64,000 nucleotides of DNA from Chitinophaga pinensis (GTDB taxonomy: Bacteria > Bacteroidota > Bacteroidia > NS11-12g > UBA9320). Each line of letters opens with the position of its first letter. The first letter of the stretch is position 1. Shown in pieces: positions 1 to 64,000 of the stretch. The notes under the pieces are model-generated. The model had not been told where the DNA came from. It did no database searches and saw nothing but the letters and a program-made list of their open reading frames with translations. The DNA is taken from positions 30,973 to 94,972 of the forward strand of contig CAMDSC010000008.1 of assembly GCA_945907065.1 (NCBI GenBank), given 5' to 3'. The translations under genes were made by a program, and so were the position numbers.

Positions 1-810
<810 letters not shown>

Positions 811-837
811 TTAATAAAAACCTTAGTGTACGGGATG

Positions 838-845
838 CGAAGGTA
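838..845 (-). promoter_or_regulatory. Putative Bacteroidota -7 box for pyrG
   Basis: On the minus strand this reads TACCTTCG, matching the Bacteroidota TAnnTTTG/TAnnTTCG -7 element, 37 bases before the pyrG ATG. No clear -33 TTTG was found at the usual distance, so this is tentative. Confidence 0.35.
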
Positions 846-933
846 AAACAATTTTAGGAGTTGGAAAGGCATGTTATCAAGATTGTTTCAACAAAATAAG
901 CATTCTAAATATCCTATTAACTTTCCAAAATTT

Positions 934-3015
934 TTAAATTCTTTCTCTATAAGTTTTAATAAACAAAGCTCCCAAATTTTGATGCGGAGGTATGTAATCA
1001 TAAAATCGTTCAAGAGCTTCTTTGTTTCCTTTAAATTTAGTTTCAATTGATTTCCAAAGCAATGCCCAATCCAAATCTTTACCAAGCCGGATGGTTTCAT
1101 TCATTTGATAAATAACTTCATTATTCACCAGCATTGTTCCTATTTGTTTTGAAGCTACAATATGACTTTCTGGGCTTATATCCAAAACCTTGCTAATATT
1201 ATTATAACCGCCGCAGCTACCTAAAACTACTATTCTTGCTTCAGGATTTAATGATTCAATAGTAGCCCATGCGTAAAAACTATGCCCCCTATGTACTACA
1301 ATTTCGGGCCAACGGCTTTTACTTATAAAAATATCTCTGATTTCAGTTTGCCCTTCTCCTTCTTTTTCGGGGCGATTGGCGTATATAATAATTTGTTTGC
1401 CTTTTTTAGGACTTATTTTAACATAGTTTTTAAATTCTTCAATTTTCCACTCCAAATTTTTATAACTCGCGATGAACGACTTAAAACTAGCATCGCCATC
1501 TTTATCTTTATAAAACATTAACTGCTCATAACAAGTATCTGATTTAAAAAGCTGATTGGATGAAATCATCGAAATATTTGGATAATTAGAGGCATTTTTA
1601 TTTGTAATAATCTCTAATAAAAGTTCGTATAGTTTAGAGGCTTCAAAATTTCCGTTTCCGGTTACCAAATAAAAATAATTGGTAATCAATTTTTCCAATT
1701 GTTTTTTTGTTGGTTCATCTTTTAGGCTGCCATAAGTATCAGCAACTGTAACTGCATTCTCAAGATTGCCACTCATTTCTTCCAAACCTTCACAAAATTT
1801 ATGGAATAAACTATTTTTTTCATCAGCTGTTAGTTTAGTAAGTAAAGAATTTAATGTATTGTAGCCAGCACACATTTTAATAAACTTACGAAATTTAAGC
1901 CAGTTCTGTTCTTCTAAAAAGACAAAGTAAGATTTGTCATTAATTTTAGAGTCCATTCGTTTGTACAATCCAATAAAGGTGGAAGTATAAATTTCACTCT
2001 CCCCCATCACAATCAATGCATAAATTTCATTTGCTTTAAGATTATTTATACTTGCAAAGCGAACTTCGTCCTTTTCTTCGTGCAAATCGTTAATTACCTT
2101 TATTTGTTTCAAGCAGAGTTCTTGTAATTCCTTTTCGATTGTATATCTGGCGGTAACCTGATTTTTATTAATTAATTCAATAAGCTTTTTCATATAAATA
2201 ATGGGCTCACTACTTAACTTATCAGCATTTGAAATAGATATTTTTTTAGTATTAATATCCTCTAAAAATGAGTAGGCAAGACTTTTTAGCCCCACTTCAT
2301 TATAAATTTTTACAAACGTTTTCATCCAGTCATTTTCTGAATTTCGGATGTTTGTATTTATAGCATTTTGAGAATAAAGATATCCCTTAACTTCTCCAGG
2401 AGCATATTTTACAAGTTCCAAAAGCACGGTGTCGGCATATGTCTGCTCACTTATTTGTTTAAAATTACCTATTAATTCAGTTGGTGAAATTTTAACAACC
2501 TGTAATAAAAATTCTCTACATTCTGACTTGTTGACATAAAAAGGTAAAATTTTAAGTGCACCAAAAGGATTACTCAACATTACTGGTAATAATCGTGTCA
2601 ATTCAGTTTCAACCATACACCGGTTTGCTAAATTAATTTGCGACTCATATTGGGTTGTTAATTCTATATTTTCTCGCTCGATTCTCTTTAAAATATTTAG
2701 GACACATTCCAGTTTTGCAAGTTTATTTTTGTAATTAATCTCTCTTTTTTCAATAAGAAGAATGAGATCATTTACTTTAATAAATAAAGATTGTTGAATT
2801 TTATCAGCCAAAGGCTGGTTTTTAAAACGTACTTTATTGTCAATAATACTATCAAATAAATCGATTCGTCGTTGTTGGTTTTTAATTTTGCCAACGATAT
2901 ATGATGCAGCATCATTAGGTTGAGCATTTAATTGCCTAAATGAAAAGCCAATTATTAAAGCTATTAAAAATATAGAATAATTAATAGAAATATTATTTGA
3001 TCTAGCTTTATTCAA
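934..3015 (-). CDS. Secreted protein with C-terminal caspase-like His/Cys motif
   Basis: 693 residues; I do not recognise the first about 500. The start is a TTG (no ATG nearby) followed by a hydrophobic signal segment ending near FRQLNAQ, so it is probably exported. The long middle looks alpha-helical and charged, with no motif I can name. The last about 130 residues contain VVHRGHSFY (His near 577) and, about 24 residues later, IVVLGSCGG (Cys near 601). A hydrophobic strand ending in HxGH, then one ending in SC, is the spacing and look of clan CD cysteine peptidases (caspase, CHAT, C25). The family call rests on this pattern only. No T9SS tail is visible. The gene stands alone between pyrG and the trmH-like gene, both on the same strand. 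Confidence 0.6.
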   Translation of the reverse strand: MNKARSNNISINYSIFLIALIIGFSFRQLNAQPNDAASYIVGKIKNQQRRIDLFDSIIDNKVRFKNQPLADKIQQSLFIKVNDLILLIEKREINYKNKLAKLECVLNILKRIERENIELTTQYESQINLANRCMVETELTRLLPVMLSNPFGALKILPFYVNKSECREFLLQVVKISPTELIGNFKQISEQTYADTVLLELVKYAPGEVKGYLYSQNAINTNIRNSENDWMKTFVKIYNEVGLKSLAYSFLEDINTKKISISNADKLSSEPIIYMKKLIELINKNQVTARYTIEKELQELCLKQIKVINDLHEEKDEVRFASINNLKANEIYALIVMGESEIYTSTFIGLYKRMDSKINDKSYFVFLEEQNWLKFRKFIKMCAGYNTLNSLLTKLTADEKNSLFHKFCEGLEEMSGNLENAVTVADTYGSLKDEPTKKQLEKLITNYFYLVTGNGNFEASKLYELLLEIITNKNASNYPNISMISSNQLFKSDTCYEQLMFYKDKDGDASFKSFIASYKNLEWKIEEFKNYVKISPKKGKQIIIYANRPEKEGEGQTEIRDIFISKSRWPEIVVHRGHSFYAWATIESLNPEARIVVLGSCGGYNNISKVLDISPESHIVASKQIGTMLVNNEVIYQMNETIRLGKDLDWALLWKSIETKFKGNKEALERFYDYIPPHQNLGALFIKTYRERI

Positions 3016-3062
3016 TATGAAATTAATTTTAAACTTTTTACCAAAGTGTGTTCCAAATTTTT

Positions 3063-3599
3063 CTATTTAGTTTTAGTTATCAATTCCCACAAGGCAATTC
3101 CAAAACTCACAGCCACATTAAATGAATGTTTTGTGCCAAATTGAGGTATTTCCAAAATTGCATCACACAATTCCAAAGCTTTGTCACTAATTCCTTCCAC
3201 TTCGTTACCAACAATTATTACTATAGGTTTTGATTCTGGCTCAAAATTACGAATATCTATGCTTTTGTCAGTTTGTTCTAGTCCTGCAATAATGTAGTTC
3301 TCGTTTTTTAATGTGTTGATAAGTGTTTCAATATCCTCATGATATTCCCAGTCAATACTGTTCTCAGCACCTAGAGAAGTTTTATGAATATCGCGGTGTG
3401 GTGGCCTTCCGGTAATTCCACATAAATAAATTTGACCAATTCCCAAACAATCACATGTCCTAAAAATAGACCCCACGTTGTTCATACTTCGCACATCATC
3501 AAGCACTACCACAACTTGCTTTTTTTCTTGACTTTTAAAATCGTCAATTGATAGGCGATTTAGTTCTATATTCTTTAATTTGCGGACTCTTAAATCCAT
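3063..3599 (-). CDS. TrmH/SpoU-family RNA 2'-O-methyltransferase
   Basis: S-adenosylmethionine-dependent ribose methylation of tRNA or rRNA. The SPOUT knot is visible: VRSMNNVGSIFRTCDCLG early (motif 1, with the catalytic-type Asn and Arg), PIVIIVGNEVEGIS (motif 2) and EIPQFGTKHSFNVAVSFGIALWE (motif 3, here cited in part) at the end. About 178 residues from the ATG at 3599, typical of the short SpoU-type enzymes without a large N-terminal domain. A longer reading from a TTG at 3656 would run into mutS, so I prefer 3599. It is divergent from mutS with almost no space between the two starts. The target nucleotide cannot be told from the sequence. Confidence 0.88.
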   Translation of the reverse strand: MDLRVRKLKNIELNRLSIDDFKSQEKKQVVVVLDDVRSMNNVGSIFRTCDCLGIGQIYLCGITGRPPHRDIHKTSLGAENSIDWEYHEDIETLINTLKNENYIIAGLEQTDKSIDIRNFEPESKPIVIIVGNEVEGISDKALELCDAILEIPQFGTKHSFNVAVSFGIALWELITKTK

Positions 3600-3606
3600 A
3601 CTCGTT

Positions 3607-6207
3607 TTGTGTGCAAAAATAGCTGATAATGAAACACCGTTGATGAAACAATACAACGAAGTGAAACAAAAGTATCCAGGTGCTTTAGTTTTATTTCGTG
3701 TGGGAGATTTTTATGAAACTTTTGGCGAAGATGCCAAAAAATCGTCTCAAATTTTAGGAATTACCTTAACAAAACGGGGAAATGGCAAAGCCAACGAAGT
3801 AGAACTTGCCGGTTTTCCGCACCATTCACTGGATGTATATCTTCCACGATTGGTTAGAGCAGGACAACGCGTTGCAATCTGCGATCAATTAGAAGACCCA
3901 AAACTTACCAAAACAATTGTAAAGCGTGGGGTTACGGAATTGGTAACTCCTGGAGTAAGTATCAATGATAAAATTTTAGAATCAAGGCAAAATAATTATT
4001 TAGCCGCTTTATTTCCTGGGCAAAATAAATTTGGGGTTTCGTTTATTGACATTTCAACCGGTGAGTTTTTAACCGCTGAAGGAGATGCAGATTATATTAT
4101 TAAGCTGTTTCAAAACCTTAAACCCTCTGAAGTTATTTATCCCAAATCGTTCCGTTCAAAATTTGAAAATCAATTTGGAGATTTTTATACCTACACCTTA
4201 GATGACTGGATTTTTGAACAAACCTTTGCGGAAGAAAAGCTCCTCTCCCATTTTAAAACTGCTAACCTTAAAGGATTTGGAATAGATGAACTAGTTTTGG
4301 GAATAACAGCGGCAGGAGCCATTATTCATTATTTAAATCAAAACCAACATACCAATTTAATTCATGTTAGCACTATTTCAAGACTTGACAGAGACGAACA
4401 CGTTTGGTTGGATCAGTTTACAGCAAGAAATTTAGAGTTAATCTACAGCAATCATCCGCAAGGCAAATCACTCCTAGAAATATTAGATAATACCCAAACT
4501 CCAATGGGGGCCCGTTTGCTTCGCAAATGGCTTGTTATGCCGCTTAAAGATAAGTTTAGAATAAAGCAACGATTGGATACAGTTGATTTTGGGGTAACTC
4601 ATTCTGAATTTACCAAAGATTTGAGGCATAAACTTACCCGAATTGGGGATTTAGAACGTTTAATTACAAAAGTTTCTTTGCTTCGAATAAACCCAAGAGA
4701 AATTATAGCCTTAGGAAGAGCCTTGGAAATCGTTGCTCAAGTAAAGGAACTTTGCAAAATAACACAACACGAGGAATTGATGAGTTTGGCGGATAAACTT
4801 AATCCTTGTGAAGTTTTATTAGATAAAATTAAAACAGTCATAAATCCTGAACCGCCAATGCTTACTAATAAAGGTGATATTTTCAAAGAAGGATTTAATA
4901 CTGAACTTGATGAATTGCGGAGCATCGCTTTTTCAGGAAAGGATTATCTATTAAATATTCAAAAACGGGAAGTTGAACGAACCGGAATAACAAACCTTAA
5001 AATTTCCTACAACAACGTATTTGGGTATTTTTTGGAGGTAACAAATAGTCATAAAGATAAAGTTCCTGCCGAATGGATTCGCAAGCAAACCCTTACCGGT
5101 GCAGAACGTTACATTACTCAAGAGCTTAAGGAATACGAAGACAAAATACTAACAGCCGAAGATAAAATTTATGCCATCGAGGCTAATTTATATAAGGATT
5201 TTGTGGAGTTTACTTCCGGATTTTTTAATCCTGTGCATACCAATTCTCAAGTTATCGCCCAATTGGATTGTTTGCTAAATTTTTCAGAGTTGGCTCTTAA
5301 AAATAATTATTGCAAACCTGAGATTAATGATTCAACCTCTTTAACAATAAAAGATTGCCGCCATCCGGTTATTGAAAAACAATTGCCTTTAGGAGATGAA
5401 TATATCCCGAACGATATTCATTTAGATAGAGAAACTAATCAGGTTATCATTCTTACAGGGCCTAATATGTCTGGTAAATCTGCTATTCTTAGACAAACAG
5501 CTTTATCTGTTTTATTGGCTCAAATGGGAAGTTTTGTGCCTGCTAAATATGCTGAGATTGGTATCGTAGATAAGATTTATACCCGTGTGGGGGCTTCTGA
5601 TAATATTAGTCAGGGTGAAAGTACATTTATGGTGGAAATGATAGAAACAGCCAGTATTCTTAACAATTTAAGTGAACGAAGCTTGGTTATTTTAGATGAA
5701 ATTGGCCGCGGTACCAGTACATTTGACGGTGTTTCACTGGCCTGGGCTATTGCAGAGTATTTGAATCAACACCCAACAAAACCTAAGACCTTTTTTGCTA
5801 CCCATTACCATGAATTAAATGAGCTGGAAGGTAAGAATGAAGGAGTGGTAAATTTTCATATCAGTACAAAGGAAACCAATACCAAAGTGATTTTTTTGCG
5901 CAAGCTAACCAAAGGAGGCAGTGAACATAGCTTTGGTATTCATGTAGCTAAAATGGCGGGTATACCAACAAAAGTAGTAAGCCGTGCTGCTAAAATATTA
6001 GTAAACTTAGAAAAAGACCGTGCTATGGCAAGTAGTAAGGAAGTAACAAAAAAGCTTGAAAAGCATGATTACCAATTAAATTTGTTTCAATACAACGACC
6101 CAAAATTGGTGAAATTGTCAGAGGAACTTCAAAAATTGGATACCAACATCCTTTCGCCCATTGAAGCGTTATTAAAGTTGAATGAGTTGAAAAATATTGT
6201 GAATTAA
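3607..6207 (+). CDS. mutS: DNA mismatch repair protein MutS
   Basis: Recognises mismatches and small loops and starts mismatch repair with MutL. All MutS landmarks are present: the mismatch-contacting Phe-x-Glu in RVGDFYETFGED near residue 36, the clamp/lever region, Walker A GPNMSGKS near residue 617, Walker B ILDEIGRGTSTFDG and the ATHYHEL switch. The family motif ETPLMKQYN lies before the first ATG (3643), so the true start must be a non-ATG codon upstream. TTG at 3607 is the most plausible; TTG at 3580 would overlap the start of the divergent methyltransferase. Full length for a MutS1 (about 866 residues). Confidence 0.97.
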   Translation: MCAKIADNETPLMKQYNEVKQKYPGALVLFRVGDFYETFGEDAKKSSQILGITLTKRGNGKANEVELAGFPHHSLDVYLPRLVRAGQRVAICDQLEDPKLTKTIVKRGVTELVTPGVSINDKILESRQNNYLAALFPGQNKFGVSFIDISTGEFLTAEGDADYIIKLFQNLKPSEVIYPKSFRSKFENQFGDFYTYTLDDWIFEQTFAEEKLLSHFKTANLKGFGIDELVLGITAAGAIIHYLNQNQHTNLIHVSTISRLDRDEHVWLDQFTARNLELIYSNHPQGKSLLEILDNTQTPMGARLLRKWLVMPLKDKFRIKQRLDTVDFGVTHSEFTKDLRHKLTRIGDLERLITKVSLLRINPREIIALGRALEIVAQVKELCKITQHEELMSLADKLNPCEVLLDKIKTVINPEPPMLTNKGDIFKEGFNTELDELRSIAFSGKDYLLNIQKREVERTGITNLKISYNNVFGYFLEVTNSHKDKVPAEWIRKQTLTGAERYITQELKEYEDKILTAEDKIYAIEANLYKDFVEFTSGFFNPVHTNSQVIAQLDCLLNFSELALKNNYCKPEINDSTSLTIKDCRHPVIEKQLPLGDEYIPNDIHLDRETNQVIILTGPNMSGKSAILRQTALSVLLAQMGSFVPAKYAEIGIVDKIYTRVGASDNISQGESTFMVEMIETASILNNLSERSLVILDEIGRGTSTFDGVSLAWAIAEYLNQHPTKPKTFFATHYHELNELEGKNEGVVNFHISTKETNTKVIFLRKLTKGGSEHSFGIHVAKMAGIPTKVVSRAAKILVNLEKDRAMASSKEVTKKLEKHDYQLNLFQYNDPKLVKLSEELQKLDTNILSPIEALLKLNELKNIVN

Positions 6208-6229
6208 TAATTTCGAACAATTTAAATAC

Positions 6230-7702
6230 ATGCGATTACTCCTAATATTACTTTTTACTTCACTTAGTTTTTTTAAAGCTTTTGCCCAAACCAACTATTG
6301 GATTTTTTTTAAGAGCCCCGCTCCTGTTCAATCTGTAAATCCCTCCTATCTTAAAAAAATAGCTTCTAAAAATGTTAAAGTTATTGGAACCTCTAAATGG
6401 TTCAATGCTGCCTATGTTTCAGTAAATGATTCAGAAAGTTTAAGGAAAATTGAAAAGCTTTCGTTTGTAAAAAGCATTGAACAAAGCAGAAAGTATAAGG
6501 TTCAAAAATTGGATATTCAATTATTTGATTCTTTAAAATATGGTCAGGCAGATGTACAATTAAATATGCTTGGTTTGCAGAATTATCATCGAAAAGGATT
6601 TACAGGCAAAGGTGTTAAAATAGCCTTGTTTGACGGAGGGTTTTATAAAGTTGATAGCATCGTTGCCTTTGACAGTTTGAGAAAACGAAACGGAATATTA
6701 GCCACTCGCGATTTTTATGATAACAATAGCCATGTCTATGATGACGATGCTCATGGAATGTATGTTCTATCTCTTATTTCAGGCTATGTAAAAGACTCTA
6801 TGTTTGGCTCTGCCCCTGATGCCAATTTTGTTTTGGCTAGAACCGAGTTTGTAGCTACTGAAAAGCATATTGAAGAATTTAACTGGATTAGAGCATTGGA
6901 ATGGGCCGATTCCATTGGGGTGGATATCATTCATTCATCCTTAGGCTATTCCCAGTTTGATACCTTAGAAGGCAATTATACCTACAAGGACATGGACGGT
7001 CAAAGTACAATAATAACACGAGCCGCTGAAATGGCATACAGTCGTGGTATTTTTATAACCAACAGCGCCGGTAATGAAGGACAAAAGCCTTGGCATTATA
7101 TCACCGCTCCTTGTGATGGTAAAAATGTGTTGTGCATTGGGGCAGTTGATTCATTTGAGCACCATGCCAAATTTTCAAGTTACGGACCAAGTTCAGACGG
7201 ACGAGTGAAACCGGATGTGATGGCTATGGGTAAAAATGTAACGATTATAGGAACCAATAATATTATGCGTCGTGGAAGCGGAACATCGTTTTCAGGACCA
7301 ATAATGGCAGGGTTTGTGGCGTGTCTTAAGCAAGCCTTTCCTAATGTGAGTAATCCTATTCTGCTAGATGCCATCCGCAAAAGCGGGCATTTGTATAAAA
7401 CACCCAATGATAGTCTTGGATACGGAATACCTGATATTAATAGAGTCGATTCATTAGTTCGTTTAAAACTTTTAAGTACCTCCATTGCAAAACAAAAATT
7501 TAAAGCTTTTCCAAATCCGTGTCATTCTGTATTAAATTTTGAAACAACTATTCCTTTAAAAAATATAGAAATGACGGATGTTCTTGGTAAATCGTATTTT
7601 CCAGTTTTAAATAACAATTCCATTGATATGAGTGGTTTTAATCCGGGTATTTATTTTATAAAGTTTGAAAATTTTGGGGTTCAGAAGGTTGTCAAGATTT
7701 AA
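6230..7702 (+). CDS. T9SS-exported S8 subtilisin-like serine protease
   Basis: A secreted endopeptidase of 490 residues. It has a signal peptide (LLILLFTSLSFFKAFAQ), then a propeptide-like segment. The subtilase triad is Asp in KIALFDGGF (about 135), His in DDDAHGMYVLSL (about 174) and Ser in GSGTSFSGPIMAG (about 350), with the oxyanion-hole Asn region NSAGNEG. The last about 75 residues, beginning FKAFPNPCHSVLNF and ending GIYFIKFENF...VVKI, are a type-A T9SS sorting domain. Export across the outer membrane with removal of the tail is therefore expected. It lies 22 bases after mutS, but a functional link is unlikely. Confidence 0.93.
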   Translation: MRLLLILLFTSLSFFKAFAQTNYWIFFKSPAPVQSVNPSYLKKIASKNVKVIGTSKWFNAAYVSVNDSESLRKIEKLSFVKSIEQSRKYKVQKLDIQLFDSLKYGQADVQLNMLGLQNYHRKGFTGKGVKIALFDGGFYKVDSIVAFDSLRKRNGILATRDFYDNNSHVYDDDAHGMYVLSLISGYVKDSMFGSAPDANFVLARTEFVATEKHIEEFNWIRALEWADSIGVDIIHSSLGYSQFDTLEGNYTYKDMDGQSTIITRAAEMAYSRGIFITNSAGNEGQKPWHYITAPCDGKNVLCIGAVDSFEHHAKFSSYGPSSDGRVKPDVMAMGKNVTIIGTNNIMRRGSGTSFSGPIMAGFVACLKQAFPNVSNPILLDAIRKSGHLYKTPNDSLGYGIPDINRVDSLVRLKLLSTSIAKQKFKAFPNPCHSVLNFETTIPLKNIEMTDVLGKSYFPVLNNNSIDMSGFNPGIYFIKFENFGVQKVVKI

Positions 7703-7717
7703 TTAATATTAATTGTC

Positions 7718-7725
7718 TAGCTTTG
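7718..7725 (+). promoter_or_regulatory. Putative -7 box upstream of the J-domain/KTSC gene
   Basis: TAGCTTTG matches the Bacteroidota TAnnTTTG element 62 bases before the next ATG. The nearest TTG lies 26 bases upstream, somewhat far for a -33 box. Confidence 0.35.
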
Positions 7726-7787
7726 CAAAAACTAAAAACAAGTTTTAAGAGAGCAATTATTTAATTGTTCACTTCCTTAAAAAATTA

Positions 7788-8240
7788 ATGAGAAGAAAAC
7801 TAATAAGCCAAAAAACATTTGGCATCACCAAAGAAACGAGTCTTGCCGACTTAAAAAAAATCTACCGCAACCTTATTAAAGAATGGCATCCTGATAAAGT
7901 TCAACACGATGCAGCACTATTGGCCGAGTCTGAAATAAAAAGTAAAGAAATAATTGATGCCTATCAATTTTTGGTAAGCATATCGCCCGAAACACATGCT
8001 GCCAATAGTGAAGAATACACAGAATTGACCACCGAAGCCGCCATCGAAAACTGGGAATACAAAGGAATTACTTTAAAATTTTTCTTTCAAAATGGTAGTG
8101 TTTATGAATACCTTGGCGTTCCAAAAAATGTGTATATGAAAATGATAAACTCAGGTACCACAGGCCGTTTTGCAAGGCGCCATATCTTCCATTCCTATCC
8201 TTATCGTAAAGCAGCCAAGGAAAAAGAACAAGCAGTATAA
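7788..8240 (+). CDS. J-domain protein with C-terminal KTSC domain
   Basis: 150 residues in two parts. Residues about 10-65 are a J domain with helix II LKKIYRNLIKEW, the HPDK motif and helix III ending IIDAYQFLVS, so it should be able to stimulate an Hsp70 (DnaK) partner. Residues about 85-140 (LKFFFQNGSVYEYLGVPKNV, then STG-like TGRFARRHIFHSYPYRK) match the KTSC domain, a small module often attached to RNA- or ribosome-associated proteins. There is no zinc-finger or substrate-binding DnaJ region, so it is not a general DnaJ. Probably a specialised cochaperone; target unknown. The J-domain call is firm, the KTSC call good. Confidence 0.82.
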   Translation: MRRKLISQKTFGITKETSLADLKKIYRNLIKEWHPDKVQHDAALLAESEIKSKEIIDAYQFLVSISPETHAANSEEYTELTTEAAIENWEYKGITLKFFFQNGSVYEYLGVPKNVYMKMINSGTTGRFARRHIFHSYPYRKAAKEKEQAV

Positions 8241-8254
8241 AGGTTAGTAAAATT

Positions 8255-10597
8255 ATGAAATTGAGTATTAAACTTTTCGTTTATTTTAGTTTACTCACAT
8301 TTAACTCTTATGCTCAAGTTAATAGTCTTCAAAAATTAATAACCAATTCCGCATGGGATTCCTTATTTCCGAAGCGTGCAGGCACTTATGGAACTCATCC
8401 TCAGGGTTACACTTCCGATTTTTATTCCTTTAAAAATCTCAATCAGGCTGCCAATGAAATGGCCGATTACTTTGTACTAATTCGAACAAAAAAAGGTGTT
8501 TGGGGTCAACTTATTACTGTCACCAGAAAATCTAATTTAAAGACTTATAAATATTCAGATGTTGATTCCTGGTGGTATTCAAATACAACACCCGAAACCA
8601 TAGTAGTCGTCGATTTTGAAGATTTTTTGAATGAAAACTCCCAAACAAATAATAAGCGTGAATTAGCAGCTTTTCTAGCCAATATATCGAAAGAAACAAC
8701 GGGAGGATGGGAAACTCCGGTGGGTGGAGGTTCGGCTGGAGATTATGCTAAATGGGGTCTTTACTTCGTTCATGAGGTTGGTTATAACCGAACCAATGGT
8801 AAGGGCACCTACTCACAAACAAATGCTGAATATCCTCCGGATTCAAGCGTTGGATACTATGGAAGAGGTCCTATTCAATTATCATGGAACTACAACTACG
8901 GGCAATTCAGTAAATTCATTTATAATGATAAAAACGTATTGTTAAAATATCCTGACTCGTTACAAGAAAATGGGGTTTTAGCATTTAAAAGTGCTATTTG
9001 GTTTTGGATGATGCCCCAATGTCCTAAGCCTTCCTGTCATCAGGTGATGCACGATCAATGGTTACACGACAGCGCTTATTCGTCCTCTAAAATGTATTAT
9101 AAAGGTTTTGCTCATACCAATAATATCATTAACGGAGGGCTTGAATGCAGATCATATTCCTCCTCTGCCTTCACCCAAAAAGTAGTTTTACGTTCAAAAC
9201 TATACAAGTATTATCTTGGAATAATGGGCTTTAATTCGATTGGAATTTCTAAAGAAGATTCTCTCGGATACTCTACTTTATGCTATTCTTCATCTTCAAA
9301 TGCCATGCAAGATTATGTGAATTGCAAAGTCGATAAATCATATCTTGGTTCTTTTGGTATTGATACTAAAAAAGCTTGTGGATCTTTAAAATGGATAGAC
9401 GGCAAGACGTATACAAAAAATACAAAAACAGCCAAATTTAACATTGTTAAAGGGGATAAAAACGGAAATGACAGCTTGGTAATATTAGACCTTACAATTA
9501 AACCAATCTCAAAAAGTACGGATTATCGAACCGCCTGTCATTCTTTTACGTGGATGGATGGAAAAACCTATACAGCCAGTAATGATACTGTAATATACCG
9601 CATAACTGGTGCTGCTGCAAATGGATGTGATAGTATCGTTTATCTAAAATTAACCATTCTTCCAATTGCTTTAGGCATTGATAAACAAACTTCATGTCAA
9701 TCTATTACTTGGATAGATGGAAAGACTTACACAGCTAGCAATGATACTGCTATTTATCGCATTAAAGGTGGGGCCGCCAGTGGTTGCGATAGTATTGTTA
9801 AACTCAAATTAACTATCCTTCCAATTGCTTATGGAATTGATTCACATTCGACATGTAATTCTTTTTCCTGGATTGATGGAAAGACTTATAATGCAAGCAA
9901 TGATTCGGCTAAATACCGTATTGTAAATGGTGCTTCAAGCGGTTGTGATAGTATTGTGACGCTTAATTTAAAAATTCTACCAATCACTTTTGGTATCGAT
10001 AATCAAAAAGTTTGTAATTCGTTTACCTGGATAGATGGAAAGACTTACACAAAAAATAATGATTCGGCTACTTTCCTAATTTTGGGTGCTGCTGCCAATG
10101 GTTGTGATAGTTTGGTTACCTTAAATTTAACTATCAATACTCTAAATGTTTCAGTAATTCAAGATAGTTTAGTGCTTACAGCTTCGTCCGTGGGTGACTC
10201 TTACCAATGGGTTGATTGTAAAAACGGATATACTCCTATTAAAGGTGAAACTAACCCATCCTTTATGGTAAAAAGAAACGGAAGTTATGCTGTAATCATT
10301 ACTAAAAATGGTTGTGTTGATACCTCTGATTGTTATACCATCGCTAATTTGGATATTAATAAACTCAATCCATCAACCTACTTAGTGGTATATCCAAATC
10401 CTAGTAATGACAATTTTTTAATAAACTTTTCAGGACAATCAAAAGAGCTCTATTTCATAACAGATATTGCAGGAAAGGTCATTCGGTTGGATTATTTGCA
10501 CTATGGCATCAACGTAATTTCCTTAGAAAATGAATTATCCGGTGTTTATTTTCTTAAGGTAGGAGCAAATTATTTTAAGTTATTAAAGCAACATTGA
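8255..10597 (+). CDS. T9SS-exported GH19 chitinase with tandem repeats
   Basis: Predicted to cleave chitin or a related beta-1,4-linked glycan outside the cell. Signal peptide at 1-21 (ends NSYAQ). The GH19 domain spans about 90-330: ELAAFLANISKETTGGWE carries the catalytic acid Glu (about 144), and VGYYGRGPIQLSWNYNYG with AHTNNIINGGLEC are family signatures. Residues about 370-630 are five copies of a 53-residue repeat (core WIDGKTYTASNDTAIYRI ... GCDSIV) that probably act as a spacer or binding stalk. The end is a type-A T9SS sorting domain (VVYPNPSNDNF ... GVYFLKV). 780 residues, larger than simple GH19 enzymes because of the repeats. The gene begins 14 bases after the J-domain gene. Confidence 0.92.
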   Translation: MKLSIKLFVYFSLLTFNSYAQVNSLQKLITNSAWDSLFPKRAGTYGTHPQGYTSDFYSFKNLNQAANEMADYFVLIRTKKGVWGQLITVTRKSNLKTYKYSDVDSWWYSNTTPETIVVVDFEDFLNENSQTNNKRELAAFLANISKETTGGWETPVGGGSAGDYAKWGLYFVHEVGYNRTNGKGTYSQTNAEYPPDSSVGYYGRGPIQLSWNYNYGQFSKFIYNDKNVLLKYPDSLQENGVLAFKSAIWFWMMPQCPKPSCHQVMHDQWLHDSAYSSSKMYYKGFAHTNNIINGGLECRSYSSSAFTQKVVLRSKLYKYYLGIMGFNSIGISKEDSLGYSTLCYSSSSNAMQDYVNCKVDKSYLGSFGIDTKKACGSLKWIDGKTYTKNTKTAKFNIVKGDKNGNDSLVILDLTIKPISKSTDYRTACHSFTWMDGKTYTASNDTVIYRITGAAANGCDSIVYLKLTILPIALGIDKQTSCQSITWIDGKTYTASNDTAIYRIKGGAASGCDSIVKLKLTILPIAYGIDSHSTCNSFSWIDGKTYNASNDSAKYRIVNGASSGCDSIVTLNLKILPITFGIDNQKVCNSFTWIDGKTYTKNNDSATFLILGAAANGCDSLVTLNLTINTLNVSVIQDSLVLTASSVGDSYQWVDCKNGYTPIKGETNPSFMVKRNGSYAVIITKNGCVDTSDCYTIANLDINKLNPSTYLVVYPNPSNDNFLINFSGQSKELYFITDIAGKVIRLDYLHYGINVISLENELSGVYFLKVGANYFKLLKQH
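9361..10140 (+). repeat. Five tandem 53-codon repeats inside the chitinase gene
   Basis: About 159-base units encoding C-x-S-x-x-W-I/M-D-G-K-T-Y-T ... GCDS-I/L-V ... L-x-L-x-I. Units 2-4 are the most alike, while unit 1 is diverged (GNDS instead of GCDS). The two Cys per unit (start and GCD) could form a disulphide in each module. Such repeats are common in secreted Bacteroidota proteins. Confidence 0.85.
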
Positions 10598-10704
10598 TTT
10601 TTTGAAATATTGAAAACACAGCATTTTAAATAATTCAATTGCATAAATCATCGCATTGTTACTTAGCTAAAATCTCAAAATTATAGTTTTCAATTATTTT
10701 TAAC

Positions 10705-10719
10705 TTTTAGTTTTTAACT
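10705..10719 (-). repeat. Copy of a dispersed AAGTTAAAAACTAAAA-type intergenic repeat
   Basis: Reads TTTTAGTTTTTAACT on the plus strand, 15 of 16 bases of a motif that also occurs at 22570-22585 and, as a stem, at 24128-24186. It lies in the 210-base gap between the chitinase and the small lipoprotein gene, where I see nothing else. Confidence 0.5.
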
Positions 10720-10807
10720 CCCAATTTTATTGTCATTTTTATGTCATGTATGGGGGGTAAAAATCATCGATTAATTTAAACGTGATTCGCCACCAAATAT
10801 ATAAAAC

Positions 10808-11167
10808 ATGAAAAAAATATTAGCAATCACCCTACTGGCTTTAACCTTAGCATTAGTAAACTGTAAAGACAAAAGTACCGAAGACCCGGCACCTGCAAAA
10901 ACATTAAACAAAAGTTTGATGGTAAATAAGTATTGGAAAACTACCACTGGGGTTCCTTTAGATCATTATTTCAGAAGTGATGGAAATATATGTTCTTCTG
11001 ATGGTCAAATGGTTTTTGGTACTTGGGCATGGTTAAATAATTCAGATAGCTTAGAAAAAGTATACACTTCATCAGGTCGTTCTGTATGGTACGCAGAATA
11101 TTGTACTGATACAGAATTAAAAATGAAAGTAAGTAAAGGTGATTGGAAGATATATACCAAACAATAA
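10808..11167 (+). CDS. Small lipoprotein of unknown function
   Basis: 119 residues. The N-terminus MKKILAITLLALTLALVNC is a lipoprotein signal with lipobox LVNC (lipid Cys 19), followed by an acidic, low-complexity linker (KDKSTEDPAPAK). The mature part is a compact about 80-residue domain rich in Trp and Tyr (NKYWKTT, GTWAWLNNSD, WYAEYC, GDWKIYTKQ). It resembles the small lipocalin-like beta-barrel lipoproteins of Bacteroidota, but I cannot name a family. A strong rho-independent terminator follows, so it is probably the last or only gene of its transcript. Confidence 0.75.
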   Translation: MKKILAITLLALTLALVNCKDKSTEDPAPAKTLNKSLMVNKYWKTTTGVPLDHYFRSDGNICSSDGQMVFGTWAWLNNSDSLEKVYTSSGRSVWYAEYCTDTELKMKVSKGDWKIYTKQ

Positions 11168-11193
11168 CTAATACTAAAACCTTTAGCCTCTAT

Positions 11194-11222
11194 AAGCCCA
11201 AATCTAAGTTTGGGCTTTTTTT
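11194..11222 (+). terminator. Rho-independent terminator after the small lipoprotein gene
   Basis: Perfect 9-bp stem AAGCCCAAA / TTTGGGCTT with a 6-base loop, followed directly by a T-run, 27 bases after the stop codon. Confidence 0.88.
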
Positions 11223-11267
11223 ATGAAAAATAGTTAAAGGAATTTTGAGCATTTGTGGCAAAACCAT

Positions 11268-11317
11268 AAAAAAAACCACCCGTGAAGCAAGCTTATTTAT
11301 ATGCTTCAGCGGGTGGT
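11268..11317 (-). terminator. Rho-independent terminator of the metacaspase gene
   Basis: On the minus strand ACCACCCGCTGAAGCA pairs with TGCTTCACGGGTGGT (one bulge), followed by eight T, 32 bases beyond the stop of the metacaspase-like gene. Confidence 0.85.
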
Positions 11318-11348
11318 AACGCAAAACAATCAATCTTTATCTTTTAGT

Positions 11349-13361
11349 CTATTCTACAATTTTAAAGGTTACTGAATATACATTGGCACTTCCTTGTGGC
11401 ACGTTTGGCATTTTAGGGCCACGGCTGCCACCTGTTTTGTATGATTCTGAAAATAACACAGAAAAAGGATTTGCATCTTTATCACCGCGGCTTGATTCGC
11501 CTCGGGTAGTAATAATGGATGAAAGATCTAATGGCGTTTCAGTAGCTATCAGTTTAAAAACTTCATTGCCTGTTGGAGGATAAAATACAATGATATCATC
11601 ATCGCCCAATTCTTTGGTTTCTCCCGGATTAATTCTATAATCCAAAGGCAAACGGCCCGTGTTTGCATTAGGCACAACTAGGTTTATCACATTGTCAGGC
11701 TGGATATCAATAATTGAAAAATAAAGTGGCTTAGTTCCATTATTGGTAATTTTAATTTTATAAGCTTCTTCGGCTTTAAAAGTCATTACTCCGGTTTCAT
11801 CTATTTTAGATTTAATATCACCACGTGATTTTTCTTTTACCTTATCTCCTTCCGTTACTACCTCAATCGGAATAAACTCAAAGGTTACATCCATTTTGGC
11901 ATCCGTTACATCCAATCCTCTAATATAGGAAGCCTGACTAAAACTTTTCACTTTTTCAACAACTGATGCAGCAGTTAAAGCAATGTTACTGTTTACTGTT
12001 TCTTCCAAAAGTATGGCATCATTGGCCGAAGTAAGTTTTATTTGGCTACCACGACTATGGGTGTTTCCTTCGTCTACAATTATATCAGAAGCACCATCTT
12101 TAACAGTTTTTATAAACGGATAATTAGCAAATTCAGCTAATATGGCATTTTTTAATGCTTCGTTACTTACTTCCAGTTTTACTTTTATTTCAAGACTTCC
12201 ATAGTTTTTTTCAGTTACAAATATCCATGAACCCAACGCTGCATTTTTATCAAGCGGAGCATCTAAGGTTACTACTGAATTTGTAAAGGTTGAAGAGGTT
12301 ACTATACCTGTAGCCTTTGGTTTGGCTTTACTCACATCTTTGGTGTCAATAGCATAAAAAGCAACTTTAGTATTTGTAAATAAACCTAATAGTTCACCAC
12401 CATTTATAACTACTTCCTTATCACCATTCCATTTCTCTACTTTAAAATAATCCAGTTTGCCAGCAATCTTACCACCCAATATGCTATAATCTAAGTCACC
12501 TTCGGCTTGAGGAGTTTGGCGTGGGGCAAAGCCACTCATTTCCACTTTTATTTTATCAAACAAACCACGGTAGGTTGAATTTTTATCGGCATTGGCAAAT
12601 ACTCGACTAAATGCATAACTTAATGAACCAACCCCATTTCCTTTTTCATCTTCAGTTTCATAATTTAATTCATGTGGGCTTGCTCCAAAAAAACCAACCA
12701 TTGAAGCCATTTTATCTGAAGAATGAGGATTTGCTGATACACCATTATTATCTGCTTTTTTATCTTTTACAGTTTCTGCGTAACCATCCGACTCTAAAGG
12801 TTTATCCGTTCCTCGGTGTTTTCCTCCACCTCTCGTTCCTGTTCCTGAATGGCAGGCATCCAATATCACCATCACGTTTCCTTTTTTGCCTAATTTTGTT
12901 CTTAATATATCCATCTGAGCTCCCAATTCTTCATCACGAATATGATTTTGACCAGTGTAAACTCCAGGTTGGTATCTAACTTTGGCATTGTATGAAACCA
13001 AGGCTTCATCATAGCCATCAATTTCATCACCGTTATCATCCATTATTTGCTGGCCATGGCCTGAGTAATGAAAAACAGCTATCCCATCTTTTGTAGATTT
13101 TCCTATCAAATGGGTTTTGATGGCGTTCATAATTCCATCTTTAGTGGCTGCTGCATCACTTATAACCAAAATATCCTTATCTAGAAATCCTTGTTTAATA
13201 AGGGCAGCTTTAATAAGAGGCACATCGTTTTGAGAACTGATACTGCTCCAGCCGCCGTTGGGTTCATAATTACCGATGGCTACAATAAGGGCAATTTTAC
13301 TTTGAGCTTGCGCAAATATTCCTACAAAGAAAAGGGCTACTAGGATGAGATATTTTTTCAT
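11349..13361 (-). CDS. Secreted metacaspase-like (peptidase C14) protein
   Basis: 670 residues with a signal peptide (LVALFFVGIFAQAQ). Residues 21-300 are a caspase p20-like domain: ALIVAIGNYEP at the first strand, catalytic His102 in VFHYSGHGQQ and catalytic Cys170 in VILDACHSGTG, spaced as in bacterial metacaspases, with acidic residues around GDEIDGYDEA that could form the basic-residue-specific pocket. The second half is beta-rich, including a region (about 530-620) that resembles the DUF4384-type domain often following such caspases. No T9SS tail is seen, so it is likely periplasmic or surface-bound. It lies 34 bases downstream of the HtrA-like gene on the same strand, so co-transcription is likely, and it ends at a strong terminator. 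Confidence 0.9.
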   Translation of the reverse strand: MKKYLILVALFFVGIFAQAQSKIALIVAIGNYEPNGGWSSISSQNDVPLIKAALIKQGFLDKDILVISDAAATKDGIMNAIKTHLIGKSTKDGIAVFHYSGHGQQIMDDNGDEIDGYDEALVSYNAKVRYQPGVYTGQNHIRDEELGAQMDILRTKLGKKGNVMVILDACHSGTGTRGGGKHRGTDKPLESDGYAETVKDKKADNNGVSANPHSSDKMASMVGFFGASPHELNYETEDEKGNGVGSLSYAFSRVFANADKNSTYRGLFDKIKVEMSGFAPRQTPQAEGDLDYSILGGKIAGKLDYFKVEKWNGDKEVVINGGELLGLFTNTKVAFYAIDTKDVSKAKPKATGIVTSSTFTNSVVTLDAPLDKNAALGSWIFVTEKNYGSLEIKVKLEVSNEALKNAILAEFANYPFIKTVKDGASDIIVDEGNTHSRGSQIKLTSANDAILLEETVNSNIALTAASVVEKVKSFSQASYIRGLDVTDAKMDVTFEFIPIEVVTEGDKVKEKSRGDIKSKIDETGVMTFKAEEAYKIKITNNGTKPLYFSIIDIQPDNVINLVVPNANTGRLPLDYRINPGETKELGDDDIIVFYPPTGNEVFKLIATETPLDLSSIITTRGESSRGDKDANPFSVLFSESYKTGGSRGPKMPNVPQGSANVYSVTFKIVE

Positions 13362-13395
13362 ATTTTAAATATATAAGTCTTATACCTAAAATCTA

Positions 13396-14385
13396 CTAAT
13401 AGTAAATGGTTGATTTAATAATTGTGCTTTCACCCGAAAGATATTGGCGATATAATTGTGCTTGAGCTGAAGGATCTTTGGCATCTGATAAATAATAATC
13501 AAACACACCACTAAGACTGCTCAATTTAATAGCTGCTCCCAATTGGGTTAAGGTTAACACTTTCCACATATTTGGGTTGTTTTCATTATAAATACCACCG
13601 CATAAAACGTAGTAAGTTTTTTCGTATGCTCCATCACCTCGTTTATTTTGATAAAACTTTTTTTCTTCTTCTTTTTTTGTATACTGATTTCCTCCTTCAT
13701 TGTAATCAAATGCCACTTGACCATAAGAAGTATTTAAGGTAACTCCTGGTATTTGGGTTAATACATAACCAGCAATTGCTTCTAATTCAATATTTCTTAA
13801 TGTGCCTGCAGTAAAGTTAATATTTTCAATAGCTCCAGAAGGAGATTTAATTTCAAGACCAACTTTACCATTAGGAGCAATTTTTTCAAATTCACCTAAT
13901 ACTTCTTCCACGTTGCGAGTTGCAACACCATTTACCTTAGTTATAAAATAGCCAATTTTACTACCCATATAACTATAAGCATTGCTACCAGGTATTACTC
14001 CATATATTTTTGCAGCCTCATCCTGAAGTGTATAGTTTTCGCCATCTACTTTGTAGGCTTGAGCTACTTCAAGACCAATATAAGAACGCTTAACACGACC
14101 ATTATTATTCAATACTTCGTTAATTAACCGTTCAGTTATTTTTGGTTCCAATGAAAAATTTATTTGTTGTTGTAATACTTGAGATCCATCAGGAGCAGTT
14201 GCAAAAGCAATTTGAGAGTTAACACCTACTACTTCACCTTTTTCATTGATTAATGGTCCACCGCTGTTTCCCCAAATAATGGTAGCTGTATGTTGTAAAA
14301 ATCCGAACTTACCTGTTAATCCACCTCTTGCACGGTTTTTAGCACTAATAATTCCATCTGTTACACTATATGGATAACTACCCAA
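13396..14385 (-). pseudogene. HtrA-like serine protease, 3' part of a frameshifted gene
   Basis: Continues the trypsin-fold protease that starts at 14872. It holds YPYSVTDGIIS, the catalytic Ser motif WGNSGGPLIN, the FATAPDG loop and a PDZ-like region (about residues 95-200: YIGLEVAQAY ... ITKVNGVATRN). A C-terminal domain of unknown type follows, rich in aromatic residues (YAFD-like strands, YYVLCGGIYN). The ATG at 14385 is incidental: in the intact reading the frame would come from the upstream fragment through the sequence NPLGSYPYS. One extra A in the A4 run at 14390-14393 (minus-strand sense) explains the break. Whether the gene is dead or misassembled is open. Confidence 0.82.
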
Positions 14386-14872
14386 TGGATTTTATAATGG
14401 CAAATACTCTATCCCCTACCATTGGCTCTGTTTTAGTAAATTCTACCACAGAAATTTCCGAACCTGGTGTAGTTACAAATTCCAATACAGCTAGGTCATA
14501 AAACGAATCACCGCCTAATACTTTACACTCATATTTTGTTTGATTAATGCTAAAAACATAAATACTTCCACTTTCGGTTGAAGCAGATTCAACCACGTGA
14601 GCATTAGTAATTACGTAATACTTACCATTTTTTTTAATAATAAATCCTGAGCCACTTCCTTTGGCATTAGTAAGGTCAAGAGCTTGCTTATAGGCATCTT
14701 CCGAAACACTTCCTCGCATTCCTAAAGTCATTTTGCCATAAGGCTCAGTTTGATAAACGGCAACGGTTACTACCGCTCCAAGGCATTTGTCTAATACTGC
14801 TGAAGCAGATTGAGCAAATGAAGAAACTACTAATAAAAGTAGTGCTGAGATTGTTAAGATTGATTTTTTCAT
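14378..14872 (-). pseudogene. HtrA-like serine protease, 5' part of a frameshifted gene
   Basis: Starts with a signal peptide (ISALLLLVVSSFAQ). It then has the trypsin-fold N-terminal barrel with GSGSGFIIKKNGKYYVITNAHVVE (catalytic His; cited in part) and DSFYDLAVLEF (catalytic Asp), the standard order of DegP/HtrA proteases. The frame breaks at VFAIIKSIG, where HtrA proteins have a VFAIGNPLG-like sequence; the missing part continues in the overlapping fragment 13396-14385. Together they would be about 490 residues. The intact product would be an envelope serine protease acting on misfolded or specific partner proteins, possibly with the metacaspase encoded next to it. Confidence 0.82.
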
Positions 14873-14985
14873 ATTGGTTGTTGTTTTTTGTTTTGTTTTA
14901 TGTAATACGTTTTATTGTTTTGAGGTAAATGGGTGATAAAAATAAAAATCTAACTTTTAAAGCTATTAAGGCCTTAAAGACTAAT

Positions 14986-14993
14986 TATATTCG
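14986..14993 (+). promoter_or_regulatory. Putative -7 box for aroB
   Basis: TATATTCG matches TAnnTTCG, 58 bases before the aroB TTG start, in the 179-base gap between the divergent HtrA-like and aroB genes. No convincing -33 element was found. Confidence 0.35.
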
Positions 14994-15051
14994 CGAAAAT
15001 ATCTAAAAAGAAACTAATAATTTGAAGTAAGTTTGTATTCTTTATTGAAAC

Positions 15052-16077
15052 TTGAACCCAGCAGCACTTATAAATGACGCCAAATTGCTGAGTGATATTT
15101 TGAACAAATATCAAAACTCAGTAATTCTTTGTGACCAAAACACAGAAAAATTATGTTTACCATTATTAAATATAAATCCGGAAACACCAATAATATCGAT
15201 ACCTGCAGGTGAAACTAATAAATCAGCATTTTCCTTAAATTTTATTTGGAACAAACTATTAGAAGCCAATGCTGACCGCAATACCGTCCTCATTAATATT
15301 GGCGGCGGAGTGATAACCGACCTTGGAGGATTGGCTGCTTCCACTTATAATAGAGGCATCAAATTTATTCATATTCCTACCACCCTTATGGGAATGATAG
15401 ATGCAGCTAATGGAGGAAAAACAGGTATAAATTTTAATGGCTTAAAAAATTATATTGGAACATTTTCAGAGCCTGAAGCCATTTATATCAGGCCCGAATT
15501 TTTAAAGACTTTACCGTTTTATCAAATACAATCGGGCTTTTCCGAAATGCTTAAACATGGACTTATTGCAGATAAAAAATACTTTGAACAACTTATTTCG
15601 CTTGATTTAAAAGTTGAAACGGCTGAATTTATTAATTGGAATTCACTTATTGAAAAATCGATTGAGATTAAAAATGCAATTGTTTCAAAAGATTTTAAAG
15701 AATCGGACGAACGAAAGCTTTTAAATTTCGGACATACCATTGGCCACGCTCTGGAATCACATTTTATTAATTCCAACCTTCCTCATGGCCATTTTGTTTT
15801 AGCTGGAATGATTTGTGAAACGTTTTTAAGTCATACCGTTGGTAATTTAGATTTGGCTGAATCTCAAAAAATTATTTTCTCCATCGACAGTATTTTTGAA
15901 AGGATTCCTTTATTAGCGGTGGATATAGATGAAATAGCTCATTTGGCTTTAAAAGATAAAAAGAATAATGCGCATAAAATTAAGTGTATCTTTTTAGATA
16001 AAACAGGTAAAGCCAGTTTTGACAATACTATAACCCTTAAAGACGTTGTAGAAAGTCTTTCATTTTATAATTCTTAA
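15052..16077 (+). CDS. aroB: 3-dehydroquinate synthase
   Basis: Second step of the shikimate pathway: turns DAHP into 3-dehydroquinate using NAD and a divalent metal. Visible signatures are the dinucleotide-binding INIGGGVITDLGGLAAS, the HIPTTLMGMIDAANGGKTGIN segment (cited in part), the metal-ligand Glu in SGFSEMLKHGLI, and the metal His pair in NFGHTIGHALES and LPHGHFVLAGM. 341 residues, normal length. The start is TTG at 15052: an in-frame stop lies two codons upstream and there is no nearby in-frame ATG. First gene of an aroB-aroA-aroC run (aroA starts 7 bases after its stop). Confidence 0.95.
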   Translation: MNPAALINDAKLLSDILNKYQNSVILCDQNTEKLCLPLLNINPETPIISIPAGETNKSAFSLNFIWNKLLEANADRNTVLINIGGGVITDLGGLAASTYNRGIKFIHIPTTLMGMIDAANGGKTGINFNGLKNYIGTFSEPEAIYIRPEFLKTLPFYQIQSGFSEMLKHGLIADKKYFEQLISLDLKVETAEFINWNSLIEKSIEIKNAIVSKDFKESDERKLLNFGHTIGHALESHFINSNLPHGHFVLAGMICETFLSHTVGNLDLAESQKIIFSIDSIFERIPLLAVDIDEIAHLALKDKKNNAHKIKCIFLDKTGKASFDNTITLKDVVESLSFYNS

Positions 16078-16083
16078 TTTCAT

Positions 16084-17292
16084 ATGAATCTTTTCTTTAA
16101 CCCGAAAAATTTTAATATCGAAATAGAATTACCGGCCTCAAAAAGTATCCATAATCGGGTCATGATTTTGAATGCCCTTTATGGTTTAAATTTAGAAATA
16201 ACTAATCCTTCCAATTCAGCTGACAGTGTTCTTATGCAAAAGCTTTTAAATAGTAAAAGCAATGTGTTAGATTGCGAAAATGCAGGAACTGTTTTTCGTT
16301 TTTTAACAGCTTATTATTCAGTAAAAAACGAAACGGTAACCCTTACAGGAAGCCAAAGAATGCAAAGCCGACCAATTAAGGAATTGGTAAATTCATTATT
16401 ATATTTAGGTGCAGAAATTGAATATATGGATAAGAAAAGCTTTCCTCCTATTAAAATTTTTGGAGGATTGACAAAAGGTGGTTTGGTTAAAATAAATGGA
16501 AGCACTAGTAGCCAGTTTATTTCAGCATTGGCAATGATTGGGCCTAAATTGGAGAATGGTTTGGAAATAATAATAGAAGGTCAAATTTCATCCAAACCTT
16601 ATATTGAAATGACAGTAAACTTGATGCGAAACTTGGGGTTTGATATTCAATTTATCAATAATAAAATAATTACTAAACCTTGGATTAATAAAACTCAATT
16701 AACATCTATTGAAATAGAGCCTGACTGGTCTGCAGTAACATTTTGGTTTCAAATTATTGCTTTAGGTGATGACGGCAAAACATTATTTAAACGTTTAAAA
16801 ACGCAAAGCGTGCAAGGAGATTCTATTTTATATCTTTGGGCTGCCAAGCTTGGGTTGAAATTTACAGAAGTATCAGATGGACTTTTATTAGAAAAATCGT
16901 CAACTCCAATTTCAAACAATTCAACCTGGGATTTCACTAATTATCCCGACCTGGCTCCTTCTATAATAGTTCTGCTGTCGGCAACAAAGAAAAAAGCAAA
17001 ATTTATAGGTTTGGAATCTTTAAAAATTAAGGAAAGCGATAGAACTTTAGCTCTGCAAACCGAATTAAAAAAATGTAATGTTTATTTAACTGAGGATAAT
17101 GGAGAATGGTTTTTAGATGCTTCAAAATTTGAATTGCAAGAAAATACATTATTTGAAAATTACTACGACCATAGAATAGCCATGGCTTTTGCAACATTAG
17201 CTTTTATTAAACCAATTCAGATGGAAAATTTAGAAGCTGTAAATAAATCGTATCCTGATTTTTGGGAACATCTTAAACTAACGGAGTCGTAG
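16084..17292 (+). CDS. aroA: 3-phosphoshikimate 1-carboxyvinyltransferase (EPSP synthase)
   Basis: Joins shikimate-3-phosphate and phosphoenolpyruvate. 402 residues, slightly short for the family but complete. Signatures: LPASKSIHNRVMILNAL at the start (substrate-binding Lys-Ser), ENAGTVFRFLTAYYS (where most EPSP synthases have a NAGTAxR motif), the GSTSSQFISAL loop, DWSAVTFW and the LKIKESDR motif late in the protein. The VFR instead of the classical AxR places it among the diverged Bacteroidota enzymes. Sits between aroB and aroC in one direction with only 6 and 18 bases between genes, so operon transcription is very likely. Confidence 0.94.
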   Translation: MNLFFNPKNFNIEIELPASKSIHNRVMILNALYGLNLEITNPSNSADSVLMQKLLNSKSNVLDCENAGTVFRFLTAYYSVKNETVTLTGSQRMQSRPIKELVNSLLYLGAEIEYMDKKSFPPIKIFGGLTKGGLVKINGSTSSQFISALAMIGPKLENGLEIIIEGQISSKPYIEMTVNLMRNLGFDIQFINNKIITKPWINKTQLTSIEIEPDWSAVTFWFQIIALGDDGKTLFKRLKTQSVQGDSILYLWAAKLGLKFTEVSDGLLLEKSSTPISNNSTWDFTNYPDLAPSIIVLLSATKKKAKFIGLESLKIKESDRTLALQTELKKCNVYLTEDNGEWFLDASKFELQENTLFENYYDHRIAMAFATLAFIKPIQMENLEAVNKSYPDFWEHLKLTES

Positions 17293-17300
17293 TATATTTG
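17293..17300 (+). promoter_or_regulatory. Possible internal -7 box before aroC
   Basis: TATATTTG matches TAnnTTTG in the 18-base aroA-aroC gap, 10 bases before the aroC ATG. It is so close to the start that a transcript would be almost leaderless. It may be a chance match. Confidence 0.25.
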
Positions 17301-17310
17301 CAAGGTACGA

Positions 17311-18384
17311 ATGAATACTCTCGGAACCCTTTTAAAAATTACCTCGTTTGGTGAATCTCATGGCCTGGCTATTGGTGTGGTTATTGACGGGTGTCCTTCA
17401 CAGTTGGAAATTGATATTGATTTTATCCAAGTTGAATTAAACAAACGCCGCCCCGGACAATCGAATATTACAACCTCAAGAAATGAAGCAGATACTGTAG
17501 AAATTCTTTCAGGTGTATTTGAAGGAAAATCAACCGGAACTCCTATAACATTATTAATTAAAAATAAAGATTCTAACCCTTCAGATTACGAACATCTTAA
17601 AGATAATTACCGCCCTTCTCATGCCGATTTTACCTATCAAAAGAAATACGGAATAAGGGATTACCGAGGTGGTGGCCGTTCATCAGCAAGAGTTACCGCA
17701 GGTTGGGTAGCGGCTGGTGCTGTAGCCAAACTATTATTAAAAAAATACTCAATTTCAATAACTGCTTACGTAAAGCAAATTCATCAAATAGCCTTAACAA
17801 TTCCTTACGCTGAATTAAATTTTGATGAGATAGAAAAAAATAAGGTTCGTTGTCCCAGCCCTGAAACCGCTGTACTTATGGAGCAAGAAATTTTAAAAGC
17901 AAAAAATGAGGGGGACAGTTTAGGTGGAATTATAGCATGTGTTGTTGCAAATTGCCCAATTGGATTGGGTGAACCGGTTTTTGATAAACTGAATGCAAAA
18001 TTAGCGCAAGCTATTCTGAGCATTAATGCTGTTAAGGGTATTCAGTTTGGCGAAGGTTTTAATTCTGTAAATTTTAAAGGTTCTGAATTGAATGATGCTT
18101 TTATAACTAAAGAAGGTAAAGTAGGCACTTCTACCAATCATTCAGGGGGGATACAAGGTGGAATTAGTAACGGTGAAGATATTTATTTTGAAACAGCATT
18201 TAAGCCGACAGCTACTATTTTAAAGTCTCAACAAACTGTGGATACTGCAGGCAATGAAACTACTTTAGAAGCAAAAGGTCGCCATGACCCGTGTGTACTT
18301 CCTCGCGCGGTTCCTATTGTGGAGGCAATGTCAGCCTTAGTTATTGCTGATTTAATATTGCTTCAAAAGGCATACAGTCTGTAG
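17311..18384 (+). CDS. aroC: Chorismate synthase
   Basis: Last step of the shikimate pathway; needs reduced FMN and releases phosphate from EPSP to give chorismate. 357 residues. Family signatures: TFGESHG-like [13 protein letters not shown] near residue 10, the [14 protein letters not shown] loop, [20 protein letters not shown] (cited in part) and [18 protein letters not shown] near the end. The ATG at 17311 gives the canonical N-terminus [17 protein letters not shown]. Last shikimate gene in the cluster; the other pathway genes (aroE, aroK, aroD, DAHP synthase) are not in this window. Confidence 0.96.
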
Positions 18385-18430
18385 AAAATAATGTTTGTAC
18401 TTATAATTTTAAATATGTTGGTTTGAACTC

Positions 18431-19117
18431 ATGTTTGACGCGAAACCTGTTATAGAATTAGATAATGCTATTATTTTTCAGAACCAAAATCTGATTCTTC
18501 AGAGTGTTGACCTTAATGTTTCAAGTGGTGAACTAGTATATTTGGTTGGTAAAACAGGAAGTGGCAAAAGCAGTTTATTAAAAACATTATATTCTGATTT
18601 ACCTTTAAAGGAGGGAAAAGGCGAAGTGGCTGGTTATGATTTAAAAAAGTTAAAACGAAAAGATGTTCCATATTTCCGCCGCAAATTAGGCATCGTTTTT
18701 CAAGATTTCAATTTACTAAGCGACCGAAATGTTTATCAAAATTTGCAATTTGTTTTAAAATCAACCGGCTGGACAAAAAAAACAGAAATTGAATCTAGAA
18801 TTAATGAAGTATTAACTCTTGTTGGTATGGGCAGCAAAGGATTTAAAATGGTGTATGAATTGTCGGGAGGTGAACAACAGCGATTGGTAATAGCCCGAGC
18901 TATTTTAAATAAGCCTGAAGTTATATTAGCCGATGAACCTACAGGAAACTTAGACCCAACCGTAACCGATGATATAATGCTTTTGTTAAAAAATATATGC
19001 GACAAAGGCACAGCCATTCTTATAGCCACACACGATTACCGTATTATCAATAAATTTCCTGGAAAAATATATAGATGTGAAGAAGGAAATGTGGAAGAGG
19101 TTAGGTTTGTGGGGTGA
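18431..19117 (+). CDS. ftsE: Cell division ATP-binding protein FtsE
   Basis: ABC-type ATPase that, with the membrane protein FtsX, couples cell division to peptidoglycan hydrolase activation. 228 residues with Walker A VGKTGSGKSS (about 38-47), the FtsE-like Q-loop GIVFQDFNLLSDRNVYQN, signature ELSGGEQQRLVIARA, Walker B EVILADEPTGNLDP and the H-loop ATHDY. The LLSDRNVYQN stretch after the Q-loop is characteristic of FtsE rather than LolD or MacB. ftsX is not adjacent. The gene lies 46 bases after aroC in the same direction. Confidence 0.87.
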   Translation: MFDAKPVIELDNAIIFQNQNLILQSVDLNVSSGELVYLVGKTGSGKSSLLKTLYSDLPLKEGKGEVAGYDLKKLKRKDVPYFRRKLGIVFQDFNLLSDRNVYQNLQFVLKSTGWTKKTEIESRINEVLTLVGMGSKGFKMVYELSGGEQQRLVIARAILNKPEVILADEPTGNLDPTVTDDIMLLLKNICDKGTAILIATHDYRIINKFPGKIYRCEEGNVEEVRFVG

Positions 19118-19160
19118 CCATTTTTCTTTCTAAAGTTTCAAACTTTGGAAAAGTTGAAAA

Positions 19161-19892
19161 CTAGTTAATCCCTTTAATAACAATATTAGGAGTAAAAACT
19201 AGCTGATGCCATGTTCTTCCTGAAGCAAATAATTGACTTTTCAATTTTAAAACCACAAAAAACCATAAAAATTTTCTTACCAATTCTTTAGCAGGATTTT
19301 TAATTTTAAGCATACTGGCTGAAACTTCAGCATTGGTATATCCGCATGATTTCATCAATTGCAAAGCAGAACTTTTATTTAATAAGCATTCATGGGTAAA
19401 GTCGCCATACGAAAAAACAGAAGTCATTGGGGCATCCATATTTGGAGTACGGAAAATCAGCATTCCTCCAGGATTTAATATTTTTTTAAGGTTTACAACC
19501 AAATCAGTCAGTTCATCTTTCGAAAAATGTTCAATAATATCCATCCCGCTTACTAGGTCAAACGTTTCCTTCCCTGCATTTATTAAATCATTCAGGTTTC
19601 CTTGTCTTACCTCAGCTACACCCAATTTATTGGCTATCTCAACTTGTTCCGGGCTAATATCAATTCCTGTAACATTTGTATAGCCTTTTTCTTTGGCAGC
19701 GGCCAGTAAGGAGCCGTTTCCGCAACCAATATCTAAAATTTTAATGGTTTTATCCTTTGGAAAATGTGGAATTATTTCATGGCTAAAAAACCATTTTTGT
19801 TCTTCAAAAACTGCCTTAAATGCAGCAGGATCAGCCTTACCAACTTGGCTGCTAAAGTATCGTTTGTAAAATGTATCTCTGTATTTGTACAT
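19161..19892 (-). CDS. Class I SAM-dependent methyltransferase
   Basis: 243 residues from the ATG at 19892; a TTG at 19934 would add 14 basic residues. Motif I is IKILDIGCGNGSLLAAAKEKG (SAM glycine loop, cited in part), then the acidic GIDISPEQVEIA (motif II) and DLVSGMDIIEHFS (motif IV/post), followed by LNPGGMLIFRTPNM. This is the Methyltransf_11/23 fold seen in enzymes acting on quinones, glycans or small molecules. The C-terminal part ends in a hydrophobic stretch (KFLWFFVVLKL) that may contact the membrane. Substrate unknown. It converges on ftsE and is divergent from rnhB. Confidence 0.82.
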   Translation of the reverse strand: MYKYRDTFYKRYFSSQVGKADPAAFKAVFEEQKWFFSHEIIPHFPKDKTIKILDIGCGNGSLLAAAKEKGYTNVTGIDISPEQVEIANKLGVAEVRQGNLNDLINAGKETFDLVSGMDIIEHFSKDELTDLVVNLKKILNPGGMLIFRTPNMDAPMTSVFSYGDFTHECLLNKSSALQLMKSCGYTNAEVSASMLKIKNPAKELVRKFLWFFVVLKLKSQLFASGRTWHQLVFTPNIVIKGIN

Positions 19893-19954
19893 TAATTTTT
19901 GCCTCGCGTTTTTATTTGGTTTATTTACCCGCAAATTAACATTATTTTTACCCT

Positions 19955-20569
19955 GTGCTGGAGCCTTGTTATAAAAAAGATTGTTTAGAAGCCGGACTGG
20001 ATGAAGCCGGTAGAGGCTGTCTTGCAGGGCCGGTGTTTGCAGCGGCAGTTATTTTACCTCCTGCTTATAGCCATAATTTATTGCGTGATTCAAAGATGTT
20101 AAACCACAAACAAAGGGAACTTTTACGAAGTGAAATAGAAAAAAATGCTTTATGTTTTTCGGTAAATCCAGTGGATGAACAAACTATTGACAGCATCAAT
20201 ATTCTAAAAGCTTCAATAAAAGCCATGCATTTATCTGTTAAGGGGCTTTCAATAAAACCCGAACATTTGGCGGTAGATGGTAATTACTTTTTGCCTTATC
20301 CAACTATTGCTCACAGAACTTTTGTTAAAGGAGATAACCGGTTTATGAATATTGCCGCAGCTTCAATTTTGGCAAAAACCTATAGAGATGAATGGATGCA
20401 AAAACTTCATGCTGAGTATCCAGAATATAATTGGGCCGGGAATAAAGGGTATGGAACCAAAGCACATGTTGAAGCTATAAAAAAAAATGGACTTACCCCT
20501 TACCACCGCCGTTCATTTCAGGTAAAATCATTACTACAATATTCACTTTTTCAAAATCAAAGTTTATAA
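19955..20569 (+). CDS. rnhB: Ribonuclease HII
   Basis: Cuts RNA in RNA-DNA hybrids and removes single ribonucleotides from DNA. 204 residues. The catalytic acidic residues are in LEAGLDEAGRGCLAGPV (Asp and Glu), the later Asp in HLAVDGNYF, and the FVKGDNRFMNIAAASILAK block, typical of type 2 RNase H. The start is GTG at 19955; the gene's stop shares its last base with the ATG of the next gene (TAATG), so translational coupling is likely. A 20-base gap separates it from the divergent methyltransferase reading. Confidence 0.95.
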   Translation: MLEPCYKKDCLEAGLDEAGRGCLAGPVFAAAVILPPAYSHNLLRDSKMLNHKQRELLRSEIEKNALCFSVNPVDEQTIDSINILKASIKAMHLSVKGLSIKPEHLAVDGNYFLPYPTIAHRTFVKGDNRFMNIAAASILAKTYRDEWMQKLHAEYPEYNWAGNKGYGTKAHVEAIKKNGLTPYHRRSFQVKSLLQYSLFQNQSL

Positions 20570-21297
20570 TGAAACACATTTGCATATTTGCCCTTTTGCT
20601 TATCGCTTTTTTAAATATAAAAGCTCAGGGTCAATTCCTAGAATTTGGATTAGGAACAAAATACGATGTGTTTAAAATTAAACAACCCGAAAACGTATTT
20701 CAAAGAAATTTTGATTTGGGAGCTACTGCTTTTATTGCCTATGGCCGACCATTTATTAATAAACACGTTTTTTGGGAAGTGGGTTTAGCTACTAATAATT
20801 ATAAATTAAACTTTAAAGTAAAAGGTGACAGTGGCCTAATTTTTTCAAACCGCGAACTATTAAGTGTAATGCGAAGCAACCGATTATTTTTGAACGTAAT
20901 TCATTTAACAAAACAAATTAACTCAAAACTTTCATGGGCTAATACATTTGGAATTTCATTATTAGTTGGGGCTAAGAATCCGTATAATGTTATTTTGCAA
21001 CGCAGCAAGGAAATAGAAACGACTAAAGGTTCACAAAACGTTGATATCAAAATTAAAACTTATGGATTAACAGGAAGTGCCATATTAATTGGTGGCGGAA
21101 CAAAACTGTATTACCAAATAAATAAAGACATAAAGTTGGTAGCCAATTTAGCCTTTATTACTGGGTTGAGTGAACTAACCAAAGTAGATATAGATTATGT
21201 TTTTGGGTCAAATACTAATTTTAAAAAGGTGATATTTAGTTCCAACGGCTTTGCACCAATGTTTACGTTAGGAATAAAATATGATTTGAAGAAGTAA
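20569..21297 (+). CDS. Predicted outer-membrane beta-barrel protein, unknown function
   Basis: 242 residues with a signal peptide (FALLLIAFLNIKAQG). The mature part alternates short hydrophobic or aromatic strands with turns (QFLEFGLGTKYDVF, VFWEVGLATNNYKLNF, WANTFGISLLVGA, LTGSAILIGGGTKLYYQ) and ends in FTLGIKYDLKK, an aromatic-rich last strand as in porin-like barrels. Eight strands are likely. It starts on the last base of rnhB, so it is co-translated with it. I cannot assign a substrate; possibly a PorT/OmpW-like small barrel. Confidence 0.7.
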   Translation: MKHICIFALLLIAFLNIKAQGQFLEFGLGTKYDVFKIKQPENVFQRNFDLGATAFIAYGRPFINKHVFWEVGLATNNYKLNFKVKGDSGLIFSNRELLSVMRSNRLFLNVIHLTKQINSKLSWANTFGISLLVGAKNPYNVILQRSKEIETTKGSQNVDIKIKTYGLTGSAILIGGGTKLYYQINKDIKLVANLAFITGLSELTKVDIDYVFGSNTNFKKVIFSSNGFAPMFTLGIKYDLKK

Positions 21298-21331
21298 TCA
21301 AATTTACTAAACTAAACATCCCTAAATAATT

Positions 21332-21363
21332 TTTGAATACCTCCCTCCTTACCCGTAACTTCG
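21332..21363 (+). promoter_or_regulatory. Bacteroidota-type promoter for the thiolase gene
   Basis: TTTG at 21332-21335 and TAACTTCG at 21356-21363 are separated by 20 bases, matching the -33/-7 spacing of the Bacteroidota housekeeping sigma factor. The -7 box ends 19 bases before the thiolase ATG. This is the best promoter match in the window. Confidence 0.55.
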
Positions 21364-21382
21364 CGTCAAAATTTAAAAAAAA

Positions 21383-22564
21383 ATGCAAGACGTATATATT
21401 GTATCAGCCGTTCGTACTCCTATTGGAAGTTTTATGGGAAGTTTATCTTCCGTTCCTGCTCCTAAATTGGGTGCTGCAGCTATTAGAGGAGCTTTATCTA
21501 AAATTGGATTAAACCCAAATGAAGTAAATGAAGTGGTAATGGGCTGTGTATTACAAGCTGGTGTTGGACAGGCTCCTGCACGCCAGGCTGCTATTTATGC
21601 GGGTTTGCCGGAGAGTGTAATTTGTACTACCATAAATAAAGTGTGTGCCAGTGGTATGAAATCCATTGCTTACGGTGCACAAGCCATTATGCTGGGACAA
21701 GCCGACGTGGTAATAGCGGGTGGTATGGAAAATATGAGTATGGTTCCTCATTATTTAATGGGGTCACGTGGGGGTTATAAATACGGAAATGTGAATGTTA
21801 TTGACGGACTGCAATTTGATGGTTTGACAAATGTTTACGACCAACAAATGATGGGAAGTTGCGCAGAATTGTGTGCTGAAGAATATGGTTTTACTCGCGA
21901 AATGCAAGATGAATTTGCCATTGAATCATATAAGCGTTCTGCTAAAGCTTGGGAATCAGGAAATTTTAAAGAAGAAGTTGTGCCTGTTGAAATTCCTCAG
22001 CGCAAAGGTGACCCGTTTTTATTTATTGAAGATGAAGAATATAAAAATGTGAAGTTTGATAAAATACCAGGACTTAATCCTGTATTTAAAAAAGACGGAA
22101 CGGTAACTGCAGCCAATGCAAGTACTATGAATGACGGAGCAGCAGCTTTAATATTAATGAGCAAAGCCAAAATGGAAAAATTAGGCCTAACTCCTCTTGC
22201 TAAAATAGCAGGATTTGCAGATGCAGCACAAGCCCCTGTTTTGTTTACAACAACTCCTTCGTTGGCATTGCCTAAAGCGGCTGAAAGAGCCGGTATAAAT
22301 ATTTCTGAAATTGATTTTTTTGAACTAAATGAAGCCTTTGCTGTTGTAGGTTTAGCCAATAATAAATTAATGAATTTGGATGCTGTCAAAGTGAACGTTA
22401 ATGGCGGAGCAGTTTCATTGGGTCATCCATTGGGTTGTTCTGGTGCAAGAGTTATTGTTACACTTATCAATGTATTGAAACAAAATAAGGGTAAATTTGG
22501 TGGAGCTGCAATATGCAATGGTGGCGGTGGTGCAAGTGCAATGGTTATTGAGAATATTTATTAA
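21383..22564 (+). CDS. Acetyl-CoA acetyltransferase (thiolase)
   Basis: Condenses two acetyl-CoA or cleaves acetoacetyl-CoA. 393 residues, the standard length of type II biosynthetic thiolases. The acyl-accepting Cys88 is in NKVCASGMKS, the catalytic His in GGAVSLGHPLGCSGAR and the second Cys in AAICNGGGGASAM; NEAFAV is also present. It stands alone with its own promoter, so the pathway (ketone-body or fatty acid breakdown, or an isoprenoid route) cannot be read from neighbours. The acyl-CoA dehydrogenase at 41867 is a possible partner in beta-oxidation. Confidence 0.93.
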   Translation: MQDVYIVSAVRTPIGSFMGSLSSVPAPKLGAAAIRGALSKIGLNPNEVNEVVMGCVLQAGVGQAPARQAAIYAGLPESVICTTINKVCASGMKSIAYGAQAIMLGQADVVIAGGMENMSMVPHYLMGSRGGYKYGNVNVIDGLQFDGLTNVYDQQMMGSCAELCAEEYGFTREMQDEFAIESYKRSAKAWESGNFKEEVVPVEIPQRKGDPFLFIEDEEYKNVKFDKIPGLNPVFKKDGTVTAANASTMNDGAAALILMSKAKMEKLGLTPLAKIAGFADAAQAPVLFTTTPSLALPKAAERAGINISEIDFFELNEAFAVVGLANNKLMNLDAVKVNVNGGAVSLGHPLGCSGARVIVTLINVLKQNKGKFGGAAICNGGGGASAMVIENIY

Positions 22565-22569
22565 GCTAA

Positions 22570-22585
22570 AAGTTAAAAACTAAAA
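22570..22585 (+). repeat. Copy of the AAGTTAAAAACTAAAA intergenic repeat
   Basis: Exact 16-base match six bases after the thiolase stop codon; other copies are at 10705 and 24128-24186. The remaining part of the 153-base gap up to 22717 shows no other element. Confidence 0.5.
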
Positions 22586-22717
22586 ATAAAGTCTTATTTC
22601 TTTTTTTTACTAAGTTGGGATTTTGGCAAGCCAAATAGAATGGTTATTCGATGGAAATTAATCTTATGGACTTAAATATCGAACACTAAATACATTAATA
22701 TTACCGTTTAAAACAAA

Positions 22718-23584
22718 ATGAGGTTATTTATATCCCTATTATTTTCAATCTCTGTAACCGCTTCATTTGCAAAAATAAAAGCTGTAAAAGACACAACAAA
22801 TTTTGACTCCATTCGCAATTATGAATATGAATTAGAAGGGTTAAGTAATAATATTATTAATGGTGAAGATCAAGCTACCCGAATTACAAGCACCTATTAT
22901 TTTATTCAAACTCTTAAAAAAGCTTTAAGAATTAATAATTCGTTCAATTATCCGTTTTCAACTCTAAAAACAGTTTCTATAATAAAACCGGAGGATAATA
23001 AATTTAGAATATTCACATGGAATTTACCACTCGACAGTTCTAAATACTTGTATTTTGGAGTAATTCAAATGAATGTAAAAGATACTTTTCAAATATTTGG
23101 GTTATACGACAGCAGTAATTTTGTAACAAATCCAAGTTATGCAATTCTAGATAATCGCCATTGGATGGGAGCTTTGTACTACCAAATTCACACGTTTAAA
23201 CATAAAAAGAAAACCCAATATATGCTTTTGGGATGGGATGGTGAAGATGCAAAATTGAATAAGAAATTAATTGATGTTTTATGGTTTGATAATGCCGGAC
23301 AACCAAAATTTGGAGCGCCGGTTTTTGATAATGGTGGCGATATTCAGAGTCGAATGATATTTACTTTTGCTGATGAAGCCGTAATGAGTTTACGCTATGA
23401 AAAGGATGAAAATAGTGTAGTTTTTTCAAATATGGTTCCTCCTAACCCTTTACAAAAAGGAATGTTTCAATATTATTTACCCGATGGAACTTACGATTTT
23501 TTTAAGCTTCAAAAAGGCTTTTGGGTCAGATATGAATATCTTTTTAAAGATGCTAAAGACCCTCGACTTTATCGAAAAGAATAA
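22718..23584 (+). CDS. Conserved secreted protein of unknown function
   Basis: 288 residues. A signal peptide (SLLFSISVTASFAK) is followed by a soluble domain with no known catalytic motif. It has recognisable conserved-looking blocks: KFRIFTWNLPLDSSKYLYFGVIQ (cited in part), HWMGALYYQIHTFKHKKKTQYMLLGWDG and MSLRYEKDENSVVFSNM. Proteins of this kind are widespread in Bacteroidota and usually annotated hypothetical. No lipobox and no T9SS tail, so it is probably periplasmic. It ends 50 bases before a small membrane protein in the same direction. Confidence 0.7.
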   Translation: MRLFISLLFSISVTASFAKIKAVKDTTNFDSIRNYEYELEGLSNNIINGEDQATRITSTYYFIQTLKKALRINNSFNYPFSTLKTVSIIKPEDNKFRIFTWNLPLDSSKYLYFGVIQMNVKDTFQIFGLYDSSNFVTNPSYAILDNRHWMGALYYQIHTFKHKKKTQYMLLGWDGEDAKLNKKLIDVLWFDNAGQPKFGAPVFDNGGDIQSRMIFTFADEAVMSLRYEKDENSVVFSNMVPPNPLQKGMFQYYLPDGTYDFFKLQKGFWVRYEYLFKDAKDPRLYRKE

Positions 23585-23634
23585 TAACTAAAAATTAATC
23601 ATTCTACCCTATTTTTGAAACCATTAGTATAAAC

Positions 23635-24102
23635 ATGGAAATTTCAAACACAATACTTCATTATTCTCACAACATTTTACGCTGGGCCCTTCTGATAGCA
23701 GGATTTTTGGCTATTTATTTAGCTTTTACAGGGGTAAACGGAAAACGAACTTGGGAATCAAAAGACAATAAAGCAGGAATGTGGTTTGTGTTATTTTGCC
23801 ACCTTCAATTACTTTTAGGATTTATACTTTATTTCTATTTGGGCAAATACACTATGTTTTCGGACATGGCTACAAATATGAAAGACCCTGAAATTCGTTA
23901 TTGGGGAATGGAACATTTATTAGGAAATATAATAGCCGTAGCTCTTATTCAATATGGCAGAATAGCTTCCAAGAAAGCCGCAACCGATTTGGCTAAACAT
24001 AGAAAAGCATTAATTTGGTTTACTGTAGGGTTATTAATTTTGTTGGTTAATATTCCATGGCCTTGGACAAAAATTAGCGCAGCCATTTTTCCTGGAATGT
24101 AA
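23635..24102 (+). CDS. Four-helix membrane protein (cytochrome b-like, unknown)
   Basis: 155 residues with four predicted membrane segments (about 14-33, 48-70, 92-110 and 124-142). It begins MEISNTILHYSHNILRWALL, has histidines at the membrane edges (H9, H12, and others in FCHLQLL and GMEHLLGN) and the strongly conserved-looking NIPWPW near the end. The paired helix histidines could bind haem, and similar Bacteroidota proteins are sometimes labelled cytochrome B, but the evidence is weak. Followed by a symmetrical hairpin shared with the convergent dtd gene. Confidence 0.68.
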   Translation: MEISNTILHYSHNILRWALLIAGFLAIYLAFTGVNGKRTWESKDNKAGMWFVLFCHLQLLLGFILYFYLGKYTMFSDMATNMKDPEIRYWGMEHLLGNIIAVALIQYGRIASKKAATDLAKHRKALIWFTVGLLILLVNIPWPWTKISAAIFPGM

Positions 24103-24127
24103 TTTTTAGTTTAAAGTTAACAACTAA

Positions 24128-24186
24128 AAGTTAAAAACTAAAAATAAGAGAGTGTTAAAAAACTTATAACTTTTAGTTTTTAACTT
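24128..24186. terminator. Bidirectional hairpin built from two inverted copies of a dispersed repeat
   Basis: AAGTTAAAAACTAAAA (24128-24143) is followed 27 bases later by its exact reverse complement (24171-24186). It lies between convergent genes (stops at 24102 and 24185) and probably ends transcription from both sides. The stem is A/T-rich, so its strength is uncertain. Confidence 0.55.
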
Positions 24187-24637
24187 ATAACTTATTTTTC
24201 GAGTCCATCCAAATAGTAACAGGGCCATCATTTACTAAAGCTATTTTCATATCAGCACCAAAGGTTCCTGTTTCAATAGGTTTTTTAAGAAGTTGTTCAA
24301 GTTGTTTCACAAATTTTTCATAAAAAGGGATTGCAATTTCTGGCCGGGCAGCTTGAATATAGGAAGGACGGTTTCCTTTTTTTGTGCTTGCATGAAGTGT
24401 AAACTGGCTAACAACTAGGATTTCGCCATTAATATCTTTTACTGAAAGGTTCATAATTCCTTGTTCATCATTAAAAACTCTAAGGTTTACAATTTTATTG
24501 GTCAACCATTCTATATCTTCATTTGTATCTGTTTCCTCAATGCCTACAAATATTAATAACCCTTTGTGAATATTAGCTTTGATTTTAAAATCAATTTCTA
24601 CCGAAGCTCCGTTTACTCTTTGAATTAAAATTCTCAT
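24185..24637 (-). CDS. dtd: D-aminoacyl-tRNA deacylase
   Basis: Removes D-amino acids (and glycine) mischarged on tRNA, keeping D-residues out of proteins. 150 residues, the standard length. The two hallmark motifs are both present: SQFTL (residues about 77-81) and NDGPVTIWMDS (the Gly-cisPro-type loop). The N-terminus MRILIQRVNGASVEID is typical. A single gene, convergent with the small membrane protein gene and divergent from the SPFH gene. Confidence 0.95.
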   Translation of the reverse strand: MRILIQRVNGASVEIDFKIKANIHKGLLIFVGIEETDTNEDIEWLTNKIVNLRVFNDEQGIMNLSVKDINGEILVVSQFTLHASTKKGNRPSYIQAARPEIAIPFYEKFVKQLEQLLKKPIETGTFGADMKIALVNDGPVTIWMDSKNKL

Positions 24638-24701
24638 TATCGGTCGAAAATAAATGATTATCTTATTTCATTACCATTAATATTGTAAATAAAAAAAAAC
24701 T

Positions 24702-25601
24702 ATGTTCCTAATTTTCCTTGGCATAATTGCCCTCGTTGTTTACAGTTTTTTTGGCAAGTTAATTCTTAACCCTCAAATAGGTAAAGGGATTCAAATTGCA
24801 GGTGTTGTATTTATTGCAGCAGGTTTGTTTGCTTCAAGTGTTAAGCAAATTAATCCTGGCGAAGTAGGTGTTAAAATTTTGTTTGGTAAAGTACAAAACG
24901 ACGTACTTGAAAGTGGTTTGCATTTTATTAATCCCGTTTTAGAACTTCAAAAATTGGATATTAAAACGCAAAACTATACCATGAGCGGCGTTCATGATGA
25001 AGGTGACCAAGCAGGAGACGACGCCATACGAGTATTAAGCGCTGATGGATTGGAAGTGATTATTGATCTTACAGTTTTGTACCGTGTAATACCATCCGAG
25101 GCTCCAAATATTATTAGAAAACTTGGAACGGATTATACCAATAGAGTAGTTAGACCAATTACAAGGACTAAGATAAGAGACAATGCTGTTTATTATGATG
25201 CTGTGTCATTATATTCAAAAAAACGGGATGAATTTCAGGTACGAATTTTTAAAAGTATTGAAAGTGATTTTAAAAAAAGAGGATTATTGTTAGAACAACT
25301 TTTAGTTAGAAATATTACTCTTCCCCAATCGGTAAAAACCACTATTGAATCAAAAATAAACGCCGAACAAGATGCCCAAAAAATGCAGTTTGTATTGCAA
25401 AAAGAAAAACAGGAAGCTGAGCGTAAAAGAGTAGAAGCTCTAGGTATAGCTGATTATCAGCGAATCATAAGCACAAGTCTTACTGATAATCAGATTAAGT
25501 ATGAAATGATAAAAGCTTATAAAGAAATGGCTACATCCCCAAATGCTAAAATGATTATAATGGGTGATGGAAAATCACCGGTTATTCTCGATGCCAAGTA
25601 G
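24702..25601 (+). CDS. Prohibitin/SPFH-domain membrane protein
   Basis: 299 residues. Two N-terminal membrane segments (about 1-18 and 29-45) are followed by an SPFH/band-7 domain (INPGEVGVKILFGKV ... GLHFINPVLELQKLDIKTQ) and a long charged coiled coil (AEQDAQKMQFVLQKEKQEAERKRVEALG, cited in part). Prohibitin-like proteins form large rings at the inner membrane and act with proteases such as FtsH in membrane quality control. No NfeD or FtsH gene is adjacent. Function inferred from family only. Confidence 0.85.
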   Translation: MFLIFLGIIALVVYSFFGKLILNPQIGKGIQIAGVVFIAAGLFASSVKQINPGEVGVKILFGKVQNDVLESGLHFINPVLELQKLDIKTQNYTMSGVHDEGDQAGDDAIRVLSADGLEVIIDLTVLYRVIPSEAPNIIRKLGTDYTNRVVRPITRTKIRDNAVYYDAVSLYSKKRDEFQVRIFKSIESDFKKRGLLLEQLLVRNITLPQSVKTTIESKINAEQDAQKMQFVLQKEKQEAERKRVEALGIADYQRIISTSLTDNQIKYEMIKAYKEMATSPNAKMIIMGDGKSPVILDAK

Positions 25602-25612
25602 TTTTGGTAAGG

Positions 25613-25628
25613 GTTCAAAATTTTGAAC
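25613..25628. other. 16-base perfect palindrome between the SPFH gene and plsY
   Basis: GTTCAAAATTTTGAAC, 11 bases after the SPFH stop codon and 68 bases before the plsY ATG. There is no T-run, so a terminator is unlikely; it could be a dimeric regulator site or chance. Confidence 0.4.
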
Positions 25629-25695
25629 ACCTTCCAAAGTTACCTTATTATTAATTTTACATAAAAATAGTGTAAAATTGCACGCTCAATAATTG

Positions 25696-26331
25696 ATGGA
25701 GACCCTTATAATTATCACTTTTAGTATTCTTTCTTATTTATTAGGTTCATTGCCTAGTTCTTTATGGATAAGCGGTGCTTTTCACGGACTTGATATTCGC
25801 GAACACGGTTCAGGAAACGCAGGAGCTACCAATACCTTTCGGGTTTTGGGTAGTAAAACCGGACTTATTGTTTTATTTCTGGATGTATTAAAAGGTGTAA
25901 CTGCTGCCAGTTTGGTTTTGTTTTTAGGCAGTATTGTTCATGGTACCGATAGGTACATCAATATTCAATTACTTTTTGGACTTTGTGCCGTTTTAGGGCA
26001 TTTGTTTCCCGTATATGAAAATTTTAAAGGAGGAAAAGGCATTGCTACACTTTTGGGTATGGCCATAGGAATTGATTATGCCTTAGCTTTAGCCTGTATT
26101 GCCTTATTTTTGATTGTTTTAATTTCTACCCGATACGTTTCTTTAAGTTCAATATTAGCCACGGTTGCATTTCCTGTGTTTGCTATTTTTATTTTTAAAC
26201 GGGATGAGCCTTTGTTGATTGCTTTTGGGATTGTAGCTATTATAATTGTAATTTTGACTCACCAAAAAAACATTAAGAAATTGTGGTTTGGTGAAGAGAA
26301 TAAAGCCAATTTGTTTAAAAAAAAAGCCTAA
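25696..26331 (+). CDS. plsY: Acyl-phosphate:glycerol-3-phosphate acyltransferase PlsY
   Basis: Transfers an acyl group from acyl-phosphate to glycerol-3-phosphate, the first membrane step of phospholipid synthesis. 211 residues from the ATG at 25696 (a TTG directly before it is less likely), with five to seven hydrophobic segments. The three PlsY motifs are visible: LGSLPSSLWIS, REHGSGNAGATNTFRVLG and FKGGKGIATLLG. The clpS ATG follows the stop codon with no gap, so the two are probably co-transcribed. Confidence 0.94.
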   Translation: METLIIITFSILSYLLGSLPSSLWISGAFHGLDIREHGSGNAGATNTFRVLGSKTGLIVLFLDVLKGVTAASLVLFLGSIVHGTDRYINIQLLFGLCAVLGHLFPVYENFKGGKGIATLLGMAIGIDYALALACIALFLIVLISTRYVSLSSILATVAFPVFAIFIFKRDEPLLIAFGIVAIIIVILTHQKNIKKLWFGEENKANLFKKKA

Positions 26332-26619
26332 ATGAGTTTTAGTAATAGCAAAACCGAATTAGAAGAAGAAGTTATTTCGTTGGAAGACCTAATTGGTACT
26401 TATAATATCATTTTATATAACGACGATATAAATACCTTTGATTGGGTGATAGATAGTCTTGTAGATCTTTGCGACCACACACTGGAACAGGCTGAACAAT
26501 GTGCCTTATTGGTGCATTACAAAGGCAAGTGCCAGGTAAAAAGCGGTTCATACAACGAATTAAAACCTATTTGTGAAGCCTTGTTAGATAGAGGCCTTTC
26601 AGCTAAACTAGAAGATTAA
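26332..26619 (+). CDS. clpS: ATP-dependent Clp protease adaptor ClpS
   Basis: Delivers N-degron substrates to ClpAP or ClpCP. 95 residues with the ClpS core IILYNDDINTFDWVIDSL (Asn-Asp that grip the N-terminal residue), CALLVHYKGKCQVKSGSY (the HxxG-like KGKC loop) and a C-terminal L-D-R-G-L-S-A helix. Starts immediately after plsY. The rhomboid gene follows after a 124-base gap that holds a REP-like repeat. Confidence 0.92.
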   Translation: MSFSNSKTELEEEVISLEDLIGTYNIILYNDDINTFDWVIDSLVDLCDHTLEQAEQCALLVHYKGKCQVKSGSYNELKPICEALLDRGLSAKLED

Positions 26620-26627
26620 AAGTACTT

Positions 26628-26698
26628 TTTTGTCATGCTGACGAAGGAAGCCTCTTTAATATACCCTTTTAGATTCCTTGTACCTCAGAATTACAAAT
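26628..26698 (+). repeat. REP-like imperfect inverted repeat
   Basis: The ends TTTTGTCATGCTGA...GAAGGAAGC and ATTCCTTG...CTCAGAATTACAAAT form a diverged inverted repeat of about 70 bases. The TGTCATGCTGA...GAAGGAAGC arm resembles a class of short intergenic repeats I know from Bacteroidota genomes. It fills most of the clpS-rhomboid gap and is probably an old non-autonomous mobile element. Confidence 0.5.
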
Positions 26699-26743
26699 CA
26701 TTTTCAAATTTTCAAATTGACCAATTTTTAAATTAATTAACGA

Positions 26744-28141
26744 ATGCCCTCCTACTCTATCCAAGCCGATTTTGAAAACATTGATTCGCCTGAGCTGATA
26801 GCCGCTTCTCTGGCTATTTTGCAAAAGGAAAACTGGATTATAAAAAATTATAATTCTGAGTTTCTTACTGCTGAAAAAGAAACGGATATTAATCAAAAGG
26901 CACAATTAACAATATCGGTATTAAAAAACGAAGTTACCATTACGTGTGACTCTGATTTAGCGGAACAAGCCAATCAGTTTATTGTAGATTCATTTGCTGA
27001 AAACCTTAATAAATTTGTTGCTTCTCCCTCTTTTGATAATAAAGTTAGAAACCTAAAGCACCATTATTTTATGGATAATCCTTTGCAGGATTCAGAAGAA
27101 GTAGCTACTAAAAATTCTGATAATTCAATTGCGAGCACTGTATTTAGTTTTAGTAAAAATTTTAGGGTTACACCGGCCATTATACTTTTAAATGTTTTGG
27201 TTTTTGTGGCAATGGTGATTACTGGTGTTAGTTTTATGTCACCCGATACAGCTGATATTATGAAATGGGGGGCCAATTTTAGGTCATCGGTTTTGCAAGG
27301 CGAATGGTGGCGACTCATCACCTGTTGCTTTATTCATATTGGCATCATTCATATTTTGTTCAACATGTGGGCCCTTTATAATATCGGTGTGTTTTTGGAA
27401 CGGATGATTGGCAGTTGGCGATTTGCTTTTGCCTATACCATTGCAGGATTGGCAGGAAGTTTAAACAGTATTGTGTTTCATTATGCCACTCCTAGCGCCG
27501 GAGCTTCAGGGGCAATTTTTGGAATGTTTGGTTTGTTTTTGGCGTTGCTCACCACCAATATTTTAGAAAAAGGGTTTCGTAAATCTATGCTGCAAAGTAT
27601 TGTACCAATGATACTTCTTAATTTATTGATAGGTACTTCGGCCATGATTGATAATGCGGGTCATATTGGAGGATTAATAGCGGGATTAATTTGCGGTTAT
27701 TTATACGCATGGCATTATAAATATCCGTTGAGCAAGTTTATCAATATTTTTTCGTTTGTGCTTCCTGCTGTTTTAATTATAGCTTCGAGTTTTGTTATTA
27801 ACCAAAAACTTCCTGACCCGTTTACAGCCTACGAAAAAATATTGGACAAGATCAGCGCCACTGAAAAGAGTGCTATGGCCTTGGAAGCCAAACCTAACTT
27901 TAACAATGATGATGCATTAAAACTTTGGGATACGGCCATTACCGAAATTAATAAAACTCAACAACTGGAGCTAAACACAAACGCTGAATTGCGAAACGAG
28001 CGCTTATTATTTTACCTTCAAAAACGAAGACAAGAAACCTTACTTTTAAAAAATCCTACTGAAAACGAATTCCTGATTAAACAAACCGGACAAAGCGTGG
28101 ATTCGATTTTGACGATTTTGAATAAAAAGGAAGAGGAGTAA
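26744..28141 (+). CDS. Rhomboid-family intramembrane serine protease
   Basis: Cleaves membrane proteins within or next to the bilayer. 465 residues. An N-terminal cytosolic domain (about 1-140) has no clear homology. The rhomboid core is at 145-345: WWRLITCCFIHIGIIHILFN gives the His and Asn of the oxyanion site, catalytic Ser255 lies in SAGASGAIFGMFG and catalytic His307 in NAGHIGGLIAG. A C-terminal soluble tail (about 360-465) is helical and charged. The extra N- and C-terminal regions make it longer than GlpG-type proteins. Substrates unknown. Confidence 0.92.
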   Translation: MPSYSIQADFENIDSPELIAASLAILQKENWIIKNYNSEFLTAEKETDINQKAQLTISVLKNEVTITCDSDLAEQANQFIVDSFAENLNKFVASPSFDNKVRNLKHHYFMDNPLQDSEEVATKNSDNSIASTVFSFSKNFRVTPAIILLNVLVFVAMVITGVSFMSPDTADIMKWGANFRSSVLQGEWWRLITCCFIHIGIIHILFNMWALYNIGVFLERMIGSWRFAFAYTIAGLAGSLNSIVFHYATPSAGASGAIFGMFGLFLALLTTNILEKGFRKSMLQSIVPMILLNLLIGTSAMIDNAGHIGGLIAGLICGYLYAWHYKYPLSKFINIFSFVLPAVLIIASSFVINQKLPDPFTAYEKILDKISATEKSAMALEAKPNFNNDDALKLWDTAITEINKTQQLELNTNAELRNERLLFYLQKRRQETLLLKNPTENEFLIKQTGQSVDSILTILNKKEEE

Positions 28142-28154
28142 GAATTAATTATAT

Positions 28155-28316
28155 TTAGAACAAAAATCTCGTTCCTAAAGTAAAATTTATTGCCGGTGGT
28201 ATATCCACATCTACCTTTATGACCCCAACATTTTAAACCGGAAGATTAAAATTCATATCTCCAAACACCTCCTTACTATTTGACTCCTTAGTCGATAATC
28301 CTAAATAGGTATAAAA
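28155..28316 (-). pseudogene. Remnant of an outer-membrane protein C-terminus
   Basis: On the minus strand one frame reads like the last strands of a beta-barrel: NFYTYLGLSTKE ... VFGDMNFNLPV, a TAA stop, then NVGVIKVDVDIPPAINFTLG and TRFLF followed by a stop. The ending in an amphipathic strand with terminal Phe is characteristic of outer-membrane proteins. There is no start and one internal stop, so it is a decayed gene tail directly downstream of the NRAMP gene. It accounts for most of the 176-base gap. Confidence 0.5.
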
Positions 28317-28317
28317 A

Positions 28318-30189
28318 TTAAACAATCAACACAGGAATTTTAACCTTATGCCTTACTGAATCTAGGGTTGTCCCAAAAATTAAATCCATAAGGGCATGAT
28401 GGCCGTGGGCTCCCATTACCAAAAGGTCGCAATTTTCAATGTTCACTATTTCAGGTATACTCCGCTTTGGGTTACCAAATCCCAAACGGATTGAAATAAT
28501 ATAGCCTTGGGATTCCAGCTCTAGTTTGTATTTTTCCAAGCTTTTTTTATCCGATTCGGTTTCCAAATCATCAATTTCATTGCCCATCATTCGGGCTCCG
28601 GCAGTTTCTACAATATGAATTAAAATATAATCAGCCGTTTTGCCACCTTGCGCTATGGCGTTGCTTATTGCTACCGTATCACTGGTACTAAAGTCAACCG
28701 TTACGGCTATTCTGTTATACGATTTTGAAGCAATAATTTGCAAATCCTGAGGCAAGCCATCTGGCACATTCTTTTTTCGGTCTTTTGCTTTTTTAACTAA
28801 AGGAAACAAGGTGATGTAAATTAACAAGAATCCTGCACCAACAGCTATGGGCACTATTGTAAAGTAATAAATTGTTGGATCGGGTGAATCACTAATCCAG
28901 CCACCAATAGTATTGATTACCAATTTTGCATTGAGCGAAACAATGATTAAAGCTACCAGCCAAGCCAAAATTTTAACCCAAACTTTATTGGCAAACTCTC
29001 CCATTTTACTTTTATCGCTAGTAAGATGAATGAGAGGAATTACGGCAAATCCCAATTGCATACTTAAAATAACCTGACTGAGAATGAGCAATTGTCCGGT
29101 AGCTCCTTCTCCAAAATAAAATATAGTTAAAAAAGCAGGAAGAATAGCTACTAGCCGTGTTATTAAACGCCTAAGCCATGGCTGAATTCTAAGATTTAAA
29201 TAGCCTTCCATCACTATTTGGCCCGATAACGTTCCGGTAAGTGTAGAACTTTGTCCTGCAGCAATTAAGGCAACAGCAAAAAGAATAGGTGCAAATCGGT
29301 TTCCAAGCACATTGTTCAGTAACGAGTGAGCATCTTGAATTTCGGAAACCTCACTATGGCCGGTTGTATAAAAAGCAGATGCAGCCAAAATAAGAATGGC
29401 TCCGTTTACAAACAAAGCTAGGTTTAAGGCAATAGAAGTATCAATAAAATTGAATTTTATAGCTTCTTTTATTCCTTTGGAGGAGGTATCAATCTTTCGG
29501 GTTTGCACCAGCGATGAATGCAGGTACAAATTATGAGGCATAACTGTTGCTCCTATTATTCCAATTGCAATATATAAGGCTTCGTAATTAGGAATAGATG
29601 GAATAAACCCTTTGATTAAATCGCCTCCATTTGGTTTGGCAAAAATCATTTCAGCAATAAAAGCTAATCCAATCACAGTTATTAAAGCAATGATAAAGGC
29701 TTCCATTTTTCGGATACCATTTTTTTGCAGGAAGAGTATAATTAAGGTATCGGCTACGGTTATTGAAACCCCCACCAATAAAGGTAAGTCAAATAATAAT
29801 TGTAAACCAATTGCCATTCCTACAACTTCAGCCAAGTCGCAAGCTGCGATGGCAATTTCGGCCAATATCCAGTTGAAATAATTAATAACAGGATGATAAG
29901 TAGCCCGCGAGGCTTGAGCCAAATCCAATCCTCTTACCAATCCTAATCTTGCACTTAAACTTTGAAGAAGTAAAGCCATTAAATTACTCATTAATAAAAC
30001 CCAAAGTAAGCTGTAACCAAACTGGCTTCCACCGGCCAAATCAGTAGCCCAATTGCCTGGATCCATATATCCAACACTTATCAAGTATGCGGGGCCGGCA
30101 AATGCAAATAACTTTTTCCAAAAGGTTTTTTTGGTAGTTGTATCTACACTTGCATATACTTCTGATAAGGATTTGTTGGAGTTATTCAT
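28318..30189 (-). CDS. NRAMP-type Mn2+/Fe2+ transporter fused to a universal stress (USP) domain
   Basis: Proton-coupled divalent metal importer of the MntH/SLC11 family: about eleven membrane helices, with the metal-binding DPGNW motif in helix 1 (VGYMDPGNWATD) and MPHNLYLHSS in helix 6. Residues about 480-623 are a USP domain (YNRIAVTVDFSTSDTVAISNA ... LLVMGAHGHHALMDLIFG, cited in part) with the G-x2-G-like ATP-site region largely conserved. The fusion puts a probable nucleotide-binding sensor on the cytoplasmic end of the transporter. 623 residues versus about 410-450 for plain MntH. No MntR-type regulator is adjacent. Confidence 0.92.
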   Translation of the reverse strand: MNNSNKSLSEVYASVDTTTKKTFWKKLFAFAGPAYLISVGYMDPGNWATDLAGGSQFGYSLLWVLLMSNLMALLLQSLSARLGLVRGLDLAQASRATYHPVINYFNWILAEIAIAACDLAEVVGMAIGLQLLFDLPLLVGVSITVADTLIILFLQKNGIRKMEAFIIALITVIGLAFIAEMIFAKPNGGDLIKGFIPSIPNYEALYIAIGIIGATVMPHNLYLHSSLVQTRKIDTSSKGIKEAIKFNFIDTSIALNLALFVNGAILILAASAFYTTGHSEVSEIQDAHSLLNNVLGNRFAPILFAVALIAAGQSSTLTGTLSGQIVMEGYLNLRIQPWLRRLITRLVAILPAFLTIFYFGEGATGQLLILSQVILSMQLGFAVIPLIHLTSDKSKMGEFANKVWVKILAWLVALIIVSLNAKLVINTIGGWISDSPDPTIYYFTIVPIAVGAGFLLIYITLFPLVKKAKDRKKNVPDGLPQDLQIIASKSYNRIAVTVDFSTSDTVAISNAIAQGGKTADYILIHIVETAGARMMGNEIDDLETESDKKSLEKYKLELESQGYIISIRLGFGNPKRSIPEIVNIENCDLLVMGAHGHHALMDLIFGTTLDSVRHKVKIPVLIV

Positions 30190-30266
30190 TACTGCAATAT
30201 GGTTTTGGATAGCTTTTGCAAAGGTAAAAATGTTTTTCTTTGGTTATCCCCACGTTTTAAACCATG

Positions 30267-32639
30267 CTAACGAGAAATTATAAACTCACTTGAAATCCTA
30301 GTCAGATTGGTGGTTAAAATACTCACAAAATAGTTGCCAATAGGGAAATCTTCAGTATTAATAGTTTCTGATTTAGAATTTTTTCTAACCTTTTTGGAAA
30401 AAATATTTTGACCTAAGGAATTGTATATTTCAATGGTTTGCGGCTCCACTGAAATAGCCCATTCCAATTTAAGTGTTTTATCTGCAGGATTTGGAAATAT
30501 ATTTAAATCCTGTTTTTCATCTAGAAAAAAACTATTTATAATTTCTTTTCCCATTACCCCAAAAGTATATTCGCCCTTTTTAAGTTCATTAATTTTAATA
30601 CTTCCTCGTTTATCATTTTTGGCTCCAATGGTTCTTACCATATTGGTTTCTATTTGCCAGTAACTTTCAGAATTGGGCCGGTATAACAAAACAATACTAT
30701 CTTCTGATCGCCCTTCCAATAATTGATTATCCAACCATCCACTTGTAAAATTTGAAGATTTAAGTCCATCATAATTAATAGTGGCAGATGCTTTAAATGA
30801 TGCATCAATAATTCCATCTATTTTCCAATACCGCTCTTTTGAAATAATAATATTTGGAATATTTAAAAAATAGCCATCAGGATAAACCCAGTTGTGTTCT
30901 ATTCGTATTAAAGAAGTATCAGTATTTTGAGTAATATCTAATTTCATCATGCAATATGTTAAATCAAAAGTCCCTATTGAATCCGTTAGAATAATATCAT
31001 CCGTAATAGCATCTGAAAATTTTTGGTCATAATCAAAACAAATAAGCTCAGGTTTAAAACTAGTATTAAAAGTTAAAAGAGTTGGTGTGCCTAGATTAAA
31101 TTTGAATACATGCTTTTTAAAATTTTTATCAAATGCAGACACTTCATAAGGTATGTTTGAATAAACATGATGGCCGAATCGCTTTTTTTGTTTATAGTTT
31201 AAAGAGGTTTTCCAACTATCTGTTTCTTTAACTGAATTGGTATTAAAAATTGAGAAATGAGCAAAACCTGTATCACCAATTATTTGTTTTACATAATCAT
31301 TAGGAATACCAAAATGATTACTAAAATCCAATGTGTTAATGTTTTCCATTTTATAGGTTTCCATTAAACTTTTGCATTTTTCTTTAAATGCCTCATCCCC
31401 CATCACCCCTCGGATGCAATGCACCATATCGGCTCCTTTTTTATAAACATGCCGACCATAGGTATTCGTATGACTTACATTATTTACAGCCGTAGCTGCT
31501 CCATCAGCCAAATGTGCAAATTGAAGCACTCCTTTATGAATAGTGTTGATATAATCTTGATATGCTTTTTTACCGTAAACATATTCGGTAAACAAAGCTT
31601 CGGAATAACTAGCCCAGCCTTCATTGAGCCACATATCACCCGCTGTTTTGCAAGTAATATTATTTCCCCACCAATGATGACTTAATTCATGTGCCATCAA
31701 TGTTTCATTGGTCAATTTTCCATCAGCTGCATAACGCGGATATGCTATATTACATGCATGCTCCATAGCACCGGCATCAAATGGCACAAGGCTATAACCA
31801 ACCCTTTCAAAGCGATAAGGCCCATAAAAATTTTCAAATACGGTGAGTGCTTTTTTAAGACTAATAAATGATTTTTTAAGATTAGCAGTATCTTTTGTTT
31901 CAGCAGCTAAAATGATTGACGTATTTTTATTAATGCCAGTAAAATTATCATATAATAATTTATAGGGAGCCATTGCCACCGAGGCTAAATAAGTAGGAAT
32001 AGGATTGGTATGTTCCCAGTTCCAAGTGGTAGTAATGTCTGTATTTTGATTTGTATCTTTAAAGTTTCCACCACAAACTGCAGCATAACCTTTAGGTACT
32101 TTTACTGAATAACTATAAAGTGCTTTATCCGTAAAATTATCAATACATGGAAACCAAACCCGACCAAATGAATGTGGATTGGAAACAAACCCAACTCCCA
32201 TATTATAGGCATATTCGCCATTGAAATAAAATCCACCCCATTGAGCATCTTTTACCGGTGTGCCCTGATAGTAAACTTTAATAACAATTGGTTTTGTTAA
32301 ACCTTTTTGTATTTTAAGAAATGTATCATTATAGGTGTAATTAACTTTAAAAAAAGTAAGACTGTCATATGCTCTATAAAACACACTATCTACTTTTAGT
32401 TTTAACAACATAAAAGTAATGGATTTAGTCTTAATTCCGTTTAATGGTTTGCATTTTATTTCAGTAATTCCTGATAGTTTTTGGGTTTTAAATTTTGTAA
32501 GATCAATGGATATATTGTAATTTTCAACATCCGTGCTATCAATATTTTGAGCAAATACAACTGGCGTGTAGAAAGCAAAAGCAGATAGAACTATAATTTT
32601 ACAATTTAATTTTATACTTTCGAGAAATATTTTAAACAT
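30267..32639 (-). CDS. T9SS-exported M1-family aminopeptidase-like metalloprotease
   Basis: 790 residues, with a signal peptide ending near FYTPVVFAQ. The gluzincin zinc site is HELSHHWWG (about 317-325) with the third ligand Glu in DMWLNEGWASY 18 residues later. The substrate N-terminus motif reads GAMEH rather than the usual GAMEN. The final about 80 residues (LNIFPNPADKTLKLEW ... IGNYFVSIL) are a type-A T9SS sorting domain. Probably an extracellular peptidase in peptide nutrition. Its start is 4 bases from the divergent gene at 32644. Confidence 0.9.
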   Translation of the reverse strand: MFKIFLESIKLNCKIIVLSAFAFYTPVVFAQNIDSTDVENYNISIDLTKFKTQKLSGITEIKCKPLNGIKTKSITFMLLKLKVDSVFYRAYDSLTFFKVNYTYNDTFLKIQKGLTKPIVIKVYYQGTPVKDAQWGGFYFNGEYAYNMGVGFVSNPHSFGRVWFPCIDNFTDKALYSYSVKVPKGYAAVCGGNFKDTNQNTDITTTWNWEHTNPIPTYLASVAMAPYKLLYDNFTGINKNTSIILAAETKDTANLKKSFISLKKALTVFENFYGPYRFERVGYSLVPFDAGAMEHACNIAYPRYAADGKLTNETLMAHELSHHWWGNNITCKTAGDMWLNEGWASYSEALFTEYVYGKKAYQDYINTIHKGVLQFAHLADGAATAVNNVSHTNTYGRHVYKKGADMVHCIRGVMGDEAFKEKCKSLMETYKMENINTLDFSNHFGIPNDYVKQIIGDTGFAHFSIFNTNSVKETDSWKTSLNYKQKKRFGHHVYSNIPYEVSAFDKNFKKHVFKFNLGTPTLLTFNTSFKPELICFDYDQKFSDAITDDIILTDSIGTFDLTYCMMKLDITQNTDTSLIRIEHNWVYPDGYFLNIPNIIISKERYWKIDGIIDASFKASATINYDGLKSSNFTSGWLDNQLLEGRSEDSIVLLYRPNSESYWQIETNMVRTIGAKNDKRGSIKINELKKGEYTFGVMGKEIINSFFLDEKQDLNIFPNPADKTLKLEWAISVEPQTIEIYNSLGQNIFSKKVRKNSKSETINTEDFPIGNYFVSILTTNLTRISSEFIISR
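32615..32622 (+). promoter_or_regulatory. Putative -7 box for the 32644 gene, inside the divergent coding region
   Basis: TACTTTCG (TAnnTTCG-like) lies 22 bases before the ATG at 32644, within the first codons of the divergent M1 gene. With only 4 bases between the genes, both promoters have to overlap coding DNA. Confidence 0.35.
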
Positions 32640-32643
32640 AATT

Positions 32644-33750
32644 ATGAATCATTCTTTACGCAAAAGTATCTTATTAGCCTCAATAATTTTGACATCCTTT
32701 TCTTCATTTAGTCAAATATCCATAACCAGTTCCAATATGCCTTCGGCAGGTGATACCATAAGATACAGTATTGTTCAAACTGCTGCAGGTGTTGATTTTA
32801 AAGCCACGGGAGCAAATAAAGCTTGGGATTTTTTAAACCTAAAATTATCATCACAGGCTATCTATGATTATAAAAATTCAACATCAACACCCTACATTTT
32901 TAATTTTGGTCTTGGGGCCCTTGGATTAAAGGTGGCAGATTCATTGGGTTCAGGGCAAGCAAGTTTTAAAAATGTTTATACATTCTTTAAAAAATCAACA
33001 GCAAAATGGGAAGCAGTAGGAATTGGTTTTCAATTAGGCGCATTACCCCTGCCGCAAGCTGGAAAGCACACCAATACCGATGAAATTTATCAGTTTCCAT
33101 TAAATTATAAAGATAAAGACAGCGCCACTTTTGCATTAAAAGTGCCTTTGACACTTGCTATTGTTAATATTGGAAATTATTTTCAGGATGGAAATCGGGT
33201 AAATACTGTAGATGGCTGGGGTACTATTTCTACTCCTTTTAAATCTAATATTGCCTGCATCAGAATTAAATCGGTTATTACTGAATCGGATTCATTGGCT
33301 ATTGCTATCTCAGGTCAAACTCCAATAAATTTTGCATTTCCAAATAACAGAGTTGAATACAAATGGCTAAGTACAACTGAGAAAATACCAGTGTTGGAAG
33401 TAAGTGGAACTGAAATTGGAGGAACATTTACACCAACAACCATAAGATATAGAGATAATTATAAAACCACTGTAAAGACCTCCATAAGTTCAATTACCAC
33501 TCAAAACTTATTGGTTTATCCTAATCCTGCCAATAATGCTGTTACTCTCAATATTCCAAACTTAATAAAAACTTCGTTTAAACTTTTTATGTTTGATATG
33601 AACGGTAAACAAATTGAAAACTTGGAATATAAAACCAATGAAACAGAATCTGTCGTTTTAAATACCTCAAAATTTGTTTCAGGAAAATATACGATTTTAA
33701 TTAACAATGGTTCATCCTTTAATTTTACTTCTGTAAATATTATTAAATAA
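32644..33750 (+). CDS. Secreted protein with T9SS tail, unknown function
   Basis: 368 residues. Signal peptide (SIILTSFSSFSQ), then an all-beta-looking domain of about 260 residues starting ISITSSNMPSAGDTIRYS, a pattern found in many uncharacterised secreted Bacteroidota proteins. I see no catalytic motif. The end is a type-A T9SS sorting domain (LLVYPNPANNAVTLN ... GKYTILINNG). It is followed after 6 bases by the first gingipain-like gene, so the two are likely one transcript. Confidence 0.78.
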   Translation: MNHSLRKSILLASIILTSFSSFSQISITSSNMPSAGDTIRYSIVQTAAGVDFKATGANKAWDFLNLKLSSQAIYDYKNSTSTPYIFNFGLGALGLKVADSLGSGQASFKNVYTFFKKSTAKWEAVGIGFQLGALPLPQAGKHTNTDEIYQFPLNYKDKDSATFALKVPLTLAIVNIGNYFQDGNRVNTVDGWGTISTPFKSNIACIRIKSVITESDSLAIAISGQTPINFAFPNNRVEYKWLSTTEKIPVLEVSGTEIGGTFTPTTIRYRDNYKTTVKTSISSITTQNLLVYPNPANNAVTLNIPNLIKTSFKLFMFDMNGKQIENLEYKTNETESVVLNTSKFVSGKYTILINNGSSFNFTSVNIIK

Positions 33751-33756
33751 TTAAAT

Positions 33757-35745
33757 ATGAAACTAACATCTACTATTCTACTATTAATTTTATGTGCTTT
33801 TGGTTATGAACTCAGAGCGCAAGCTGCTTCCTCTAAAGATGCAAGTGTTCAGGCTTCGGTTGAAGTTAATAAAACTACCCCTTCTATAAAAATCAAATGG
33901 CCCTACATTTCTGGTATTACCAAGTATAGCATTTATAGAAAAACAAAGGATGAAACCTCTTGGGGTACAATAAAAGGAACTGTTAGTGGAACCGATACAT
34001 TTTGGATAGATACAGATGTAAAAGTTGGAAACGTTTATGAATATAATATTTTAAAAGTTGTAGGCACTCAAGATATTGGGGTTACATATATCTTAAGTGG
34101 AATTGAAATTCCTGTAGTTCATTCACGTGGAAATGCTTTGGTAGTAGTTGAAAAAAGTTTAGCAACATCAATAGCTACAGAATTGGATGGTTACTATAAA
34201 GATATTGCTGCCGATGGCTGGAAAGTATATTCCATTCAGGTTTTAAAAACCGATTCTATCCAAAAAGTAAGACGGGAAATTCAAAAGATAAATACTCAAT
34301 CTGGTGGAATTAAATCATTAATTATTATAGGGCATGTTCCGGTTCCATATTCTGGTGATTTTGGTCAAGGAAATTACAGTTCAGCCCCTGATGGTCATGT
34401 TCCTGATCATAATGGAGCATGGCCCACAGATTCCTATTATGCTATTGATTATGACTCATGGAATGATGCAGGAACAAATAACGGAGCTTCAAGGGCTGAA
34501 AATAAAAATTTGCCTAATGATAACAAATGGGATGAAACTCAATTACCTGGTGTTGTTAAATATTATAATGGCAGAATCGACCTTTCCAATATGTCAAAAT
34601 TTGTAAAAACAGAAGCCGAACTTACCAAACAATACATTAAAAAAGCCCACGACTTCCGATATAAAATTACTCAAACAGTTGAAAAAGGTGTAATTGATGA
34701 AAACTTTAGTGGCCCTTCCTATGGTTATTTTGCAAGTTCTGCATGGCGAAATTTTTCAGTTATGTTTGGTCCAAAGAATATAGTTGAAGCCGATTTTTTA
34801 ACAACTTGCAAAAATGAAAATCTCCTTTTTTCTTATGGAGTGGGTGCGGGCTCATATCAATCTTGCAATGGTATTGGCACTACCGATGATTTTGTAACTA
34901 ATAAAGGAGCTATTTTTAATATGCTTTTTGGAAGTTATTTTGGAGATTGGGATAATGCTGATAATATCCTTCGTGCCCCTTTGGCATCACCAGAAAATGG
35001 ATTGACAAATGCCTGGAGTGGTCGTCCTTACTCTCAAAATCATCAAATGGCGCTTGGCGAACCTATCGGTTATTGTGCAATGGTTACACAAAATAATATT
35101 GGAACATACGCTTATAATGTTTTTGCTAATATTGTTTCCATTGGATTAATGGGAGATCCTACTTTACGTTTGCACATGGTAGCACCTCCAACAAACGTTA
35201 ATGCTACAGCACTAACTGAAAAAAAATCAGTTAATATAAGTTGGACAGCATCTACAGAACCTGGAGTTTTAGGATATTATATTTACCGCTCAGGAAACCC
35301 ATTAAGTAATAATTATCCAATTAACTCTATTCCAATCACAGGAACATCATATATAGATAATGCCCCTTTTCAAGGTACAAATTACTATTTGGTAAAAACT
35401 GTGAAACTTACAACTTCTGCAAGTGGTTCATATTTAAATTTAAGTCATGGTAGTGAGGCCAATGTTACTAATATTATTGGTAATCCAGCGTCAATCAATA
35501 CTATTGCAAAGCAAACTTTAGAAGTATATCCAAATCCGTCAAAAGATGCTATTATATTAAAGTTTTCATCCTATACAAATAATAATAAAATAGAAATTTT
35601 CAACTCTCAAGGCGTATTGGTTAAATCAATTGAAACAACTATCAATAATAATCTCACATCTGAAACTATTTATATTTCAGACCTTTCTTCAGGTTTCTAT
35701 TATATTAAAGCCGGTGCAATTAGCGTAAAATTTATTAAAGAATAG
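33757..35745 (+). CDS. T9SS-exported C25/gingipain-fold-like protein without catalytic dyad
   Basis: 662 residues: signal peptide 1-22, a fibronectin-III-like domain (about 30-115), a large core (about 120-475), a second FN3 domain (about 480-575) and a type-A T9SS tail (LEVYPNPSKDAIIL ... GFYYIKAG). The core follows the layout of peptidase family C25: a helix pair, the strand SLIIIGHVPVPYSG, then GAWPTDSYYAID, YNGRIDLSNM and LTKQYIKKAHDFR. Where gingipains have the catalytic GHG and the SC/AC-NGDF Cys, this protein has SYGVGAGSYQSC and NMLFGSYFGDW. It is therefore probably not a cysteine protease, or uses other residues. The fold assignment is by eye. Confidence 0.6.
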   Translation: MKLTSTILLLILCAFGYELRAQAASSKDASVQASVEVNKTTPSIKIKWPYISGITKYSIYRKTKDETSWGTIKGTVSGTDTFWIDTDVKVGNVYEYNILKVVGTQDIGVTYILSGIEIPVVHSRGNALVVVEKSLATSIATELDGYYKDIAADGWKVYSIQVLKTDSIQKVRREIQKINTQSGGIKSLIIIGHVPVPYSGDFGQGNYSSAPDGHVPDHNGAWPTDSYYAIDYDSWNDAGTNNGASRAENKNLPNDNKWDETQLPGVVKYYNGRIDLSNMSKFVKTEAELTKQYIKKAHDFRYKITQTVEKGVIDENFSGPSYGYFASSAWRNFSVMFGPKNIVEADFLTTCKNENLLFSYGVGAGSYQSCNGIGTTDDFVTNKGAIFNMLFGSYFGDWDNADNILRAPLASPENGLTNAWSGRPYSQNHQMALGEPIGYCAMVTQNNIGTYAYNVFANIVSIGLMGDPTLRLHMVAPPTNVNATALTEKKSVNISWTASTEPGVLGYYIYRSGNPLSNNYPINSIPITGTSYIDNAPFQGTNYYLVKTVKLTTSASGSYLNLSHGSEANVTNIIGNPASINTIAKQTLEVYPNPSKDAIILKFSSYTNNNKIEIFNSQGVLVKSIETTINNNLTSETIYISDLSSGFYYIKAGAISVKFIKE

Positions 35746-36034
35746 AATATATTGAAAACCAATATCTAAAATACTTTTATCTCTTAATTTTTACCACTTA
35801 TAAATACTAATTTGTATTAGATTAAAAAGTGTATTGATTATCATGTCATTTTGCTAATAAGGCGGCCTACCTGTCAATTAAGCAGCTATACAACAATAAA
35901 TCTTGTGTTGTAAAATTTAACGATTTTAAAAAATAAGGAAATAAGCCATTTCGGAACAAATATTTTTTATGTGGATAAATTTATTATTAACATCTTTAAT
36001 GATTAATATTGAAGTCTACTAACTATAAGATATC

Positions 36035-37939
36035 ATGAAATTATTAGGCTTAATTATTGTATTCTTAACTCTAGAATTAGCCGCTCAAACATCCAAAGAT
36101 TTTGCTGTTCATGCTTGGGTAGTTGTAAACAAAACAACTCCTTCAATTACGATAAAATGGCCCCTATTAACGGATGTGGTCAATTACAAAATATACCGAA
36201 AAGCAAAAACAGAAACATCCTGGGGTACTACCACAAAAGCTGTGGCTGCAGGCACCGATACCATGTGGACTGATACATACGTAAAAGTAGGAATAGAATA
36301 TGAATATTACATCGAAAAAGTAAAAGCAGATTTATCCAATGGCTTCACCTACATACTGAGTGGTATTGAAATTCCCGCAATTCATAATAGAGGCAATGTG
36401 TTGGTAGTGGTTGAAAAATTAATAGCCGACTCTATAACCACCGAATTATACTCATATTATAGAGATTTGGCTGCCGATGGTTGGAATGTTTTTTCAATTA
36501 CTGTATCAAAAACCGATTCCATCCAAAAAGTAAAACGATCAATAAAAGCAATGAATAATCAAATTGGCGGTATTAAATCATTGGTAATAGTGGGCCACGT
36601 TCCGGTTCCTTATTCCGGTAATTTTGCTCCTGATGGTCATAGCGATCATTCTGGAGTTTGGCCTACTGATGCCTATTATACTATTGATTATGACCAGTGG
36701 GCTGATGCCATTACTAAGGTATCAGGAATTACCCGTACTGAAAACCAAAATTTACCAAATGATGGTAAATGGGACAATAGTATATTGCCAGGTATAGTAA
36801 AATATCAAACAGGGCGTATTGATTTATCCAATATGTCAAAATTCTCGAAAACTGAAACCCAACTTACCAAACAATACATTAAAAAAGCCCATGATTTTAG
36901 ATATAAAATTACCAAAACTGTTGAAAAAGGTATAGTAGACGATAATTTTTCATACACCCTCGGATCATTTGGAAGCACCGGATGGAGAGATTTTTCAGTC
37001 ATGTTTGGCCCAAAGAATGTTTCTGACCAAGATTACCTTACCACCTGTCGTAAAGAAAATGTACTTTTTGCTTATGGTGCCGGTGATGGGACGTATCAAA
37101 GTTGCAATGGTATTGGAACCACGGATTCATTCGTAAATAGCAATGGAGCAATTTTTAATATGCTTTTTGGAAGCTACTTTGGTGATTGGGATAATGCCAA
37201 TAATTTACTTCGTGCCCCATTGGCATCAAATAAAAACGGACTTACAGTTGCTTGGAGCGGACGACCATATTGGGCAAATCACGCCATGGCACTTGGAGAA
37301 CCTATAGGTTATTGTGCATTGAAAACACAAAATAATACAGGAACTTATAAAGATAATTTATATAAAAATACTGTTCCAATAGGTCTTATGGGGGATCCAA
37401 CTTTGCGTTTGCACATTATTGCTCCTCCTACCAATTTTAATGTTTCAGCTAAAAATAATAATACAGCTGTTAGTCTTTCTTGGACAGCATCTGCCGAATC
37501 AGGTATTTCAGGCTATTATATTTACCGTTCTAATAAACCTTATGGCAATTACTCTTTAATCAATTCAACACCCATTACCGATACTTCTTTTATAGATAAA
37601 GGGGCTAATGATACCAATTACTATTTTGTTAAAACCTTAAAATTAACTACTTCGGCAAGTGGGTCTTATTATAATTTAAGCCAAGGAACTTCTGCATTTA
37701 TTACCGGTATAACCTCAAGTGCCAATATTACTGTGGTTACTAAAAATGCAACTATTTATTTAGATACAACAGGTAATGCCAGTCTCACACCTTCACAAAT
37801 TGATAATGGTTCTTACAGCAGTTGTTGCAGTATCTCTAGTTATTGTTTAAATAAAACCACCTTTAATTACACCTCCGTAGGTAATAATTCAGTTAGTCTT
37901 AAAGTTACCGATGTCAATAAAAATTACGTTCAGCAGTAG
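36035..37939 (+). pseudogene. Second C25-like T9SS protein, 5' part of a frameshifted gene
   Basis: 634 residues in this frame; a close paralogue of the preceding gene over nearly its whole core (same PTDAYYTIDYD, GRIDLSNMSKF, LTKQYIKKAHDFRYKI, GSYFGDWDNANN blocks), with the same loss of the His/Cys dyad. After the second FN3 domain it enters HYR-like beta repeats (ITVVTKNATIYLD ...) and runs into a TAG at 37937. The same protein clearly continues in another frame from about 37930, so one base seems to be missing within 37919-37936, which contains an A5 run. The paralogue ends here in a sorting tail; in this gene the tail lies in the next fragment. Confidence 0.75.
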
Positions 37940-39426
37940 CAACGGTTGCTGTTTTAGATGCTATTGCTCCTACAGTCATTACTCAAAATATTACCAAAAG
38001 TCTTTCTGCTGGAACAGCTTCTATTACTGCCAGTGAAATTAATAACGGAAGTCTTGATAATTGCGGAATTGCTTCTATAAGTGTTAGTCCTTCCTCATTC
38101 AATTGCAGTAATATTGGTGATAATACAGTAACATTAAAGGTTATTGATGTGAATGGAAATATAAGCACAGCAACAGCTATCGTAACTATTTCAGGAACCA
38201 TTCCTTCCGTTTCTATCTCTCAATCCAATTCACCTGATTTTTATCAAGGTGGGTATCTGGTTTTAAAAGCCAATGTTTCGGGAAGTGTAAATTATAAATG
38301 GAATAATTCAGCCACCACTTCTTCAATAAACGTGAATGCTTCCGGTAATTATTCGATAACCGTTACTTATACCAATGGGTGCACCGCATCGGCTAGTACT
38401 ACTGTTAATTATGATGCTGCCTCATTAGTGTCTTCTTATTCTATTTTGGTGAGTGGTGAAGCTATTTTAAGAAACTCTTCTTCTGTTAAATCAGGAAGTG
38501 TTGGTTCTACTGGTACTAGCGGGAAAGTAGAAGCAAATACCTACTCCCTTATTTCCACTTCAGGTACTTTTGCAAAGGCTAAAACTGTTGTTGTAGCCAC
38601 AGGTGGTAAAATAACAAAAGTATACTCTGGTAATGCTGTTCAAGTTAATTTACCAAAGTTTATTTCCAACCCTTATTGTTCAAGCACTAATAATGTAACC
38701 GTAAAATCTAATGCCAGAGTGACCCTTACCGACTCCATATATGGAACTATAGTAATTGGAAGTGGTTCAAAAGTTACCTTTACTCGCCCCGTTATTTATG
38801 CCAATAGTATAACTACATCAACTAATGTTACTTTAATTTTTAGTACTTGCACTAAAATTATCCTTTGCAATACTACCGTAATAGCGGATAACAATATTAT
38901 TAATTTTGATAATAAATCAGTTGTTTTCTACACTCCTACCGCAATTCAAATTAAAAAAGGAACCAATATAACTGCCTCAATTTATACAAAAGATAAGCTA
39001 GAAACATTGGGCAATAATGGATCCCGGATTACAATGAAAGGATTAATTATTGCTAAAAATCAATATGCAGATTATACCGATTTCAACTGGAACACAGCAT
39101 TTAATTCATGCGGTGCAATGAATAAAGTAAGTTATTTCAATAATACCTCCGAGAATTCAGAAAATAGAATGAATGACGAGGTTAAACTCTATCCAAACCC
39201 TACTAATAACAAAGCCACTATTACTATAAATACCGATTATAAAGGCTTACTAAAAGTAAAAATAATAAGCATTACTGGTGAAACCTTATTCTCAGGAGAA
39301 AAAGCAGATTTTAATCAACTTGATGAATTGCCGTTAGACCTATCAAATTATTCTTCCGGTATTTACTTTGTTCGAATTGAATATGCTGATAAAGTTAAAA
39401 CTGTAAGGCTGAATCGTATGAATTAG
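37930..39426 (+). pseudogene. Second C25-like T9SS protein, 3' part of a frameshifted gene
   Basis: Open from 37921 in this frame; the first ATG is 38149, but meaningful sequence begins before it (SAVATVAVLDAIAPTVITQN), completing an HYR-type repeat that the 5' part breaks off. It contains a second HYR/PKD-like unit (NNGSLDNCGIASISVSP ... LKVIDVNGN), an Ig-like NYKWNNSATTSSINV unit, a Ser/Thr-rich beta-solenoid-looking stretch (about 100 residues) and a type-A T9SS tail (VKLYPNPTNNKATI ... GIYFVRIEYADKVK). The whole protein would be about 1130 residues, a surface adhesin-like form of the upstream gene. Confidence 0.75.
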
Positions 39427-39473
39427 CATAAATAGTTATTGAATATCACCAAATTCCATTTCTCATAATATTG

Positions 39474-39481
39474 TATTTTTG
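39474..39481 (+). promoter_or_regulatory. Putative -7 box for map
   Basis: TATTTTTG matches TAnnTTTG, 26 bases before the map ATG at 39508. No -33 TTTG at the right distance. Confidence 0.35.
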
Positions 39482-39507
39482 CACAAAAATTATTGCTATA
39501 ATAATAT

Positions 39508-40272
39508 ATGAGCATTCGTATAAAAAGTAAGGAACAAATTGAGGGAATTCGCAAAAGCAGTCACCTGGCTGCTAAAACATTAAAATACTTAGAACAATTT
39601 GTGGTTGCGGGTAATACCACAGATTTTATAAATGAAAAAGCACATGAGTTTATTCTAAAAAATAATGCCAAACCTGCCCCTTTGAATTACAATAAATTTC
39701 CAAAATCGGTTTGCGTTTCGGTTAATGATGTGGTTTGTCACGGCATTCCTGGACCCTATATTTTAAAGGATGGTGATATTGTAAACGTAGATGTAACTAC
39801 AATTTTAAATGGATATTACGGAGATACTTGCAGAATGTATACGGTTGGAACCATTAACGAAGAAGCCCAAAAATTGATTGATGTAACCAAAGAATGTCTT
39901 AAAATTGGAATTAAAGAATGTTACCCCGGCAATCGCTTTGGGAATATTGGTTATGAAATAAATAGGTATGCTGTAAGTAAGGGCTATAGCGTAGTTTACG
40001 AATTTTGTGGTCACGGTGTAGGTATTGCTTTTCACGAAGAACCGGAAGTGAGCCATGTAGCTGATAAAAACAGTGGAAAACGAATGCGAGAAGGAATGGT
40101 TTTCACAATAGAACCGATGATAAACGCAGGTAAAGCCAGAACTAAAATTGATAAAAATGATGGCTGGACAGCTCGAACCATTGACGGAAATCTGTCAGCT
40201 CAATTTGAACATACCATTGTAATTACACCTTCAGGCTGCGAACTACTTACCGATGTTTATGGTGAGTTTTAA
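39508..40272 (+). CDS. map: Methionine aminopeptidase type I
   Basis: Removes the initiator methionine from nascent proteins. 254 residues, standard type I length. All five metal ligands and the gating His can be placed: His79 in VCHGIPG, Asp95 (VNVDVTT), Asp106 (GDTCRMY), His169 (CGHGVGI), Glu202 (FTIEPM) and Glu234 (QFEHTI). The next gene, for the ribosome quality-control factor, starts 3 bases after its stop, so both are likely on one message. Confidence 0.96.
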   Translation: MSIRIKSKEQIEGIRKSSHLAAKTLKYLEQFVVAGNTTDFINEKAHEFILKNNAKPAPLNYNKFPKSVCVSVNDVVCHGIPGPYILKDGDIVNVDVTTILNGYYGDTCRMYTVGTINEEAQKLIDVTKECLKIGIKECYPGNRFGNIGYEINRYAVSKGYSVVYEFCGHGVGIAFHEEPEVSHVADKNSGKRMREGMVFTIEPMINAGKARTKIDKNDGWTARTIDGNLSAQFEHTIVITPSGCELLTDVYGEF

Positions 40273-40275
40273 ATC

Positions 40276-41823
40276 ATGTTTCCTGATGCTTTTTCAATTG
40301 AACGATTAGCTACTGAGCTAAATAAATGGCTGGCTCAAAGCACTCTTAAAGATATTTTCAGCACCTCCAAAAGCGACATTTTTTTTGCCTTTAGTGAAAA
40401 AAAAGGTTTCAAAATTCAGTTTTTTCAAGGTCAGGCTTTTTTTCAGTTTCCGGGTATCGAAAATTTTCCTTTAAAAAACCGAATGGCTCAATTTACCAGC
40501 CTTCATTCACAAAAAATTATTAAGGCAAATACGCATCCTGGTAGCCGCAGTTTTGAAATTGAATTTGCCAATAACCAACGATTGGTTTTTAAATTATTTG
40601 GCAAATTTTCTAACATTATTTTGTTTGATGAAAAAGTTCAACCGGTTAGTATCTTCAACTTAAATCACCAAAAAGATTTATCCAATTTGCTTTCCTCCTA
40701 CGTTAACAATGAAACATATTTAAAACACACGTTTAATAACGGCAATGAGTTTTTAAAGGCTCACAATTGGTTTGGAACCGATGCTATGTTTTTCTTGGAA
40801 GACCTTGGATATTTTCAGTCGAATGATGAGGAAAGTGTCTACAAAAAATTCATCACTCAATATTTAGAGAAGGAAGTATGTGTTATAAAAACTAAAGATG
40901 ATAAATTTGAATTATCTGCTTTTCCAAGTTCGAATAGTATAGAAACTTATGGCCAAATAATCGATGCTCTAAATGATTTTTCAAGGCTTTATATTGCTTC
41001 CGAATCTTTTAAAATTAAAAAACAAACCCAAATTTCTAATCTTAAAAAACAGATAAATCAAAAACAAAAGCATTTGAATGATTTAAATAAAAGCATAGTA
41101 ATCATTAAACAAAAACGCTCTTATAATCAATTAGGCGATTTGATTATGGCTAATTTACATAGCATTCATGCCGGAACATCAAAAGTGGAAGTTTTTGATT
41201 TTTATAACAATGCTAAAACTACTATTAAAATAAAAACAGATTTATCACCTCAGCAAAATGCTTCTTTATTCTATCAAAAAGCAAAAAATGAAGTGAAGGA
41301 ATTGGAATTCAAGCACAAGTCATTATTGGATGTAACACAGCAATTAGATACTTTAAAACAAAACCTCGAAAAACTGAAAGCTGCCGATACTAACAAAAAT
41401 TTAAAACTTTTTGATAAGTCACTTAATATTCCGTTGGATAAAGCCAGCGGCAATAAATCGCAAAGCCCACTCCCCTACAGGCTTTATACTATTGGAGGAT
41501 TTGAAGTATTGGTTGGTAAAAATGCAAAAGCCAATGATGAATTGCTTTCGAAATATGCTAATAAAAACGACTCGTGGTTTCATGCCAAAGATGTTAGCGG
41601 CTCACATGTCATTATTAAGAATCATGCTTCCAAAACCATTCCTGCTAATGTTATTGAACAAGTAGCTTCATTGGCAGCCTGGTATTCCAAGAATAAAAGT
41701 AATTCTTTGGCGCAAGTTATTTATACGCTTCGCAAATATGTTAGAAAACCTAAAGGATTTCTTCCCGGAGCAGTAATTGTGGAACGAGAAACTGGAATTT
41801 TAGTAGAACCGAAGGATTTTTAG
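40276..41823 (+). CDS. rqcH: Ribosome-associated quality control factor RqcH (NFACT protein)
   Basis: Binds obstructed 50S subunits and adds C-terminal alanine tails to stalled peptides. 515 residues. Residues about 1-190 are the NFACT-N domain (FSIERLATELNKWL; HPGSRSFEIEFAN), a coiled-coil arm follows (about 250-390, KKQINQKQKHLNDLNKS), and the C-terminal NFACT-R domain has the conserved WFHAKDVSGSHVII and the ending KGFLPGAVIVERE. These match the RqcH/Tae2 family. Some annotators call such genes fibronectin-binding protein; that name is historical. Confidence 0.9.
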   Translation: MFPDAFSIERLATELNKWLAQSTLKDIFSTSKSDIFFAFSEKKGFKIQFFQGQAFFQFPGIENFPLKNRMAQFTSLHSQKIIKANTHPGSRSFEIEFANNQRLVFKLFGKFSNIILFDEKVQPVSIFNLNHQKDLSNLLSSYVNNETYLKHTFNNGNEFLKAHNWFGTDAMFFLEDLGYFQSNDEESVYKKFITQYLEKEVCVIKTKDDKFELSAFPSSNSIETYGQIIDALNDFSRLYIASESFKIKKQTQISNLKKQINQKQKHLNDLNKSIVIIKQKRSYNQLGDLIMANLHSIHAGTSKVEVFDFYNNAKTTIKIKTDLSPQQNASLFYQKAKNEVKELEFKHKSLLDVTQQLDTLKQNLEKLKAADTNKNLKLFDKSLNIPLDKASGNKSQSPLPYRLYTIGGFEVLVGKNAKANDELLSKYANKNDSWFHAKDVSGSHVIIKNHASKTIPANVIEQVASLAAWYSKNKSNSLAQVIYTLRKYVRKPKGFLPGAVIVERETGILVEPKDF

Positions 41824-41866
41824 TTTTTTTTGCCACAAAGGTACAAAAACACAAAACTTCAAAATT

Positions 41867-43009
41867 CTATTGCAAAACCGAACGAGCAATTACCAGCTTT
41901 TGAATTTCGCTGGTTCCTTCGCCAATGGTGCAAAGTTTACTGTCCCTGTAATATTTTTCTACCGGAAAGTCTTTGGTATACCCATAACCTCCAAATATTT
42001 GAACAGCTTCGGTAGCGCAATAAACAGAAGCTTCTGAAGCATAATACTTAGCCATGGCCGATTCCTTAGTCATAGGTTTATGATTATTTTTAAGATAAGC
42101 CGCCTGATAAATCAATAATTCTGAAGCTTCAATTTTTGTAGCCATATCGGCCAATTTAAAACTTATACCTTGAAAATTACTGATAGGTTGGCCAAACTGA
42201 TGCCTTTCTTTTGAATACTTTACAGCCGCTTCATAAGCCCCTTTGGCTATGCCCAAAGCCAATGAAGCAATTGAAATCCTTCCACCATCTAATACTTTCA
42301 TGGCTTGTACAAATCCTTCGCCTACATTACCCAGAACATTTTTATCAGATACACGGCAATCTTCAAATATCATTTCGGCCGTTTCACTGGCACGCATTCC
42401 TAATTTATTTTCTTTTTTTCCACCTCTGAAACCCGGGGTACCACGTTCCACAACAAAGGCTGTTATACCTTTTGAATCCAATGCATCGCCGGTGCGGGCT
42501 AAAACTACCGCCACATTGCTAGAAATACCGTGAGTAATCCAGTTTTTTGAACCATTGATTATCCAGTCGTCACCATCTTTTTTAGCTATACATTCCATTC
42601 TTAACGCATCGCTACCGGTATTGGCTTCGGTTAGTCCCCATGCTCCTAACCACTCGCCACTGGCTAACTTTGGCAACCATTTCATTTTTTGCTCTTCATT
42701 ACCAAAATACATAATATGACCGGTGCACAATGAATTGTGAGCTGCCATTCCCAGCCCGATCGAGCCACAAACTTTTGCCAGTTCTTCAATGGCTACAATG
42801 TATTCGTAATATCCCAATCCTGCTCCTCCATATTCATGAGGTACTAATACTCCCATGATACCCAACTCCCCCATTTTTTTAAATAATTCCAATGGCAAAG
42901 TTTGGCTTTCATCCCATTCCATAAGGTAAGGACGAATATTTTTTTCAGCAAAATCTCTTACTGTATTTCTTATTAAAGTTTGGTTTTCGGTGGGCTCGAA
43001 GGATATCAT
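41867..43009 (-). CDS. Acyl-CoA dehydrogenase
   Basis: Flavoenzyme that introduces the alpha-beta double bond into acyl-CoA. 380 residues, full length. FAD-contacting LGAWGLTEANTGSDA and the NWITHG block are seen, with RHQFGQPISNFQ and the catalytic Glu364 in the C-terminal GEGTSEIQ (the position used by short/medium-chain enzymes), plus FGGYGYTKDFPVE. Chain-length preference cannot be told. Convergent with rqcH (44-base gap, no terminator seen). Confidence 0.95.
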   Translation of the reverse strand: MISFEPTENQTLIRNTVRDFAEKNIRPYLMEWDESQTLPLELFKKMGELGIMGVLVPHEYGGAGLGYYEYIVAIEELAKVCGSIGLGMAAHNSLCTGHIMYFGNEEQKMKWLPKLASGEWLGAWGLTEANTGSDALRMECIAKKDGDDWIINGSKNWITHGISSNVAVVLARTGDALDSKGITAFVVERGTPGFRGGKKENKLGMRASETAEMIFEDCRVSDKNVLGNVGEGFVQAMKVLDGGRISIASLALGIAKGAYEAAVKYSKERHQFGQPISNFQGISFKLADMATKIEASELLIYQAAYLKNNHKPMTKESAMAKYYASEASVYCATEAVQIFGGYGYTKDFPVEKYYRDSKLCTIGEGTSEIQKLVIARSVLQ

Positions 43010-43143
43010 TTTTTTAAATTGTTTGCGAAATTAAGTTAGTAAAATACAAGCGGCAAATCTAATAGACAAAAAGCGTTTTTATTATGGCAAATTAGAATGT
43101 GTATAAATCAGAATTAGTTATGGGAATTAGGATTTTTTCTTTC

Positions 43144-43161
43144 CGTTGGCTAAAGCCAACG
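43144..43161. repeat. Palindromic REP-like hairpin
   Basis: CGTTGGCTAAAGCCAACG forms an 8-bp G/C-containing stem with a 2-base loop. It lies in the 181-base gap between the giant PKD gene and the acyl-CoA dehydrogenase gene. No T-run follows on either strand, so it is more like a repeat element than a terminator. No second copy was noticed in the window. Confidence 0.5.
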
Positions 43162-43190
43162 TCAATGTATAATTGAGTAAAAGATTTGGA

Positions 43191-46100
43191 TTACCTCACC
43201 ACAGTTACCGATCCTTTGGTTGTGTATCGGTTTCTATCGGCATACATAAATTGCACTTCAAAAATATAGACTCCTGCTTGAACCAACTCGTTTTTAAAGG
43301 TTCCGTTCCAGCCGGCCTTTGGATCGTTGGTTTTAAATAATAATTCACCCCAGCGGTCAAAAATGCGCAATTCATATTCTTTGGCTCCATCAATATTATA
43401 GGGCCTAAAAGCATCATTTAATAAATCGCCATTGGGAGTAAAAGCATTTTCATGATACAGATTGGTAAGTGACGGGAAAATATAAAAATAACGCGAAGCC
43501 GTATCCCAACATCCAAATGCACTTACTACTTTTAGACTAATCCTGTCTTTAAAAAATTTGGAAAATTTAACTGTTGGCGTATCAATGGTATTGGTGGTTT
43601 TATCAGGGAATGTCCATAAATAAGAGGCATAACCAAGCGTGTTAGGAATTAGTTTAACAAAAGAATACTGGTCATCGCTTGCCAAAATATTGATATTAAA
43701 ATCAGGATTGGGTATTGGATAAATTACAACAGGAGCGCCTTTAAATAAGCCATAACATCCCAATTTATCACTAAACGAAACTTCAGGATAATAGGTTCCG
43801 ATAGCTTGATAGGTATGTGTGGTATAATTGACTAAAATAGGATCAAAGCGGCTTCCATCACCCATATTCCAAGCCCATTGAAATAGAGGGGCACCCACAG
43901 TTTGGATGGCTTTTAAAGTTACAGATTGACCAAGGCAAACGGAATCACTTATAAATGTGGCCAAAGGATTGGTAGCTACAAATACCATTTTTTTAATACT
44001 GTCTTTACAGCCTTGCTCTGTTACTATTTTCAGTTTAATAGTTTTATTACCGGTACTTAAAAATTTATAATTCGAAATAGAATTGGTAACTCCTATTGAT
44101 GTGACGTTTTCTTCAAATTTTAAAGCTTTTAAAATGTCTTTTCCCACATTGGATTTATTAGTAAAATTAAAGCTTTGGGTGCTATAACATTGGGTATCTT
44201 TATTAATACTAAATTCGGCTTTTATGGCAGGCAATACTTCAATAATCTTGCTCAAACTGTCTTTGCAACCAAAGGTAGTTTCTTCGGCCACGGTTACTTT
44301 ATAAAAACCATCGGGCGATAAATTGATAATATTTTTTTGAATTTCGCTGCCACTAATCAATACATTATTTAAAGTCCAGATTCGGTTATTTAATTTTTCT
44401 GTGGTTAAGCTTTGAACACTGAAATTATTGATTCCAAAACACTGAACAGAATCATTAATAACCATTTTTATAAACGGTTCAGGTTTAAGAGTCACTGTTT
44501 TTGAAATGGTATCCATACAATTCATGGAATCTTTGGCTATAAGCCGGACAGTATGAATTCCGGTATCGTTAAAATGAACTGCTGTAGGTGCAAAAGCCGA
44601 ATCTAAATTAGAATTATAATTCCAATAGAGTTTATATTTTCCGTTATAAAACTTAGATTTATCTGTAAAAATTACAGAGTTATTTTTAAAACAAGAAGTG
44701 GTACTATTTATTGAAAAATCAGCTTGAGGTTGTTTTAATATATACACATTATGTATTACCGAATCAGCAAAACATCCGGGATAATTGGAGGTTGCATTTA
44801 ATTTAATTTTAAACTTGCCTGTAGTTTTATAATGCTCGGCTGCCGGTTTTTGAAGAATAGAAGTACTTCCATTTCCAAAATTCCAAACATATTTTATATC
44901 GTATCCTTTTGAACTATCAACCACTACAAAACTGTTATTAGCCAAACATTGAATGGTATCGTTTATAGCAAACTTGGCCACTGCATTTCCAACTGCTTTC
45001 ACATATTTGCTTACCGAATCAACACAGCCAATGTTAGTGGTTGTGGTTAATGTAATTTTATAGGTTCCGGTATCAAAATAACGAACATTTTTATATTGGT
45101 TTTGAGTTCCGGTTTTGCCATTGCCAAAATTCCAAAACATGGAATACGGTCCGGTAATACTTTCATCGTAAGTGTGAGTAAATGTCCAGCGCGAAAGTGC
45201 CAAGCATTTTACTGAATCCGATCCTAAATCAAATTTTGCATTGGCGGCAGGCCAAACAATGAGTCCTGATTTTATAGTATCGCGGCATCCTTGGTAAGTT
45301 TCGGTGATATAATTAAAATCAAACATTCCGTTTGAATTTTTATAATCATAAAAAACTTTGGTTGTTTGCTTTTTGCCATTCGATTTTAATTTGGTACCAT
45401 TGGCAAACTCCCAATAATAACTTTTAACCGGCTGGCAGCAACTATAAGAGGTGTCGATAATGTTAGCTACTTCGCCATTGCAGTATTTTTCTTTATCCAT
45501 TATGGCATCAATATCTGTATTCCAGTTAATAGTTACAGGTATTTCAATACGGGCCTTGCATTCAGAATTAGTAGGGTAAATATCCAAATACACCATTACT
45601 TTTCCAGGCTGGCGAAAATGATAATAAAAGTTGGAAGTATCATAACGGGTTACACCTCCGGGAAAAGTCCAAACTTTGTAGCGTATCAAATCATTTTTAA
45701 CTCCTGAAGAATCGGTAAATTTAAAAAGATTATTTAAGTGGCAATTGGAAAGTGTATCCACCACAATTTTAGAGAAAACATCCACTTTAGATATTTGAGC
45801 AGTATCACCAAATTTGCAATAGCCTGAAGTATCGGTAGCAGTTACCCAAATTTTCTCTGTTTTGCTGGTGGTATATTTATTTAAAGTAGTATTATCATGC
45901 CATTTAAAATTTGTAAAAAATGGATTCTTTTCCTCATATGTATAGCTTTTATCACACAATAGTTTATCAAAAACAGGATTGAACTCAGGCCACTTAAAAT
46001 TGTATTTTTTAATGATTGAGTCTTTTTTATTATTATAACCCAAAGCCCAAAGTTTTATAGTAAAATCTTGACCAACATTATATTTGTGAGTTACAATTTT

Positions 46101-47540
46101 TGAAGTATCCGTAGCACTTCCATCTCCAAAATCCCAGTGATACTCCTTAATAGCTCCTTCCAATATTGCATTAAAACGCATAGTAATTTTATTGTTTTTG
46201 CAATCATACACTAAGGTAGTATCTTTAATATGTATATCAAAATTAGGGAGGCTAAATCCAGCTGTATAAAGATAAGATTCATAATTACCAATACCATAGC
46301 AATAAGCCAAATGACCTGAATTACATATTATGGTATGCACCCCAAGATTAATTTTGAGCATAGCATATGAAAAATTGGGACTGTGTGAAATTGTTATAAA
46401 TTCATTAGATGGAATTTTGGTACCATCCATATATACTGAATTCTTAGCTGAGGTATAAATTAAAATACTTACAAAATGATCTTTTAAATTGGTACTGTTA
46501 ACTGCATTGAATGTAGATTTTTGCCCCATATACCTAGCACTCAATAGCTCTAATATAGAAGGATCGCCCCAACCTTTTGTAATATAACCATTACATGTTG
46601 GACCTTTCATAAATTGAAAGCATGCAAACTTTCTAGGTCCATTTATATGCAAAACTGAATCTCCACTCGGCACATCGAGTACTAACGCTGAGTCTTTTCT
46701 GCCTATTCTATAAGGTTTTCCGTTAACATTCACCCAAATTGTAGTGTCAATACTTACTACTTTTACTGTATATCCCAAAGTATGTCCAAAGTGAGGCAAT
46801 ACATAATATGCCGTATCTAACAACTGGTCAGGAAATACTTGTTCATACTGATGATCGCAAGCTCCACATGGAAAAGCAGAACATTTATCGCCAGTGTAAA
46901 CAACAATTTTTTTCCCATTAACGCACTTTATCACTGAACCATCTAAAATATCATGCACGCTGCCAGCCCTAACCTGATAAACTTCTCCCTTATTTAAGGT
47001 AACAGAGAAGGGTACATTTGCTGGTTTTGCTTTTTCAGTATCTCTTGTTGGAGTAATCTCAACCTGTGCTCCATTTTCGGCACTTACAATTAAAAACTCA
47101 TTGCCAGCCATATTGCCTACTCTACCGGGATGGCCGGTGGTATAAGTCGCATTATTAGGTACATTTTTTAATGGAAAAACTATTGTGGCATCTGTAGTGG
47201 CTGATTGTAAATTCATAGCTGTTACAGCTATAGGATAATCAGATACAATGTGTATCCCATTTTTTTCTACAACCTCTGATGATGTAATCTGTCCTACTGA
47301 ATTGGGAATGGTAAAGATGACAACTGAATCTTTTAAAACTGATATGGTATTAGTATAAGCCATTAGTGGAACTGAAATTGTTACACTCGAGTTTTCTTTG
47401 GCAGCTATAAACAAACGCAATTGACTGGCAGATAAAGCACTCATAAAACCTGTCCAAAACTCTGTTCCGTAATTATCTGTTTGCCCAAATGAACTTAAGG
47501 CATTTATAAAAAAAACTACAGATAATAATAGTCTTTTCAA
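43191..47540 (-). CDS. Giant surface protein: IgGFc-binding-like domain, PKD repeats, T9SS type-B tail
   Basis: 1449 residues. Signal peptide 1-19 (ends SSFGQ). Residues about 20-420 resemble the IgGFc-binding N-terminal domain (GTEFWTGFMSA, DYPIAVTAMNLQS, VLPHFGHTLGYTVKVV, a Cys-rich DKCSAFPCGACDHQ loop). Then a chain of PKD-like beta-sandwich repeats follows, marked by WDFGDGS, WEFANGT, WNFGNGK, WNFGNGS and WNMGDGS with recurring DTV-type linkers. The last about 90 residues are the gliding-motility-associated type-B sorting domain (FTPNGDLLND, RIFDRWGELLF, NGTFKNELVQAGVYIF). Probably a long surface adhesin. Ligand unknown. Confidence 0.88.
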   Translation of the reverse strand: MKRLLLSVVFFINALSSFGQTDNYGTEFWTGFMSALSASQLRLFIAAKENSSVTISVPLMAYTNTISVLKDSVVIFTIPNSVGQITSSEVVEKNGIHIVSDYPIAVTAMNLQSATTDATIVFPLKNVPNNATYTTGHPGRVGNMAGNEFLIVSAENGAQVEITPTRDTEKAKPANVPFSVTLNKGEVYQVRAGSVHDILDGSVIKCVNGKKIVVYTGDKCSAFPCGACDHQYEQVFPDQLLDTAYYVLPHFGHTLGYTVKVVSIDTTIWVNVNGKPYRIGRKDSALVLDVPSGDSVLHINGPRKFACFQFMKGPTCNGYITKGWGDPSILELLSARYMGQKSTFNAVNSTNLKDHFVSILIYTSAKNSVYMDGTKIPSNEFITISHSPNFSYAMLKINLGVHTIICNSGHLAYCYGIGNYESYLYTAGFSLPNFDIHIKDTTLVYDCKNNKITMRFNAILEGAIKEYHWDFGDGSATDTSKIVTHKYNVGQDFTIKLWALGYNNKKDSIIKKYNFKWPEFNPVFDKLLCDKSYTYEEKNPFFTNFKWHDNTTLNKYTTSKTEKIWVTATDTSGYCKFGDTAQISKVDVFSKIVVDTLSNCHLNNLFKFTDSSGVKNDLIRYKVWTFPGGVTRYDTSNFYYHFRQPGKVMVYLDIYPTNSECKARIEIPVTINWNTDIDAIMDKEKYCNGEVANIIDTSYSCCQPVKSYYWEFANGTKLKSNGKKQTTKVFYDYKNSNGMFDFNYITETYQGCRDTIKSGLIVWPAANAKFDLGSDSVKCLALSRWTFTHTYDESITGPYSMFWNFGNGKTGTQNQYKNVRYFDTGTYKITLTTTTNIGCVDSVSKYVKAVGNAVAKFAINDTIQCLANNSFVVVDSSKGYDIKYVWNFGNGSTSILQKPAAEHYKTTGKFKIKLNATSNYPGCFADSVIHNVYILKQPQADFSINSTTSCFKNNSVIFTDKSKFYNGKYKLYWNYNSNLDSAFAPTAVHFNDTGIHTVRLIAKDSMNCMDTISKTVTLKPEPFIKMVINDSVQCFGINNFSVQSLTTEKLNNRIWTLNNVLISGSEIQKNIINLSPDGFYKVTVAEETTFGCKDSLSKIIEVLPAIKAEFSINKDTQCYSTQSFNFTNKSNVGKDILKALKFEENVTSIGVTNSISNYKFLSTGNKTIKLKIVTEQGCKDSIKKMVFVATNPLATFISDSVCLGQSVTLKAIQTVGAPLFQWAWNMGDGSRFDPILVNYTTHTYQAIGTYYPEVSFSDKLGCYGLFKGAPVVIYPIPNPDFNINILASDDQYSFVKLIPNTLGYASYLWTFPDKTTNTIDTPTVKFSKFFKDRISLKVVSAFGCWDTASRYFYIFPSLTNLYHENAFTPNGDLLNDAFRPYNIDGAKEYELRIFDRWGELLFKTNDPKAGWNGTFKNELVQAGVYIFEVQFMYADRNRYTTKGSVTVVR

Positions 47541-47702
47541 TTTTTTAAGTTTTGGAAAGAATCATTAAAAAAACCAAATTTAATATTTAAAAATGGATTA
47601 AAGAATTTTTAACAAAATAAATGGTTTTAAATGAAATTTAGACAATTAGAAAGGATGGTTTTTTATAACAATTTTTTGATAATCGGGTTAAATGCTTTGG
47701 TT

Positions 47703-47710
47703 TATCTTTG
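47703..47710 (+). promoter_or_regulatory. Putative -7 box for the DUF502 gene
   Basis: TATCTTTG matches TAnnTTTG, with TTTG 24 bases upstream (47675-47678), a little wider than usual. The ATG is 51 bases downstream. It lies in the 221-base gap between divergent genes; nothing else is seen there. Confidence 0.42.
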
Positions 47711-47761
47711 CAAAATTATCCTAACAAAAAAATAAACTTATTTAGCTAAAAAAATAAAAAA

Positions 47762-48340
47762 ATGTTAAAATCTATAGCTCGCCAAAAAATATCTTCAACC
47801 ATTGGTTACTTTATCAGAGGGTTGGTTTTTACAGCACCAATAATGATAACTTATGCTATTATTACTTGGGGTTTTGATAAGTTAAACAGTATTTTACCTT
47901 TACCTTATGGATTGGGAATTTTGGTAATGTTATTTGCTATTACTCTATTTGGTTATTTCGGTTCCAAGCTATTTTTTAAGCCAATTTTTGAATGGTTTGA
48001 GAGTATATTAGGCAAAACACCAGGTGTAAAATTTATTTATAGTAGCATTAAAGATATGTTGCAAGCTTTTGTGGGTGAAAAGAAACGTTTTAATCAACCG
48101 GTATTGGTAAAGATGAATGAAACCGGATTATTAAAAATTGGATTTATTACATCTAAAGACTTATCCGCTTTACACAAAACCGAAATGCTTAAAGATTATG
48201 TTGGCGTTTATTTTCCTCATTCCTACAACTTTTCAGGAAATCATTTTTTAGTGTTAAAAGATAAAGTAACACCTATTGAGGCCAATTCTACTGAAATTAT
48301 GAAATTTATTGTAAGTGGTGGCGTAACGGATTTGGACTAA
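47762..48340 (+). CDS. DUF502-family membrane protein
   Basis: 192 residues. Two membrane segments (about 14-37 and 48-68) are followed by a soluble C-terminal domain. The family hallmarks are RGLVFTAPIMITYAIITW near the start, the FGYFGSKLFFKPIFEWFE stretch and the motif PGVKFIYSSIKDMLQAF. Function of the family is unknown; an envelope role is usually assumed. Its stop overlaps by 4 bases the stop of the convergent lycopene cyclase gene. Confidence 0.85.
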   Translation: MLKSIARQKISSTIGYFIRGLVFTAPIMITYAIITWGFDKLNSILPLPYGLGILVMLFAITLFGYFGSKLFFKPIFEWFESILGKTPGVKFIYSSIKDMLQAFVGEKKRFNQPVLVKMNETGLLKIGFITSKDLSALHKTEMLKDYVGVYFPHSYNFSGNHFLVLKDKVTPIEANSTEIMKFIVSGGVTDLD

Positions 48341-49050
48341 TTTTTTGATTCTTTTTCGATAGTTGATACCACCGTCACAGAAAATTTTCGTTTGCTCCAT
48401 TCATAGCCCATTGTTACTAAAAGTAGTAAGCCTGCATAATAAATAAAACTATCTATTGGAATGGTTCCTAGCTTAATTCCTAACGTGGCCGAATCATTAT
48501 ATTCAATAACACGTAATGAAGTTAAAATACCATTTACAATGGCAATTGGAATTAATCCAAGTAGAAAAGAAATAAAAAACCAACTCATGTATCGCCATAG
48601 TTTTATTAATTGAATAAGTAAAAGCAGTATTAAAAATGCTGAAGAAATGGCAGTAAAAGTTTTATCAAAATTATTAATTAGCAATAAGCCAAGCCCAATG
48701 GCTAAAATAGGTGTAATACTAAAATGAAAACCTCTTAACACATCCCGTTTAATATAAATTCGTAATGAATGATAAATAAAAAGATAGAAATATGGAGTGG
48801 TTATATAAAACAAACATTCTTCTAATGGTACACCAAAAAAATAAATTCCTAAAAGATATTTACTATTAAAACTAAATATTTTCATAGCTGTAAATCCGAT
48901 ATCCCAAGGAACAAAAATTAATAAACCTAATGATATACCGAAAATTGTATGTCTTAAATTAGAAATAAAGTGGGTGGAATTTATAAATGAAAAAGCCAGT
49001 GGAATGGCTAGAACAAAAATATCGATTAAAAGATAGGTATAATGACCCAT
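48337..49050 (-). CDS. Lycopene cyclase-domain protein (carotenoid biosynthesis)
   Basis: 237 residues with six to seven membrane helices. It looks like two CrtYc/CrtYd-type halves in one chain. The first half has VPWDIGFTAMKIFSF followed by FFGVPLEECLFYITTPY, the PxEExxF motif with the paired Glu thought to act in cyclisation. The second half has NGILTSLRVIEYN and a LGTIPIDSFIYYAG block. It would convert linear lycopene ends to beta-rings in the membrane. No other carotenoid genes are next to it; the flavoprotein at 53327 is only loosely related to isoprenoid metabolism. Confidence 0.82.
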   Translation of the reverse strand: MGHYTYLLIDIFVLAIPLAFSFINSTHFISNLRHTIFGISLGLLIFVPWDIGFTAMKIFSFNSKYLLGIYFFGVPLEECLFYITTPYFYLFIYHSLRIYIKRDVLRGFHFSITPILAIGLGLLLINNFDKTFTAISSAFLILLLLIQLIKLWRYMSWFFISFLLGLIPIAIVNGILTSLRVIEYNDSATLGIKLGTIPIDSFIYYAGLLLLVTMGYEWSKRKFSVTVVSTIEKESKN

Positions 49051-49124
49051 TCGATTTTTAAATTTCGGGTTTTAATTAAAACCACGAATTTAGAAGAAAA
49101 CCTGATATAGAAAGTAGCCTAAAA

Positions 49125-49652
49125 TTATTTTTCTAGAAGACCGTAATTGGCACCGTATGAATGCAACTGTTTTCTTAGTTTTCGTTTAGCTACAAAAATT
49201 CTTGTCTTAACTGTCCCTATTGGAATATCTAATTTCTCAGCAATTTCATGGTATTTAAAACCATCAATATTTAAAGAAAACGTAATTTTTAGATCTTCGG
49301 GCAATTCATTAATAGCAGCATCTATATCAGTCCTAACAAATGATGACTCTCCCATATTTTCTGTTAAGTTACCGGGAACATCCATTAAAAAATTATTATC
49401 AGTAGTATCAATAAACGTTTTACGTCGAATCATTCTACGATAATTATTAATAAATGAATTTTTCATAATCGTATATAACCACCCCTTAAGATTGGTACCA
49501 ACTAAAAATTTATTCCTATATGCAAATGCTTTAAGCATAGTTTCTTGTACTAAATCATTTGCATCTTCAACATTACGGGTAAGCATAAAAGCATAGTTTT
49601 TTAAAGTTCCCGATTCTTGATTAATTAGTTTGCTAAATTCGATAGTTGTCAT
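49125..49652 (-). CDS. ECF-type RNA polymerase sigma factor
   Basis: 175 residues. Region 2 is NYAFMLTRNVEDANDLVQET with MLKAFAYRNKF (core binding and -10 recognition). Region 4 is LPEDLKITFSLNIDGFKYHEIAEKLDIPIGTVKTRIFVAKRKLRKQL (cited in parts), a clear helix-turn-helix. No anti-sigma factor gene is adjacent, which is common for stand-alone Bacteroidota ECF factors. The sequence upstream (49653-49871, shared with the divergent PTPS gene) is very AT-rich with no site I can define. Confidence 0.93.
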   Translation of the reverse strand: MTTIEFSKLINQESGTLKNYAFMLTRNVEDANDLVQETMLKAFAYRNKFLVGTNLKGWLYTIMKNSFINNYRRMIRRKTFIDTTDNNFLMDVPGNLTENMGESSFVRTDIDAAINELPEDLKITFSLNIDGFKYHEIAEKLDIPIGTVKTRIFVAKRKLRKQLHSYGANYGLLEK

Positions 49653-49871
49653 TTGTTTAATATTTTAATAAAAATGTTCAACAAAATTAATTTAAATTTT
49701 TAATTTGAAAAGCATTTTGTTTAATATATTTAAACAAATACTAAACATTAACTTTTTTATAAAACTAAGTTACTGATTATCAACATTTGATATAGCTCTA
49801 AAATTAAATAAAATTAATAATATTGCATATTCCTGAACTTTGTAACCTTTAAGTTGTTTATAATAAAAAAA

Positions 49872-50279
49872 ATGGCCGTAGCTGTAACTCGAAAAGCACA
49901 TTTTAATGCTGCACACCGTTTATATAATCCCAATTGGGATGAACAAAAAAATACAGAAGTATTTGGTTTATGCAGTTTACCAAATTACCATGGTCATAAT
50001 TACGAACTGGATGTAACCATAACTGGTGATGTAAATCCTGAATCAGGCTTTGTTATTAATTTAAAATATCTTAAACAAATTATCAAAGAAAATATTGAAA
50101 ACCGGTTTGACCATAAAAATTTAAATTTAGATACCGAGGAATTTAAAAATCTTAACCCCACTTCAGAAAATATTGCTATTGTAATTTGGAATATACTTAA
50201 GCCAAAATTAGATCCTAATTTTAGCTTATCAATAACTCTGTATGAAACTGAACGAAATTTTGTAACCTATAACGGATAA
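49872..50279 (+). CDS. 6-pyruvoyl-tetrahydropterin / 6-carboxytetrahydropterin synthase family
   Basis: Acts on dihydroneopterin triphosphate, the product of FolE, in queuosine or pterin synthesis. 135 residues from the ATG at 49872 (a TTG at 49854 is an alternative). The zinc histidines are in AHFNAAHRLYN and YHGHNYELDV, the catalytic Cys in FGLCSLPN, and the FDHKNLNLD and ETERNFV motifs are present. QueD and PTPS cannot be separated safely by eye. folE starts 18 bases downstream, so the two form a two-step operon. Confidence 0.9.
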   Translation: MAVAVTRKAHFNAAHRLYNPNWDEQKNTEVFGLCSLPNYHGHNYELDVTITGDVNPESGFVINLKYLKQIIKENIENRFDHKNLNLDTEEFKNLNPTSENIAIVIWNILKPKLDPNFSLSITLYETERNFVTYNG

Positions 50280-50297
50280 AAATTATTTATAAAAAAG

Positions 50298-50912
50298 ATG
50301 GATTTATCGACCAATACACCGCTTAGAGAAGATGCTTTTGCAATAGATGATAAAACAAAAATAGAATTAATTGAAAAACACTTTGGTGAAATAATGAATA
50401 TAATGGGGCTTGATATGACTGATGATAGCCTTAAAGATACTCCCCGACGTGTGGCCAAAATGTTTATTAATGAATCTTTCAGAGGGTTAAATCCAGCAAA
50501 TAAACCTCATGTAACTTTGTTTCAAAATAAATACAACTACAAGCAAATGGTTATTGAAAAGGATATTTCTTTTTATAGCAACTGCGAGCACCATTTTGTA
50601 CCTATTTTTGGCAAAGCACATATAGGTTACATTTCGAGTGGCATGGTTGTTGGATTGTCCAAGCTTAATCGAATAGTAGATTATTATTCAAAAAGACCTC
50701 AGGTTCAGGAGCGACTTACGATTCAAATTGCCAACGAACTAATGGAGGCCTTAAATACTGAAGATGTAGCTGTAGTAATGGAAGCAAAACACCTTTGTGT
50801 CTCAAGTCGTGGTATAAAAGATGATACAAGTATTACGACCACTTCAGCATTATTCGGAAAATTTTTGGATGCCGATACTCGAAGTGAGTTTATTCGATTG
50901 GTAGGAAAATAA
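50298..50912 (+). CDS. folE: GTP cyclohydrolase I
   Basis: Turns GTP into 7,8-dihydroneopterin triphosphate, the entry to folate, queuosine and pterins. 204 residues. Zinc ligands are in SNCEHHFVPIFGKAHIGYI (Cys and His) and KHLCVSSRGI (Cys). GLSKLNRIVDYYSKRPQVQE (cited whole, family signature) and TPRRVAKMFINE are also typical. Directly downstream of the PTPS/QueD gene whose enzyme uses its product. Confidence 0.96.
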   Translation: MDLSTNTPLREDAFAIDDKTKIELIEKHFGEIMNIMGLDMTDDSLKDTPRRVAKMFINESFRGLNPANKPHVTLFQNKYNYKQMVIEKDISFYSNCEHHFVPIFGKAHIGYISSGMVVGLSKLNRIVDYYSKRPQVQERLTIQIANELMEALNTEDVAVVMEAKHLCVSSRGIKDDTSITTTSALFGKFLDADTRSEFIRLVGK

Positions 50913-50945
50913 AAAATAAAGTACTTTTTCCTGCAACTTCAAGGT

Positions 50946-50953
50946 TATCTTCG
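50946..50953 (+). promoter_or_regulatory. Putative -7 box for the calcium-loop protein gene
   Basis: TATCTTCG matches TAnnTTCG, 27 bases before the ATG at 50981, in the 68-base gap after folE. Confidence 0.38.
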
Positions 50954-50980
50954 TAGTCTATCCTATCTGTTTGATAAAGT

Positions 50981-53272
50981 ATGAACAAAATTTTACTTTT
51001 CTTAATTTTACTAATTTCGTTTTTAGGTTTTGCTCAGCAACGAATATTAAGTTATTCTCCCTCATATTTGCCAATATTTATTGACCAAACAGGTGATACA
51101 CTTACTAAGGCATTGTTGGGAGGATTAAATCAACCACAGTTTCAAACTCTTGATATTAATAACGATGGCAAAAAAGATTTATTTGTCTATGATAGAACAG
51201 GTCATACTATTTTGCCATTTATAAATATTGGGAATAATGATATTACAACTTACAAATACAATCCTAAATATATAAGCTGCTTTCCTGTATTAAAAAATTA
51301 CTCACAAAGTACATGGGTTATTTTTATGGATTATGACAACGATGGAAAAGAAGATTTATGGACTTCATTAGATCATAGACCGATGTTGTTTAGAAATATT
51401 ACCAAAAGTGGTGACAAAGCAGTGAAATTTGAAAAAATATCTCCATTTTTAAGAGCCTATCACTATGGCGGTATTGATGATAGCGTTAATTTTTCGGCCC
51501 GTTTTTATAATCGACCAACTGTTGCAGATATAGATGGAGACGGGGATGTTGATTTTTTTTCATACGAAGCAGGTGAAAATAATTTTTTATTGTTTAGAAA
51601 CATGACTAAAGATTTTGGGCTACCTATTCACCCACCCGTTTTTGACAGGGCCGATTTATGTTGGGGCAGTTTTAGCGACACTGGTTCTGATAAAATATGG
51701 CTAAACAGAGGATGCCCCGATAATTACAAATTATACCGGAAAAAACATAGCGCTGGTTCTACCGTTTTATGGTTTGATAATGATGGAGATGGAGATATGG
51801 ATTTGCTGCTAGGAAATGGATATGGAAGTAATATGATATTTTTAAAAAACGGAAAAAAAGAAACAAATAATCCAATTGATACCATGATTGCTTTTGATGG
51901 ACATTGGCCTGCGGGTTCGGGCTCCACTCCTGTCCAACTCAATTCATTTCCAGCAGCTTTTATGCTGGATGCAGATGGTGATGGAATTAAAGATATTTTG
52001 ATAGCACCAAATCAAGAAGAAAAGGACACAAAAATTGAACAAACTAAACAAGTTTGGTTTTATAAAAATAAAGGAAGCAATTCATTTCCCGACTTTAAAT
52101 TTGAAAAGAAAAATTACTTTACAGATAAATTTTTGGACCATGGCGAATACACTGCGCCTGTGCTAAAAGACATTGACAATGACCAAGACCTTGACTTGAT
52201 AATAGCCACAAATGGTGATCACACAAAAACAGAAGACAAAAATTACCGATTGGTTTTATACAGAAATATTGGTTCGGTTAAACAGCCAGTTTTTAAACTT
52301 GAAAATGAAGATTTGTGGCGATTGAGTAGTGATTCCATACGATTTTTATCAATTTCATTTGGAGATTTAAATGGTGATGGAAAACAGGATATGATTGCCG
52401 GTAACTATTTTGGAAGTTTATATTTTTATAAAAATATTGGTACAAGCACTACTTGGGCTTTTACAACTCCTATAAAAAATTATGGAAATGTGAGAGTTGG
52501 CGAAAGAAGTACACCGCAAATTATTGATCTGGATAAAGATGGAAAATTAGATCTTGTTGTTGGAGAAAAGGAAGGGAATTTTAATTATTACCATAATAAT
52601 GGAAGTACCGCAATTCCTCAGTTCACATTATCAGATGACACACTTGGAAACTTTATAACCAATGAATTTTCTTATGATATTAATCCTCCAGCTTACACCT
52701 ACTCAGGTAATGCCGCCAGTGTAATAATCGACCTTGATGGTGATAGCAAATTGGATATGGTATTTGGAGGAGAAGAAGGAAAAGTGAGAGTAATGAAATT
52801 TAATACATTTAACCAATCTAACTTTTTAGAAGATACGATAGTAATTTATGACTCTGCATATTTGAGTTATAAAACCTGGGATTATGGAAAAAATACACAT
52901 CCTGCCGTTGGCGACCTTGACGGCGATGGTATTAACGATATTATTGTTGGCAATGATCGTGGAGGAATTTCGTTTTTAAAAGGAAAAGTAGAAATTATTG
53001 GAATTGCAGAACAACATAAACTAAATGAGCCAATGGTCTATCCAAATCCTACCAATGGTTCCCTGCTAAATATTAATAAAAAATCAAGGGAAGAATTTAT
53101 ATTTTCTTTGTTTGATATAAGCGGCAAATTGGCTTATACCGAAACTTCATCAGCTGGAATTGTAATTCATAAAATGTCATTAAATTCGATTAATAGTGGA
53201 ATCTACTTTCTTGAATCCAATTCAAAAAGCGGTTTGAGATATTACACACGAATTATTGTGTCCAAATTTTAA
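50981..53272 (+). CDS. T9SS-exported VCBS/FG-GAP-type protein with ten Ca-binding loops
   Basis: 763 residues. Signal peptide (LILLISFLGFAQ), then a probable seven-bladed beta-propeller. I count ten acidic loops of the form DxDxDGxxD or close variants, for example DINNDGKKDLF, DIDGDGDVDFF, DNDGDGDMDLL, DADGDGIKDIL, DLNGDGKQDMI and DLDGDGINDII, each at the turn of a blade and likely to bind calcium. A type-A T9SS tail ends the protein (PMVYPNPTNGSLLN ... GIYFLES). Such integrin-like propellers usually mediate binding at the surface. No enzyme motif is seen. Confidence 0.9.
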   Translation: MNKILLFLILLISFLGFAQQRILSYSPSYLPIFIDQTGDTLTKALLGGLNQPQFQTLDINNDGKKDLFVYDRTGHTILPFINIGNNDITTYKYNPKYISCFPVLKNYSQSTWVIFMDYDNDGKEDLWTSLDHRPMLFRNITKSGDKAVKFEKISPFLRAYHYGGIDDSVNFSARFYNRPTVADIDGDGDVDFFSYEAGENNFLLFRNMTKDFGLPIHPPVFDRADLCWGSFSDTGSDKIWLNRGCPDNYKLYRKKHSAGSTVLWFDNDGDGDMDLLLGNGYGSNMIFLKNGKKETNNPIDTMIAFDGHWPAGSGSTPVQLNSFPAAFMLDADGDGIKDILIAPNQEEKDTKIEQTKQVWFYKNKGSNSFPDFKFEKKNYFTDKFLDHGEYTAPVLKDIDNDQDLDLIIATNGDHTKTEDKNYRLVLYRNIGSVKQPVFKLENEDLWRLSSDSIRFLSISFGDLNGDGKQDMIAGNYFGSLYFYKNIGTSTTWAFTTPIKNYGNVRVGERSTPQIIDLDKDGKLDLVVGEKEGNFNYYHNNGSTAIPQFTLSDDTLGNFITNEFSYDINPPAYTYSGNAASVIIDLDGDSKLDMVFGGEEGKVRVMKFNTFNQSNFLEDTIVIYDSAYLSYKTWDYGKNTHPAVGDLDGDGINDIIVGNDRGGISFLKGKVEIIGIAEQHKLNEPMVYPNPTNGSLLNINKKSREEFIFSLFDISGKLAYTETSSAGIVIHKMSLNSINSGIYFLESNSKSGLRYYTRIIVSKF

Positions 53273-53326
53273 CTACAAAAAAAGTTTAATAGGAATAACA
53301 TTGACCTTTTCATTTTCTTTGCAGCC

Positions 53327-53878
53327 TTGCTATTCAAAGAAGAGTTTTCAGATATAATAATTTCAGGTGCAGGGCCAGCAGGTTGTTCGGCTTCTATGTT
53401 TTTATCTAAACAAGGAATAAAACACACTCTAATTGAAAAAGCCGTATTTCCACGTGATAAAATTTGCGGCGATGCTATAAGCGGAAAAGTGTTGACAATT
53501 CTTGAAGCTTTTGATAAAAAAGCATCTGAAGAAATTTCAAATACACCAAATATTTTCAATCCCTGTAAAGGAATAATTTTTGTTTCGCCCAATGGTACCA
53601 AGCTTTCCATACCTTTTAAGCATGAATATAAAACGGGCGACAAAGCTCCGGGATATTTAGCCAAACGTTTAGATTTTGATAATTTTTTGTTTATCAAAAT
53701 ACGTTCACCTTTTTGCCATTGCATTGAAAACTGTGAATTGAAAGAGATTGAAAAGATTTCAAAAAGTTTAAATATTACAGTAGCGCATAAATCTATAAAA
53801 ACAACAATAAACACAAAATTACTAATATCAGCAGATGGTAGCCGTTCACTGGCGGCCCGAAAATTAGGAGGAATTTAG
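53327..53878 (+). pseudogene. FAD-dependent geranylgeranyl-reductase-like oxidoreductase, 5' part
   Basis: Begins at a TTG (53327) with the Rossmann FAD loop ISGAGPAGCSASMFL and the redox-family motif FPRDKICGDAISGK (the PxDKxCG-like motif of geranylgeranyl reductases), then GDKAPGYLAKRLDFDNFL and the ISADGSRSLAARKLGG motif. The frame is stopped by TAG at 53876-53878, but the same frame continues as recognisable protein (IDNNHYSGGIRAYYNR). So the gene is interrupted by one nonsense codon at a position where relatives would have an ordinary residue. TAG is a normal stop elsewhere in the window (e.g. aroA, aroC, rqcH), so recoding is unlikely. Confidence 0.8.
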
Positions 53879-54580
53879 ATTGATAATAACCATTATTCAG
53901 GTGGAATACGAGCCTATTATAATAGGATTAAAGACTTGAATAAGGAAGGTTATATTGAATTGATTTTAAAAAAAAACTACCAACCGGGTTATTTCTGGAT
54001 ATTTCCATTACCCGATGGCAAGGCCAATGTAGGAGCTGGAATGCTGACCAAAGAAATTAGCAAACGGCGAGTGGATTTAAAAAAAATGCTAATGGATACC
54101 ATTGAAAATGAACCTGAAATTTCTAGGCGATTTGAAGGAGCCATTTTACAAGATAAAATACAGGGTTGGGGATTGCCTTTAGGTTCTAAAAAACGAAAAC
54201 TGAGCGGAGATAATTTTATTCTTTGTGGTGATGCGGCTTCGTTGATTGATCCATTTACCGGCGAAGGAATCGCTCCTGCAATGCTAAGCGGAAAAATTGC
54301 AGCTAATATTGTTAAAAAAGCTATTGAAAAAAATGATTTCTCAGCTACTTTTTTAAACCAATACGATAATGAGCTTTATAAAAAAACGTGGGGAGAAACC
54401 CGCTTAAGTTATATGCTTCAAAAATTGACTCAATGGCCTTGGTTATTTAATTTTGTGGTTGGTAAAGCATCACGAAACAAGGAACTACAAAAAACTATTA
54501 CCAGTATGTTTGCTGATGTAGATATTCGAAAGCAGTTTACAAATCCAATGTTTTATTTAAGGCTATTATTTAAAGGATAG
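53879..54580 (+). pseudogene. FAD-dependent geranylgeranyl-reductase-like oxidoreductase, 3' part
   Basis: Same frame as the 5' part, right after the TAG; an ATG-like restart codon is not present before TTG at 53936. It contains the FWIFPLPDGKANVGAGML strand and the second FAD motif FILCGDAASLIDPFTGEGI, in which GDAA contacts the ribityl chain, as in geranylgeranyl reductase and related halogenase-fold enzymes. The full protein would be about 417 residues. It probably reduces isoprenoid or unsaturated lipid chains. It could be translated as an inactive fragment only. Confidence 0.78.
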
Positions 54581-54588
54581 TAACAAGT

Positions 54589-56172
54589 TCAATTCTCAAG
54601 TTTCATTATTCCCAGCTTTCCTTTTTTCTTTTTATAAGCATATACCAAATATTGATTTGTCGTTATTTTTAGCATATCACGGGCCTGAATAATTCCATCT
54701 ATTTGCTTATAATCTGCAATCAAATTTTTGGTAATTGAATTTTCGCGAACACTTGTTATCATTAGGCTATTTTGCCTATGCCATACCAAATGTTTGTTTT
54801 GATATTTTTCTTTATTTTTAAAATGATCGTTAAAAATAAAATTCAAAACTGAATCATTTCGTTCCAAATAATATGAAGAAAATTCACCGTAATTATTAAA
54901 TGTTTGCTGCGCTTTTATCAACCGTTGTGAATTATATATTTCCCCTTTCCCATTAAGATATAAAAGTAAAATATCGCCATAAAATCGATTGTAGGTATAA
55001 GTTGAACCTACCGATGCTGGCAATACCAAAAACTGTTCGGCTATAATAATTCGGTCAATTGAATTTAATTTTATAAAATAGTCAAGATAAAACGATTCAA
55101 TCTTTGATTTTCGGAATACCGACGATTGAAATCCGTTATTTGGCAAGGCTTTTACTTTTTTATCAAAGTACTGTATGGTGTCAAAAAATAATGATTCCTT
55201 ATTAAAATTATATTTAAAATACCAAATTCCTTGCTGTGGCCCTTCCGTTTTATCAGTATATAATCCTGTGGCTTCAAGTATGCCTTCTTTAATTTTTAGT
55301 CGGCCATTTTGCAAATATACCTTGTTGTCGTTAAAAGTAAAAGATTTTAAAGTGTCAACTGAAGAATTGGCTAAATAAAAAACAAATTTATAGTTAGGAG
55401 CAAAACCTCTTTTTTCAATTTGACGTGTAAGATACTCTTTGGTATAAATTAAAAATTTACCACTTTCCAAATCTTCTATTTTCAACACTTTACATAATTC
55501 TGCTTTTACATTTAAATCAATTATAGCCTTATCAATAGGTTTTAAATCATTGGTATAATTAAAATAAGAAATAGATTGATTGGAACCATTTATTTCCAAA
55601 GGATTGCAATGCCAAATAACAACTGAACTATCTTTTTTAATTAAATGAAATGCTAAATTTTTGTTGAAATGAGTGACATTTAGCACAACAATATCCTTAG
55701 TAATTAAAGGGACTTCTAAACTATCTATTCTGGCTATTCTAACACGCAATGAAATTCTTTGATTGGGCAAATCAGTTTGTGTTACAAAATAGATTCGGTT
55801 TTTATAATTCCAAATTTCCAATATTTTTTCCTTTAATTTAGGTATTACAACTGTTTTTATTTTCTCTAATTTTAAATATTTGTTATAAATTTTAACGTCA
55901 AAATTTGAAAGTTTGTTATGAAAATTGGGACTGTATTTTACAATTACTCCATAGTTTTGTTCAGTTTTAAAAATGCAAACAGCCTGTGAATATTTATTAA
56001 CTTTTTCAAATGAACTCCAACTAAAAGAAGCTTTTGATTGTGAAAAAAGTTGGGTTGAAATTAATAAAACAATTAAAAAAGCAATATAGTTTCTTCGAGA
56101 TTTAAGAAAACATTTATTGAAAATATGTCGTATTTGCCTCACAGATGTTGAATACAAAAATAGACTTTTCAT
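54589..56172 (-). CDS. Exported protein of unknown function
   Basis: 527 residues. A long positively charged N-terminus precedes one hydrophobic segment (NYIAFLIVLLISTQLFSQS), consistent with a signal peptide. The rest is beta-rich with repeated short strand-turn units (KNRIYFVTQTDLP, FLIYTKEYLTRQIEKRG, LKIKEGILEATGLYTDK, KNKEKYQNKHLVWHRQ), suggesting a propeller or solenoid. No catalytic motif, lipobox or sorting tail. I do not recognise a family. It converges on the interrupted flavoprotein gene and is divergent from the lipoprotein gene at 56321. Confidence 0.65.
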   Translation of the reverse strand: MKSLFLYSTSVRQIRHIFNKCFLKSRRNYIAFLIVLLISTQLFSQSKASFSWSSFEKVNKYSQAVCIFKTEQNYGVIVKYSPNFHNKLSNFDVKIYNKYLKLEKIKTVVIPKLKEKILEIWNYKNRIYFVTQTDLPNQRISLRVRIARIDSLEVPLITKDIVVLNVTHFNKNLAFHLIKKDSSVVIWHCNPLEINGSNQSISYFNYTNDLKPIDKAIIDLNVKAELCKVLKIEDLESGKFLIYTKEYLTRQIEKRGFAPNYKFVFYLANSSVDTLKSFTFNDNKVYLQNGRLKIKEGILEATGLYTDKTEGPQQGIWYFKYNFNKESLFFDTIQYFDKKVKALPNNGFQSSVFRKSKIESFYLDYFIKLNSIDRIIIAEQFLVLPASVGSTYTYNRFYGDILLLYLNGKGEIYNSQRLIKAQQTFNNYGEFSSYYLERNDSVLNFIFNDHFKNKEKYQNKHLVWHRQNSLMITSVRENSITKNLIADYKQIDGIIQARDMLKITTNQYLVYAYKKKKGKLGIMKLEN

Positions 56173-56268
56173 TTTTACGATTTCTGTTTTAAAACTTAAG
56201 ATTTATAAAACCAATGGATTCAATTGCACCTAATTAGTACCAATAAATTAAAACTGATGAACAAAAGT

Positions 56269-56276
56269 TAATTTTG
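56269..56276 (+). promoter_or_regulatory. Putative -7 box for the 56321 lipoprotein gene
   Basis: TAATTTTG matches TAnnTTTG, 44 bases before the ATG at 56321, in the 148-base gap between divergent genes. No -33 element at the proper spacing. Confidence 0.4.
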
Positions 56277-56320
56277 CGGCATATTTATAGTAACTATTCT
56301 ACTATCTAAATATTCAGATT

Positions 56321-57472
56321 ATGAAAACTAAATTTTACATTATCACTGGTAGCATTTTGATATTATCATTTGCTATAGTTAATTGCACTGGAAAGCGAAA
56401 GCTACAAAAAGGTAATTATGAACAGGCGCTCGACCGCTCAATAAACAAGCTTAGAAAAAGCCCAGGAAATAGCAAAGCTGCAAAAACATTTAATCAGGCC
56501 TATAATCTTGATGTTAAAAACAGGATGGAAGATGTACTTCGTTTAATACCATCCTCAGATGTTTTTAAGTGGGAAAAAATAATTGTTCATTATAATCGCT
56601 TAAACTACTATTATGATGAAATAAACCTTTGCCCGGCTTGTCTTAAAATTATTCCCGACCCAAATCGTTATACCACTGATTTAGATGTTGCTAAAACTAA
56701 TGCTGCCTCTGTGAGATATGATTTAGGATTGGAACAACTTAAGTTAAACACTATCGTTTCCGCACAAAATGCTTATCGTCATTTTTTACAGGCAAAAAAC
56801 TATGTGGTTAATTTTAAAGATGTTGACAAACAACTTCAAATAGCTAAAGATGCAGGAACCCTAAGAGTAGTGATGGAACATATTCCCATGCATAGTCGCA
56901 CAATGCAGTTAAGCAATGAGTTTTTTGAAAGCAAAATTCAGGGGTATTTGAAAAATATGAATTATGAATTTGTAAGATTCTACTCGCCTGAAGAAGCCCA
57001 AACCTTTAATATTAAACCTCACCAGTATATTCAATGTCGTTTTGATGATTTTGTCGTAGGTCAAGTATACATTTATGAAAAAGAGCAAGAAGTCCACCGT
57101 GACAGTGTAATATTAAAAACAGAAACTTTACCAAACAAACAAAAGATAAATACTTACGGAACAGTAAAAGCCACGTTGCATACGTTCACAAAAACATTAA
57201 CCTCCAGCGGTCTTTTGGATTTAAGAATAGTAGATGCAACTTCAGGAACTTTATTTAACCAAAGTAAGTTGCCAGGTACATTTGTTTGGGAAACCCGTTG
57301 GGGATGGTTTAATGGAGATGAGAGAGCTTTAACAGATGATCAAAAAAACTACATTAAGCAGCGTGAAGCCTACCCTCCTGCCCCACAGCAATTATTTATC
57401 GAATTTACAAAACCCATTTTCAATCAGGTTACTTCTAATGTAAGTAGTTATTTCAGTAATTATAGACTTTAA
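56321..57472 (+). CDS. Predicted lipoprotein with TPR-like N-terminal region
   Basis: 383 residues. The signal ends in the lipobox IVNC (Cys 22), placing the protein on a membrane surface. Residues about 30-190 are helical with spacing like tetratricopeptide repeats (YEQALDRSINKLRKSPGNSKAAKTF; SAQNAYRHFLQAKNYV). The second half is beta-rich (QCRFDDFVVGQVYIYEKEQEV; GTVKATLHTFTKTLTSSG; GTFVWETRWGWFNGDERAL). I do not know a name for it. Conserved envelope lipoprotein is the fairest call. Confidence 0.72.
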   Translation: MKTKFYIITGSILILSFAIVNCTGKRKLQKGNYEQALDRSINKLRKSPGNSKAAKTFNQAYNLDVKNRMEDVLRLIPSSDVFKWEKIIVHYNRLNYYYDEINLCPACLKIIPDPNRYTTDLDVAKTNAASVRYDLGLEQLKLNTIVSAQNAYRHFLQAKNYVVNFKDVDKQLQIAKDAGTLRVVMEHIPMHSRTMQLSNEFFESKIQGYLKNMNYEFVRFYSPEEAQTFNIKPHQYIQCRFDDFVVGQVYIYEKEQEVHRDSVILKTETLPNKQKINTYGTVKATLHTFTKTLTSSGLLDLRIVDATSGTLFNQSKLPGTFVWETRWGWFNGDERALTDDQKNYIKQREAYPPAPQQLFIEFTKPIFNQVTSNVSSYFSNYRL

Positions 57473-57585
57473 TATTTTGAAATTTTAGATAGTTTAATTA
57501 ATAAAATTAGTCAATAAAAAATTTCCAAAAGCCTATTGTTTTTAAAACCAAAAAAGATTTATTTTGCACCCTTCAAAACAGAGTT

Positions 57586-57747
57586 ATGGCAGTTACTAGA
57601 TTAAAACGTAAAGAAAGAGTGAACAAAACAGTATCAAAGCAGCGTACCGCTAATTTAAAACTACATGGATCACGTGTTTTGGTGGCTTCACCATACAAAG
57701 AAGAATCAGGAATAATTTTAGATTATGTTCCCGGAATTGATAAATAA
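57586..57747 (+). CDS. 53-residue basic protein, possibly ribosome-associated
   Basis: Read by hand: begins MAVTRLKRKERVNKTVSKQ and ends DYVPGIDK. The N-terminal half is strongly basic (Lys/Arg-rich), the C-terminal half has a short hydrophobic strand (SRVLVASPYKEESGIILDY). An ATTTTGCA sequence close to the -7 consensus lies upstream and a strong terminator follows 21 bases after the stop, so it looks like a real single-gene transcript. Its composition and size suggest RNA or ribosome binding, and Bacteroidota have lineage-specific small ribosomal proteins, but I cannot prove membership. Confidence 0.68.
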   Translation: MAVTRLKRKERVNKTVSKQRTANLKLHGSRVLVASPYKEESGIILDYVPGIDK

Positions 57748-57768
57748 ATTTATTTTCGACTTATAAAT

Positions 57769-57800
57769 AAAAAAGGTGAACTATTAAGTTCACCTTTTTT
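57769..57800 (+). terminator. Rho-independent terminator after the 53-residue protein gene
   Basis: AAAAAAGGTGAACT pairs with AGTTCACCTTTTTT around a 4-base loop, a long perfect stem ending in a T-run. Confidence 0.9.
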
Positions 57801-57881
57801 ATTTATAAAATAGCAAACAAGAATTCCGGCTTTAATAGCAAATAAAACTATTATATAATTTTTTTTACCAGTTAAATATTT

Positions 57882-57889
57882 TAATTTTG
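57882..57889 (+). promoter_or_regulatory. Putative -7 box for tRNA-Arg
   Basis: TAATTTTG matches TAnnTTTG, 15 bases before the first base of the mature tRNA, a sensible distance for a short 5' leader. Confidence 0.45.
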
Positions 57890-57904
57890 CAGCCCTATAA
57901 AAAA

Positions 57905-57977
57905 GGACTCGTGGCTTAATGGATATAGCATCTGACTACGGATCAGAAGGTTGGGGGTTCGAGTCCCTCCGAGTCCA
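57905..57977 (+). tRNA. tRNA-Arg (anticodon ACG)
   Basis: 73 bases folding as a cloverleaf: acceptor stem GGACTCG / CGAGTCC, D arm with GGATATAGC, anticodon stem TCTGA / TCAGA with loop CTACGGA (anticodon ACG, read as inosine-CG, arginine CGN), T arm GGGGGTTCGAGTCCCTC containing the GTTCGA consensus. Discriminator A at 57977; CCA is not encoded and must be added. It is followed by a terminator hairpin and then by the accessory region. Confidence 0.96.
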
Positions 57978-57989
57978 CTTTTTAATACC

Positions 57990-58017
57990 AAGGGTTTCAG
58001 ATATGAAGCCCTTTTTT
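57990..58017 (+). terminator. Terminator after tRNA-Arg
   Basis: AAGGGTTTCA pairs with TGAAGCCCTT (one G-T wobble) around a 4-base loop, followed by a T-run, 12 bases after the tRNA. Confidence 0.75.
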
Positions 58018-58134
58018 ATTTTTAATCATTTGCATACAATTTGCATATTTTTCAATTTTATATATAAACAGTTTACTAATAAAACGTTAAAATGATTACA
58101 TAACTAATAAAAATTAAATAATTAAAATTCATAC
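58018..58134. other. AT-rich gap with repeated TTTGCATA near the tRNA
   Basis: About 117 bases without a gene. The octamer TTTGCATA occurs twice at 58029-58047. Short repeats beside a tRNA 3' end can be integrase core sites, but no second copy of the tRNA end and no integrase gene is seen in this window, so the meaning is open. Confidence 0.3.
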
Positions 58135-58437
58135 TTATGGCTCATTTTTGTTTTTGTTAAATGAGTAGCTTAAACTAACAAAAATGAAATGAAGTTGAAT
58201 AAAATAATATCGATACGTAACGTTTGCCTCACCTTCAAGCAATCTATAGCCAATGTTTCCTTGTAGATTTTTAGTGAAAATATATCTTCCGGATAATGAA
58301 AGGTCAATTGCTCTACCTTTACTTGCAGCTATAAATTCTCCGAAAAAATCAACTCCTGTTTTTTTAGATATATCCCACTTGGCTAATAGGTTGATAAGAG
58401 GAGCGAAACCAATACTAAAATTTTCATTATTAGAGAT
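58135..58437 (-). pseudogene. Truncated 3' end of an outer-membrane beta-barrel protein
   Basis: On the minus strand one frame stays open for 100 codons from 58437 to a TAA at 58135: ISNNENFSIGFAPLINLLAKW ... GVDFFGEFIAASKG, LSLSGRYIFTKNLQGNIGYR, YYFIQLHFIFVSLSYSFNK (cited in parts). Alternating aromatic strands with G-Y-R and L-S-Y-S-F endings are those of a porin-like barrel. The frame starts after a stop and has no initiation codon, so the 5' end is gone; the break lies where the accessory genes begin. Confidence 0.6.
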
Positions 58438-58596
58438 CTAAGTACTATTTATAATAGCAAGGGAGCAAAAAATAACTTTTAATAAGCTGATCGCGGGTTT
58501 TGCTAGCAACTGAATTTATTGTGGTCGAATCACTTGCTTAAACAAGATTATTTTAATAACTTTACATAGTTTTTTTTTAAAAAATATTTGCATCAT

Positions 58597-59760
58597 ATGT
58601 TTAAGAACGATTCAGTTAATTTAGAAATTTTAAAAAAGCGCGCTTTTAACTTAAGATGGGCAACTTTGTCTGAAGGGGTAATACCATTAACGGCTGCAGA
58701 TCCAGATTTTCCATGTGCCCCCGAAATTTCAGAAGCGATTAGTTCTTTTGCCAAGGATCATTATTATTCTTATGGTCCTCCAGAAGGGTTATCTGATTTT
58801 AAAGAAAGTATTGCAACTTATTTTAAGGTAAAACGAAATGTCCCTGTTTCTCCAGACTTTTCTTTTCCTGTGAACAGCGCTGCTAATGGTATATACTTGA
58901 CTTGCAAGGCATTTCTTTCTCCTGGAGATGAAGCAATAATTTTTGATCCAGTAGATTTTTTATTTCGCTATTCAATTGAATCAGTAAATGCTAAAGCCAT
59001 TCCATTTCCAATTCCTCCTGGAACAATTAAAGTTGATTTTGAAGAACTTGAACAGCTGATTACCAATAAAACTAAGATGATTTGTCTTTGTAACCCTTTG
59101 AATCCAACGGGCAAAGTTTTCACAAAAGAAGAATTGACTCAACTTGGTGAAATTGCGTATAAACACAAACTAATTATTTTATCAGATGAAATCTGGAGTG
59201 ATATTGTTTTTAAACCAGCGGTATTTACTAGTATTGCTTCGATTAATGATGAGATAAGAAATCAAACCGTTACAATAACAGGATTCAGTAAATCCTTTGG
59301 TTTAGCTGGTTTAAGAATCGGAGCTGTCATCGCTCACAACAAACAACATTACGAACTTTTAATGGATGCTTCCATGCATTATTCCACCATTCAAGGTGTG
59401 AATGTATTGTCTCAAATCGCCGCAACAACCGCCTTGAATTCCTGCGGATATTGGCTGGATAGTTTTGTCGATCATCTTTCTGTTATGCGGAATTTAGTAG
59501 TCAATGAATTGAATACCATTCCAGGATTCAAATGCATTGCTCCCGATGGGTGTTATGTTGCATTTACAGATATTACTTCAACGAACAAAACAAGTCAAGA
59601 AATTCATGATCTATTATTAAATGAGGCAAAAGTTGCTATTGTTCCAGGATTAAAACAATGGTTCGGTGATGGTGCAGAGGGCTGCATTAGAATGAGTTTT
59701 GCAACATCAGAAGAAATTTTAACTGATGCGCTTGGAAGAATAAAAAAACACTTGAAATGA
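58597..59760 (+). CDS. PLP-dependent aminotransferase / C-S lyase (class I/II, MalY-PatB-like)
   Basis: 387 residues from the ATG at 58597 (a TTG nine bases earlier is possible). PLP fold type I: FSFPVNSAANGI and the Asp-type loop IFDPVDF, CNPLNPTGKVFTKEEL (Asn binding the cofactor), LSDEIWSDIV (Asp), and the Schiff-base Lys in TGFSKSFGLAGLRIGA near residue 231. The DEIWSD and start motif PLTAADPDFP resemble MalY/PatB cystathionine beta-lyases as well as aminotransferases, so the reaction could be C-S bond cleavage. Its last codons overlap the ATG of the flavoprotein fusion gene by 4 bases (ATGA), indicating translational coupling. Confidence 0.85.
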   Translation: MFKNDSVNLEILKKRAFNLRWATLSEGVIPLTAADPDFPCAPEISEAISSFAKDHYYSYGPPEGLSDFKESIATYFKVKRNVPVSPDFSFPVNSAANGIYLTCKAFLSPGDEAIIFDPVDFLFRYSIESVNAKAIPFPIPPGTIKVDFEELEQLITNKTKMICLCNPLNPTGKVFTKEELTQLGEIAYKHKLIILSDEIWSDIVFKPAVFTSIASINDEIRNQTVTITGFSKSFGLAGLRIGAVIAHNKQHYELLMDASMHYSTIQGVNVLSQIAATTALNSCGYWLDSFVDHLSVMRNLVVNELNTIPGFKCIAPDGCYVAFTDITSTNKTSQEIHDLLLNEAKVAIVPGLKQWFGDGAEGCIRMSFATSEEILTDALGRIKKHLK

Positions 59761-61700
59761 AAGCAGTTATAATTGGTGGAGGTATTGCAGGTCTTACCAT
59801 GGGACTAAAGTTGCAAGCAGAAAATTGGGAGGTTGTGATATGTGAGAAGTCATCTTCTTTACCCAAAAGTGGTCATGCCTTTTTGATACATTATGATGGA
59901 CTTTCAGTACTATCCGAACTCTTTATTGATACGAAATCACGTCTATTAAAGCAACACGTCAATCTTTTTATCCTTAGAAGACCTGATAATCAAGAAAAAA
60001 TTAAAATAAAGTTAAATGATTGGTATTGCTTAAAACGAACAGAGATGATTTCATTTCTTCATTCGTTATCTACGCTTGAAATATTTATACAAGGAAGATC
60101 CTTTTCTAATTTTCTATATCAAAATAATAAAGTAGTGGCTGCTGTTTTTGAGAATGGAGACATCGAATATGGAGATGTATTTATTGGTGCTGATGGAAGT
60201 AATTCAAAGGTGAGAGATTCGATTTTTGGTGAAACAAATTTTAGTCCTGTTGAGGTAAATGAAATAGTTGGCACTTCCAAAATAATGAATAGAAACGGGG
60301 AGCATCGTATTTTTCAAAAAATACAAAGTGATGATAAAGGATTAGCTTTTGGATATAATCCAACTTCTTCTGATGAAGAAGTATGGTTCCTACAATATGA
60401 TGTAAATTTATCCGATGGCAGCGAAGAAAATAATCCCGAAAGCTTAAAAGCATTTTGTTTAGAAATGATGAAAGATTTCCCTATTGATGCGAAAACGATT
60501 TTAGATTCCACAGATTTTAAAAGTGCATATATCTGGAAAACACGGGATTTTGATTTACTTCCAAGTTTTCACAAAGAAAATGTTGTTTTAATTGGTGATG
60601 CTGCACATTTAACTCTTCCTTTTACGAGTGCAGGAACAACGAATGCACTTTTAGATGCAAAGTGTTTATCTGAATCATTACGTGAATTTAAAACTATTGA
60701 AGAGGCTTTTACTAATTATTATCAAACTAGAGTACTAGAAGTCCAAAGTCATATAGACCAAGGCCGGCTATTAAAAAAAATATTTTTAAATCCTAAAGAA
60801 AACAATGAACGAGGCTTTTTATTGCCTTTAATGTCTGATTCTAATAAACAGAAATCGGCTATTATTGAAAAGCCATTAAAGATAATCTATTATACAGATC
60901 CTCAATGCTCAGCTTCTTGGCTATTTCAACCGATTCTTCGAAAGTTAAAATTGGAATACGGCGATTATCTAACTATTGATTATCATATTGGGGTGGGTGG
61001 GCCATCATGGGAACAATCTAACATCGGCAGCATTAAAACGCCATTAGATGCTGCGAAACACTGGGCAGAATTAAGCGCGTCTCAAAACATGATTTTAGAT
61101 GGCGATGTTTGGTTAGAGGGCCCATTGTATTCTTCTTATTTGCCGTTAATTGCTTTTAAAGCTGCGCAATTACAAGACAGCGATAAGGCAATTACTTTTT
61201 TACGACGATTGAAAGAATTAGTGTTCTTGGAAAAAAAGAATATCACTAGGTGGGGAATAATTGAAAATGCGGCTCTTTCAAGTGGTATAGATGCTGCCGT
61301 ATTAAAGGAAGACTGCACAGGTAAAGGATCTCAATTGCTTGAAGCTGATTTAGAATTAGCGAAAGATTTAAAAATAACAATGTTTCCAACGTTAATCTTT
61401 TTAAAGGATGGTATCGCCTTTAATAGAATAAATGGTGTTCAAACATATGAAAATTTCGAAGAAATTATTCTTGAGGTAATTCCTAATGCAGTAAAGAATA
61501 CAATTAATTGCAGTGCCGAGGCGTTATTTTCTTTATATCCCAATATGACTGAATCTGAATTTTCTTTTATTTTGAATATATCAATTGCAGAGTCACGCAT
61601 ATTGCTGAATGACTTATATGATAAAGGTAAAATTGATAATTATAGGATTAAAAATGGAACTGTTTGGAAGGTTAAATTATCCTCTAAAATTTCAATTTGA
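59757..61700 (+). CDS. FAD-dependent monooxygenase fused to a DsbA-like thioredoxin domain
   Basis: 647 residues. Residues 1-355 are a group A flavin monooxygenase: FAD loop VIIGGGIAGLTMGLKL, IGADGSNSKVR and the GD motif LIGDAAHLTLPFTSAGTTNA (cited whole). Residues about 370-580 are a DsbA/FrnE-like thioredoxin fold starting KPLKIIYYTDPQCSASW, followed by a winged-helix-like tail (about 590-647). In the thioredoxin part the usual CxxC is CSAS, so only the first Cys (about 383) remains. The same unit, with an intact CSSC, is encoded as a separate lipoprotein next door. No signal peptide, so cytoplasmic. Likely acts with the PLP enzyme upstream. Confidence 0.88.
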   Translation: MKAVIIGGGIAGLTMGLKLQAENWEVVICEKSSSLPKSGHAFLIHYDGLSVLSELFIDTKSRLLKQHVNLFILRRPDNQEKIKIKLNDWYCLKRTEMISFLHSLSTLEIFIQGRSFSNFLYQNNKVVAAVFENGDIEYGDVFIGADGSNSKVRDSIFGETNFSPVEVNEIVGTSKIMNRNGEHRIFQKIQSDDKGLAFGYNPTSSDEEVWFLQYDVNLSDGSEENNPESLKAFCLEMMKDFPIDAKTILDSTDFKSAYIWKTRDFDLLPSFHKENVVLIGDAAHLTLPFTSAGTTNALLDAKCLSESLREFKTIEEAFTNYYQTRVLEVQSHIDQGRLLKKIFLNPKENNERGFLLPLMSDSNKQKSAIIEKPLKIIYYTDPQCSASWLFQPILRKLKLEYGDYLTIDYHIGVGGPSWEQSNIGSIKTPLDAAKHWAELSASQNMILDGDVWLEGPLYSSYLPLIAFKAAQLQDSDKAITFLRRLKELVFLEKKNITRWGIIENAALSSGIDAAVLKEDCTGKGSQLLEADLELAKDLKITMFPTLIFLKDGIAFNRINGVQTYENFEEIILEVIPNAVKNTINCSAEALFSLYPNMTESEFSFILNISIAESRILLNDLYDKGKIDNYRIKNGTVWKVKLSSKISI

Positions 61701-61713
61701 GGAAGCGACTTGT

Positions 61714-62715
61714 TTAGCGGCTAGTATTTTTCAACGCCCAAATTGCTCCGTTTTTTGTTGCCAGTTTTTCTAATTTTCCGTTTGCAGTTAAGTCATCTAA
61801 ATATTTTTCACATTCGTTTCGTGGTTTTTCTGTCAGTTCGGAAAATTCTTTTGCTGTCAATGAATGATATTTTGAAAATACTGCATTCCATGTTTTGTCA
61901 TAAATGTTTTTGGTAGCAGAAGGATACAATTTAACCAAAACATTCTCAAACGTGCTGTATGGTTTCGAACCATAAACCATTTCTTTATTTCCTGTTGAGT
62001 CTGTAAAAAACATTGTAGGGAAACCCCTTACGCCTAATTCTCTACCTAATTTTAAATCTTCTTCAAAAAGTTCTTTTGCTTTTCCTTCGTAATCGGCTTT
62101 GAACTTAATAATGTCAAGTCCAACCTTTTTTCCTGCTAATTCTAAATATTCCCATTTTGTAATGTTCTTTTTTTGAAGAAAAACCATTTCTCGTATTTCA
62201 CGAAGAAACAAAATTGCCTTTTCATTGTCTTGTATTTGTGCGGCCTTAAATGCAATTGAAGGTGGATAAGACGAATGCAATGGGTCTTCTAACCAAACGT
62301 CTCCGACCATGGGCATATCATAAAAAATGCTTGCTTCGTCCCAATGATGAGCTACGTCAGAAGGCTTGCTAATTCCTCCACTATTATAACTCCAATCACG
62401 AAGTAGGCCTCCCATTCTGTATTCAACCTCAATGTTGTTTCCATACTCTAATTTTAGCTTTCGTAGTTGTGGTTCAATGCCCCAACAAGAAGAACATATA
62501 GGGTCGGTATAATAAATTATTTTTATAGGTTTTATTCTTGCTTTTTCCAAACTACTGTTTGCTGAACTTGTTTTGTTAGTTGGTATTTCACAAATACCAC
62601 TTTCAGGGTCGCATATTAAAGGGTTTTTAATTTCCATTTTCTTTTTTGTTTGAGTTTGACAAGCTAAATTGCCAATTGCGAATATTGTGATTAAAATAAG
62701 ATAAGTTATTTTCAT
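61714..62715 (-). CDS. DsbA/FrnE-like thioredoxin-fold lipoprotein
   Basis: 333 residues from ATG 62715; a start at 62751 would add 12 residues before the signal. The signal MKITYLILITIFAIGNLAC has a lipobox (NLAC). After a linker with an ICDPESGICEIP cysteine pair, a DsbA-type domain begins IKIIYYTDPICSSCWGIEP with an active CSSC, then LRKLKLEYG, AHHWDEASI, VWLEDPLHSSYPPSIAFK, and the cis-Pro loop VRGFPTMFF. A winged-helix-like tail (LTAKEFSELTEK ... NGKLEKLATKNGAIW) follows. It is related along its whole length to the C-terminal part of the convergent fusion protein. Probably a membrane-anchored thiol oxidoreductase. Confidence 0.87.
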   Translation of the reverse strand: MKITYLILITIFAIGNLACQTQTKKKMEIKNPLICDPESGICEIPTNKTSSANSSLEKARIKPIKIIYYTDPICSSCWGIEPQLRKLKLEYGNNIEVEYRMGGLLRDWSYNSGGISKPSDVAHHWDEASIFYDMPMVGDVWLEDPLHSSYPPSIAFKAAQIQDNEKAILFLREIREMVFLQKKNITKWEYLELAGKKVGLDIIKFKADYEGKAKELFEEDLKLGRELGVRGFPTMFFTDSTGNKEMVYGSKPYSTFENVLVKLYPSATKNIYDKTWNAVFSKYHSLTAKEFSELTEKPRNECEKYLDDLTANGKLEKLATKNGAIWALKNTSR

Positions 62716-62855
62716 TTTTTTCAAGTGTCTCACTGCCGAAGGCTGTTCCATGGTAAATTTACCAACTCTGGTAGGCTCTTTTAAAGCAGATTTTTCCCTT
62801 CATTTATTATGTTCAACAAATCATTTTGGGTAAACGTATAGAAATAAATCCCTCA

Positions 62856-63449
62856 TTACATTTTGTCAGGATTAATGGGTGCTGGAACTATATTCTTAAC
62901 AGGGTTGATACTTTTTAAGTACATAAATATTGCATGAACATCATCATCTTTTAAACTTTCATAATTATACCAAGGCATCGGAGGCAAAAGCATTCGCCCA
63001 CCGTCTAAACCTTTGAATTTACCTTCTCTAATTGCCTTTTTGAATTGTTCCTCTGTCCAGTTGCCTATCCCTGTTACGTCAGGTGTTAAATTGCCTGCGA
63101 ATGAAACACCCCAAGGTCCGGCAGAAGCTGTCAGGTCGGGATAAAACATGGCAAAACCTTCTTTAATCAACTTGCTATCAAATTTTATAATCGGTCTGTC
63201 TGAAGGATACCCCGACAACATTAATTCAGGAATAATTTCGGGTCCGTTGGCCCCCATTTTTTTTGGAGAATGGCAGTCGTTGCAGCCAATTACGGTTACA
63301 AGGTATTCGCCATGTTTAACAACATCTTCGGGTTTTATAGTAACTGTAGTTATTTCTATATTTGATTTTTGATTGTTGTTTGAGCAAGATGAGATACAAA
63401 GAGTAAAGCTTATTGCTGTTAATACTATAATTAGAAAATTTTGTTTCAT
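62856..63449 (-). CDS. Monohaem cytochrome c lipoprotein
   Basis: 197 residues. Signal with a lipobox-like ISSC (Cys 22). The haem site is VIGCNDCHSPK (Cys56, Cys59, His60), early in the domain. A candidate distal Met lies in GRMLLPPMPWYNYESL, and the helix DVHAIFMYLKS near the end fits class I cytochrome c. It resembles the small diheme-or-monoheme c cytochromes that pass electrons to oxidases or dehydrogenases. It lies 140 bases upstream of the DsbA-like gene on the same strand, so both may be expressed together in the periplasm. Confidence 0.88.
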   Translation of the reverse strand: MKQNFLIIVLTAISFTLCISSCSNNNQKSNIEITTVTIKPEDVVKHGEYLVTVIGCNDCHSPKKMGANGPEIIPELMLSGYPSDRPIIKFDSKLIKEGFAMFYPDLTASAGPWGVSFAGNLTPDVTGIGNWTEEQFKKAIREGKFKGLDGGRMLLPPMPWYNYESLKDDDVHAIFMYLKSINPVKNIVPAPINPDKM

Positions 63450-63667
63450 TTTGTTTTATTTTGTGTTTATTAATCAAAAATAGCGAAAATATGTAACTTT
63501 CCATTATAAAAATACAAAAAATTTATCGATTTCCCCAGACCTGAAGCTTGAACTCAGGCGATTTCTTATAACGTCAGTCTGTGAAAAAACCAACACCAAT
63601 AGTAACCCTCCCCAAAATTTGGACAGTTTAAAATTAGAAAATTATTAACTTTAAACTAAAAAACAGA
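63450..63667. other. Non-coding junction with a possible IS end
   Basis: 218 bases with no supported gene. The stretch around 63608-63632 (CCCTCCCCAAAATTTGGACAG in part) resembles terminal sequences I know from IS3-type elements in Bacteroidota, and it lies just before a transposase remnant, so it may be an element end. No matching inverted copy was found. Confidence 0.35.
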
Positions 63668-63844
63668 ATGAAAAAGCAAAAATGCAGATTTAGCATTATC
63701 CCAATGAGTCAATAAATATTAGGAAAATTTGATAAGGGAAATTCAGTTTCACAAACAGCAGCTATTGGAACTGACTAATTTGGATGTATTAATAGATGGA
63801 GAGAAAAGCCCTCTATTTATTGCCGTGCAGCGAACCAGTGCTAG
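63668..63844 (+). pseudogene. Degenerate IS3-type orfA (transposase helix-turn-helix) fragment
   Basis: One frame from ATG 63668 reads MKKQKCRFSIIPMSQ, stop, ILGKFDKGNSVSQTAAIGTD, stop, FGCINRWREKP. RFS ... KxFDxGxSVxxxA ... xxRWREK is the pattern of the helix-turn-helix OrfA of IS3-family elements. Two internal stops and no downstream transposase make it inactive. Confidence 0.5.
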
Positions 63845-63931
63845 CCTTGTATTGTAAATCGTCAGCATAAAGTGGACTAATATTATTCAAATATAAGGGA
63901 GTGTTTCCAAAAAATTATAATTTTACAAAAG

Positions 63932-64000
63932 ATGGAAACAAAAAAGAAACAAACCACCGAAAATTACATCAAGGAGATCCGAAGGAAAACGAGAAGGATC
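63932..64000 (+). mobile_element. Start of a transposase gene, cut by the window end
   Basis: 23 codons from ATG 63932: METKKKQTTENYIKEIRRK then TRRI at the edge. A basic N-terminus with KEIRRKTRR is typical of IS3-family OrfA proteins. The remaining gene lies outside the window, so the element type is tentative. Confidence 0.5.

Follow-up and report, generated by a model that had tools for sequence, protein, structure and literature searches.

One gene in the analyzed stretch of 64,000 nucleotides (the window) joins a group A flavin monooxygenase (FMO) to a DsbA-fold unit (59757..61700, plus strand, 647 aa). The protein belongs to a family of fusions that occurs in two domain orders, is coupled to a gene for a PLP-dependent enzyme and carries an almost universal CxxC motif in its DsbA-fold half, which has been lost in the lineage of the window. 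Tentatively, and with the reservation that this may well prove wrong, the fusion and the PLP enzyme are read as catalyzing a two-step oxidation of an amino-acid-derived, possibly sulfur-bearing molecule, with a DsbA half that is decaying in the window after losing its second cysteine.

The frame 59757-61700 is a single open reading frame without an internal stop. Two Pfam models matched above cut-off, FAD_binding_3 (PF01494) at residues 2-311 (E 2.4e-14, 53.8 bits versus 22) and Thioredoxin_5 (PF13743) at residues 379-567 (E 1.5e-39, 136.1 bits versus 27); the DSBA model of Pfam gave a match below its cut-off. The FMO half comprises approximately residues 1-345 (59757..60791, +). The second half comprises approximately residues 370-639 (60864..61673, +) and consists of a thioredoxin fold and a C-terminal part that aligned to the winged-helix end of YjbH. 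At residues 384-387 (60906..60917, +), where relatives carry CxxC, the window protein reads CSAS and so has only one of the two active-site cysteines of a CxxC thioredoxin-fold oxidoreductase. The preliminary description of this DNA had proposed that an FMO and a DsbA-like unit are combined in one protein, that CSAS replaces CxxC, and that the gene overlaps the PLP gene by ATGA. The single 647-aa frame with its Pfam matches and the residues at 384-387 bear out the first two proposals, and the overlap is correct because the PLP open reading frame ends at 59760 and the fusion starts at 59757.

In the FMO half the GxGxxG motif (G7-G12) and the GD motif (G280-D281-A-A-H284) are conserved, and NAD(P)H-dependent hydroxylation is the activity predicted from its family. 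Foldseek returned HpxO (3rp8). FAD_binding_3, the fold and the GGGIAG and GD motifs are shared with the single-component group A FMOs (HpxO urate hydroxylase, MHPCO, tetracycline destructases, PhzS and TrlE), but in structural alignments the identity to these enzymes is only 18-23%, and among the named NCBIfam equivalogs listed none matched the FMO half at its cut-off. Nearly all VIA-align rows covered the FMO half alone (residues 1-364 in the tool summary) and are therefore uninformative on the YjbH half. Residues E169, Q213 and W260 are each present in 79/79 FMO domains of fusions with the order FMO-YjbH (forward) and in 71/71 of those with the order YjbH-FMO (reverse). The corresponding counts are 16/16, 15/16 and 14/16 for near-solo FMOs and 10/34, 5/34 and 10/34 for far FMOs. 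C91 was found in 75/79 forward FMOs, and reverse FMOs carry a cysteine two positions earlier (position 89, 67/71); both positions lie on the same strand in the predicted model. Solo FMOs mostly lack this cysteine, which was seen at position 91 in 0/16 and at position 89 in 5/16 of the near ones, for which residues were shown.

The DsbA-fold unit is, by structural match and model, specifically YjbH/SpxH-like. The best structure for residues 370-639 was 6ghb_B (E 1.8e-36, aligned to 6ghb residues 23-292), and Foldseek of the modeled half against YjbH gave a TM score of 0.92 by target length. Residues 587-639 of the predicted model, in the C-terminal part, form helices and two strands. The earlier term "DsbA-like" is thus right as to the fold and is better replaced by YjbH/SpxH-like. 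Thioredoxin_5 and the C-terminal part are common to the fused half and YjbH/SpxH (UPF0413; Geobacillus kaustophilus GK0824, PDB 6ghb and 6gho); unlike YjbH/SpxH, the window unit is fused to an FMO, occurs in Bacteroidota beside a PLP gene, and is known here from sequence and model.

To describe the family, proteins of 0.55 to 1.75 times the fusion length were searched with the DsbA half, which gave 292 matches. In all of the best 120, FMO sequence lies ahead of the DsbA part according to profile positions; seven of these are shorter than 560 aa and probably fragments. A genome-locus scan with one genome per species gave 559 confirmed candidates, possibly including solo proteins. The record titles of the best 80 loci name Bacteroidota groups, bar one "uncultured bacterium". 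One frame of at least 560 aa is present in 78 of these 80 loci, so that the FMO and DsbA parts are not separate genes in close relatives; in the two others the gene is broken (L049) or cut at a contig end (L090). The distribution is patchy: with the window's own genome counted, a forward full-length match was found in 2/395 genomes sampled phylum-wide and, among 147 relatives, the forward fusion in seven and the reversed one in three. By record title, the family is also present in the cultured strains Flavobacterium gillisiae, Pedobacter nutrimenti, P. gandavensis and Flectobacillus longus. The end of the window is the end of its contig, 2.3 kb behind the fusion, and the relatives are mostly metagenome-assembled, which could point to an assembly or binning artefact. 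This explanation has next to no probability and is ruled out by independent loci with other flanks: DNA 99.2% identical to the fusion occurs in such assemblies, near-identical intact frames in L041 and L042 mean that the fusion is neither restricted to its own assembly nor made by a contig joint, and the cultured strains carry the family too.

Two further searches with a reversed protein as query led to a comparison set of 248 proteins, which were assigned by profile positions as 120 forward, 71 reverse, 50 FMO only and seven DsbA only. Unrooted trees were calculated for the FMO (54 rows) and the DsbA domain (61 rows), each with 21 of 79 forward rows. Forward rows cluster in both trees (100/100 and 100/98). 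They are joined in the DsbA tree by the solo YjbH-like proteins (100/98), and this branch separates them from all reverse rows. The FMO tree places five solo FMOs with the reverse proteins (99/94), and this combined group neighbors the forward one (95/86). P0207 forms a long branch in both. Because forward and reverse proteins split, mainly in the DsbA tree, the simplest reading suggested by the trees is that the two fusions arose separately. A single ancestral fusion that was later permuted is disfavored, mainly by the DsbA tree; the FMO tree, with forward and reverse groups as neighbors and no more than five solo FMOs on the reverse side, is less clear.

The CxxC motif is present in 118 of the best 120 (of 292) forward proteins. 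The exceptions are P0001, which carries CSAS and is 98% identical in the DsbA half, and P0002 (87%), which lacks 31 residues over the motif. In reverse fusions the motif is readable in 64/71 proteins and is CxxC in 64/64. Among the 78 frames of at least 560 aa of the best 80 loci, 76 carry CxxC, the exceptions being L041 (CSAS) and L042 (CSTS). At L049, DNA identity is 94% over the first 1213 bases, and a stop directly behind the FMO is followed by a degenerate out-of-frame remnant. Among the relatives compared, CSAS, CSTS, the motif deletion and the stop before a degenerate remnant are found in the lineage of the window only. The preliminary description had regarded the single cysteine as a working feature, a claim that could not be sustained given the near-universal CxxC of the family and the graded loss of the DsbA half in this lineage. 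Since CxxC is kept in forward and readable reverse fusions alike, a monothiol site is ruled out as the design of the family. An FMO fusion built with one thiol for thiol-conjugate oxidation would agree with the architecture and the PLP coupling, both of which are real, but the family is a dithiol one and this explanation is very improbable.

Positions conserved in 109 full-length relatives were used to compare the two halves, a definition biased against the window to an equal degree for both. The window departs at 9/71 such positions in the DsbA half (109 other relatives: mean 0.39, maximum 7) and at 1/87 in the FMO half (mean 0.62, maximum 7). Therefore, the DsbA half of the window is likely decaying. 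The other way to account for CSAS is that the half has taken on a new role, in which it works with a single cysteine or has a structural function. Three genomes share full-length CSAS/CSTS frames, with approximately 99% DNA identity of the fusion, the transferred copies that are 97.9-99% identical still have a full-length frame, and S. aureus YjbH, for which PMC7253607 gives the form SXXC, would be a precedent. Repurposing is nevertheless rather improbable, as further conserved positions of the DsbA half have also changed and the half is deleted or broken in close relatives. Between the window and L042, five non-synonymous and one synonymous changes were counted in the DsbA half and five of each in the FMO half; these changes are too few for dN/dS within the lineage to decide. 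An FMO without a DsbA half was also found in genome G765, of a second lineage. It is nested in the forward FMOs beside Pedobacter nutrimenti (100/97), ends at the linker and is preceded by genes for a kinase, a receiver and a PLP enzyme (HK-RR-PLP-FMO); no DsbA remnant was recognizable behind it (best E 0.03).

The gene upstream of the fusion (58597..59760, +) encodes a PLP-dependent enzyme with the aminotransferase class I/II fold (PF00155, 185.4 bits versus a cut-off of 19.7) that is PatB/MalY-like. Its open reading frame was listed from TTG 58588, and the consensus of the relatives begins at the second Met, so the start is likely ATG 58597. The preliminary description had asked whether the coupling of this gene to the fusion recurs in other genomes, and it does: with the window itself excluded, 77 of 81 loci (78 forward, three reverse) have a PLP gene next to the fusion, the encoded enzymes all belonging to a single sequence cluster. 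In 72 of them the PLP gene is directly upstream on the same strand, with a 4-base overlap in 47/72, and in the three reversed loci it is directly downstream. In two further loci it is upstream with a short, probably spurious, opposite-strand frame in between. It is absent at L055, L075, L096 and L104 (4/81). In a fourth reversed locus (L156) a PLP gene was seen by eye directly downstream. Between forward and reverse loci, the PLP enzymes share 40-43% identity. The stretches DEIWsDI and GfSKsyGLAGLRiG are common to the 78 aligned PLP sequences (77 and that of the window), and all keep TGfSK, the lysine of which is presumably the PLP-binding one, as known for the family. The best NCBIfam model was the PatB C-S lyase (TIGR04350), at 229.7 bits below its cut-off of 340. 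The DEI(W/H)xD stretch is shared with PatB/MalY C-S lyases in the PatB alignment, but among solved structures the aminotransferases 1gd9 and 1dju score slightly above PatB.

Among 56 forward loci with sufficient sequence upstream, 15 encode a single-domain receiver at position -2, and 15/15 of these a kinase at -3. The 15 loci fall into a single group, 19 rows in size (86/98; the branch is not starred). Both of these histidine kinases that were scanned contain GAF, PAS and HATPase domains. In 3/3 reverse loci, too, a kinase and a receiver lie next to the fusion, on the opposite strand, and neither is present at the locus of the window. A role in anti-phage defence found no support: PADLOC gave no match for the PLP enzyme, the fusion or the receiver of L107, and a single marginal one (E 7e-4) for the L107 kinase.

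Behind the fusion lie two genes on the minus strand. The first (61714..62751) encodes a free-standing YjbH-like protein with CSSC and a lipoprotein-type N-terminus (PF13743, 185.1 bits) and belongs to the block common to L041, L042 and L049. The second (62856..63449) encodes a small c-type cytochrome-like protein, also with a lipoprotein-type N-terminus (PF00034, 26.3 bits versus a cut-off of 21.3), at the end of the shared block. The kinship of the fused unit with the CSSC lipoprotein, suggested earlier, is confirmed by 44% identity; the genes are 13 bases apart. Of the block of PLP gene, fusion, lipoprotein and cytochrome, the PLP-fusion pair is conserved, and beside the fusion the lipoprotein-cytochrome part was found only in the near-identical lineage of the window. 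Lipoprotein and cytochrome were rejected as conserved partners, with no recurring neighbor cluster outside this lineage.

Solo YjbH-like genes are present in 5/5 genomes known here in which the DsbA half is decayed or missing (G000, G589, G602, G823 and G765) and in 8/53 genomes with an intact fusion (E <= 1e-20). The latter count used 50 of the best 80 loci in one search, a genome found in both searches with identical coordinates being counted once, and incomplete genomes may conceal such genes. Because four of the five genomes share one block by descent, the link rests on two independent lineages. A possible reason for the decay is that the fused DsbA half can wear away where a separate YjbH-like gene exists. 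The solo protein of G765 shows no signal peptide by eye, whereas that of the window has a lipoprotein-type start. Since the latter looks exported, help in trans would need a cytosolic form. Most solo proteins inspected have a Met shortly before a conserved NP(L/I)CD-like stretch, and some start there.

Solo YjbH-like proteins of Bacteroidota (window 61714-62751, L010-L019 and others) have the same CxxC domain and are approximately 41-46% identical to the fused half (L021, 35%). Unlike the fusion, they are separate genes of varied neighborhoods, with products of the lipoprotein type or apparently cytosolic. The N-terminus is of the lipoprotein type or not among the proteins seen (window 61714-62751; L010-L019, L124-L134, L174 5586-6509), and the recurrent Met before an NPLLCDxxTGxC-like stretch may mean two start sites or two localizations. 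By eye, the solo genes of L012, L014, L016 and L010 adjoin HxlR-type regulators, a LigB-type dioxygenase, DoxX, YceI and short-chain dehydrogenases, neighbors that recall quinone or electrophile responses.

The window shares a segment (58406..63457) with the distant genome of L042 at 97.9% DNA identity, and the left edge at 58406 is common to the alignments with L042 and L049. A tRNA-Arg gene (acg; 57905..57978, +) lies approximately 430 bases before this edge. Compared with L041, DNA identity is 99.2% for the fusion, 99.9% for the solo gene and only 74.8% for the PLP gene. For kinship, a window gene taken to be chorismate synthase was compared, which shows 58% identity to its counterparts in G589 (L041) and G823 (L042, partial) and 88% to that of a genus mate. 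Approximately 99% DNA identity of the fusion, set against 58% for chorismate synthase, indicates that the whole block, or its portion behind the PLP gene, moved recently between distant Bacteroidota. In the empty-site comparison genus mates aligned on the tRNA-Arg side only, the window ending downstream. Behind the block of L049 (13440-15533), transposase-like frames were noticed by eye together with the start of a second PLP gene, which is 98% identical in DNA to window 58516-58868.

Group A FMOs use NAD(P)H and O2 to hydroxylate small molecules, CxxC thioredoxin-fold domains act in electron or thiol exchange, and PatB-like enzymes free thiols from cysteine conjugates. By analogy, these roles combined suggest a pathway in which a thiol or disulfide intermediate would be handed between domains, and a sulfur pathway is plausible for the PLP-fusion pair. 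In intact relatives, the CxxC would act in cis within the cytosol and transfer two electrons or a thiol, with the substrate of the FMO or the product of the PLP enzyme as donor or acceptor. In the lineage of the window the FMO may still work without the dithiol, perhaps aided by the neighboring separate YjbH-like protein. Alternatively, the YjbH half could be a docking or protease-adaptor domain, as in SpxH/YjbH-Spx-ClpXP, through which the FMO recruits a regulator or the PLP enzyme, with the cysteines being secondary. The nearest solved relative is YjbH in complex with Spx, and the genome contains one gene of the ArsC/Spx family (PF03960), which may encode an Spx or an arsenate reductase-like protein. 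According to PMC7253607, Spx degradation in B. subtilis and S. aureus can proceed without the cysteines of YjbH, but YjbH functions in Listeria require CXXC. An adaptor would not need a CxxC kept to the extent found in the two fusion types, and no Spx or protease gene recurs among the neighbor clusters of fusion loci; docking is thus unlikely.

The joining of these two domains in both orders, next to one kind of partner gene, is good evidence for a link among the three functions, and therefore an uncharacterized pathway could be tested in cultured hosts. More broadly, though doubtfully, Bacteroidota may have joined a dithiol domain of the YjbH type to a group A FMO at least twice, in opposite orders and nearly always next to one kind of PLP enzyme, in some lineages with histidine kinase and receiver, as part of an undescribed cytosolic pathway in which CxxC would exchange electrons or thiols with flavin hydroxylation, and the fused copy may wear away beside a solo gene. 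If true, a thioredoxin-fold dithiol would be coupled in cis to a single-component flavin hydroxylase, and the YjbH fold, a protease adaptor in Firmicutes, would have been carried into an enzyme setting. No description of such a fusion was found in titles and abstract openings of the openly licensed literature. The copy in the window also calls for caution, as an odd active site in a single genome can mean decay and not design.

Two further features of the window were noticed by eye. A geranylgeranyl-reductase-type flavoprotein is apparently split by a frame break (53327-53878 and 53936-54580), its second frame matching PF22578. The neighboring long frames 33757-35745 and 36035-37939 are similar to each other, an apparent tandem duplication.
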